A DNA stretch of 35,547 nucleotides from positions 1 through 35,547 of the IMG/VR virus record IMGVR_UViG_3300021579_000024; one strand, 5' to 3'. A program made the translations under genes and the position numbers. Numbering within the stretch: position 1 is the stretch's first letter; each line of letters starts with the position of its first letter. This stretch comes from a virus. Below, piece by piece: positions 1 through 35,547 of the stretch. The notes beneath the pieces are model-generated. The model searched no databases, was not told where the DNA came from, and saw only the letters and a list, made by a program, of their open reading frames with translations.

Positions 1-127
1 ATCCGGTTCCATTGGGTCAACAGGTTCATCCCATGAACCGGTCATGTCGAAAAATCCGGTTCCATTGGGTCAACAGGTTCATCCCATGAACCGGTCATGT
101 CGAAAAATCCGGTTCCATTGGGTCAAC
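1..127. repeat. 53-bp tandem repeat array, 2.4 copies, cut by window edge
   Basis: Two full 53-bp units (1-53 and 54-106) are identical, and a third partial unit covers 107-127. Each full unit holds a perfect inverted repeat, GGTTCAT-CCC-ATGAACC (23-39 in the first unit), and a CCATTGGGTCA motif (9-19, 62-72, 115-125) that recurs near the right end of the window. The array sits just downstream of the primase terminator and probably continues to the left. Iteron-like origin, operator cluster or a repeat that broke the assembly are all possible; I cannot choose between them. Confidence 0.9.
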
Positions 128-134
128 CACCATG

Positions 135-160
135 AAAAAACGGGGCCAGTTGCCCCGTTT
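135..160 (-). terminator. Intrinsic terminator after the primase gene
   Basis: On the minus strand the sequence reads AAACGGGGC, a 5-nt loop, then GCCCCGTTT continuing into a run of T. The hairpin lies immediately after the stop codon of the primase gene (162-164). It is a textbook rho-independent terminator for the minus-strand transcript. Confidence 0.85.
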
Positions 161-161
161 C

Positions 162-2663
162 TCATTCGTCCATCGTATCGGGGTCGTACCCCTTGACCAG
201 CTTACGATCGTGGCCCTTCTCGTATGCGTAGCGGTAAATGTAGTCAGCATGGCGCTGCTTGGCCTTGACAACCTTCTCGCGGTACGCCTTGAACATGGTA
301 GGCAGGGACGGGTTGATGGCCCACAGAATCCGCTTCTTGTGCAGGTCGTTCTCTACCTGCGCCACCCAGCCCGCCTGCTCCAGCACCAGCATGGCGTCCA
401 TGACAGCCTGATCCTTCTGCCAGTCGGTCTTGCCCTCCAGCGGCCTGCGGGCTGACTTCTTCAAGGTGCGCAGGTCAATGGTCTGGACATCCCCGCTGAT
501 CTGGATGATGTGGTCGATGACCCACTGGTCAAAGTCATTCGTGATGACCCCACCCACCTCGCCCAGTGCGTAGCGGTACGCGGGGATCACGTAACCACGA
601 ACCAGGCTCACGACCCTGTGGACAACCTCGGCCTGCACCTGCGGCATGAAGGGCGATTCGATGATATGAAACAGCAGGATCAAACGACCCGCCAAACCCT
701 CCAGCTTGCCGAACGCCGTCATGTACTCGCTGCCACTGTCAAGCACGCGCTCGTCCTGCTTGGCATCCTCGTACCATGATTGGAACTCACGGAACGCTGT
801 GAACGCTTCTGTGGATAATTGGTAGGTCTGGGGCGGCAGGGCGTAGACCAAGCGCAGGGTGTTCTCCCACGCTGTCGCGCTGGTCATGTAATCCGGGATC
901 GGGTGACCTAGCTTGGTCTTGCGGACACGAAGGACGGCGGGTACGAACCGCTGCAATAGACCATCCGCTGCGAGAGACGCCAGGTTTTGCCTGAACACTT
1001 GGGGCTGAATGTTCCCGTAGATGCTCACGGCCAGGTTCTCGCAGTAGATCGACCCCGCGCCTACTCGGTCCATCTCGTAGTGTTCTGACTCGTAACTGAC
1101 AACCCACGCGGAGCGATCCTCGCCGCTGGTCTTGTCTGTCATCTTGCGCACCCAAGAGTTCATCTCGTCGAGGTGACACAGCAGGCCACGGGGCCGGTCT
1201 GCTGCTTGGCGCACCAGCTTCTGACTCGTGATGTCGCTGACCGTGATCTTGAGCGGTACGGGCTGCGGCGGCATGTCGGGCACCGTGGGGGCTTGGTCAC
1301 CGCCCAGCATGGCCTCGGGGCTGGCAGAGAACTCCAGAAACGCCTTCTTGGCGCTGGCGTAGGCAGCCTCCTTACCCTCCCACTCCAGCAATTCCTTACC
1401 GTAACGGGGCCGGTCCTCGGCTTCGATGTTCTTCAAGGGTGACAACATGGGTCGGGAGCCGGGGGACTTCTTGTCCGCTGGATCACCGAGGGTCATGAGC
1501 CACAGCACAGGCGGCACACGGAAACCCGGCATAAGCTCGAGCCGGGTGCGGGCGTCAACCACCCCGCAGACAGCGGCCAACCCAGCGAACAAAGGCACTA
1601 AAGGGTCGCAGCCCACGCTTTCACTGATCTCGTTGGAACGCTGGCGCAATATGGTGGGCCACAGGTCCATGTTCATATCGGGCGGCTTGGGGCGCAGCCC
1701 GTCAATCACGTCCAACGGCTCCATGACAGGAATGGTGACCTTGCTGAACAACTCGGACGCATCGGGGATCGGGCGCGTCCACCCGTGCTTACGGGCAATG
1801 TGGAAAAGTGTCCCCAGCTTGACAGCGGTGGCCTTGTCCGGCTTGAACGACATCCATTGCGTCAGGATTTCCCGCTCCCCTGGGTACTTGAACTGGGCAG
1901 TCGATGACCAGTCATGCCACAGGTGCAGTCCCTGCTCAAGCTGGTTGGTCTGGGTGCCTGCCCAGTGCAGGGCCATGCCGATGGATGCCCAGTCGTCGCG
2001 GGAGCAGTCGGCGGGTACTGAATCCAGTGCCTGCCTGATCTCATCCCACGATGCGTCAATCGTGCCGTCCGTGGTAATGGTGCGGTCCTTGTCCTGCGCC
2101 AACAGCCCGTTCCACAGATCGAGCAGTGCCTGCGGGATCACCGGCAGACGGGTCCAATGACCCTTACCCGCCCAGTGGTAGGGCTGGCGTGTCTCGGGGT
2201 GGATGCTCGGGGGCAACACGTCCTGCACCGTGAGGCCACTGGCCGTGGCGCAGCGCAACTCGTAGGCGGTGATGCCGCTGTGGAGAATCTTCTTGCTCGG
2301 CAGCGCAGCGCCGAAGGGCATGGCATACAGCAGCTTGCCGTGACCGGGCTTGCCCGAGTGGATGACCACCGCATCAGGCGCGTCATAGAGGGCTCGCAGG
2401 TCAACGCCATACTCGGCCAGCATACTCGTGGTGATGGTCCAATTGTCGATGTCAAGCGCCATCGTGCCGCTGTACGCATGGGCCAGCCCGATGCCGAAGC
2501 CCGTGGGCAGGTCGCCTTGGGCCTTGAGTGCGTTCCTCTTGAGGTTCCAGCCCGGGGTGCGCGGCCCCTTGGTGCCGCCAGGGATGGGCACAAGGCTCCA
2601 GCCGTGCCGGATGTACGCGTCAATGGACGCGGGATGCGGCTGAACTGTCTGGGGGAGCATCAT
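162..2663 (-). CDS. Primase-polymerase / DUF3987 helicase-like replication protein
   Basis: The 833-residue protein looks like a fused primase and helicase-like replication protein. The N-terminus (about 1-170) fits the bifunctional primase-polymerase (Prim-Pol) domain: an acidic DID motif at 71-73, SGKPGHGK at 103-110 and PPSIHP at 151-156. Residues about 205-295 resemble PriCT-2, the linker seen after Prim-Pol domains. The rest, from about 330, resembles DUF3987, a P-loop domain found in phage and plasmid replication proteins. Its P-loop is odd: GDPADKKS (393-400) has Lys where the second Gly is usual. A Walker B-like LDEM follows near residue 500. The start is ATGATG, overlapping the stop of a 14-codon leader ORF, so translation is probably coupled. 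It is transcribed away from the other replication genes and ends at its own terminator. Confidence 0.85.
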   Translation of the reverse strand: MMLPQTVQPHPASIDAYIRHGWSLVPIPGGTKGPRTPGWNLKRNALKAQGDLPTGFGIGLAHAYSGTMALDIDNWTITTSMLAEYGVDLRALYDAPDAVVIHSGKPGHGKLLYAMPFGAALPSKKILHSGITAYELRCATASGLTVQDVLPPSIHPETRQPYHWAGKGHWTRLPVIPQALLDLWNGLLAQDKDRTITTDGTIDASWDEIRQALDSVPADCSRDDWASIGMALHWAGTQTNQLEQGLHLWHDWSSTAQFKYPGEREILTQWMSFKPDKATAVKLGTLFHIARKHGWTRPIPDASELFSKVTIPVMEPLDVIDGLRPKPPDMNMDLWPTILRQRSNEISESVGCDPLVPLFAGLAAVCGVVDARTRLELMPGFRVPPVLWLMTLGDPADKKSPGSRPMLSPLKNIEAEDRPRYGKELLEWEGKEAAYASAKKAFLEFSASPEAMLGGDQAPTVPDMPPQPVPLKITVSDITSQKLVRQAADRPRGLLCHLDEMNSWVRKMTDKTSGEDRSAWVVSYESEHYEMDRVGAGSIYCENLAVSIYGNIQPQVFRQNLASLAADGLLQRFVPAVLRVRKTKLGHPIPDYMTSATAWENTLRLVYALPPQTYQLSTEAFTAFREFQSWYEDAKQDERVLDSGSEYMTAFGKLEGLAGRLILLFHIIESPFMPQVQAEVVHRVVSLVRGYVIPAYRYALGEVGGVITNDFDQWVIDHIIQISGDVQTIDLRTLKKSARRPLEGKTDWQKDQAVMDAMLVLEQAGWVAQVENDLHKKRILWAINPSLPTMFKAYREKVVKAKQRHADYIYRYAYEKGHDRKLVKGYDPDTMDE

Positions 2664-2704
2664 ACAATTTTCTCGCTGGTGATGGCAGTTGCCAGTTTCG
2701 TCAT
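2660..2704 (-). CDS. 14-codon leader ORF coupled to the primase
   Basis: The peptide reads MTKLATAITSEKIV. A strong AAGGAGG Shine-Dalgarno (2710-2716) stands 5 nt before its ATG, whereas the primase ATG has no comparable site of its own. The leader stop TGA overlaps the primase start in an ATGA arrangement. This suggests the leader loads ribosomes for the primase. The peptide has no obvious run of regulatory codons, so classical amino-acid attenuation is not supported. It may have no function beyond coupling. Alternatively the primase might use an unrecognised upstream start. Confidence 0.5.
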   Translation of the reverse strand: MTKLATAITSEKIV

Positions 2705-2725
2705 GGACGCCTCCTTAAAAGGTTG

Positions 2726-2757
2726 CCACGGGGTTCACAAGACCCCGTGGTTTTTTT
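2726..2757 (+). terminator. Hairpin with plus-strand U-run in the divergent region
   Basis: CCACGGGGT (2726-2734) pairs with ACCCCGTGG (2742-2750) across a 7-nt loop, followed by seven T on the plus strand. In plus orientation this is an intrinsic terminator, although no plus-strand gene precedes it; it could stop transcription antisense to the primase. On the minus strand the same stem forms in the primase leader, 9 nt before the AAGGAGG site, and could affect translation. Confidence 0.65.
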
Positions 2758-2798
2758 CGGAGAAAAATTTTGTGGCATGGGGTGTATTGTTGCGCAGT

Positions 2799-2810
2799 TG
2801 TGATACACTT
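2799..2810 (+). promoter_or_regulatory. Candidate extended -10 promoter of the replication operon
   Basis: The sequence TGTGATACACTT contains TGA-TACACT, an extended -10 (TGN followed by a TATAAT-like hexamer). It lies about 32 nt before the RHH gene start. No good -35 is visible, but an A/T tract (2762-2771) lies just upstream. A near-identical TGTGGTACACTT occurs at 9921-9932 before another gene, which supports a shared promoter or operator. Confidence 0.45.
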
Positions 2811-2841
2811 TCGACATCGACAGCAAAAAAATGTCTCCATC

Positions 2842-3048
2842 ATGATCCCAACCAAATCGGCGTACTTGACTGTCCGAGTGTCAGACAAGACCCGCGCCAT
2901 GTTTCACGCCAAGGCCAAAAAGTTCGGGACCCCGAGCGAAATCTTGCGTGAACTCGTTGACGCTTTCATCGAAGACCGCGTCACTATCCAACCCCCTGTA
3001 AACGGTAACCCTAAGGAGAAACTGTATGTCCATCGAAGCAAAAATTGA
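2842..3048 (+). CDS. Small ribbon-helix-helix-like DNA-binding protein
   Basis: The 68-residue protein fits a ribbon-helix-helix (Arc/MetJ-like) fold: a short beta segment (about 6-12, AYLTVRVSD), a first helix (about 13-24) and a second helix (about 28-40, SEILRELVDAF). Such proteins bind DNA as dimers and often regulate their own operon. The ATG at 2842 was chosen over an upstream in-frame ATG at 2770 because the RHH strand begins just after it and the 2770 start would lie upstream of the promoter candidate. It is the first gene of the plus-strand replication operon and sits opposite the primase, so it is a natural candidate regulator of the divergent region. No target site is proven. Confidence 0.65.
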   Translation: MIPTKSAYLTVRVSDKTRAMFHAKAKKFGTPSEILRELVDAFIEDRVTIQPPVNGNPKEKLYVHRSKN

Positions 3049-3430
3049 AGCATTGACCAGCGCTGTTCATGCTCTCACCGCGCAACTCGCGCAACTGCAA
3101 TCTGTCAATGTGGTAGCCCCCGCACCTCTTTCTGCACCTCTTTCTGCACCTGTTGCTGCACTCGCCCCCATTGGTACCCTTGGGTCAGCGATGCCCGCTC
3201 CTCCCGCATTCGTGGCCCCCGCTCCTGCGGCTGCCCCATCTGCTGCTGGTGCACCATTCACCAACAGCAAAGGTTTGATCGACTACGTGATGGGGGCATA
3301 CCGGGCGCTTGGCCCGCAAAAAGGTGCCCATATCCAAGGCGTCTTGACTGGCCTGGGCTACCAGAACATCAACGATGTCAAGCCCGAACACTATGGGCAG
3401 TTCTTCGCAGGTGTTGAGGCACTGAAATGA
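3026..3430 (+). CDS. Unknown protein with coiled coil and Ala/Pro-rich linker
   Basis: I do not recognise the family of this 134-residue protein. It has three visible parts: an N-terminal amphipathic helix (about 3-26) that could oligomerise, a low-complexity Ala/Pro/Ser linker (about 30-78) containing the short repeat APLS-APLS, and a compact C-terminal segment (about 80-134) with regular helix-like spacing. The start has a good AAGGAG site 7 nt upstream. It overlaps the end of the RHH gene by 23 nt and its stop overlaps the DUF2800 start, so it is a genuine member of the operon. A role in assembling replication or recombination proteins is only a guess from position. Confidence 0.7.
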   Translation: MSIEAKIEALTSAVHALTAQLAQLQSVNVVAPAPLSAPLSAPVAALAPIGTLGSAMPAPPAFVAPAPAAAPSAAGAPFTNSKGLIDYVMGAYRALGPQKGAHIQGVLTGLGYQNINDVKPEHYGQFFAGVEALK

Positions 3431-4722
3431 GCGGCCACGCCCAGCTATCCCCGTCGAAGCGCAGCCGCTGGGCCTTGTGCCCCGGCAGCATTCGAGAGGA
3501 AGCCAAGTACCCCGACACTGGCAGCGGCCCTGCCGCTGCTGACGGCACGCACTCGCACACGCTGCTGGAGCACTGCATCAAGAACGGATTGTCGGACCCA
3601 ATTGGCCAGGTGGGGGAAACCTTTACCGATCATGAAGGTACGTTCAAAGTTGACGCAGACCGTGCTGCCCGTGTCAAGATCGCCGTGGAGTACATCCGTG
3701 AACGGTCGATGGGCGGCCTGTTCAATGTCACCTCCGAGCAACGTGTCGATCCGCAGCACCTGCTCGGTCGTGATGATCTGTCGGGCACCGTGGACTGCCA
3801 GATCGCCGGGCCTGGCTGGATCGAGTTGATCGACTACAAGGACGGCATGGGTGTGGTGGATGCCAAGGGCAACATGCAGCTTGAGCAATACGCATACGGT
3901 GTGTTGGCAGGCTACAAGCTGCCCGTAAACGTAGAGTACCCAGTCAAGACGATCCGCATGACCATCATCCAGCCCAAACTGGCTCTGAAGGGCATGAATT
4001 CGATCACATCGTGGGAGGTGCCCGTCCGCTACTTGTTGGATAACATCGGCGCAATTGTCGTTCAGGCTGCTGCAACCGATGCGCCGGACGCTCCGCTTGT
4101 CCCGGGTGAAAGTCAATGTAAATTCTGCCGCGCCAAAGGCTCATGCGCCGCGCTGGCAGGTAACGTAATGAAGGAGGTAGGAATCATGTTCCAACCAGTC
4201 GTAACTCAAACGCTCGATGTCGCGCAGCAAACCGCCGACAAAGACCCGGCAACCATGGACGTTCACCAGATTCGTCAGATCATGGAAGCCGCGCCCCTGC
4301 TTCGCCAACTCCTCGACGCAGTGGAAGAAGAAGCCCTGCGCCGCATGAAGGCAGGCCAGTCCATCCCGGGTCTCAAGCTGGTCCACGGTCGTGGCTCCCG
4401 TGCTTGGGCGCTGCCCGAGGAGGAGATGGCCGAGAAGCTGGTGAAGATGGGCATCCCCAAGACCGTAATCTACGAAACCAAACTAGTCTCGCCTGTCAAG
4501 GCTGAGAATCTGACGTGGGAGAAACGTGACGGCACCCAAGTGACCCTCACTGATCGCCAGTTGAAGCGCATGGGCCAAGAGTACGTGGTCAAGATGGCTG
4601 GCAAACTCACCGTGGCCCCCGAATCTGACAGCCGCCCCGCTGTCATCATGAATGCTGCGCCGATGTTCGGTGCAGTAGAGGCAGCACCTGCTGCCGAATC
4701 CCTGCCCTCGTGGCTCTCGTAA
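3427..4722 (+). CDS. DUF2800 protein, Cas4/RecB-like PD-(D/E)XK nuclease
   Basis: The 431-residue protein matches DUF2800, a phage family related to the RecB/Cas4 nucleases. The N-terminus has the typical LSPSKRSRWALCPGS opening. The nuclease core shows GTVDC near 119-123, an IDYKDG segment near 137-142 (the D-x-K of the PD-(D/E)XK motif), and a QLEQYAYG helix near 153-160. A cysteine cluster, CKFCRAKGSC (near 230-239), could be part of an Fe-S or zinc site as in Cas4. It probably processes DNA ends during replication or recombination, next to the SSB. The ATG overlaps the preceding stop (ATGA). A Pro/Ala-rich C-terminal tail follows. Confidence 0.8.
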   Translation: MSGHAQLSPSKRSRWALCPGSIREEAKYPDTGSGPAAADGTHSHTLLEHCIKNGLSDPIGQVGETFTDHEGTFKVDADRAARVKIAVEYIRERSMGGLFNVTSEQRVDPQHLLGRDDLSGTVDCQIAGPGWIELIDYKDGMGVVDAKGNMQLEQYAYGVLAGYKLPVNVEYPVKTIRMTIIQPKLALKGMNSITSWEVPVRYLLDNIGAIVVQAAATDAPDAPLVPGESQCKFCRAKGSCAALAGNVMKEVGIMFQPVVTQTLDVAQQTADKDPATMDVHQIRQIMEAAPLLRQLLDAVEEEALRRMKAGQSIPGLKLVHGRGSRAWALPEEEMAEKLVKMGIPKTVIYETKLVSPVKAENLTWEKRDGTQVTLTDRQLKRMGQEYVVKMAGKLTVAPESDSRPAVIMNAAPMFGAVEAAPAAESLPSWLS

Positions 4723-4741
4723 CCATTGAACGGTAATCGTC

Positions 4742-5452
4742 ATGTCTGAAATCATTTATCTGTCCAACGTCCGTCTGTCCTTCCCTAACCTTGCTGAACC
4801 CCAGACGCAGATCAACGAGCAGACCGGCAAAGAGCGCATCTCGTACAACTGCGAGTTCATCATGCCGCAGGATCACGCAGGCTTTGCCCAGTTCATGCAA
4901 CGCTACGGTGCGATGGTGCTGGAGAAGTGGAAAGAACATGCCCAGGCTGTCATGGGCATGATCCAGCAGGACCGTAAGCTGCGCTGCTACGGTCGGGGTG
5001 ATGAAAAGATCAACAAGAAGACCTTCCAGCCCTACGACGGGTATGTAGGTCATGTGTTCATCACCGCTGGCCGCGAATCGCAGCCGCAGATGATCCAAGC
5101 CGACGGCTCCCCTATCGACCCATCCAACACGATGGCCTACCAGCAGCTTGCTCGCAAGATGTACGGCGGTTGCCGAGTCAACGCTGCCGTCAAGCCGTGG
5201 CTGCAAGAGAACAAGCATGGCCGTGGCGTCCGCTGCGACTTGGTTGCTGTCCAGTTTGCCGGTGACGACACCCCGTTTGGCGAAGGCGCTGTGGACGCGT
5301 CGAATCTGTTCGGCGCTGTGGCTGGTGCTGCCGCCCCCGGTTTCGCGCCTGCCGGTATGCCCGGGTTCATGGCTCAACAGCCTGCGATGCCCGCTGCACC
5401 GTTCCCCGGTGCTCCCATCGGCCTGCCGCCCTTCATGATGGGTGGTCAGTAA
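4742..5452 (+). CDS. DUF2815 single-stranded DNA-binding protein
   Basis: The 236-residue protein fits DUF2815, the phage SSB family with an OB fold related in role to T7 gp2.5. Characteristic segments are IYLSNVRLSFPNL (4-16), the central lysine/arginine-rich RKLRCYGRGDEKINKK region (about 79-94), and AYQQLARKMYGGCRVNAAVKPW further on. The C-terminal 60 residues are Gly/Ala/Pro/Met-rich and look disordered; unlike many SSBs the tail is not clearly acidic. It coats single-stranded DNA at the phage fork. It follows the DUF2800 nuclease by 19 nt, a common phage pair. A stable hairpin after its stop may set its level relative to the polymerase. Confidence 0.85.
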   Translation: MSEIIYLSNVRLSFPNLAEPQTQINEQTGKERISYNCEFIMPQDHAGFAQFMQRYGAMVLEKWKEHAQAVMGMIQQDRKLRCYGRGDEKINKKTFQPYDGYVGHVFITAGRESQPQMIQADGSPIDPSNTMAYQQLARKMYGGCRVNAAVKPWLQENKHGRGVRCDLVAVQFAGDDTPFGEGAVDASNLFGAVAGAAAPGFAPAGMPGFMAQQPAMPAAPFPGAPIGLPPFMMGGQ

Positions 5453-5460
5453 TCGGGTCA

Positions 5461-5504
5461 GGGCCGCTGTCGCTGGGGCCCCCGGTGGACCGGGCCAGCG
5501 GCCC
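5461..5504 (+). promoter_or_regulatory. Intercistronic hairpin between SSB and polymerase
   Basis: GGGCCGCTG (5461-5469) pairs perfectly with CAGCGGCCC (5496-5504); the loop contains a further small CCGG/CCGG stem. There is no following U-run, so it is not a simple terminator. It could slow transcription or protect the upstream SSB mRNA, raising SSB over polymerase. The polymerase gene after it has a weak ribosome site. Confidence 0.55.
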
Positions 5505-5522
5505 CACTTTCAGGTTATCGTA

Positions 5523-7376
5523 ATGAGTAACGACTATGTGTTCGACATCGAGACATACCCCAACGTCTTCACGATGGCGGTGGAACATGCGGACGCCCCG
5601 CTTCGGTGGATGTTTGAAATCAGCGACTGGCGCAACGACTCCCGTGAGATCGTTGAGTTCCTCCAGTTCCTCAAGGAAACGGGTGCGCGACTCGTGGGTT
5701 TCAACAACCTGGGGTTCGACTATCCGGTAGTCCATACCCTGATCCGCATGGGTGTGAGTTCAGCACACACCCTTTACGAGAAGGCGATGGCGATCATCCA
5801 CTCACAGGATGAAGACGGTAGCAAGTGGACGCACCTCGTCAAGCCCAGCGATCAGTTTGTCGCGCAGCTTGACTTGTTCAAGATTCACCACTTCGACAAC
5901 AGGGCCCGTGCCACCAGCCTCAAGGTGCTGGAGTTCAACATGCGGGCCGACAACATCGAGGACTTACCGTTCAAGGTGGGCACCACGCTCACCCGCGATC
6001 AGGTTGAAGTGCTCAAGCGATACAACCAGCACGACGTGAGCATGACCAAGGCGTTCTACCACAAGAGCCTTGACATGATCCGTTTTCGAGAGGAATTGAC
6101 GCGCAAGTACGCCCGAGACTTCATGAACCACAACGACACCAAGATCGGCAAAGACTACTTCGTCATGAAGCTGGAAGAAGCCGGTGTGTCGTGCTACGAC
6201 TTTTCCGACAAGGGGCGCACACCCCGGCAGACCAAGCGCCCAGTGATCCACCTAAAGGACGCCATCCTGCCGTGGATCAGCTTCGAGCAGCCCGATTTCA
6301 CCCGGGTGATTCAGTGGCTCAAGGCCCAGTCGATCACCGAAACCAAAGGGGTCTTCACGGACCTCACCGCAACTGTCAATGGATTCACTTTTGTATTCGG
6401 CCTTGGAGGGATCCACGGCTCCGTTGAATCGGAGATCATCGAGTCAGACGATGAACACGTCATCGTGGACCTCGATGTCACTTCATATTATCCGAACTTG
6501 GCAATCACGAATGGGTTCTACCCGGCCCATCTCGGTAAAGAATTTGTCAGCATCTACAAGCACCTGTTCGAGCAGCGCAAGCAGTATCCCAAGAAGTCCG
6601 CAGAATCAGCCATGCTGAAGCTGGCACTCAACGGGGTGTACGGTGACAGCAACAACCAGTTCAGCGTGTTCTACGACCCGCTGTACACCATGACCATCAC
6701 GCTCAACGGTCAACTGCTGTTGTGCCTGCTGGCCGAAGGGCTGATGACGATCCCCGGGCTGCGCTTGATCCAAGTGAACACTGACGGCCTGACCGTGAGG
6801 GTGCCGCGCAGCCGCAAGTTCATGGTTGATCTGGCCCGCGTTGCGTGGCAGGAGCGCACTGGTCTAAACCTTGAGGAAGCAATCTACAAGGCAATGATGA
6901 TCCGCGATGTAAACAACTACATCGGTGTTTTCGAGGATGGCAGCACCAAGCGCAAGGGTGCCTACGAGTACAAGATGGGCTGGCACCAAAACGCAGGAGG
7001 CCTTGTGATTGCAAAGGTGGCCGAGAAGGTGCTGGTCGAGGGTGCGCCTATTCGGCAGACCGTACAGCAGTGGCCCGAGATCATGGACTTCATGCTGCGT
7101 ACCAAGGTGCCCCGCAACAGCTATCTGGCAATCGAGTGGGACGGTCAGCCGCCCCAGCAGTTGCAGAACACCACGCGCTACTACATCGCTGAAGGCGGTG
7201 GCCGATTGTTCAAATGGATGCCCCCTCTCAAGGGTAATCAGGAGTGGCGCAAGATCGGCGTCGAGAGTGGCTGGGGTGTTCAGCCATGTAACGACATCCG
7301 TGACGCTGGCAAGCTACCGATTGACTTTGACTACTACATCAGAGAAGTGGAGAAGCTATGTCTGGGCTTGGCATGA
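5523..7376 (+). CDS. Family B DNA polymerase with 3'-5' exonuclease
   Basis: The 617-residue protein is the replicative polymerase. The exonuclease half has Exo I FDIET (about 6-10), Exo II NNLGFDY and Exo III YNQHDV. The polymerase half has motif A DVTSYYPN (about 317-324), matching family B DxxSLYPS, then motif B KLALNGVYG (about 365), and motif C NTDG (about 418) in place of YGDTDS. Family A motifs are absent. It is shorter than most family B enzymes (usually 750 residues or more). The ATG at 5523 was chosen over an in-frame ATG at 5442 because the upstream 27 codons run through the hairpin region and the exonuclease motif starts directly after 5523. No terminal-protein domain is evident, so protein priming is not supported; a primase is encoded nearby. 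Confidence 0.88.
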   Translation: MSNDYVFDIETYPNVFTMAVEHADAPLRWMFEISDWRNDSREIVEFLQFLKETGARLVGFNNLGFDYPVVHTLIRMGVSSAHTLYEKAMAIIHSQDEDGSKWTHLVKPSDQFVAQLDLFKIHHFDNRARATSLKVLEFNMRADNIEDLPFKVGTTLTRDQVEVLKRYNQHDVSMTKAFYHKSLDMIRFREELTRKYARDFMNHNDTKIGKDYFVMKLEEAGVSCYDFSDKGRTPRQTKRPVIHLKDAILPWISFEQPDFTRVIQWLKAQSITETKGVFTDLTATVNGFTFVFGLGGIHGSVESEIIESDDEHVIVDLDVTSYYPNLAITNGFYPAHLGKEFVSIYKHLFEQRKQYPKKSAESAMLKLALNGVYGDSNNQFSVFYDPLYTMTITLNGQLLLCLLAEGLMTIPGLRLIQVNTDGLTVRVPRSRKFMVDLARVAWQERTGLNLEEAIYKAMMIRDVNNYIGVFEDGSTKRKGAYEYKMGWHQNAGGLVIAKVAEKVLVEGAPIRQTVQQWPEIMDFMLRTKVPRNSYLAIEWDGQPPQQLQNTTRYYIAEGGGRLFKWMPPLKGNQEWRKIGVESGWGVQPCNDIRDAGKLPIDFDYYIREVEKLCLGLA

Positions 7377-7675
7377 AGTTCGATGGCGGCAAACCCCGAT
7401 GGAGTTTGTTACCCAAAGGCACAGTGTTGCAAATCATCGAGGCTCTGGAGTTCGGTGCCGCCAAGTACGCCGAGAACACCTGGCAGCATGTTGAGAACGG
7501 ACGCCAACGTTATTACGATGCTCTGATGCGTCACATGGAGGCGTGGTGGGCTGGTGAAAAAGCAGACCCTGAAAGCGGACTGTCTCACTTGGCTCATGCT
7601 GGATGCTGTCTTGTGTTTCTACTCTGGCTGGATCGTGACATTGCCAACAGAAAACAAACGGACGAGAGGTGCTGA
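7358..7675 (+). CDS. DUF5664 protein, dATP/dGTP diphosphohydrolase N-terminal-like
   Basis: The 105-residue protein matches the DUF5664 pattern: GMKFDGGKPRWSLLP near the N-terminus, then ALEFGAAKYAENTW, RYYDALMRHMEAWW and SGLSHLAHAGCCLVFLLWL. The family is linked to MazG-like nucleotide pyrophosphohydrolases that act on dATP/dGTP, and many phages carry the stand-alone domain. Here it probably tunes the nucleotide pool, though the activity of the short form is not established. It starts 19 nt inside the polymerase gene, behind a GAGAAG site, and is followed within 1 nt by the nuclease gene. Confidence 0.75.
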   Translation: MSGLGMKFDGGKPRWSLLPKGTVLQIIEALEFGAAKYAENTWQHVENGRQRYYDALMRHMEAWWAGEKADPESGLSHLAHAGCCLVFLLWLDRDIANRKQTDERC

Positions 7676-7676
7676 G

Positions 7677-7961
7677 GTGCTTGAGAAAGACATCGAGAAG
7701 AAGGTCTGCGACTATGCCAAGACCAAGGGTGCGCTGGTCTACAAGTTCACCAGCCCCGCTCGTGCTGCTGTACCGGATCGTCTGTTCATCGGTCCCGATG
7801 GTCGCATGTGGTTCTGCGAGTTCAAGCGCGAGGGGCAGAAGCCCACACCAGCGCAGGAGCGTGAACACGATAGGTTGCGCCAGCACAAGGTGTCCTTGTT
7901 CGTGGTGGACAACGTGGACGACGGCAAAGCAATGGTCGATCTAATGGTGATGGGATGCTGA
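7677..7961 (+). CDS. VRR-NUC nuclease
   Basis: The 94-residue protein is a minimal VRR-NUC domain, a PD-(D/E)XK nuclease fold acting on branched or structured DNA. Key residues are PDR near 36-38, the catalytic CEFKREG (about 50-56), and the following PTPAQEREHDRL helix with its glutamine. I chose the GTG at 7677 because GAGAGG (7664-7669) lies 7 nt before it and the frame upstream, though open from 7554, lies inside the DUF5664 gene and adds residues unlike the family. The gene lies between DUF5664 and a 41-residue ORF, in the usual phage order nuclease then SNF2 helicase. Confidence 0.85.
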   Translation: MLEKDIEKKVCDYAKTKGALVYKFTSPARAAVPDRLFIGPDGRMWFCEFKREGQKPTPAQEREHDRLRQHKVSLFVVDNVDDGKAMVDLMVMGC

Positions 7962-8080
7962 AAGTATTGGCGGCCCGCATCCACAAGATGCCTCCATCAC
8001 CAGACCGATGGAAGCTCCGCAGCACAACTTACCAAGGCATCGCTGATGCTATGGCTGCACAGTGGGGTGGGCAATGCTAA
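7955..8080 (+). CDS. Small conserved-looking protein between nuclease and helicase
   Basis: A 41-codon ORF fills what would otherwise be a gap. Its ATG overlaps the nuclease stop (ATGCTGA) and its TAA overlaps the start of the helicase gene, so it is stitched into the operon on both sides. The protein is basic, with the segment PPSPDRWKLRSTTYQG and a helical end rich in Ala. I recall similar short ORFs at this position in other phages, but cannot name a family. It may assist the helicase or nuclease, or simply couple their translation. Confidence 0.65.
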   Translation: MLKVLAARIHKMPPSPDRWKLRSTTYQGIADAMAAQWGGQC

Positions 8081-9480
8081 CCCCTGACCTACTCCACGGC
8101 TATCAGAAGAAGGCGGTCAATTTCCAGTGTACCCGCCCCAACTCGATGCTGTGGTTGGACATGGGCTTGGGAAAGACCATCATCACGCTGACCAGCCTCG
8201 CGCATTTGGTCAACACCGGCTTTCTGCGTGGCGTGGTCATCGTCGCCCCGATCCGGGTTATCCGGCTGGTCTGGCACCAGGAGGCTGTGAAGTGGGAGCA
8301 CACCAAGCACCTGCGCTTCAGCATGGTCGCGGGCACCAAGGACCAGCGCACCCGCGCCTTGCTACGCCCTGCTGACGTGTACATGGTGAACTACGAGAAT
8401 CTTGGCTGGCTTGCTGAGACCTTACAGACCTATTTCATCAAGAAGGATCGCCCGATGCCGTTTAACGGGATCGTCTGGGACGAGATCAGCAAGATGAAGA
8501 ATAGCGCCACGAACCGGGTCAAGGCGTTTCGCAAAATCGCTGACCAGTTCGACTGGACCACTGGCCTCACTGGCACCCCGGCCAGCAATGGTTACAAGGA
8601 CCTCCACGGGCAGTTCCTCGTGGTGGACCGTGGCGATCGTCTGGGCACCAGCAAGACGGCGTTCCGTACCCGGTTTTACCGCAAGGTTGGGCCGTACAAG
8701 GAAGTGCCCTACGAGGACACTGAGGACACAATCAAGAAGCTGATCGGCGACATCACGCTGGAGATGTCGGCTGAGGACTACAACCCGCTGCCTGACCTGA
8801 TCGTCAACAACATCGAGATCGAGATGCCCGACGATCTGCGGGCCAAGTACGACAGGCTGGAAAAAGAGTTCTTCATGGTGCTCGACAGCGGTAAGGAGAT
8901 CGAGGCGTTCAACCAGGCGACCCTGACCAACAAGTGTTTGCAGTTCTCTAACGGAGCCATGTACCCGGTTGCCGGGATGCCACTGTGGGAGCCGGTGCAT
9001 GACATGAAGCTGGACGCCCTTGAGGACATCATCGACGAAGCCCAAGGTTCACCGATCCTGTGCGCCTACGCCTACCGCAGCGATGCCGAACGGATCATGA
9101 CCCGGTTCAAAGATCTGCGCCCGATCAACCTGACTGAGTGCAAGAGCGAGGCTGCGCTCACAAATGCCATGCACCGCTGGAAAACTGGCGACTGCCAACT
9201 GATGATCGGCCACCCGGCGTCGATGGGCCACGGTATCGACGGCCTCCAGAAAAACGGCCATATCCTCGTATGGTATGGCCTCAACTGGTCGCTGGACCTG
9301 TACGAGCAGTTCAACGCTCGGGTGCGCCGCCAAGGTCAAGGGGCACCGGTCATGTGCCACCGCATCCTGATGCAGAGCACCCTCGACCAAGCACAAGCAT
9401 TGGCCCTCGACGAGAAAGCCGCAACCCAAGCAGGGCTGCGAAACGCAGTCAAGCAATACCGTCAATCCAAAGGAGTATGA
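8074..9480 (+). CDS. SNF2-family DNA helicase/translocase
   Basis: The 468-residue protein (from the ATG at 8074; a GTG at 8062 adds four residues) is a phage SNF2-type ATPase. Motif I is DMGLGKT (about 29-35), motif II is WDEIS (about 135-139), motif III is TGLTGTPASN, and the second RecA domain ends with NARVRRQGQ (about 414-422), the arginine-finger motif VI. It translocates on double-stranded DNA and probably works with the VRR-NUC nuclease or at the fork. Its length is typical of phage SNF2 proteins, which lack extra chromatin domains. The gene overlaps the preceding small ORF. Confidence 0.9.
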   Translation: MLTPDLLHGYQKKAVNFQCTRPNSMLWLDMGLGKTIITLTSLAHLVNTGFLRGVVIVAPIRVIRLVWHQEAVKWEHTKHLRFSMVAGTKDQRTRALLRPADVYMVNYENLGWLAETLQTYFIKKDRPMPFNGIVWDEISKMKNSATNRVKAFRKIADQFDWTTGLTGTPASNGYKDLHGQFLVVDRGDRLGTSKTAFRTRFYRKVGPYKEVPYEDTEDTIKKLIGDITLEMSAEDYNPLPDLIVNNIEIEMPDDLRAKYDRLEKEFFMVLDSGKEIEAFNQATLTNKCLQFSNGAMYPVAGMPLWEPVHDMKLDALEDIIDEAQGSPILCAYAYRSDAERIMTRFKDLRPINLTECKSEAALTNAMHRWKTGDCQLMIGHPASMGHGIDGLQKNGHILVWYGLNWSLDLYEQFNARVRRQGQGAPVMCHRILMQSTLDQAQALALDEKAATQAGLRNAVKQYRQSKGV

Positions 9481-9482
9481 AG

Positions 9483-9917
9483 ATGACGATTGAAGCCATT
9501 GAACTCTGGCACAAACGCGCCCGCCCTGATCCCACCGACAAAGACTTCAACGTGCAGCTTGGATGCCATTTTGAAGAGATCGTCGAGATGATGGACACCA
9601 TCAAATTACTCGGTGCCCCCAGTGCGCTATCGGACGCCCGAGAGGTCATGCACATGTTGGCTGACTGGTTGAAAAAGGGGGTCGTGAGTGCGCAAATCAC
9701 CAACCGCAAAGAGTTCCTTGACAGCATCGCTGATCAAGTCGTCACTGGTGTCGGTGCGGCCTACTGCGCGGGTATGAAAGGCGCACACGCATGTAAGCGC
9801 GTGAACACTAGCAACTGGTCAAAATTCGACGAGAACGGTCGACCGATCCGTGACCAAAACGGCAAGATCACCAAAGGCCCAAATTACCAATCGCCGGTGC
9901 TTGACGGTCTTTACTGA
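9483..9917 (+). CDS. MazG-like nucleotide pyrophosphohydrolase
   Basis: The 144-residue protein fits the all-alpha NTP pyrophosphatase (MazG-like) group. It opens with an amphipathic helix ending LWHKRARP, then NVQLGCHFEEIVEMMD (about 23-38), which supplies the metal-binding EExxE pattern, and a later FLDSIADQVVTGVGAAY helix (about 78-94) with the second acidic set. Such enzymes hydrolyse (d)NTPs to monophosphates. The start at 9483 has AAAGGAG (9469-9475) 7 nt upstream; an ATG at 9477 is too close to it. The frame is open far upstream through the helicase gene, but that part is a shadow. The C-terminus (about 105-144) is an unrecognised extension. Confidence 0.75.
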   Translation: MTIEAIELWHKRARPDPTDKDFNVQLGCHFEEIVEMMDTIKLLGAPSALSDAREVMHMLADWLKKGVVSAQITNRKEFLDSIADQVVTGVGAAYCAGMKGAHACKRVNTSNWSKFDENGRPIRDQNGKITKGPNYQSPVLDGLY

Positions 9918-9931
9918 AAGTGTGGTACACT
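9901..9931 (+). promoter_or_regulatory. Internal promoter: TTGACG and extended -10
   Basis: TTGACG (9901-9906) is followed after 19 nt by TACACT (9926-9931), itself preceded by TGG to form an extended -10. The -10 lies in a perfect inverted repeat, AAGTGT-GGT-ACACTT (9918-9932), which could be an operator. The motif matches 11 of 12 bases of TGTGATACACTT at 2799. It would start a second transcript at the gene beginning at 9964. Confidence 0.6.
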
Positions 9932-9963
9932 TGTTGCACACTAACCACTGAGGAGTAAGTGTA

Positions 9964-10440
9964 ATGAAGCTAACCAAACTGCACAAAGAAACCATCGTCC
10001 TAGCCATCATGCAAGACACCCAACCTATCGACAAGGTGAAGCGAAGCGAGGCAATCGTCAATGCTATCGTCAAGGCGATGTCACCCGAGGTGCGCGCGGT
10101 GTACAAGACCAGACCCAAGGCGCTGCGTGAGAAAAACGTTAAGTACACCAACCAGTATTCCAAATGGGGCAATACCATTGTGGGTGACGTGACCGATGCA
10201 CAGATCAACGAGATCGTTGCACCGTACGAGAAGGAGGAGCAAGAGCGCGATGGCATGCGCCTCAAGCTGATCGCTGCGTTCGGGGGCATCAACACACTCA
10301 ATCAAGCACTGACAGCTTTTCCCGAGTTCAAGAAATACTACCCGACTGAGGCGCAGCCGACCAAGAACCTGCCAGCACTGGCAAACGTGATGACTGACCT
10401 GGCCAAGCTGGGATGGCCCAGGCAAGGAGTTGCAAAATGA
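9964..10440 (+). CDS. Unknown phage protein, possibly Nmad5-like
   Basis: The 158-residue protein begins MKLTKLHKETIVLAIM and is basic and helical through residue 60, with a KALREKNVKYTNQYSK segment in the middle and an AxFGGINTLNQAL helix later. The opening resembles phage proteins labelled Nucleotide modification associated domain 5, but this is a weak recollection and no catalytic residues stand out. AGGAG (9951-9955) lies 8 nt before the ATG and a promoter lies just upstream, so the gene heads its own subunit of the operon. Its stop overlaps the next start (ATGA). Confidence 0.65.
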   Translation: MKLTKLHKETIVLAIMQDTQPIDKVKRSEAIVNAIVKAMSPEVRAVYKTRPKALREKNVKYTNQYSKWGNTIVGDVTDAQINEIVAPYEKEEQERDGMRLKLIAAFGGINTLNQALTAFPEFKKYYPTEAQPTKNLPALANVMTDLAKLGWPRQGVAK

Positions 10441-10646
10441 TCCGTGAAACCATCGACTGGCTGAAAAGTGTGTACACAACCCCAAGCGCCGAAACCTTGG
10501 CCCTGCTGGAACTGGAAGACAGCAAGCGAGGGCTGTTGGAGGCTCAGACAGCCCGCGAATACGCCGACGCCATGTGCAAGTACCGCGAGGCGCAGGTCGA
10601 GCGCCTGACGGCCTATCTGCGCAACGGCACCGAGGAGCAAGCATGA
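10437..10646 (+). CDS. Small coiled-coil protein of unknown function
   Basis: The 69-residue protein is acidic and almost entirely helical. Residues 18-60 carry heptad-like spacing (LALLELEDSKRGLLEAQ, then YADAMCKYREAQVERL), suggesting a helical hairpin or dimeric coiled coil. I do not recognise a family, although short proteins of this look are frequent in phage early operons. The start overlaps the previous stop (ATGA), with CAAGGAG just before it. The stop in turn overlaps the start of a 16-codon ORF. Confidence 0.7.
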   Translation: MIRETIDWLKSVYTTPSAETLALLELEDSKRGLLEAQTAREYADAMCKYREAQVERLTAYLRNGTEEQA

Positions 10647-10693
10647 CCACATTGTCTTTTCACCTACCGGAGGAGGCACCTTGGGTGCACTGA
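10643..10693 (+). CDS. 16-codon ORF preceding the winged-helix gene
   Basis: The peptide reads MTTLSFHLPEEAPWVH. GAGGAG (10632-10637) stands 5 nt before its ATG, and the ATG overlaps the preceding stop. It ends 13 nt inside the next gene, which starts at an unusual TTG behind its own GGAGGAGG site. The arrangement fits translational coupling to the TTG-started gene. A functional peptide is not supported. Confidence 0.35.
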   Translation: MTTLSFHLPEEAPWVH

Positions 10694-11052
10694 ACCGTGG
10701 AAAGCGAGTCATTGCTGCCATTGCCGCCATTGCCGAGTTCGGCGAGATCACTGCGATGGAGTTGGCCGAGCATTTGGGGGTCACCCGATATGACGCCCAC
10801 GCAGTCCTGCGGCGCATGAGCAAGCGCACCAAGGCCGGGGTCAAACGCATCCATGTTGTGCGGTACATCCACGACCACGACGGCTCCCGCAAATACCCAC
10901 GGGCCGTCTACGCGATGGGTGACAAGCCTAATGCCAAGAGGCCCAAGGCTGACCAACTCAAGGTCAAGCGGGAATACTACGCCCGGGCAAAGTCTCGCAC
11001 GACCATGAACAGCGTGTTCAATCTCGGGTTGAAGTGGAGAGCGGCGTCATGA
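10681..11052 (+). CDS. Winged helix-turn-helix DNA-binding protein
   Basis: The 123-residue basic protein has a helix-turn-helix at about 21-48: EITAMELAEHLGVTRYDAHAVLRRM reads as two helices with the conserved turn, followed by a beta-wing-like stretch (VKRIHVVRYIHDHDGSRKYPRAVYAMGD). The C-terminal 40 residues are strongly basic. This fits a sequence-specific regulator of the MarR-like winged-helix type. The TTG at 10681 is the start because GGAGGAGG (10669-10676) lies 4 nt upstream and no ATG or GTG in frame fits. Its position late in the early operon suggests a role in switching transcription; targets are unknown. Confidence 0.7.
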   Translation: MGALNRGKRVIAAIAAIAEFGEITAMELAEHLGVTRYDAHAVLRRMSKRTKAGVKRIHVVRYIHDHDGSRKYPRAVYAMGDKPNAKRPKADQLKVKREYYARAKSRTTMNSVFNLGLKWRAAS

Positions 11053-11291
11053 GCATGAAATGCCCAGAATGCGGGGCTTGGACTTCGGTTAAGGAGACCC
11101 GCACCCGTAAGACTAGAAACACCACAGTGCGTCGCTATGAATGCGCCAACCTTCACCGGTTCACCACAGAGGAGATTGTCAAAGATGAAATGCTGCGACG
11201 AGTACGGGAACTGCAACCAGGGCCGCGATTGCCCTGCAAGATTGGCAAAAGTGAAACACCGATACCCGAAACACCCAGAATCAGTGTTTAG
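11049..11291 (+). CDS. Small zinc-ribbon protein
   Basis: The 80-residue protein starts with CPEC (Cys5, Cys8) and, after a basic stretch rich in Arg/Thr, a CANLH motif (Cys34 to His38), giving a likely C-x2-C...C-x3-H zinc site. The spacing and the RRYECANLHRFTTEE segment resemble the zinc ribbon of NrdR and of phage Ogr/Delta-type activators, without the ATP-cone of NrdR. It may be a DNA-binding regulator. The ATG at 11049 overlaps the previous stop (ATGA). The last 20 residues overlap the next gene in another frame and look unstructured. Confidence 0.65.
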   Translation: MSMKCPECGAWTSVKETRTRKTRNTTVRRYECANLHRFTTEEIVKDEMLRRVRELQPGPRLPCKIGKSETPIPETPRISV

Positions 11292-11397
11292 GTTCTACGT
11301 AGCCCGACAACTGAAGGCGCTGGCAAAGTGGGCACTCCTCGCAATTCTCGGGTGGGTGTTCTGTGTCCCGGTTCTTTACTTGCTCTTGCGAGCGTAA
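11185..11397 (+). CDS. Cys-rich small membrane protein
   Basis: The 70-residue protein has a Cys-rich N-terminus (MKCCDEYGNCNQGRDCPAR), a basic middle part and one strong transmembrane helix near the end (about 46-68, ALAKWALLAILGWVFCVPVLYLLL). The CDxxGNCxQGRDCPAR pattern occurs in many small phage proteins, usually with a membrane segment; their function is not known to me. It starts about 110 nt before the end of the zinc-ribbon gene, behind AGAGGAG (11168-11174). It is the last plus-strand gene and its 3' end overlaps the holin gene of the opposite operon by 22 bp. Confidence 0.7.
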   Translation: MKCCDEYGNCNQGRDCPARLAKVKHRYPKHPESVFRFYVARQLKALAKWALLAILGWVFCVPVLYLLLRA

Positions 11398-11744
11398 AAC
11401 AGGGTGCGGTCGCCAAACAAATAGAACCCAACAGCGCTGGCAAAGTTGTCTACGGACTCGCTGTTAACGCTGTTGACCTTGAGATACGCCCAAGTACCCA
11501 GCACAAGGACACCGACAGCAGGGCGCATCAGGCGCACCGCAGCCTCAACCCAAGGATATGAGGGGTTGGTGCCCCCTGCATCGTTCATGGCCTTGAACAT
11601 ATCCAGATCGAGCTGGCGCATCTTGACGTACTCGTCTACGTTCACCGGCTTGTAAGTGTCGGTCTGGATGAACCGACCAATAAGGGATTTCCCTAAGTCA
11701 ACGGCCAACGGACCGAGGGCGGCAAGAATGGTTAACGGGTCCAT
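11376..11744 (-). CDS. Putative holin (3TM-type)
   Basis: The 122-residue protein opens with a hydrophobic segment (about 3-22, PLTILAALGPLAVDLGKSLIG), has a polar middle with a KMRQLDLDMFKAMNDAGG helix, then two more hydrophobic stretches (about 72-90, MRPAVGVLVLGTWAYL, and about 100-113). The layout fits the three-TM phage holins that form pores for the endolysin. The ATG at 11744 was chosen because it overlaps the endolysin stop (TGATG) and begins the hydrophobic segment; the frame upstream is the shadow of the endolysin gene. It is the last gene of the late operon. Confidence 0.65.
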   Translation of the reverse strand: MDPLTILAALGPLAVDLGKSLIGRFIQTDTYKPVNVDEYVKMRQLDLDMFKAMNDAGGTNPSYPWVEAAVRLMRPAVGVLVLGTWAYLKVNSVNSESVDNFASAVGFYLFGDRTLFYARKSK

Positions 11745-12124
11745 CAGGGGTACTCCTTGTGAGGCAGTTGAAAATGCGGGCCGTCCTTGAACGACTTCCA
11801 GTCCCCACCCCACTCGATTGGGACTTTGACCTGGTTGGCCGCTTCCTTCATTGCAGCAGCGATCTTGTCGTATAGCGGCCACGACCAATTGACCTGTTCG
11901 TCCACCCATGCCCCCAGATCGACGGCGTGACCTGTCAGGTGCCGGGAGTTCATTGTCTGGCTGGCCCCTGATGCCACCAGTGTGCGCTGGCGATGGGGAT
12001 CGCGGACACCTTCGAGCACGAGGAAGTCCACCGTGGTTATGTGAATGGCACGTTCGACGACTTTCACAAGGTCCGGGTGGACCCCTTGAAGACGCATCTT
12101 TGATCTGGGACCAAGCTGGAACAC
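11744..12124 (-). CDS. Endolysin, M15/VanY-type peptidase
   Basis: The 126-residue enzyme is an L-alanyl-D-glutamate or D-Ala-D-Ala type peptidase like the T5 endolysin. The zinc motifs are SRHLTGHAVDL (S-x-H-x2-G-x-A-x-D) and a C-terminal GPHFQL (the H-x-Q site). It cuts peptidoglycan cross-links in the periplasm at lysis. I prefer the GTG at 12124: GGAAAGG lies 8 nt upstream, it follows the preceding stop, and the family usually begins close to the FxLxxRS...GVHPDLV segment. An in-frame ATG at 12160 would add 12 Ser/Thr-rich residues. No signal peptide is visible, so export relies on the holin. Confidence 0.85.
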   Translation of the reverse strand: MFQLGPRSKMRLQGVHPDLVKVVERAIHITTVDFLVLEGVRDPHRQRTLVASGASQTMNSRHLTGHAVDLGAWVDEQVNWSWPLYDKIAAAMKEAANQVKVPIEWGGDWKSFKDGPHFQLPHKEYP

Positions 12125-12125
12125 G

Positions 12126-12344
12126 TCAGTTGCCTTTCCAGTGGTTGATGACGAAGACAACGACGCCCGACACCGCTGACACCACGGTCATGCCGAACCA
12201 CAGGCCACCTTTGCCCTTGTTGGCGAGTTCCAAAAGCTGTTCAAGCTGGCGTTCCATCTTGTCCACCTTCTTATCCATATCCTGCACTTTTTGCAACAGA
12301 CCCCCGTATTTCACTGGGTCGATTTCAGCATTTTCGAACGACAT
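12126..12344 (-). CDS. Coiled-coil membrane protein, XhlA/spanin-like
   Basis: The 72-residue protein has a charged coiled coil (about 13-43, LLQKVQDMDKKVDKMERQLEQLLEL) followed by one transmembrane helix (about 48-67) and a short basic tail. This shape matches the haemolysin XhlA group of phage lysis proteins. It sits directly before the endolysin, which supports a lysis role such as assisting the holin. The ATG has a GAGGT site about 8 nt upstream. It could also be an unrelated tail-anchored phage protein. Confidence 0.65.
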   Translation of the reverse strand: MSFENAEIDPVKYGGLLQKVQDMDKKVDKMERQLEQLLELANKGKGGLWFGMTVVSAVSGVVVFVINHWKGN

Positions 12345-12349
12345 CGGTG

Positions 12350-14470
12350 TTACCTCACAAACTCATTTTCAACATTGCGATCAGGTGCCAGCATGTTGAC
12401 ACCGGCGGCGGTTGTGCCAGTCACTGTCGCGCGGGCTGGCGCACTCCACTTTGACGGATCACCGATCAGTCGCAATACCCGGGTGCGCTCGGCAGCGGGC
12501 AGCGACTCCAGCAGGTTCGCAGCACCCTCGGGTGTTTTGAGTGCCTCGGTCAAAGTTCCCATCGTTTTCCGACCGATTTTGTTTTCCAAGATGTTCAGCG
12601 ACTTATTGGTCGCTGTGATCAGGGCACTCATGTACGACGGAAAACGGAACTTGCTCATGTGCTGGAGCAACAGTTCCTTGAGCGCGGTCTGGCCACCTTC
12701 AACTTGCGACTTGATGGTGGCGTTGCGCAGCACCTTGGCTGCCTCGGAATGCAAGGTGTCCAGTGTGTTTTCGGCCAACTCGACTGCGATGTTGTATTTG
12801 CCCGGGCCGAGAATCTTTTCCACAGTTTCCGGCGACTCGCCTTTCACAAGGCGCACAAAGGCGTCCTTGTCATTTTTCCACAGGTCCAGGGCTTTACCGC
12901 TGAGTTTCTGCTTGGCGATGTCCTGCATCCCCTTGGCGTAGTCTTCGAGATAGGATCGGTAGCCTTTACCGCCAGCAGCTTCCACGGCGTCCACGATCAT
13001 GGGTTTGACGCGAGCCATGACCGAGGCAGCGGCCTCGCGCTGGACGCCTGGGTCTTGACCTTTGAGCAGATCACGCACAGCGGCGTTGACCGAGTTCTTG
13101 CGGATTGCGTCGAGGGCTCTGGCGTCGATGACACCGCCCTTGCCTGTCCACTCGATCAAATCGCGGGTCAGGTTGTCCACGGACGCCCTCATGACATCGT
13201 TGCCAGCAAACTCAGGGTCGCGGGTGATCTTGCGCAGGCTGTCCACCAGCGGCTGAGTTTCCAACGGCTTAACGCCAGCAGCACGCAAAGTGTCGGCAGC
13301 GGCTTGAGAGTACCGAGAACCTTGACCGAGATTGAGGGAGGCATCAGCGGCTTTCGACGCCCAACGTTCAGCATCTTGCGCCAAGCTTCCCATGTGATTG
13401 GCTTGCTGGCCGGGGATGATTGTGCCAGTCGTGTCATCGATACCGTATTTGTAATAGGCATCGATTGCTTTGTTTTTGCCACTTTCCAGCGTCCGAACTT
13501 GCTGCACCTTTTGAGCAGCAGCGGCTGCGTCTTGCGCGGCTTGGTTCTCCAGCGCCGCCACATCCATGCCCTTGTTGGCACGGGACAGCGAAGCCTGGCG
13601 GGCAGGGCTGGTGATGTCGTTGAGGGTCTGTTTGGCGACTTGGTTGGTCGTGCGGGCCTCAGTTGCCGTGGCACCGCCTGCCAGCTTGACTAAAGCGTTG
13701 AGCGATACTTCGCCTTGGGACTCCTCCAGCGCCCGCAGGAAACGAGGATCGCGGGCCGTGGTGCGGGCGATCAACGCCTGCCATGTCGGGCTGTTGATGT
13801 CGGCAGTAGCCTGCGCGGCACTCACACCCGTACCCTGCGAAGCCTTGAGGGCGTTGATCGCCTCGGGCAGGTCCGGGCCGAGGGCGTTGCGGGCGATGCT
13901 GGCCGCCTTGTTCTGGGGCATCTGGCGCAGATCGGCCAGTTTCCCCAGACCCTTTTGGAGCAGCGGACCAACGACACGCCCACCTGCTTCAAAGGTGGCA
14001 CCTTCGAGAATGTTGCGCACCGGCTCGATGACATGTGCTGCTCCTTGGCGCGGGGCCTTGCCGCCGAGGTACACGTCGGCCAGTTCGAGGGCCTCCTTGG
14101 CGATGCCGTAGCCCAGACCAGCGCCACCCACGGCACCGGTGGCCGTGCCCACGGGGCCGAGCACCGTTCCAGCACCACCGCCCAGCAGAGCACCACCGCC
14201 AGCACCTAGCGCCTCGACTACCGGGGCGGCGTAGGGGCGAACAGCCTGATACACCCGTTGGGTTGTGGTCAGGTCTTGCCGAGCACCGGGGGAACCCTCG
14301 GATGCGGCGGTGCGTGGGCGCAGCGACTCAGGTAGCCCAGGTGCAGCGGGTTGGCTGATCGCTGGCAATTGGGATTGGATCATTGACTGCGCTTGCTCGG
14401 GGCTAGTGCCCTCAGGCACCTCGAACCGAGCCACGCGACCATCGGGTAGCTGGAAGCGGGCGATAGGCAT
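12350..14470 (-). CDS. Internal virion / DNA ejection protein
   Basis: The 706-residue protein starts with a small beta-rich module (FQLPDGRVARFEVPEGTSPEQA) also seen at the head of other phage ejection proteins. A glycine-zipper-like hydrophobic region follows (about 88-128, GAGGGALLGGGAGTVLG then GGAGLGYGIA). The rest is long alpha-helical and Ala-rich. Such proteins sit inside the capsid and are ejected to make a channel across the envelope, as P22 gp16/gp20 or T7 gp16 do. It is the last and largest of three consecutive ejection-type genes, and its start overlaps the preceding stop (TAATG). No lytic transglycosylase motif is seen. Confidence 0.7.
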   Translation of the reverse strand: MPIARFQLPDGRVARFEVPEGTSPEQAQSMIQSQLPAISQPAAPGLPESLRPRTAASEGSPGARQDLTTTQRVYQAVRPYAAPVVEALGAGGGALLGGGAGTVLGPVGTATGAVGGAGLGYGIAKEALELADVYLGGKAPRQGAAHVIEPVRNILEGATFEAGGRVVGPLLQKGLGKLADLRQMPQNKAASIARNALGPDLPEAINALKASQGTGVSAAQATADINSPTWQALIARTTARDPRFLRALEESQGEVSLNALVKLAGGATATEARTTNQVAKQTLNDITSPARQASLSRANKGMDVAALENQAAQDAAAAAQKVQQVRTLESGKNKAIDAYYKYGIDDTTGTIIPGQQANHMGSLAQDAERWASKAADASLNLGQGSRYSQAAADTLRAAGVKPLETQPLVDSLRKITRDPEFAGNDVMRASVDNLTRDLIEWTGKGGVIDARALDAIRKNSVNAAVRDLLKGQDPGVQREAAASVMARVKPMIVDAVEAAGGKGYRSYLEDYAKGMQDIAKQKLSGKALDLWKNDKDAFVRLVKGESPETVEKILGPGKYNIAVELAENTLDTLHSEAAKVLRNATIKSQVEGGQTALKELLLQHMSKFRFPSYMSALITATNKSLNILENKIGRKTMGTLTEALKTPEGAANLLESLPAAERTRVLRLIGDPSKWSAPARATVTGTTAAGVNMLAPDRNVENEFVR

Positions 14471-15819
14471 TATTCAAACCCCAAGAACTTGACGCCGCCG
14501 GCTGCTGGTGCAGTGGGTGCAGCGGGTGCTGCCCCACCAGCGCGATATTGAGCGTTTGACACGCCTTTGCGGATCACGTCTTGAAGGTCCATCGCTGCTC
14601 GGATGAACTCCTTTTCATCGGTCGAGGTGGACATCCGATTGATGGCGTCCGTACCCTTTGCACCTTCTTTTTCCGTGATTGCGCCGCCACCCTTGAGAGC
14701 CTGGAACGCTTCGAGGAACGAGGCGCCTTTAATCTGGTCGAATCGAGCCATGAAGCCAGCTTCATTGGTGCCCGGGACGAGTCGATAACCCGGAAGCCAA
14801 GTGGCACCCACTGCACCCTCAAAGCCGGGGTGCGGTTTCTCACCTTTGAGCAGTTGACCGGTCTTGGAGTCACGTTTGCCGACCAACTCGTCGATCAAGC
14901 GGATACCGTCTTCGGCACGACTAATGATCTGCGGCAATGCTTGCTGCGCTGCCACACTGCCCTTGGCGATGGCTTCGCCTGTTGCTTTGGCTGCGCCCAT
15001 GCGCTGCTGGAACGCAGGATCGGCTTCCCGACGTGCGTTTTCCTCCAACACCGCGACACGGCGACCTTCGAGGCCGATGCGTAGACCTTCGTTGCGGATG
15101 CGATCGGCTTCACCCGGGCCCATTGTCTTGGTCTGAGTTCCGATGGTCTTGAGTTCGCCGGTGACCGGCTGGAACGTGCGCGACACGACCTGCCCGCCCA
15201 CGTCGGTGGTGGACAACTGCGGCTTGTTCATTTCCATGAACTTTTCGGTGCCCAGCTTCGACTCATTAATCAGTCGAGCAAGACCGCCGGGAGTCTGGAT
15301 CAGTTGTGCGATGCGGTCGCGGGATTGATCGGCAGTCACTCCACGGGCAGCTAACGCAGGTCCAATGATCGGATCTTTGTGGTTGGCCTCGTGCCATGCG
15401 ACATACGCTTCGGCAGCATTGGGGGCGTTGGGGTCCAGCGTTTCAAGAAAGCCACGGGAACGCTTAAGCGCGGCGTCTAGCACCTCACCTTCGGTCTTGG
15501 ATTGGGTCAGGCGCTGGGTTTTGGCGTCACCAAGTTTCTTTTCAATGTCGGGCAGCTTGGAGCCGTAGCCTCCTGACGCCATCGAGGTGCGCAGACGATT
15601 GATGTCCACGTCGCCGGTCTGAGGGTTGTAGGCTTCAGCATAGGCGCGGTTGAGCGCGTTGGTGGCGTCTTGTTCACGCTGGGCTTGCTGCATTTGCAAC
15701 TGCGCCAGTTGGTTGTGCTGTTGGGCGTTCTGGATCGCGATTACACGACCGTATTGGGCCAACGGGTCTTGGTGTTCGATACCGTTGCCACCGAGAGCGA
15801 TTGCGGGGTTGATAGCCAT
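14470..15819 (-). CDS. Internal virion / ejection protein, helical
   Basis: The 449-residue protein begins with a short conserved-looking head (MAINPAIALGG, QDPLAQYG), then a glutamine-rich coiled coil (about 30-55, QHNQLAQLQMQQAQREQ) and extended charged helices through residue 300. The C-terminal 150 residues contain GYRLVPGTNEAGFMARFDQIKG and ALKGGGAITEKEG, a segment I recall from phage internal proteins. The final 25 residues are Ala/Pro-rich. Position between two other ejection-type genes suggests it is packed in the capsid and ejected with DNA. The start lies 9 nt after the preceding stop. Confidence 0.65.
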   Translation of the reverse strand: MAINPAIALGGNGIEHQDPLAQYGRVIAIQNAQQHNQLAQLQMQQAQREQDATNALNRAYAEAYNPQTGDVDINRLRTSMASGGYGSKLPDIEKKLGDAKTQRLTQSKTEGEVLDAALKRSRGFLETLDPNAPNAAEAYVAWHEANHKDPIIGPALAARGVTADQSRDRIAQLIQTPGGLARLINESKLGTEKFMEMNKPQLSTTDVGGQVVSRTFQPVTGELKTIGTQTKTMGPGEADRIRNEGLRIGLEGRRVAVLEENARREADPAFQQRMGAAKATGEAIAKGSVAAQQALPQIISRAEDGIRLIDELVGKRDSKTGQLLKGEKPHPGFEGAVGATWLPGYRLVPGTNEAGFMARFDQIKGASFLEAFQALKGGGAITEKEGAKGTDAINRMSTSTDEKEFIRAAMDLQDVIRKGVSNAQYRAGGAAPAAPTAPAAGGVKFLGFE

Positions 15820-15828
15820 GTTGACTCT

Positions 15829-16536
15829 TTACCCCATAGTAGCCATGTACGGTACTTGGTACGATGGGTATGTGGTCGGGGGGATCGTTGACGTTGGAAC
15901 GCGAAGCGCGTTCAGCATGTTCTGACCCTGCGAGTAGTTCAGGTAAGTGCCCAGACCTTGAGTGAGTGCATTGGCACCCCCCACATAGCCGGATGCACGA
16001 GCAGCAGCGCCACTCGTCAGGGATTCCCCGACGTTGGACGCCATCGTTTGACCAGCTTGCCCAAGTTGCTGCGCAGTAGTTTGACCAACCCCCGCGAGGG
16101 ACTGCAACGGCTGGAGGCGTGCTGCGCGTTCGGTTTGATACCGATTGAAAGCATTTTGGTACTCCTGAGAGCCAAGGTCTTGACCAAAGCGTTGGATGCC
16201 TTTGAGCGTGGCACCCGAGAGCAGGCCACCACGGGCTGCGGCTGACCGTTCCAACGCCTTCATGCCTTCTGACATACGGAACCCATAACCCGGGTCAGCT
16301 TGGAATTGAGACATGCCGAACGGGGTGTAATCGGTTGCCAGCGGCACCAGCTTATTGAGCGCCTGTTCGCCTGCCTTGAGCCAAGGCATTTGATCTTCGC
16401 GTGTTTGGCGATACTGCTCGTTCTGAAGCTGTGCCGCACTATCAGCGGCAGCGGCCTGGGTGCCTGCTGCACTTTTAGAAGCACTCGCACCAATAAGAGA
16501 ACTGGCGACAACGGAACCAGCAACCCAAAAAGTCAT
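15829..16536 (-). CDS. DNA transfer / ejection protein, gp7-like
   Basis: The 235-residue protein has an N-terminal hydrophobic Ala/Ser segment (about 4-25) and then a polar region (QTREDQMPWLKAGEQAL) typical of P22 gp7-type ejection proteins: the DPGYGFRMSEGMKALERSAAARGGLLSG segment is a common signature in this group. The C-terminus is Gly/Ala/Gln-rich with a TGAA-like low-complexity stretch. It is expected in the virion interior and to move into the host first. The start overlaps the cupin gene stop by 4 nt. Confidence 0.75.
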   Translation of the reverse strand: MTFWVAGSVVASSLIGASASKSAAGTQAAAADSAAQLQNEQYRQTREDQMPWLKAGEQALNKLVPLATDYTPFGMSQFQADPGYGFRMSEGMKALERSAAARGGLLSGATLKGIQRFGQDLGSQEYQNAFNRYQTERAARLQPLQSLAGVGQTTAQQLGQAGQTMASNVGESLTSGAAARASGYVGGANALTQGLGTYLNYSQGQNMLNALRVPTSTIPPTTYPSYQVPYMATMG

Positions 16537-17000
16537 GGCTGCCCCTCGATTTCTTTGTGTTTGACCTGATTACCGAGAATGTACATCGAATCGGGGTCAA
16601 CCTCCACCAATTCGGCTTCGGCTTCTTCGACTGTCTTTGACTCGGTGGTGTGGAAGGTCATGCAAAGCGTGTCGGTAACCGCATACACCGCCCGCTTTGT
16701 CCCGGGTTTACTTTGAAACAAGTGCGGTCCGGTGACCTCTTGTGCATTTCCATCACCGTCCGTGATCTGGACAGTTCCCGACACGATGATATAAAAATGT
16801 TCTTTTTTGTGGACTGCGCCGACCACGAGCACCCCGGCGTGACGAAACACTTCACGGCAGTACATGCCGCCATGGAAGTAGTGCTTTGTCTCAGGTTCGT
16901 ATTGCGGCAGCTTGGTTAACTCCCGCTGTAGTGATTCCACCTTCTGCCGCATTATCTGCTGCGGCGCAACCCCGAACCCGTCACCGTAGGTTACTTTCAC
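16533..17000 (-). CDS. Cupin-fold protein in the virion gene cluster
   Basis: The 155-residue protein has a double-stranded beta-helix (cupin) core: VGAVHKKEHFYIIVSGTVQITDGDG followed by HLFQSKPGTKRAVYAVTDTLCMTFH. The KKEHFYIIVSG and PGTKRAVYA segments take the places of the two cupin motifs; the His and Glu of HKKEH could bind metal. Similar small cupins occur among structural genes of other podoviruses, without known function. An N-terminal helical region (about 14-33) may bind a virion partner. Both ends overlap neighbours with ATGA junctions, so it is expressed with the ejection proteins. Confidence 0.7.
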   Translation of the reverse strand: MKVTYGDGFGVAPQQIMRQKVESLQRELTKLPQYEPETKHYFHGGMYCREVFRHAGVLVVGAVHKKEHFYIIVSGTVQITDGDGNAQEVTGPHLFQSKPGTKRAVYAVTDTLCMTFHTTESKTVEEAEAELVEVDPDSMYILGNQVKHKEIEGQP

Positions 17001-17335
17001 TGAGTCACCTCACGACCACTGACCCGCATGTTGATTGCGCTGGCCGTCCCGGCAATCGTCGAGATGAAATCGCCACTCCCCAAGACCTGACCCACCAGTT
17101 CCGGGAACGTGTAAATCTCGGACGGCTGGAGCGTCTTGGTCTTGGTAACCAGGTTGGTGTTACCGGCGGTACCAGCGGTAGTGACCAAGTTGACCGAGAT
17201 CGTTGCAGCCGAGGCGCTGTAATTGGTCGCCGTGAACTTGTCAATGATGGTGGTCACGTTAGTGGCCGTGTACTGCGTGGTCTGGGTGTTCTCGACAGTT
17301 TTTGCCGGGACCAGAACTTTGACGGTGACTGTCAT
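16997..17335 (-). CDS. Small beta-rich virion-associated protein
   Basis: The 112-residue protein is Thr/Val/Ala-rich with alternating beta strands (TVTVKVLVPAKTVE, AATISVNLVTTAG, SAINMRVSGREV) and no cysteines. It looks like a single immunoglobulin-like or jelly-roll domain. I recall similar short proteins between tail-type genes in phages of this kind, but know no defined role. AAGGAG lies just before its ATG. A decoration, head-fibre or tail-accessory function is plausible by position. Confidence 0.6.
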   Translation of the reverse strand: MTVTVKVLVPAKTVENTQTTQYTATNVTTIIDKFTATNYSASAATISVNLVTTAGTAGNTNLVTKTKTLQPSEIYTFPELVGQVLGSGDFISTIAGTASAINMRVSGREVTQ

Positions 17336-17375
17336 GTTGAACTCCTTATGAGGGTCCCAACGAATCGTTGGAGTC

Positions 17376-18134
17376 CTACTGCGTCATTATCCAATTTGTG
17401 CCATCGGAAACCAAGGTGGCGTTTGCACCGACCACGGCTGGCAAGATGGCCGTCGTGGCAGCACCACCAGCCAGCGGCACCACATTAACCGAAGCTGACA
17501 CGAGGGTTTGGGCTTGGTAATTCTGGAAATGCAGGACCCGGCCAACATTGGTGCTGGCGCTGGGCAACGTCGCGGTGCAAGTCGAACCGGACTTGTTGCT
17601 GATCAACCAAGTCTCATTGCCAGCAACTGTGAAGTCGGTAGTCTTGGTCGCCGGGGCTGAACTCAATCCAGCAATCGCCGCAGTGACCACACCAACATCG
17701 AACTGCGGGGCGACCTGCAACGCTTGAATCTGTTTTTGCAATTCGGCAATCTGGTCCAACAGATCATTTTGCGACGGGGCCGATTGCAACGCTTGAATCT
17801 GTTTTTGCAACTCGGCATTCTGCGCCAACAGATCATTTTGCGACGGGGTCGATTGCAACCCCAGCATCTCTTTCTGCAACTCGGCATTCTGCGCCAACAG
17901 ATCATTTTGCGAGGGCGCAAGGTTTTCGCTGGCGTTGTTGACAATGTGGTTGACCTCGTCAACCGTCAGCGCAGGTGGTCCTTTTTGTACATCGTCAAGT
18001 GAAATGCTACTGCCGCCCTGTGACTGAAACAAGGACAGGAAAAACAAATACCATTCACGCGAGACTGTGCCCGATCGCGGGTCAATAAACGCGACCCGTG
18101 GTGGCGTGATTGGTACGTTGACCGGGTTAGGCAT
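17376..18134 (-). CDS. Virion protein with three coiled-coil repeats
   Basis: The 252-residue protein has three parts. The N-terminus contains VAFIDPRSGTVSREWYLFFLSLF (13-35), a segment I recall from many podovirus structural proteins. Residues about 73-141 are three tandem 23-residue repeats beginning PSQNDLLAQNAELQK, clearly coiled coil, encoded by 69-bp DNA repeats around 17709-17918. The C-terminal 90 residues are beta-rich (TLPSASTNVGRVLHFQN, then ATLVSDGTNWIM), like a small fibre tip. It may be a trimeric needle or minor fibre. P22 encodes its needle gp26 next to gp10, which fits the position here, but the sequence link is not shown. Confidence 0.65.
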   Translation of the reverse strand: MPNPVNVPITPPRVAFIDPRSGTVSREWYLFFLSLFQSQGGSSISLDDVQKGPPALTVDEVNHIVNNASENLAPSQNDLLAQNAELQKEMLGLQSTPSQNDLLAQNAELQKQIQALQSAPSQNDLLDQIAELQKQIQALQVAPQFDVGVVTAAIAGLSSAPATKTTDFTVAGNETWLISNKSGSTCTATLPSASTNVGRVLHFQNYQAQTLVSASVNVVPLAGGAATTAILPAVVGANATLVSDGTNWIMTQ

Positions 18135-19560
18135 TCGTCGGGCTCACGAGTAGTTCCGCGCCCACAATAGCAATCTTCACGGGGTCGGTGCCGCTGACCT
18201 CATACACACGGTCGCGGATTTTCATCGTCATCCCCAGACGACGCCAGATAACGCGGCGGTAGTATTCGCCGATCTTACCGATGCTGACCCATTTCTCGCT
18301 GGACCATGTGTGCCCGCCATCGTCAGACCAGCGCAGCATGACTTGAGGGTCACTGCCTTGACTAAGGGTCAAACCCACGCCTGTCTCCAGATCAAGCTGA
18401 AGGCTGTGTTGCGCGGTGCGTTTAAGGTTGTTCTGGTCGGTGGGCAGCGCCCTCCATGACCGAAGCCACTTCTGGATGCTGCCGTTGTCCGAGTAGTTCT
18501 CAAGGTCGAATGCGTAAACATTGGCGTTTTGGTAGTCACCCACCAATACATCGCCTTGGAAGAATGCTTGGCAGTTGCTGCGGTGACGGGTGAACTCACC
18601 GTTGGTAAACCCGCCCCGCTCGTGCCATGCTTGCGTTGCCGCGTCATAGACCCATGTCGTGTCGGCCTGCGGAAAGATCAGTACGTAGAAGCTGTGGCCG
18701 TCCTGTTGGTATGTGTACCCGATGGCGTCCGACATGTTGTCGTACTGCTGGATTTGCCACTCAACAGCATGGGTCGAGACGCGCTGGCCGGTGTAGCCGT
18801 TGGCCCGGTAGACGATGCCCTGGCCTCGGGCATCTTTGCCCAGCCAGAACAGGCCGTTGTCCATCTTGGCAATTGAGTACGGGGCAGCACATCCCAGTTC
18901 GTTGTACGCACCCTGGATGCGCGACAGGGGGAAGTCTGCGTTGCCGCTGTTGTACCAAACCTCGACCGAGTTGGTGCCAAACACCCAGACTTCCCGATGG
19001 TCCGCAATGATGCCAACCACACCGTCCGGGGAGCCTTCGGCGCTGGCGAAGTCCAACGGGTCTACGCTCAGACCATCCAGCAATCCGGTGACCCAAATCT
19101 TCTGGCTATTGGGCTCGTTGAATACGAAATACCCATCAAGGTAGGTCACGGTCACCGCGCCCGGAAAATCACTGTCCGTGATTTGGGCGAAGGCGTTGGT
19201 CGTGGCGTTGTATATGTAGCCGGGACCGTTGCAAGCCACGAACAACTGAGTGCCGTTGTCGGCCATGCTGACTGGACCACTGGTGCCCGCCACGGTGCCC
19301 AGCGTGGTCACTGCGTAGGTGGAGTCCACCTTGTACAACTTGTCGCGGCTGACCACGTACAGGTTGTCGTTGAACTCCCACATGCCCCGAATCGGCCCGA
19401 TGCCCACGGATACCTTTAACTTGAGGCCCGGTGCGCGGTTCAAAAACGCTGGCTCTTTGCCCCCCTCTGGGATGATCTCAGGGAACAGATTGACCATGCG
19501 TGCGTCCGCAGCATTGACGCTGCGAGCGACGTAGGAGGAACCGAGGATCGGGGTCTTCAT
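18127..19560 (-). CDS. P22 gp10-like DNA stabilisation (head completion) protein
   Basis: The 477-residue protein matches the packaged-DNA stabilisation family of P22 gp10. The start (MKTPILGSSYVARSVNAADARMVNLFPE) and inner signatures (LDFASAEGSPDGVVGI, VWVFGTNSVEVWYNSG, YNELGCAAPYSIAKMDNG, FWLG) are typical. The repeated Trp/Gly segments suggest a beta-propeller-like body. It closes the portal-tail channel after packaging. The gene overlaps the coiled-coil protein gene by 8 nt and its start overlaps the gp4-like stop, matching the usual gp4-gp10 order. Confidence 0.85.
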   Translation of the reverse strand: MKTPILGSSYVARSVNAADARMVNLFPEIIPEGGKEPAFLNRAPGLKLKVSVGIGPIRGMWEFNDNLYVVSRDKLYKVDSTYAVTTLGTVAGTSGPVSMADNGTQLFVACNGPGYIYNATTNAFAQITDSDFPGAVTVTYLDGYFVFNEPNSQKIWVTGLLDGLSVDPLDFASAEGSPDGVVGIIADHREVWVFGTNSVEVWYNSGNADFPLSRIQGAYNELGCAAPYSIAKMDNGLFWLGKDARGQGIVYRANGYTGQRVSTHAVEWQIQQYDNMSDAIGYTYQQDGHSFYVLIFPQADTTWVYDAATQAWHERGGFTNGEFTRHRSNCQAFFQGDVLVGDYQNANVYAFDLENYSDNGSIQKWLRSWRALPTDQNNLKRTAQHSLQLDLETGVGLTLSQGSDPQVMLRWSDDGGHTWSSEKWVSIGKIGEYYRRVIWRRLGMTMKIRDRVYEVSGTDPVKIAIVGAELLVSPTNA

Positions 19561-20270
19561 CAGAAGTTACCGGCGTAGATATTGAACCGTTGCCGGTTCG
19601 CCACGACAGCGTAGGGCATACTCATGATGTCGTCCGGGTTGTTGATGCGCTTCAAGTTGCGCTTGCTGGTCATGGCAATACGCTGAACCTGTGGCGACGG
19701 CTCAACGCCGAACTCGGGGGCGATCTCCATCGCCAAGTTGTAGGTGAAGGCTCGCATGTATCCAGGTGGAAAGTACAACTGGGTCGCCAGATCGGCTGGT
19801 TGTGCCAATTCCTGCACCGAGACAAAATGCCACTCCAAAACCTGTGTGGGTTTGGGGTAGACGAACATCTCGACATTGGGGAATGTCTCGTTGACGAAGA
19901 TGACCTGCGGGAAAGTGGATGTGGCCGTCTTGACAGCGATGCCGTTGTACTGGTCTTGGTTGATGAACTTGATGCCATACGACACGCCGCTGGGGGCGCG
20001 GTAGTAAGTGGCAGTGTCCAGCAGCACAGGACGGTTACCCACGAAGTCGCCAGTGGGGCCGAGGGTGCGACGAATCTCGCCCGCAGGCCAACTGAAAACC
20101 TGGTCTTGGGTGGCGAAGACAGACAACCGCTCGGTGTTCCACGAGTCGATCATCTGGTTCATTGCCAGAAGCGCGTCTTGGCTTGTTGCCGCTGACGGGG
20201 TTTCACCTTCGGCCAATACGCCGAGCAACCGCAACGCCCGGTTAATTTGATCGCCCGCCGTAGTAGCCAT
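19560..20270 (-). CDS. P22 gp4-like tail accessory / head-to-tail joining protein
   Basis: The 236-residue protein fits the P22 gp4 adaptor group. Typical segments are AGDQINRALRLLGVLAEGETPSA near the N-terminus, ALLAMNQMIDSWNTERL (about 33-49), VFSWPAGE, and a C-terminal helical part LYFPPGYMRAFTYNLAMEIAPEFG. It forms a ring beneath the portal and seals DNA together with the gp10-like protein. Unlike P22 gp4 it shows no obvious muramidase motif, as is common in related phages. It lies between a small unknown gene and gp10. Confidence 0.82.
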   Translation of the reverse strand: MATTAGDQINRALRLLGVLAEGETPSAATSQDALLAMNQMIDSWNTERLSVFATQDQVFSWPAGEIRRTLGPTGDFVGNRPVLLDTATYYRAPSGVSYGIKFINQDQYNGIAVKTATSTFPQVIFVNETFPNVEMFVYPKPTQVLEWHFVSVQELAQPADLATQLYFPPGYMRAFTYNLAMEIAPEFGVEPSPQVQRIAMTSKRNLKRINNPDDIMSMPYAVVANRQRFNIYAGNF

Positions 20271-20271
20271 T

Positions 20272-20517
20272 TCAGATCTCTTCGGATTCGTCGCTTGCCA
20301 GCGTGTCGCTGTTGGGCTGTTCGATAGGTTGTCGGGTCACACGACGCGAATACTTGCGCTTGGTAGGCGATTCTTCGACGGATGCCGATTCAACCGGTTT
20401 CTCAGCGGGCGCGTCGGGGGTGTAGCGCGTCCATCCGAGTTTTTCGTCGTGTTCGAGTTCTTGCGCGTTGATGGCAACTTTGGCGCCGTGGATGGGGTGT
20501 ACGAGTACGACGTTCAT
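20272..20517 (-). CDS. Small charged phage protein of unknown function
   Basis: The 81-residue protein starts with a short conserved-looking part (MNVVLVHPIHGAKVAINAQE) and continues with a disordered, highly charged tail rich in Glu, Ser, Lys and Pro (about 35-81), including KRKYSRR. Similar short ORFs sit between coat and gp4-like genes in other podoviruses; I cannot assign a function. It could be a minor virion component or assembly factor. It ends 1 nt before the gp4-like gene. Confidence 0.6.
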   Translation of the reverse strand: MNVVLVHPIHGAKVAINAQELEHDEKLGWTRYTPDAPAEKPVESASVEESPTKRKYSRRVTRQPIEQPNSDTLASDESEEI

Positions 20518-20524
20518 GATAATG

Positions 20525-20546
20525 AAACAGGGCCGAAGCCCTGTTT
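20525..20546 (-). terminator. UUCG-loop hairpin after the decoration-type gene
   Basis: On the minus strand AAACAGGGC-TTCG-GCCCTGTTT forms a 9-bp stem closed by a UUCG tetraloop, ending in a short T run. It follows the 20561-20962 gene. The U-run is brief, so partial termination or 3'-end protection of the coat-region mRNA is more likely than a full stop. Confidence 0.7.
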
Positions 20547-20560
20547 TCAGTTGCTAACGA

Positions 20561-20962
20561 TTAGGAAATGCGGTAGCAAGTCCAAGCACCGTCGCCGGTC
20601 TTGCGGGCGCGGAAGTGACCCGAAGTGCCAGCGGACACCGTACCAGCGCCGACCAGAGTCCAGCCGGTGCCGACGGCGACCGTGATGGCATCCGAGCCAG
20701 CAGCGTCGATGTTGATGACATAGAAGTCAAAAGCAGCGTTCACTTTGACAGCGTTCGGGATGCCAGCTTCCAGATCTGCCACGGTGGGCAGAGTCAGGTT
20801 GCCGGCGGTGCCGTTGAAGGTGAACAGACCATTCGATAGTTGAGCAGCCGTTGCGGTCGCAGCAGCGGTCAGAGCGGTCGGGGCGCCTTGCACCAGCAGT
20901 TGAGCTTCAGAGACATTACCTGCGCCGAGTTGGTAACCACCGCCACCATTAGGGAGAGCCAT
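20561..20962 (-). CDS. Putative capsid decoration / head-fibre protein
   Basis: The 133-residue protein is small, neutral and beta-rich, with Gly/Ala/Thr-rich segments and a C-terminal GHFRARKTGDGAWTCYRIS. The middle part (LPTVADLEAGIPNAVKVNAAFDFYVIN) recalls phage head-fibre or decoration proteins that attach trimeric beta domains to the capsid. It lies directly after the major coat gene and is bounded by UUCG-loop hairpins on both sides, fitting a highly expressed structural mRNA. The exact role is inferred. Confidence 0.65.
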   Translation of the reverse strand: MALPNGGGGYQLGAGNVSEAQLLVQGAPTALTAAATATAAQLSNGLFTFNGTAGNLTLPTVADLEAGIPNAVKVNAAFDFYVINIDAAGSDAITVAVGTGWTLVGAGTVSAGTSGHFRARKTGDGAWTCYRIS

Positions 20963-20991
20963 GACAATTTCCTTTCAAGATTGAGTTCGGG

Positions 20992-21016
20992 AAACGGGGG
21001 CCGAAGCCCCCGGTTT
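20992..21016 (-). terminator. UUCG-loop hairpin after the major coat gene
   Basis: On the minus strand GGGGGC-TTCG-GCCCCC, flanked by AAAC/GTTT pairs with one bulged base, lies 4 nt beyond the coat stop codon. Only three T follow. It is a very stable hairpin that could stop some polymerases or protect coat mRNA. Confidence 0.65.
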
Positions 21017-21020
21017 CAGA

Positions 21021-22229
21021 TTAGCCCCACATACGGCAGCCCATCTGCGGACGGATCGTGTTGTAGCCATACAGAACGTCAACACGGCACGGCATACGGT
21101 CGTTGTTGATGTCGTACTGGCGAACCACCCGCAGGCTGATGCCGTTGTGAACGGCACGGCTGGCCATGTCCACGCCTTGCGGCAGCAGCAGGTCAGCGGT
21201 GGCGAACGCGATGGCGTCACGATGGTAAGCGAGGTTCTGAGCGTAGGTGCCACCAGAAGCGCCGATGAAGGTCACAGCCTTGCTGCTGCCAGGCAGGCTC
21301 ACGACGGTAGCCAGAGCGCTGGAGGACGAGTACATCGGAGCCACGGTGATGTTACCTTCACCAGACGAACCCAGAGTCACGTCAGCCAGAGCGACGAACT
21401 GGAACAGCGAACCGGTGGACTCGCGGGTCTGCGGGTTGGCGGCAAAGCAGCCATCCACGGTGAACACGTCGCCAGCTTTCACGGTGGTGTTGTTACCAGC
21501 GCCAGTGATGGCGATGGTGGTTGCACCCTCAGTGGTCACGGCGGCAGATGTCGAGCCGGTAGCGGCGGCACGGGTGCCGACGGTGAACGACTTGATCGAC
21601 TGGCTCATGTTCACTTCCTCGTAACCCAGCACATTCTCACCCATCATGCCGTTCTTGAACTGGCGGGAGATCACGTCGGTGGGGTTGAAGAAGCCGGACA
21701 AGCCGTTCACCAGCGCAGCGTTGGCGGCGGGGTTCACGGTCAGGTAGCGCGGCGACATGGTGGCGGCGTTTTCGTTCAGCTTCTGCTGGGCTTGCAGCAT
21801 CACTAGCGCGGTGCTGGGGGCAGTGCCGGGGGTACCAACAGAGTTACCGAACTGCTTGAATGCGTTGGCAACGTCAGCGTCCACGGTGGATGCCAACTGA
21901 CTGATGCGAGGCTTCAGAACACGCTCAGCGAAGTCGTCCAACTGCATGGTCAGTTCGGCAGAGGTGAAGTTGATGCCAACGTGCTTCTGCGATGCCACGG
22001 TCAGGGTGGTGTACTGTTCGTTGTCGTCCTGAGCTTGCAGGGCGGCACCGTCAGTCACCAGAGCGCGGTCGGGCAGGCGGATACGCAGGGTCGAACCGAT
22101 CTTTGCGCCTTCGACAGCAAAGCTGTCATCGTACTGGCGGTTCACGTTGCGGGTGATCACGAGGTTGTTCTCCAGAATCTCCAGAGATTTGCGCGTGATC
22201 ATGTCAATGGTAAGAAGGCTGTTTGCCAT
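21021..22229 (-). CDS. Major capsid (coat) protein, P22 gp5-like
   Basis: The 402-residue protein matches the P22-type coat family: N-terminal arm ANSLLTIDMITRKSLEILENNL, then NRQYDDSFAVEGAKIGSTLRIRLP, VASQKHVGINFTSAELTMQLDDFAERVLKP, and a C-terminal part with YDINNDRMPCRVDVLYGYNTIRP. The fold is HK97-like with an inserted Ig-like domain; a Thr/Ala/Gly-rich beta region at about 205-310 would hold the insertion. About 415-420 copies build a T=7 shell in P22. It follows the scaffold gene by 15 nt and is followed by a strong UUCG-loop hairpin. Confidence 0.9.
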   Translation of the reverse strand: MANSLLTIDMITRKSLEILENNLVITRNVNRQYDDSFAVEGAKIGSTLRIRLPDRALVTDGAALQAQDDNEQYTTLTVASQKHVGINFTSAELTMQLDDFAERVLKPRISQLASTVDADVANAFKQFGNSVGTPGTAPSTALVMLQAQQKLNENAATMSPRYLTVNPAANAALVNGLSGFFNPTDVISRQFKNGMMGENVLGYEEVNMSQSIKSFTVGTRAAATGSTSAAVTTEGATTIAITGAGNNTTVKAGDVFTVDGCFAANPQTRESTGSLFQFVALADVTLGSSGEGNITVAPMYSSSSALATVVSLPGSSKAVTFIGASGGTYAQNLAYHRDAIAFATADLLLPQGVDMASRAVHNGISLRVVRQYDINNDRMPCRVDVLYGYNTIRPQMGCRMWG

Positions 22230-22244
22230 GACTCAAGTCCTAAA

Positions 22245-23045
22245 TTAACGGTTGCGGAGTGCCCGAGCCTTGGCAATTTGTCGTTGACGCTCGGCGGCGA
22301 TCCACTCCGACGCACTCATGGTCTGGACAGACCGAGGATCGGTGGTATCAGTGATACCCGGGTTCACAGCGCGAGCAGTCACCGGGGAAATCGGCGCCGG
22401 CGCAGACGTTGTTTTCTTTTGGGGAGGTTCGGTGCCAAGTTTGACTTCGATCTTCCCAATTTCACGCGCTTGTAGGAGCGGCGACAGACGCGAGATGCGA
22501 TCAGCTTCTTTCGGGTTACTGCCCAGCCAGTAGGCCAGATCAGGCCCGATGTCGGACGCTTTGATTACCCCTGCCATTACATCGGTGACTCGGATGTTCG
22601 GGTTGTAAGCGACCTGTTCAAAGTCGGCGTACTTGACCCGAGCGTCTTCCTCACGCTCTGCGTAGGCGTCCTCAATCTGAGCGCGTTGCTTTTGAATTTC
22701 TCGCTGTGCGATCAGTTCTTCGGCCTTACGGACAGCCAATGCTTCCGCATATGCTTCCGTGGTTTCAAACTGATCAGCAGGCGGTAACTCTGCTGGCACC
22801 GACTGCCGCGCTTGCATCTCTGCTTGCTTGGCTTGCTGCTCACGTTCCCACTTACGTTGCTCTCTTGCGAGGCGCTTGCCGATCATCGCATCGAGTTCGG
22901 CCTGAGTGAATTTCTTCTCTTCGGCTATCTGCCCTTGCTGATTCTCAGCGGCTTCCGGCGCGTTTTGTGCCTGACCCGTGGTGGCCGTCACCTCGGTGGC
23001 TGGCGCGGAGTCTACTTCCGCTAGGTGTTGGACTTCATCAGTCAT
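22245..23045 (-). CDS. Scaffolding protein
   Basis: The 266-residue protein is acidic at the N-terminus, then a long charged helix (about 45-150, with KWEREQQAKQAEMQAR and EELIAQREIQKQRAQIEDAYAEREEDARV), and a basic C-terminal helical tail (SASEWIAAERQRQIAKARALRNR). The shape and the basic C-terminal coat-binding hairpin are as in P22 gp8. It directs capsid assembly and leaves before packaging completes. Position immediately before the coat gene supports this. The upstream ribosome site is weak, so translation may be limited. Confidence 0.82.
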   Translation of the reverse strand: MTDEVQHLAEVDSAPATEVTATTGQAQNAPEAAENQQGQIAEEKKFTQAELDAMIGKRLAREQRKWEREQQAKQAEMQARQSVPAELPPADQFETTEAYAEALAVRKAEELIAQREIQKQRAQIEDAYAEREEDARVKYADFEQVAYNPNIRVTDVMAGVIKASDIGPDLAYWLGSNPKEADRISRLSPLLQAREIGKIEVKLGTEPPQKKTTSAPAPISPVTARAVNPGITDTTDPRSVQTMSASEWIAAERQRQIAKARALRNR

Positions 23046-23099
23046 TTCATGTTCCAGAGGAACCCCGGTGAACCCCGCCGGTAATAATGGTTTTGAACA

Positions 23100-23408
23100 T
23101 CACCGATAGTAACTGATATTCAGTTTTGCACCGGATGCTTGTTCAATGAAACGGATTTTGCTCAAGTCGCCGTCATATTGCAAGGGGATGCCCACAGCAA
23201 GCGGCATACCGACAGAAGCGGTCGGCGCAACGCCATCATCGCGCCAGCGAACGCCCTGGGATTCAGCAACGATCAAGGCAAATGCGGGAGGGCAATTAAG
23301 ACCATTGGCGTCGGTTGTTGGCAGTGTCAGACCAGCCGACGTGCCCAAGCTGATGATCTGCTGGTAACCGAGGCACGACGTAACGACTTTGAGGAGGTTG
23401 TTCGCCAT
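23100..23408 (-). CDS. Small virion-type protein of unknown function
   Basis: The 102-residue protein opens ANNLLKVVTSCLGYQQIISLGTSAGLTLP and continues with a beta-rich VRWRDDGVAPTASVGMPLAVGIPLQYDGDLSKIRFIE. Short proteins with this VRWRDDGxxPT... pattern are frequent among phage structural genes, often as part of decoration or tail-tip sets; I know no proven role. It sits between the adhesin-like gene and the scaffold gene. Confidence 0.65.
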   Translation of the reverse strand: MANNLLKVVTSCLGYQQIISLGTSAGLTLPTTDANGLNCPPAFALIVAESQGVRWRDDGVAPTASVGMPLAVGIPLQYDGDLSKIRFIEQASGAKLNISYYR

Positions 23409-23409
23409 T

Positions 23410-24900
23410 TTAAAATCTCCGTGGCGTGGTGAATGAACGAAGGGCGTATGCTACTTCGGTTACGGTTTGTGGGGTCGCGCTGAAATTCCAGTTCAGATTG
23501 TTCCCAGCATCAACGTTGCCCGCACTCGTCAGCGAGTTCCAGATTGCACCGCCCGTAGCGTTAATGTCCTGGATGGTGCAAAAACTGACGTTGACCGTAC
23601 CAGACGCATCGGTCAGAGTTGCGCGGGCGCCGACCGTCGAACTGTTGAGCGTGATCTGGTTGCCGCTGGTTCCCGAGACACTGAACGCGCTAACCGTGGT
23701 TATTGTGCTGGCCGGAAACGTAATCGTTGCAGGCTGCACAGTGTTGGCGATGTTGGCGAAGGTGTTTGCTCCGCTAATGGCCAACGCGCCAGCGCCGCCT
23801 TGGGCCAGAGTCCCAAACGACTTACCACCTCCAGCGAATGTCTTAGCGCTGGCGCTGGTCATAGTGATGGTGGATGCGCCGGCGTTGACCGTCACATTCG
23901 CAGCGTCAGTGGAGGTGTTCCATGCAACACCGCTACCCGTGACTGTCCAAACACTGCTGCCCGTTGTCATCGTTTTTGCGCCGCCAGCCGCTGTGGCGAA
24001 CGTGTTGATTGACACCGCTTGGCCGTTGGAGTCAATCGTTCCGTTTGTCAGCGTCATCGTGCGCGCGGAGCCAACAGTAAAAGAATCAGCGAACCGCCAA
24101 GACCCGCCGACACCGTTGAAGTTGACATTGCAGTTGAGGGTCTTGCCTGCGCAAGTGATGACGCGAGGGGTGGCGCTTGTGGATGCGAACGTGGTGGTGT
24201 TTGCGCCATCGGTCAACGTCATGCCAGACGATAGCGTCAAATTGCCGTAGATCGTTTGTGCTGCGCCATTGCCAATCGGGTACGTTCCAGTGAACCCTGA
24301 AAACACCAGGTTGTTATATCTTGTGTTGGGGGCATTGCTGAACGAATCACCGCCTCCGATAACCGTGGCGTTCAAGCCGTTGGCTTCCGTATTTCCAGCA
24401 GTGCTGGCATGGTAAATCAATCGGCTACCAGTCGAACCTGAATAAGTGAAATCAACCGCATAGGCTCCGACGAGGGTTAAATTCGTCAAGTCTCGGAAGT
24501 CCCAAGCGACAACACCAGCAGACCCCCCACCAGTGGCCACAAACTTGCCACCACCGAAAGAAATTGACCGGGTGTTGGTGTTGTTGCTCCAGATTCTTGC
24601 CGCCGTCCAAGTGAACCCGTTAAGCGCCAAAGAGCCTGTGGTGAATGTCACAAGCCCGGCAAACGTGGGCGACCCGGACAACGACAGCGCGATGTCTGCT
24701 TTGTTGATGGTAGCGTTCGTGCAAGCCGCTGTCGCTGCCACAGTGACTCGGGCAGCGGTTCCGCTCCCAGAGTCAAAGTTCACGGTGTCCGTACTGTTAG
24801 GGATACCCGCACCACCGGCCCCACCCGATGACGCCGACCAGTTTGCGGAACTCGCGTTGTCCCAAGTTCCGTTACCGCCAACCCAATAGTATGTAGCCAT
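23410..24900 (-). CDS. Repetitive beta-rich fibre/adhesin-like protein
   Basis: The 496-residue protein is Gly/Ser/Thr/Asn-rich and nearly free of charge and cysteine in its middle, with repeated short strands typical of a beta-helix or beta-solenoid: many segments of the type TxTxTFxGT, SLALNGFTW, TMTLTNGTIDSNG, ALAISGANTFANI. The start has YYWVGGNGTWDNASSANWS, a pattern I associate with large surface adhesins and phage fibres. It probably belongs to the receptor-binding apparatus together with the adjacent tailspike. No enzymatic motif is visible. It begins at the tailspike stop. Confidence 0.6.
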   Translation of the reverse strand: MATYYWVGGNGTWDNASSANWSASSGGAGGAGIPNSTDTVNFDSGSGTAARVTVAATAACTNATINKADIALSLSGSPTFAGLVTFTTGSLALNGFTWTAARIWSNNTNTRSISFGGGKFVATGGGSAGVVAWDFRDLTNLTLVGAYAVDFTYSGSTGSRLIYHASTAGNTEANGLNATVIGGGDSFSNAPNTRYNNLVFSGFTGTYPIGNGAAQTIYGNLTLSSGMTLTDGANTTTFASTSATPRVITCAGKTLNCNVNFNGVGGSWRFADSFTVGSARTMTLTNGTIDSNGQAVSINTFATAAGGAKTMTTGSSVWTVTGSGVAWNTSTDAANVTVNAGASTITMTSASAKTFAGGGKSFGTLAQGGAGALAISGANTFANIANTVQPATITFPASTITTVSAFSVSGTSGNQITLNSSTVGARATLTDASGTVNVSFCTIQDINATGGAIWNSLTSAGNVDAGNNLNWNFSATPQTVTEVAYALRSFTTPRRF

Positions 24901-26843
24901 CAGAATACCGCCCTAGAGATTTCGTAGGCGTACACAACACCACCCAAGACCCGGACATTCAAAAGAATTTGACCGCCCCCAGTGAAGTCTGCGCCGCCAG
25001 CCAGCACCATGTAAGGGCCGTTCTGCAAGGTCACGTTTGCGTTGCATGTGATCAAGACAATACGTCCGCTGACACCGTTGATGCTCAACTGCGTGACATT
25101 CGTTGCGACGGTGGGGGCAAAGTCAACAAATGACGCAGCGCCCATTGCCAGAACACCGGCGGCAACAGCCGACTCATTGATTACCCCACCATTCCCTAAT
25201 GAAATCCCGATGTTGGAATACAACGGGAACTCGTTTAGAGAATCGGTCAGCGGAACAATGCCCGTGTTTACGCCCGTGGTAAGGTCATTGATTTTCAGTG
25301 TACTCGTGCCAGCCCATGCTCTACGAGGGCGAAAGATATTGCCTTGAACGGTAGCTGTTGGGTTAGAGCCAGTCAGCCTGACACCGTTAATGTTCGCCGC
25401 TGATGCGCTGTTGTTGTAGATGAAATTGTCGCGCACAACCTTCGACCGACCATTCGCATCGCCATCGGTGTAAAGATCGATACCGATTGTGCCAGCATGG
25501 CTCAGTTGCATCTCATTGGCAAAATACACGTTGCCATACGTAGCATCTGTGCTGCGAATACCGGTGGCAAAACAAGTGGTCGATGTACCGAAAAAGAACG
25601 AATTGCTGACAGTGGTTGACGTGCCTCTGTCATAAACAACTGTGTTCTCAACGCCTTCAAAGTAACAATCGTTGATGATTGTCTTGCGAACGCCTGTGCC
25701 AACAACGATGCCATTCGTCACAGTAGAACATTCGCACTGCTCCAGCAAAGTTGACAAACTACTTGGGGCAGGGGGTGCGCCAGCCCCACCAATGACAAAA
25801 CCTGTAGCGAACCCTCGGGTAGTTACGTGCTCAAAACGCAATAGTCCGCCGGATAAGGTAGAGGTTGCGCTAACGCTTACCGCCGTTCCAGTTCTAACAG
25901 TGCCAGGAAGAGCAACCAAATCGTCATTCATCACATAACAGTTGCGAATTGTTGCCGCATAGCCATGTTCGATATAAATCCCGTCTCCTGACCCTTTTTG
26001 GCGAATTTCACATTCTTCAATAGTAGAATAGTCGCCAGAAAAACGATCTAGCGACATAACAGGGTTGCTACTGTCACCTTGAAAACGTATGTTGCGAATG
26101 CGGTAAGTATTACTTGCTGCGGCTGATGGGCCAAGCGTATTGTCAAACCTGAATGTGGGGTCAGTGTCGGGCGAAGTAATTCTGGTTCCATTAATGGACG
26201 GGTTATCAAGAAAACCCGATGCCGCGCCGTCCCCATAAATGATGAAAACATCGCCGCGATATTCGCCAACACTGGAGGGAGGAATTGTGATTTTTGCTTT
26301 GTAATCTCCAGCAGGGACGTAAACAGATTTACCCGTCGTCCATGCTTCTGCGATTGCATTGGCAAAAGCTGCTGTGTCATTCGTGACGCCATCGCCTACA
26401 GCGCCAAAATCCAACACACTCAAGCTCTCTCGCAGCTTTACCTGGACCGTAGTGGCAGCCGTGCCTGTCCCTGACTGCAAAAAGCCGATAAGTGATGAAC
26501 CATTGGGCTGTGCTAACCGAACAAAAACGTCATCGTAAATACCACTGCCGTTACCCGTGATATTGTCGTATGTGGCAATCGTCACATCCGATGAATTTTT
26601 CAGTACAAATTTGTAGCTAACCGCGTCAGTAAGCCAAATCTCGCCCCCATTTGACACGCGCCCCGCCGAATCAAGAACGATAGGGTTTGCGTGGGCCACA
26701 TTGCCCGCGTTAGTGGTGTACGTGGTTTGCTGCGTAGTAGTACCGGATGCGTAGCTGTACAACTTGCCGCCGGTCAATGGGGTACCGTTGCTATCAAAAA
26801 ATTGAGCGCCCGCCCCTGCCAACATGGAAAGATTGACCGTCAT
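24900..26843 (-). CDS. Tailspike with pectate-lyase-like beta-helix
   Basis: The 647-residue protein has a small N-terminal phage-fibre domain (about 1-95: AQFFDSNGTPLTGGKLYSYASGTTT), the classic VLDFGAVGDGVTNDTAAF start of the pectate-lyase superfamily helix (about 143-160), a right-handed beta-helix (about 165-560) with coils such as TIRNCYVMNDD, TIINDCYFEGVENT and NSFFFGTS, and a short C-terminal domain. Such spikes bind and often cleave surface polysaccharide; catalytic residues cannot be placed from sequence alone. The gene is visibly A/T-richer than its neighbours, as expected for a swapped host-range gene, and sits between portal and scaffold instead of at the end of the virion genes. 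Its Shine-Dalgarno sequence can be masked by a hairpin. Confidence 0.85.
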   Translation of the reverse strand: MTVNLSMLAGAGAQFFDSNGTPLTGGKLYSYASGTTTQQTTYTTNAGNVAHANPIVLDSAGRVSNGGEIWLTDAVSYKFVLKNSSDVTIATYDNITGNGSGIYDDVFVRLAQPNGSSLIGFLQSGTGTAATTVQVKLRESLSVLDFGAVGDGVTNDTAAFANAIAEAWTTGKSVYVPAGDYKAKITIPPSSVGEYRGDVFIIYGDGAASGFLDNPSINGTRITSPDTDPTFRFDNTLGPSAAASNTYRIRNIRFQGDSSNPVMSLDRFSGDYSTIEECEIRQKGSGDGIYIEHGYAATIRNCYVMNDDLVALPGTVRTGTAVSVSATSTLSGGLLRFEHVTTRGFATGFVIGGAGAPPAPSSLSTLLEQCECSTVTNGIVVGTGVRKTIINDCYFEGVENTVVYDRGTSTTVSNSFFFGTSTTCFATGIRSTDATYGNVYFANEMQLSHAGTIGIDLYTDGDANGRSKVVRDNFIYNNSASAANINGVRLTGSNPTATVQGNIFRPRRAWAGTSTLKINDLTTGVNTGIVPLTDSLNEFPLYSNIGISLGNGGVINESAVAAGVLAMGAASFVDFAPTVATNVTQLSINGVSGRIVLITCNANVTLQNGPYMVLAGGADFTGGGQILLNVRVLGGVVYAYEISRAVF

Positions 26844-26845
26844 TT

Positions 26846-26886
26846 CGGCTCCTTATGCGAGGAAATTTAGCTTGGGGGAGGAGCCG
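26846..26886 (-). promoter_or_regulatory. Hairpin masking the tailspike Shine-Dalgarno site
   Basis: In the minus-strand transcript CGGCTCCT (26886-26879) pairs perfectly with AGGAGCCG (26853-26846) over a 25-nt loop. The second arm carries most of the AAGGAG site (26854-26849) that serves the tailspike ATG at 26843. Folding would block ribosome binding. It lies in the 76-bp gap after the portal gene, one of the few sizeable gaps in the operon. Confidence 0.6.
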
Positions 26887-26919
26887 GAATGCCGCGCCAA
26901 GAACAACGCGCCCACGAAA

Positions 26920-29106
26920 TCAGCGCATCCCATTCATCTCTCCTTGGTCGGGTGCTTCCATTGCTTCCATTTGTGGAGTCTCGCGCACACCATGCGTGCC
27001 GGCCACCAGATCGCCAGTGTCCACCGCAGCCGCAATGGTACCCATCACAATATCCTGAATCTGCTCGGGGGTCATGCTGGCCTGCATAGCACTGATGCGC
27101 TGGGTCTCGGCGCTGTACGCCTTGACCTCGGCCTCGAACTCCTTGATGGCAAGTTCTTTGGCTTCCATGCTCTGCTGCACGTTCTCCAGCATGGCTTGCA
27201 TGACCTGCATCTGCTGAGCCATCTGCTCCATTTGCTGATTCGCTGCCACCAGAGCCGGGTTGTCCTCGTCGGCCAACACCTTGGGGTCAAGGGTCTTCTG
27301 AAACCGCTTGGCGAGTTCTTGGGCACCAGGCCAATCCATGTTCTTGACGAATAGGTCACCGGCCACGCTCCACAGTTGCGGGTTACCTTGCAGCAGTTGG
27401 GCCATCGACTCAAGGGCTTCCTGACGCTTAGTGGCGTAGCCGGGGCCGGTGACAACGCGCACGTCGTACTTGCCGACAGCCGGGTTGTAGATTTTGTCGA
27501 TCACGACGCCTTCTTGGTTCACGATCTTCTTGACCGGTTCCTGCTGCATCGGGTTCATTTTGACGGTCGATGGTCCGCCGTCTTCGCCAATGATACGAGC
27601 GATCCGCTCGGTATCGTAAATCTTGGGGATCAGATCCACCAACTGACGACCCACATGGCGAATAGCACGAGCCAGATTATCCACATAGTGATAGGTTCCC
27701 ACGTCGCCCTCACGCTGACGCGCAAGGATTGCCTTACCAGAACGCTCATTGCTGGTCATGCCCAGCGAAGCGTTGTACTGACCAGTAGCTGACTTGATGT
27801 CCTCAGATGCCCCCGCCTTAGCTTGCAAAAGGCCGCTGGACGCCATCGGAGGCTGGGCCCGCTGGGGTAGGGGCAAGACGCTACCTTGACCATCCGTAAC
27901 GTCCGGGTTTACCTCCAAATACGGCCAGTTCTGGGTGTTGGCAGTCTTCCATTGGGTTTCATACCCCTCGAACTGGCCGCCGTAGCCGATGAACGGGGCT
28001 TTGGGGGCCAGCGCCAGCATCTCGGCTTCCTGCGATACCCAGTAGTTGTACATGCGCTGGGCGTCCTTGGCGTTGCGCACCAACCCCGACACGTACAGGC
28101 GACCATCGACCTCGAACTCATTACCGACCACACGCACCACGGGGATGTACTGACCAGCCCACTCGCGTTCTTCAAGAATCTCGTAGCCGTTGGTCTTACA
28201 CCACTTGACTTTCTTGCGGTCGGACTGACGCTGGCGCAGGGGTTTGATGAACATCATCCGAAGCTGCTTGTCTTCGGGAGTGCCGTCAAACGCAGTCACG
28301 TTACCGGGGTATAGGTTCAGCGTGGCCTTGTCGTGGTCAATGTAGAAGTATTCGGCGATCCGAACCGTATTTTCGCTAATCCAGTTGCTGATTGACTGAT
28401 CGCCCACGCCAAGCGACATCAGGGTCGTGATGGGCGCAGCGTCCGGGTACACCCGCTCGTACTCAGCCTTGGTCATGTCCTCAGTGATGAAGCACCAGCG
28501 GGCATCGGCACCGGTGGGGTCTTGAATCAGCGGGTCCATGTAAACCGAGAAGCTGTTGCGGATGCGCCCGATCTTGATGTCCTGATCGAACGTGGCCTCG
28601 TCGCAATACTCGGTCAGCAGACGGACGTAGCCTTCACCGTAGGAGACCTGGTTCTCACAGGCAGTGTCATAGGCCACGTCTGCGTCGGAGATGTACTCAA
28701 TGTGGCGGATCACACCGCTGTAGACCTCGGCCACCTCGACATCGCCTTCGTCATCAGCCGGGATCACCTTGATACTGGGGCGGTTCATCCGCTGCTCGTT
28801 GGTGATCTGCTTGACGTGCTGTGGTAGCTTGTTAATGGTCAGCGTGGGGCGGGCGTTGATGGTCTGACCTTGAACCGCGCTACGAGTCTGGAGCACGTCA
28901 GCGGGCCACTGCCACTGGTTGTCCGGGGAGCCTGCGTAGAAGCGCAGGTCATCGAGTTCGCTCTCGCGGGTCTCAGACATGGCCGAGATCGCCATTGTCA
29001 TGCGAGACCGGGCGATGGCCAGAATGTCCTCGGAACCGCCTTTTGACGGATACGGGCCGTTTTTTGCCACATTCGCTGCGGCCACGATTCCGATGTTGTC
29101 TTTCAT
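26920..29106 (-). CDS. P22-like portal protein
   Basis: The 728-residue protein is a P22 gp1-type portal. Recognisable parts are AIARSRMTMAISAMSETRESELDDLRFYAGSPDNQWP-like sequence near the N-terminus, LPQHVKQITNEQRMNRPSIKVIP (about 93-115), the DPLIQDPTGADARWCFITEDMTKAEYERVYP region, and SGKAILARQREGD (about 455). The C-terminal 130 residues form a long Gln/Met-rich helix (MEQMAQQMQVMQAML), as in the P22 portal barrel. Twelve copies form the packaging and ejection channel. The start overlaps the GroES-like stop (ATGA). The usual order TerL-portal is interrupted here by three small genes. Confidence 0.9.
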   Translation of the reverse strand: MKDNIGIVAAANVAKNGPYPSKGGSEDILAIARSRMTMAISAMSETRESELDDLRFYAGSPDNQWQWPADVLQTRSAVQGQTINARPTLTINKLPQHVKQITNEQRMNRPSIKVIPADDEGDVEVAEVYSGVIRHIEYISDADVAYDTACENQVSYGEGYVRLLTEYCDEATFDQDIKIGRIRNSFSVYMDPLIQDPTGADARWCFITEDMTKAEYERVYPDAAPITTLMSLGVGDQSISNWISENTVRIAEYFYIDHDKATLNLYPGNVTAFDGTPEDKQLRMMFIKPLRQRQSDRKKVKWCKTNGYEILEEREWAGQYIPVVRVVGNEFEVDGRLYVSGLVRNAKDAQRMYNYWVSQEAEMLALAPKAPFIGYGGQFEGYETQWKTANTQNWPYLEVNPDVTDGQGSVLPLPQRAQPPMASSGLLQAKAGASEDIKSATGQYNASLGMTSNERSGKAILARQREGDVGTYHYVDNLARAIRHVGRQLVDLIPKIYDTERIARIIGEDGGPSTVKMNPMQQEPVKKIVNQEGVVIDKIYNPAVGKYDVRVVTGPGYATKRQEALESMAQLLQGNPQLWSVAGDLFVKNMDWPGAQELAKRFQKTLDPKVLADEDNPALVAANQQMEQMAQQMQVMQAMLENVQQSMEAKELAIKEFEAEVKAYSAETQRISAMQASMTPEQIQDIVMGTIAAAVDTGDLVAGTHGVRETPQMEAMEAPDQGEMNGMR

Positions 29107-29351
29107 GCGTCAAATACTCCGAGGGTGTGGGCCTCCCGCATCACGAGCAGGTGTTCACCCTGCCATTGCAAGTCTTGACCGATGGAATCACCAAACAGCA
29201 CCCGATCACCGACTTTAACATCTGTGGCGTCAGGGCCAACAGAAATCACGGTGCCCGTACCCGTCTGTTTCTGTCGCAGCAGCACGAAAAGCTCGTGTTT
29301 TTCAAGGTCAGGTCGGACGATCAAACAGTCTTGGGTTGCTTGCAAAATCAT
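29103..29351 (-). CDS. GroES-like co-chaperonin fold protein
   Basis: The 82-residue protein resembles a short GroES: DCLIVRPD at the start takes the place of DRVxVRR, the middle TGTGTVISVGPDATDVKVGDRVLFG matches the GxVxAVGxG...VKVGDxVxF core, and EHLLVMREAHTLGVFD matches the C-terminal strand pattern. The mobile-loop region is short (HELFVLLRQKQ), so binding to host GroEL is uncertain. Phage co-chaperonins such as T4 gp31 help fold the coat protein. It lies between the Ala-rich genes and the portal, with ATGA junctions on both sides. Confidence 0.7.
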   Translation of the reverse strand: MILQATQDCLIVRPDLEKHELFVLLRQKQTGTGTVISVGPDATDVKVGDRVLFGDSIGQDLQWQGEHLLVMREAHTLGVFDA

Positions 29352-30028
29352 TTCGTTCCTTTCGGGTAGGGATCTTGGCCAGCTTCGATACAGACAACCA
29401 CGCGGCGCAGCTCAGCGGTTTGGGCGGCTCGGGCAGCGTCCCAAGCGACCTCGTAGGCGGTTTGGGCGTCGGCGGTTTGGGCGGCGACGTAGGCGGAGGC
29501 GTTGGCGGTGTCGTAGGCGACGTTGGCGACGTTGGCGGTGTCGTGGTCGGCGACGTAGGCGGCGGCGTTGGCGGCATGGGCAGCGGCGTTGGCAGCGGCG
29601 GCGTGGGCGGCGGCGACGGCGGTTTCGTGGGCGACGCAGTAGGCGACATGGGAGGCAGCGTATGCGGCGTCGGCGGCGGCGTCGGCGGCGGCGGCGTAGG
29701 CGGCGTCGCGGGCCGCATCAAGCTCATCTATCGTCGCCTCGCCATTGGCGAAGCGCTCGGCCACGTCCAGCGCCTCGATGCATCGCTGGTCAGGCATGAG
29801 GTGCTGCACCTGGCGGATGGACCACACGGCGAAAAGTCGCTTCTCGCGATCGTAGCCATCCACGGCGCGTAAACACCAGATTGTGTCTCGCACGCCGTTG
29901 CTGTCTAGAACAACCTCCAGGCTCAGCGGTTCGTCATCAGCCTTGGTCTTTCCCAAGTGGCGCCGCAGCTTCTGCCATCCGTCAGGGCAGGGGCTTTCTT
30001 TACGAATCTTCGCTAGCGTTGTTTTCAT
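29348..30028 (-). CDS. Ala-rich repeat protein, paralogue A
   Basis: The 226-residue protein has a folded N-terminal part (about 1-108: SPCPDGWQKL, GKTKADDEPLSLEVVLDSNG, DREKRLFAVWSIRQVQHLMPD, ALDVAERFANGEATIDELDAARDAA) and a long low-complexity Ala-rich helical region (about 109-205) with loose 11-residue periodicity (DTANASAYVAA). The tail is AELRRVVVCIEAGQDPYPKGTK. I recall this LMPD...DALDVAERxANGEATxxEL pattern from proteins labelled putative immunity protein in bacteria and phages, but a function here is unproven. It starts inside the paralogue B stop (ATGA), and its own 3' end supplies the AAAGGAA site for the GroES-like gene. Location in the late operon, between TerL and portal, is unexpected. 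Confidence 0.8.
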   Translation of the reverse strand: MKTTLAKIRKESPCPDGWQKLRRHLGKTKADDEPLSLEVVLDSNGVRDTIWCLRAVDGYDREKRLFAVWSIRQVQHLMPDQRCIEALDVAERFANGEATIDELDAARDAAYAAAADAAADAAYAASHVAYCVAHETAVAAAHAAAANAAAHAANAAAYVADHDTANVANVAYDTANASAYVAAQTADAQTAYEVAWDAARAAQTAELRRVVVCIEAGQDPYPKGTK

Positions 30029-30684
30029 TTCGTGACTTTCGGGTAGGGGTCTTGTCCGGCGTCGATACAGGCGATCACGCGGCTAAGCTCAGCGGCTTGT
30101 GCTGCTCGGGCGGCGGCGAAGATCACTTTGTAGTCGCTACCGCGTTCGTCTGCGGCGAAGATCACTCTGTAGTCGGATGCTGCGGCGGCGGCGGATGCGG
30201 CGGCGTGGGCGGCGGTTTGGGTGTCGTAGGCGACGTAGGCGGCGGCGGTTTGGGTGTCGTAGACGGCGTGGGCGGCGGCGTTGGCGGTGTCGTAGGCGAC
30301 GTAGGCGGCGGCGTTGGCGGCGGCGTTGGCGGTGTCGTGGTCGGCGGCATAGGCGGCGGCGTCGCGGGCTGCGACAAGCTCATCTATCGTCGCCTCGCCA
30401 TTGGCGTATCGCTCGGCTACGTCCAGCGCATCGATGCTTCGCTTGTCAGGCATGAGGTGCTGCACCTGGCGAACGCACCACACGGCGAAAAGTCGCTTTT
30501 CCCGGTTGTAGCCATTCACAGCTCGTAAGCACCAAGTAGCGTCTGTCAGACCATTGCTATCAAGAACGGTTGCTAGGCTCAGCGGCTCATCATCAGCCCC
30601 GGTCTTTCCCAAATGGCGCAACAGCTTCTCCCAGCCGTCAGGGCATGGACTTGCTGCGCGAATCTTCGCTAGCGTTGTTTTCAT
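30025..30684 (-). CDS. Ala-rich repeat protein, paralogue B
   Basis: The 219-residue protein is a close paralogue of the gene downstream. The first 105 residues match at roughly four of five positions, and the first 26 bases (ATGAAAACAACGCTAGCGAA and on) are the same. The Ala-rich part is different: it holds clean 11-residue units AAAYVAYDTAN, AAAHAVYDTQT, AAAYVAYDTQT (near 125-157) and then an internal duplication, SDYRVIFAADERG followed by SDYKVIFAAARA. The conserved end is DPYPKVTK. Divergence confined to the repeats points to slippage or recombination within 33-bp DNA units. It follows TerL after a 30-nt gap containing a remnant of another copy. Confidence 0.8.
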   Translation of the reverse strand: MKTTLAKIRAASPCPDGWEKLLRHLGKTGADDEPLSLATVLDSNGLTDATWCLRAVNGYNREKRLFAVWCVRQVQHLMPDKRSIDALDVAERYANGEATIDELVAARDAAAYAADHDTANAAANAAAYVAYDTANAAAHAVYDTQTAAAYVAYDTQTAAHAAASAAAAASDYRVIFAADERGSDYKVIFAAARAAQAAELSRVIACIDAGQDPYPKVTK

Positions 30685-30713
30685 TTTGTTCCTTTCGGGT
30701 AGGGGTCAGTGTC
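30681..30713 (-). pseudogene. Remnant 3' end of a third Ala-rich gene copy
   Basis: Between the TerL stop and the paralogue B start, the minus strand reads codons for DTDPYPKGTK then a stop that overlaps the B start (ATGA). This equals the conserved C-terminal end of the Ala-rich family (QDPYPKGTK in paralogue A), with 24 of 26 bases identical to the end of A. It looks like the stump of a deleted tandem copy. Alternatively it was carried along because its AAAGGAA serves as the ribosome site for the next gene. Confidence 0.6.
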
Positions 30714-30714
30714 G

Positions 30715-32256
30715 TCACGACCCCATCCAAGATGTTGAAACAGCCCCAGTCTGCGCGTTGCGCCTGGGTGCTGTGCGATCATTGTACTCCCGATGTGCAA
30801 CAGGAAACGCAAAAGTCACGGCGATGGCGTCAGCGGCATCTGGTGAGGCCAGACCACGGGCTTTCATCTCCTTCTTGCCCTCCAGGAAGATGGTGCCCGC
30901 AGAGTTCGGCTTCTTCATCGGCCCGACCAGATCGGCCCTGAGGAGCCTGTCCTGCGGCAAACTGGCCGACTTGATCCAATCGCGCATAGCCCCCCAAATC
31001 TCGGCCCTCTTGTTACCCCACATTACAGGGTTTTTGGCTTTCCACCCGAAGTTGACCCCGCGCACTTTGTACTTCTGCTCGGTCAACCTATCAAGGACGC
31101 CATACCCGAGCCCACCCTCGTCGATCACGGTGAGCGCCGGTCGATATTCCTCGATGGCGTCGATCACATGGCCCACGGTAGTCATGGTGTCGTCGCCACG
31201 AAACCGCTTGATGGACACAATGTCACGCCCACGGCGCACGGCGATCACGGTGCTGTCCATGCCACCCCGTGCCGGGTCCACACCGATCACGACGGGCGCG
31301 GTCATGTCCTTGTACTGGGGTCGTTTCATGGCGTCATCGACGAGGTGGGGCGCAATGAACTGGTCTTGACCGCTCTTAGGGAAATCTCCATAGACCTCGA
31401 CCCGTGCTTCGTCGGAGTCCTCGCCGTACTCCTCGATGATCTGCTGGTAAATGGTCTTGTCGGTGCCCTCGACGGTGCGAGCGTCGATCTTCTCAGACTC
31501 CCAGAAGTCGCGCTTATTGCCGTCCACTGACTCGTAGAAATATCCAGTGTTGCGCCGACCGTTGCTGAACGCGAACCAGTATCGGTCGAGGATGTTCTCG
31601 GTGAAGAACCCCGCAGCCACGGACCAGATGCTGTCTGGGATACCCGACGCTTCGTCGAAGATCACCATCATGCCGTCCATGTTGTGCACACCGGCATAGG
31701 CGTCGGGGTTCTCCTCGCTCCATAGCTTACCCTCGGCACCCCAGTAGCGGGTGCCTTTACGCAGGTCACGCTCAACCAACTCGGTCAGCCACTGCGCAGG
31801 GTTCAGGCTCGTGGCCGTCGGCTCCCACCAGTGAGCATTGATAGCCATCGTGACCCACTTGGTGAGTTCACCCCACGTCACCTTGCGCAACTGGTTCTCG
31901 CTGTTGGCCGACACGATGACGCTTGACCCAATCCGAGTGGTCAGCATCCACAGGATCAGCCACGACACGAGTGCTGACTTGCCGACACCACGACCCGATG
32001 ACACGGCCCGCCTGAGCGCGTCGATCAGGTCGCCCTCGGTCAGCTTACCCCGGTTCTCTTTGATGAAGTCCCGTATCCTGCGCAGCATTCTCCTCTGCCA
32101 AGCCCGAGGCGCCTTGAAGTGTTCGAGTGGGGTGTTCTTCTGCCCCCAAGGAAACGCAAAGAGCACAAACGACTCTGGGTCATCCTTGATGTTAGGACTC
32201 CAAAGCTGCGTCATGAGCATCTGCTCCTCTTCGGGGCTGTATCTCATTTTTTGCAT
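30715..32256 (-). CDS. Terminase large subunit (TerL)
   Basis: The 513-residue protein is the packaging motor. The ATPase has Walker A GRGVGKS (88-94) and Walker B MMVIFDEA (196-203). The RNase H-like nuclease has the first acidic site in VIGVDPARGGMD (323-334), the second in VIDEGG (377-382), and the third in SPDAADAIAVTF (471-482). It cuts and pumps DNA through the portal together with TerS. Whether it uses headful or site-specific ends cannot be read from this sequence. The start overlaps the TerS stop by one base. Confidence 0.92.
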   Translation of the reverse strand: MQKMRYSPEEEQMLMTQLWSPNIKDDPESFVLFAFPWGQKNTPLEHFKAPRAWQRRMLRRIRDFIKENRGKLTEGDLIDALRRAVSSGRGVGKSALVSWLILWMLTTRIGSSVIVSANSENQLRKVTWGELTKWVTMAINAHWWEPTATSLNPAQWLTELVERDLRKGTRYWGAEGKLWSEENPDAYAGVHNMDGMMVIFDEASGIPDSIWSVAAGFFTENILDRYWFAFSNGRRNTGYFYESVDGNKRDFWESEKIDARTVEGTDKTIYQQIIEEYGEDSDEARVEVYGDFPKSGQDQFIAPHLVDDAMKRPQYKDMTAPVVIGVDPARGGMDSTVIAVRRGRDIVSIKRFRGDDTMTTVGHVIDAIEEYRPALTVIDEGGLGYGVLDRLTEQKYKVRGVNFGWKAKNPVMWGNKRAEIWGAMRDWIKSASLPQDRLLRADLVGPMKKPNSAGTIFLEGKKEMKARGLASPDAADAIAVTFAFPVAHREYNDRTAPRRNAQTGAVSTSWMGS

Positions 32257-32819
32257 CAGCCGTTCTCCAGTCTCGGGGTCACGTCAACCACCTCCGCATC
32301 GATTACCCGTGCCTGAGCCTGCGCCAGCGCCTCAGTAATCGAGATCGTCCCACCTAACTCGATCTGCTTAGTTTCCCCGTACCGCTTGCGGTTGTGGGCG
32401 CCCATGAGCCACTTGCGCGTGTCGATGCGCAGCTTGTCCCGGTTCACCGTGTCGTTGCTGGCCGGGTCAATGGCGCCCACGCCATCGGCAATCTCAAGAA
32501 TCTCCCCGGCCAGGAACTCGGTGCGCATCTCCTGCGCTTCTTTGAACCGTTCGTGGCGTTGGGGGTCGCGTTTGACCCAGCGCAGGAAATCCTCATAGGA
32601 CACGACCCGATGGTCGTCTTCGATCAAGGACTGAAGGGAGCGGCCACGATAGATATCCTCGATGACGCGCTCGAAGATTTGCTCGTATTCGAGATGGCGC
32701 AACTCACGCGCTGACTTGGAGGTACGCGGGGGCTTGGGGTCTGGGCACGACAGCCAGTTTGGTAATGGGGATTCACCGGTGACAACCGTGCCTAGGGAAT
32801 AAGTGTTGCCCTGTTCCAT
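32256..32819 (-). CDS. Terminase small subunit (TerS)
   Basis: The 187-residue protein matches terminase small subunits of related phages: a helix-turn-helix-like region (about 45-85, FERVIEDIYRGRSLQSLIEDDHRVVSYEDFLRWVKRD), a helical oligomerisation part (RHERFKEAQEMRTEFLAGEILEIADG), and the signature NRDKLRIDTRKWLMGAHNRKRYGE (about 128-151). It binds the packaging site and regulates TerL. The ATG at 32819 has no Shine-Dalgarno sequence, and a -10-like hexamer ends only 9 nt upstream, so a nearly leaderless message is possible. It is the first gene of the late operon and faces the repeat-rich region. Confidence 0.88.
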   Translation of the reverse strand: MEQGNTYSLGTVVTGESPLPNWLSCPDPKPPRTSKSARELRHLEYEQIFERVIEDIYRGRSLQSLIEDDHRVVSYEDFLRWVKRDPQRHERFKEAQEMRTEFLAGEILEIADGVGAIDPASNDTVNRDKLRIDTRKWLMGAHNRKRYGETKQIELGGTISITEALAQAQARVIDAEVVDVTPRLENG

Positions 32820-32828
32820 AGTGCTGTG

Positions 32829-32837
32829 ATGGTATCA
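32829..32837 (-). promoter_or_regulatory. Candidate late promoter, extended -10, inside a palindrome
   Basis: On the minus strand TGA-TACCAT is an extended -10 just before TerS, with an expected start about 3 nt before the ATG. It overlaps the perfect inverted repeat GTGAT-GGT-ATCAC (32826-32838). No clear -35 exists. The TGRTAC core is shared with the candidates at 2802 and 9923. Confidence 0.4.
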
Positions 32838-32960
32838 CGATCTATGAATTTGTGGAACGGGGGATAACGGAACCCGTTGGGTTTTTAGTTTTTGAAAAAT
32901 TTTCACGGGGTCTGTGGTGCCTGCGTAGACGAAACCATGACCCTCTCGGCCCTCCCCCTC

Positions 32961-33024
32961 CCGGCACCCCGGCACCCCGGCACCCCGGCACCCCGGCACC
33001 CCGGCACCCCGGCACCCCGGCACC
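32961..33024. repeat. 8-bp tandem repeat, 8 perfect copies
   Basis: CCGGCACC is repeated eight times without error. Such perfect short arrays change length by slippage. It sits about 140 bp upstream of the TerS gene. Confidence 0.95.
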
Positions 33025-33027
33025 AGC

Positions 33028-33207
33028 GGGTCAAGACGCCCCACCCCTAGGCCCTACCCCTAGGCCCAATGGGTCAATGCACCCTTGGCATCCTAGCCCA
33101 GGGCCCCAGTGGGTCAAGACGCCCCAAAGACCCGCTGGGTCGGGGTGTCGCGGGGGGCTTTGGTGCGGTGGATCGGGCTGTTGGTCAATGCACCCGCTGG
33201 GTCAAGA
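33028..33207. repeat. Cluster of interspersed direct repeats
   Basis: Pairs of direct repeats interleave here: GGGTCAAGACGCCCC at 33028-33042 and 33111-33125; ACCCCTAGGCCC at 33043-33054 and 33056-33067; GGTCAATGCACCC at 33072-33084 and 33183-33195. GGGTCAAGA appears once more at 33199-33207. The shared core is TGGGTCAA, also present in the left-edge array. Iterons for a replication protein or binding sites for TerS are plausible. Confidence 0.85.
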
Positions 33208-33264
33208 GTCGGTCGAAAAGCGGGGAAAAAGACGGACCCAGTGGGGCAAAAAATGGGGTGGTGA

Positions 33265-33326
33265 CAAAAGGCCCTTTCGCGCCCAGGAGACATTTGGTAG
33301 AGCACTTTTCGAAAGGGTCTTTTTTT
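33265..33326 (+). terminator. Intrinsic terminator in the intergenic region
   Basis: AAAAGGCCCTTTCG (from 33266) pairs with CGAAAGGGTCTTTT (from 33310) with one G-U pair across a 30-nt loop, followed by T residues to 33326. In plus orientation it is a good intrinsic terminator. No plus-strand gene precedes it, so it may end a small RNA or block readthrough into the accessory promoter. Confidence 0.65.
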
Positions 33327-33431
33327 CTGGATTTTCAGGATCCGACCCCCCGGACCAAAAGGGCCGGCTGTCACCGGGTCATCGACTCGCCACCCAGTGG
33401 GGAGCCCAGCATCTTTTTTTTCACTGCCCTA

Positions 33432-33459
33432 TTGACATGCTGACCCAATGGGGTAAAGT
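33432..33459 (+). promoter_or_regulatory. Promoter of the accessory operon
   Basis: TTGACA (33432-33437), a perfect -35, is followed after 16 nt by TAAAGT (33454-33459). The spacer contains TGACCCAATGG, the exact reverse complement of CCATTGGGTCA found in the left-edge repeats, so it may carry an operator. Transcription would begin about 40 nt before the first small gene. Confidence 0.75.
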
Positions 33460-33480
33460 GCAGACATCGCAACACGGAGC

Positions 33481-33499
33481 GCCCCGACAGGGGCTGGAG
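33481..33499 (+). promoter_or_regulatory. SD-adjacent GNNA-loop hairpin, copy 1
   Basis: GCCCC-GACA-GGGGC (33481-33494) is followed one base later by GGAG, the ribosome site of the gene at 33506. The same hairpin-plus-SD module precedes every gene of this operon. The hairpin places the SD just outside a stable stem. Confidence 0.8.
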
Positions 33500-33505
33500 A
33501 TAGAG

Positions 33506-33781
33506 ATGACCACAATCGAACTTGATGACGCCCTCTGCGCACTGAGCGCAGAGGCCCAAGCAGCCTTCGCGGCTTGGGTAGTGGCCTGCACCCCCGCGCT
33601 GGCGGAGCGTGCCCAAGCGGCGGTGGCCGCTAAATCGACCCTCGTTCGGGGGGTTCGGGTCGTAAGCCTCTCCCACGAGGCTGCGCTTCTCGCCACCCGG
33701 CAATCGCCGGTGGAAGAGTTCGAAGCATCATATGCTTCCACCCGAGGCGCCCACGCCCACTGGGTCGCCCGGGCAGCCTGA
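33506..33781 (+). CDS. Small Ala-rich accessory protein
   Basis: The 91-residue protein is unknown to me. It is acidic at the start (MTTIELDDALCALSAEAQ) and helical and Ala-rich through residue 45, with a later Val/Ser/Arg segment (TLVRGVRVVSLSHEAALLA) and an Ala/His end. The ATG at 33506 has GGAG 6 nt upstream behind the SD-adjacent hairpin and lies about 47 nt after the promoter -10; the open frame continues upstream through the non-coding repeats only as a shadow. Its size and place fit the accessory genes that phages use against host functions, but no role can be read. Confidence 0.65.
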   Translation: MTTIELDDALCALSAEAQAAFAAWVVACTPALAERAQAAVAAKSTLVRGVRVVSLSHEAALLATRQSPVEEFEASYASTRGAHAHWVARAA

Positions 33782-33861
33782 GAGCGCCCCCACTGCGCCC
33801 GCCTGGGCGCAGTGAGATGCACTTTCGCATTTTTACGCCCCGAAAGGGGCAGGAGAACGAC
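33782..33861 (+). ncRNA. Three-hairpin intergenic RNA element, copy A
   Basis: Directly after a stop codon come stem 1 CACTGCGCCC-GCCT-GGGCGCAGTG (33791-33814), stem 2 AGATGC...GCATTT with a U-run (33815-33834), and stem 3 GCCCC-GAAA-GGGGC (33837-33850) with AGGAG touching it (33851-33855). The next ATG follows at 33862. The element recurs at 34390 and 35081. Confidence 0.85.
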
Positions 33862-34101
33862 ATGACCACCATCATCAATCTGACCCCGCACGCCCTCACC
33901 ATCGAGGGCGTCGGCACCATCGAGCCCTCGGGCACGGTGGCCCGCGTCGCCACCGTGCGGGACGCCTGCCCATCGCTGGGCGGCATCCGCATCACCGCCC
34001 AATCGCTGGGCGACGTGGTGGGACTCCCCGCCCCCGCCGACGACACGATTTACATCGTGTCCGGCATGGTCCTTGAGGCCGTGCGCGGCTTGGTCTGCTG
34101 A
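33862..34101 (+). CDS. Small phage protein of a widespread unnamed family
   Basis: The 79-residue protein reads INLTPHALTIEGVGTIEPSGTVARVATVRDA near the start and later LGDVVGLPAPADDTIYIVSGMVLEAV. I recall many phage and actinobacterial proteins with the NLTPHxI...PPSGxVARV...GxVxGLPxPxxGTxYIVS pattern; their function is unknown to me. They are compact beta-rich proteins, often followed by a longer C-terminal part, so this copy may be a short form. The ATG at 33862 is set by AGGAG 6 nt upstream; an upstream in-frame ATG at 33817 lies inside the RNA element. Confidence 0.75.
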   Translation: MTTIINLTPHALTIEGVGTIEPSGTVARVATVRDACPSLGGIRITAQSLGDVVGLPAPADDTIYIVSGMVLEAVRGLVC

Positions 34102-34140
34102 CCCATTTTTTTACGCCCCGACAGGGGCAGGAGATACACC
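34102..34140 (+). promoter_or_regulatory. Short form of the intergenic element, SD hairpin only
   Basis: After a run of seven T (34106-34112) comes GCCCC-GACA-GGGGC (34115-34128) with AGGAG touching it (34129-34133), then the ATG at 34141. Stems 1 and 2 of the full element are absent here; the T run may be what remains of stem 2. Confidence 0.8.
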
Positions 34141-34389
34141 ATGAGCACGATCGAAGTCACTTGCGCCCAGCGCCAATTCGCAGGCGCCGTCCGAGTAGGC
34201 GAGTACGTCGCCTGGTGGGTGTCGGATGACCGCCAGTCATCCCTGCCGATGGCAATCGCCAGCCACCCAACCGCCGCCGAGGCGGTGGCCGATGCCGAGG
34301 CCGGGGGGCGCCTGCCCGACGTGGCCCTTGAGGGTGGCGCCTACGAGGCAGCCCTCGTCGTCGCCGACGAAGACGCCGAAGACGCCTGA
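34141..34389 (+). CDS. Small acidic accessory protein
   Basis: The 82-residue protein begins with a beta-rich part (STIEVTCAQRQFAGAVRVGEYVAWWVSDD) and ends with a strongly acidic tail (about 66-82, ALVVADEDAEDA). A helical Ala-rich segment lies between (HPTAAEAVADAEAGG). I do not recognise it. Acidic small phage proteins sometimes mimic DNA or RNA, but nothing specific supports that. It is preceded by the SD hairpin and followed by a full copy of the three-hairpin element. Confidence 0.65.
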   Translation: MSTIEVTCAQRQFAGAVRVGEYVAWWVSDDRQSSLPMAIASHPTAAEAVADAEAGGRLPDVALEGGAYEAALVVADEDAEDA

Positions 34390-34471
34390 GAGCGCCCCCA
34401 CTGCGCCCAGGTGGGCGCAGTGAGATGCGCTTTCGCATCTTTTACGCCCCGAAAGGGGCAGGAATAAGACC
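34390..34471 (+). ncRNA. Three-hairpin intergenic RNA element, copy B
   Basis: Stem 1 is CACTGCGCCC-AGGT-GGGCGCAGTG (34399-34422). Stem 2 is a perfect 7-bp AGATGCG-CTTT-CGCATCT (34423-34440) with a short U-run. Stem 3 is GCCCC-GAAA-GGGGC (34446-34459) followed at once by AGGA. The ATG of the clamp-like gene is at 34472. Relative to copy A the stems are kept while loops differ. Confidence 0.85.
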
Positions 34472-35080
34472 ATGATCACCATCGAAACCCGCCTTTTTTG
34501 CAAGGCCTTGAGGTTCGCTTCTGCGTGCGCCGCGAGAAAGGACATCCGCTTCTATTTGCTCGGCGTTCGAGTCGAGGCGGTGGGCGACACGCTGACCCTT
34601 TGCGGCACCGACGGCGCACGCATCGCAGTGTGTGCACTGCGTATTGACAGCGATTCGATGACCGACCTATCGCTGACGATAGGCAACGACGACGTGAAGC
34701 GAATCCTGGCCGCGTTCGGCAAAGACAAAGGCCAAATCGTACTGAGGTCAGAACGTCAAGCGGACCAGGTGCCTACCTTGATAGTCGAGGCCGGGGGCGT
34801 GATCCTGCGGATTAAGGCGGTGGGCGGGGTGTTTCCGGACTACCGCCGTGTGATTCCCCCGACCGATCGAGAGCAGGGGGGTATGCCCATCATCGATGCT
34901 CTTCTCATGGCAGAAGCCTGCACGGCGCTAGAGCCGCTTGCGGGCAAGCTCAAAACCAGCTGCCCCGTTCGATTCGATTCGACCGGCAACCCCGGGGCCT
35001 CGGTTGTGGTGCGCCCTTCGGTCATCCACGATCCCAGGATTACCGATTTGATGGTCGTCATTGCGCCGATTCGTGTCTGA
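34472..35080 (+). CDS. Shortened DnaN-like sliding clamp protein
   Basis: The 202-residue protein resembles domains II and III of the bacterial beta clamp. Residues 11-129 align by eye with E. coli DnaN domain II: ACAARKDIRFYLLGVRVEAVGDTL against AHQDVRYYLNGMLFETEGEEL, then CGTDGARIAVC against ATDGHRLAVC, and GGVFPDYRRVIP (118-129) against DGRFPDYRRVLP. The end MVVIAPIRV resembles YVVMPMRL, the DnaN C-terminus. Domain I is missing and domain III is shortened, against about 366 residues for DnaN. It could be a clamp that forms rings with more subunits, a partner of the phage family B polymerase, or a decoy for host clamp-binding proteins. No clamp loader is seen. It lies between two copies of the three-hairpin element. 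Confidence 0.75.
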   Translation: MITIETRLFCKALRFASACAARKDIRFYLLGVRVEAVGDTLTLCGTDGARIAVCALRIDSDSMTDLSLTIGNDDVKRILAAFGKDKGQIVLRSERQADQVPTLIVEAGGVILRIKAVGGVFPDYRRVIPPTDREQGGMPIIDALLMAEACTALEPLAGKLKTSCPVRFDSTGNPGASVVVRPSVIHDPRITDLMVVIAPIRV

Positions 35081-35164
35081 GAGCACCCCCGCAGCGCCCA
35101 GGCGGGTGCTGCGAGATGCGCTTTCGCATTTTTATACGTCCCCGAAAGGGGCAGGAGATACACC
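35081..35164 (+). ncRNA. Three-hairpin intergenic RNA element, copy C, with covariation
   Basis: Stem 1 is CGCAGCGCCC-AGGC-GGGTGCTGCG (35090-35113): compared with copies A and B, two pairs are changed on both sides (A-U to G-C and U-A to A-U) and one G-C became G-U. Stem 2 is AGATGCG-CTTT-CGCATTT (35114-35131) with a U-run. Stem 3 is CCCC-GAAA-GGGG (35140-35151) followed by CAGGAG. The next ATG is at 35165. Confidence 0.85.
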
Positions 35165-35547
35165 ATGAGCACGACCATCGCCCTTGCCCATCTTGACAAG
35201 GGCCAGATTTGGCACACTTTAGAAGCCATCAATGCCCACCACGACCGTGAGATGCGCCTCTTTGCCGTGTGGTGTGCCCGCCAGGTGCAGCACCTCATGC
35301 CTGACCAGCAGGGCATCGATGCGCTGGACGTGGCCGAGCGCTTCGCCAATGGCGAGGCGTCGATAGATGAGCTTGACGCGGCCCGAACCGCAGCCGCAGC
35401 CAACGCGGCCCGAACCGCCGTCGCCCACGCCGTCGCCCACGCCACCGCCGCCAACGCTGCCGCCAACGCCCGCTACCACGCCAACGCCGCCGCCGCCCCC
35501 GCCTACGTCGCCGTCCGAGCCGCCCAAACCGACGAACTGCGCCGAGT
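35165..35547 (+). CDS. Ala-rich repeat protein, paralogue C (3' end beyond window)
   Basis: An open frame of 127 codons runs to the window edge without a stop. Residues about 28-75 match the late-operon paralogues (DREMRLFAVWCARQVQHLMPD, ALDVAERFANGEASIDELDAAR), followed by an Ala-rich repeat region and AAQTDELRR, which corresponds to the start of the conserved C-terminal end (AAQTAELRRV in paralogue A). Only some 15-20 codons are probably missing. The N-terminus differs: the SPCPDGW...DDEPLSL segment of A and B is replaced by a shorter ALAHLDKGQIWHTLEAINAHH. The ATG follows AGGAG of the intergenic element. The same family is thus present in early and late units on opposite strands. Confidence 0.8.
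   Translation, partial: MSTTIALAHLDKGQIWHTLEAINAHHDREMRLFAVWCARQVQHLMPDQQGIDALDVAERFANGEASIDELDAARTAAAANAARTAVAHAVAHATAANAAANARYHANAAAAPAYVAVRAAQTDELRR

Follow-up and report, generated by a model that had tools for sequence, protein, structure and literature searches.

The DNA analyzed here is a single linear contig from a virus, 35,547 bases long, and this whole stretch, referred to below as the window, looks like part of a P22-like podovirus. Toward one end of it terL adjoins terS, the gene for an Sf6-like terminase small subunit, while a gene for a primase-helicase is found at the other, and a DNA polymerase operon is also present. Among annotated phages, the nearest is DSL-LC05 (OR003940), a circular, metagenome-assembled genome of 37,569 bp with the proposed family name "Luchaoviridae". 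Between terS and an accessory operon transcribed in the opposite direction is an intergenic region of 686 bp that contains most of the features considered in this study, as follows.

1..127, plus strand: 53-bp repeats, homologous to the 3' end of a gene for a helix-turn-helix (HTH) regulator
162..2663, minus strand: Prim-Pol/DUF3987 primase-helicase gene
32256..32819, minus strand: terS, terminase small subunit (Sf6-like), divergent neighbor of the array
32829..32857, minus strand: predicted terS promoter, TTCCAC-N17-TACCAT, with extended -10 TGA
32872..32882, no strand: putative operator 1, ACCCGTTGGGT, exact, its center 43 bp upstream of the terS -10
33064..33074, no strand: putative operator 2, GCCCAATGGGT, one mismatch
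33104..33114, no strand: putative operator 3, CCCCAGTGGGT, one mismatch
33130..33140, no strand: putative operator 4, ACCCGCTGGGT, exact
33192..33202, no strand: putative operator 5, ACCCGCTGGGT, exact
33236..33246, no strand: putative operator 6, ACCCAGTGGGG, one mismatch
33260..33376, no strand: conserved element of ~112 bp (mostly 111–116), bounded by GTGACA...TGTCAC, with equivalents in relatives L003–L083
33392..33402, no strand: putative operator 7, ACCCAGTGGGG, one mismatch, 51 bp before operator 8
33432..33459, plus strand: accessory-operon promoter, TTGACA-N16-TAAAGT
33443..33453, no strand: putative operator 8, ACCCAATGGGG, one mismatch, in the -35/-10 spacer and touching the -10 box
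33506..33781, plus strand: first accessory gene after the promoter (91 aa), without a family match

The accessory operon also contains a sliding-clamp-like gene (DNA_pol3_beta_2, 34472–35080), which among 60 relatives was observed in L050 and in a clade lacking the regulator described below, and nowhere else.

The original prediction for this DNA described an array of ACCCARTGGG motifs at 32961–33459. The sequences on which it was based are all present: CCATTGGGTCA at 9, 62, and 115, its reverse complement TGACCCAATGG at 33441–33451 between TTGACA (33432–33437) and TAAAGT (33454–33459), and related sites near 33066, 33107, 33197, 33236, and 33392. The array is real, but its unit had been misdrawn. 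K-mers enriched across 59 relatives show the unit to be an 11-bp palindrome, ACCC-R-N-Y-GGGT. The cluster at 32961–33459 is thereby retained, but it reaches further on the terS side, and two overlooked sites, at 32872 beside the terS promoter and at 33130, join the five related ones. In the 686-bp region there are eight sites with no more than one mismatch (three exact, five with one mismatch), whereas 2000 dinucleotide shuffles of the region gave a mean of 0.26 such sites and a maximum of 3, and a mean of 0.01 exact sites. Motif density was not equal elsewhere, as the remaining 34.9 kb of the window has four sites of this kind. Even in its earlier form the motif was enriched beyond chance (CCMRTGGGTCA with up to one mismatch, 12 found versus 3.5 expected; TGGGTCAA, 8 versus 1.4). 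Sites that are not tied to promoters are irregularly spaced.

Other sequences were noted around these sites. Just before the operator cluster is a perfect tandem repeat of CCCGGCAC, present eight times (32960–33024). A conserved A/T-rich tract, AAAATTTTTTCAAAAA... (32883–32910, with equivalents in L003–L083), directly adjoins operator 1; after it, near the terS side, comes another conserved block, for example GGCATCAC. The tract may correspond to an UP-like element or to bent DNA. The conserved ~112-bp element between operators 6 and 7 has CGCGC and C-rich inner blocks and is kept even in clades without the operator array. Its minus strand in the window has a folding z-score of -3.9. We rejected it as a structured RNA, however, as RNAalifold on 38 sequences gave neither covariation nor a supported structure, and there was no match in Rfam at the gathering score. 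The element is possibly protein-bound or part of an origin.

The positions of the two outermost operators relative to the promoters are highly constrained. Operator 8 lies within the accessory-operon promoter in the layout TTGACA-tgctg-ACCCAATGGGG-TAAAGT, and in 25 distinct promoters the last base of the corresponding operator touches the -10 hexamer (center 6 bp before the start of the -10), a flush position that holds for both 16- and 17-bp spacers. On the other side, the terS promoter has an extended -10, TGnTAnnnT, ~15 bp before the ATG, and the operator lies upstream of it, with center-to-minus-10 distances among relatives of 32/33, 42–44, 53, 74/75, or 86 bp. These distances had a mean resultant length of 0.93 at a period of 10.5 bp (n = 25 sequences that are not independent, with five periods tried), and such helical phasing points to a protein that always works from the same side of the helix with respect to RNA polymerase.

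The sites are conserved in relatives and are not peculiar to the window. In 41.3 kb of terS-proximal DNA there were 223 copies of ACCCARTGGG (47 of 59 loci), versus 10 in 620 kb of flanking sequence. When the records of 18 relatives were scanned whole, the exact sites among the matches listed were mostly in one cluster; in the three of these records without the regulator a single exact site each was among the matches listed. ACCC-N3-GGGT is, furthermore, the densest 4-N3-4 palindrome in nearly every region-covering locus that carries the regulator.

Comparison with relatives also clarified the overall layout. In relatives, an unbroken stretch of 2.4–7.1 kb holds the primase end, accessory genes, non-coding region, and terS, and therefore the two ends of the window adjoin in the phage genome. 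The array had been proposed to link these ends. They do adjoin, but this is because the contig broke inside a 53-bp tandem repeat at the regulator gene's 3' end, and not because both carry operators. Only the 3' end of the window's own regulator gene is present on the contig, in left-edge copies that are tandem duplicates of each other. In the 300 bp beside the primase end, there were no CCCARTGGG sites across 59 relatives, and TGGGTCA was at a background level of 0.34/kb. With the motif missing there in relatives and the DNA matching the regulator gene, we rejected the left-edge repeats as operators and no longer count them as members of the array.

In this DNA homologous to the end of the regulator gene, the window reads ...HVEKSGSIGSTGSSHEPVMSKNPV and relatives such as L007 read ...HVEKSGSTGSTTSTPDSVMSENPV, followed by the stop; L007 is a close relative that has CCACCGGCTCAACC where the window has CCATTGGGTCAACA. 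Since 53 is not divisible by three, the reading frame of the window's repeats can be fixed only with the missing upstream part. In both the window and L007 a core, CGGTCATGTCGAAAAATCCGGTT, recurs at intervals of 53 bp, reading as GHVEKS in one frame and as SVMSKNPV in the other. DNA-level repeats at this gene end were seen in the window (1–127), L007, L016, and L042, that of L042 being unrelated and continuing beyond the stop codon.

Clustering of the ORFs between terS and the primase gene revealed one regulator family in 53 loci, with a further member in L056 found by tblastn. The gene sits toward the primase end, that is, distally in the accessory operon, and encodes a protein of ~75–130 aa. 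The family includes the "repressor protein C" of DSL-LC05, its only homologue in annotated phages, and no homologues were found in bacterial genomes. The regulator is absent only from six genomes, L058–62 and L081, and these are array-less. Because they form one clade on the primase tree, their co-absence counts as approximately one evolutionary event. The correspondence of regulator and array presence or absence (MCC 0.75) was nonetheless the highest among the accessory families tested. Four loci have the regulator and fewer than four sites: L069 and L070, which have a variant helix together with a variant operator, and L009 and L077, which have three sites each. In the regulator-less clade (L081, L061, and L059) we noted another palindrome, AACATC-N11-GATGTT, around the same promoter, with four copies in L081; L058 and L060 repeat GTAACCATGTARCCGCAT instead. 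No convincing candidate for a replacement regulator was seen among the accessory genes of the AACATC-N11-GATGTT clade.

An AlphaFold model of the regulator from alignment A2 (pLDDT 85) has five helices and a predicted XRE/lambda-repressor-like HTH fold. Foldseek matched the model to HigA2, MqsA, C-proteins, Aca, and P2 C, with probabilities of up to 1.00 and weak E-values (best 0.09), and Pfam matches to HTH_3, HTH_31, and Phage_CI_repr were below cut-offs. As in XRE regulators, the candidate operators overlap the promoter of the regulator's own operon, in 25 distinct promoters, with the regulator gene distal in that operon.

Variation in the regulator's putative recognition helix, V-(F/Y/H)-T-x-R-(K/N/H)-W, was accompanied by variation in the palindromes. 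Proteins with Lys (..RKW) occur with ACCC operators, C being the base at position 2 of 1100 of 1216 half-sites from 82 loci, whereas proteins with Asn (..HTLRNW) occur with AGCC operators, in which position 2 is G in 43 of 66 half-sites from four loci that are essentially one clade, so that the helix/operator change amounts to about one clade. HTLRKW proteins keep ACCC (L064), and therefore the change from Lys to Asn is the better correlate. The AGCC-N3-GGCT operators occupy the same places as ACCC sites; in L069 the flush position is kept, as TTGACA-acgtg-AGCCAATGGCT-TATACT. Proteins with His (..RHW) accompany sites like ACCCAGCGGATC. TerS likewise diverges in the Asn and His groups.

Overall, our data support that the array is the operator region of an MqsA/XRE-type HTH regulator encoded distally in the operon that the array would control, a reading to which we assign a probability of about 0.87 based on comparative sequence evidence. 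The suggestion of a binding site for a phage regulator is thus strongly supported, and co-occurrence and covariation name a specific XRE-type HTH protein as the likely binder. The sites, their confinement, their geometry, the co-occurrence, and the covariation are direct observations.

The original prediction had also offered an origin-binding protein or terminase as the binder. The palindromes would, in the former case, be replication-origin iterons bound by an initiator, with the promoter overlap secondary. There are several short repeats beside the conserved A/T-rich tract (AAAATTTTTTCAAAAA) and the 112-bp inverted-repeat element, and initiators often autoregulate. However, site positions are locked to promoter elements, with the other spacings irregular, the protein that correlates with the array is a small HTH protein of the XRE type, and the primase and polymerase are kept in array-less clades. 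GC skew has no clear switch at the region, and no finding specifically favored an origin, which we consider improbable. Recognition sites for terminase (pac/cosB-like, TerS-bound) are more improbable still. Other phages are known to have terminase sites close to terS, and here the array adjoins terS and TerS itself belongs to an HTH protein family. The presence of sites does not follow TerS type, however: L058–62 and L081 have a TerS 76–79% identical to that of the window and no sites, while L055–57, with a TerS 66% identical, retain them. A site in a -35/-10 spacer, flush with the -10, would also be unexpected for packaging. For these reasons TerS was rejected as the binder.

That the array is an artefact of chance or composition in G+C-rich, repetitive intergenic DNA, with the left-edge repeats included, has almost no probability. 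The region is indeed G+C-rich with an 8-bp tandem repeat (CCCGGCAC x8), and the left-edge copies are mutual tandem duplicates. The artefact reading holds for those copies only. For the intergenic array it is already refuted by the excess over shuffled sequence (8 sites versus 0.26) and by conservation and confinement across dozens of relatives.

Under the operator reading, each ACCC-RNY-GGGT palindrome would be occupied by a regulator dimer. The dimer on operator 8 would take up the spacer between the -35 and -10 and block RNA polymerase, so that the regulator would repress its own operon. At operator 1, on a fixed helix face upstream of the terS promoter, it may activate or otherwise modulate transcription of the packaging genes, and the regulator probably tunes this promoter. 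The middle sites probably raise occupancy or permit looping. As complete DSL-LC05 has no integrase annotation and no bacterial homologues of the regulator were found, the system seems to be a temporal switch in lytic phages and not a means of controlling lysogeny. A more speculative extension, which we think is rather doubtful, is that these apparently lytic phages have a lambda-like two-way switch in which one small MqsA-like protein silences the accessory operon and activates the terminase promoter. If this were so, co-evolution of helix and operator would prevent cross-regulation among co-infecting relatives.

These data provide a candidate DNA target, and hence a testable role, for a gene of uncultivated podoviruses otherwise known just as a weak HTH match. 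They also offer a natural helix/operator series for studies of XRE specificity (RKW/ACCC, RNW/AGCC, and RHW variants), and suggest that phages without annotated lysogeny genes retain a repressor-operator switch that lies between their accessory genes and those for packaging.

The proposed system has features in common with several known ones. Aca proteins and C-proteins are small XRE autoregulators that bind their own promoters; the phage regulator shares their small XRE fold and is related to them by Foldseek, although no anti-CRISPR or restriction-modification operon was identified beside it. Repressors of the Cro/CI type (lambda, P2 C) are similar in the small HTH, the repeated palindromic operators over a promoter, and the divergent control region. 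They differ in that similarity to them is low, DSL-LC05 is without an annotated integrase, and the gene for the phage regulator is not beside the operators but at the opposite end of the operon. The stoperators of Cluster A mycobacteriophages also combine one repressor with many short site copies, but stoperators are described as asymmetric and genome-dispersed (PMC9283540, PMC6550527), whereas the sites here are palindromic and in one control region.

The closest comparison is to the antitoxin and repressor MqsA (E. coli, P. putida), whose C-terminal DNA-binding domain was the best PDB sequence-profile match to the regulator, albeit a weak one (HMMER E 0.006; the Foldseek match was also weak, E 0.25). 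The phage protein is much shorter, matching that domain alone, and the 45 aligned phage proteins begin just before the HTH, with no counterpart of the MqsA-type N-terminal zinc domain, which has four Cys (PMC4803016). No MqsR toxin was noticed beside the regulator; the single neighboring family checked, family 1, had no family match. Two MqsA residues to which PMC5422877 assigns an important part in DNA binding, Asn97 and Arg101, correspond by a hand count on the HMM alignment to the variable F/Y/H and K/N/H residues in the phage helix. Both proteins have an XRE-type HTH, and both systems have a 4-3-4 palindrome with ACC../..GGT arms. MqsA binds AACCT-N3-AGGTT (PMC4894380), also written ACCT-N3-AGGT (PMC5422877); the phage sites are ACCC-N3-GGGT, with equal spacing and a different fourth base, and the phage has ~8 operators versus one or two for MqsA. 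MqsA binds its own promoter, and operator 8 overlaps the promoter of the regulator's own operon. Judged from its sequence, then, the phage site is not an MqsA operator but would work like one.
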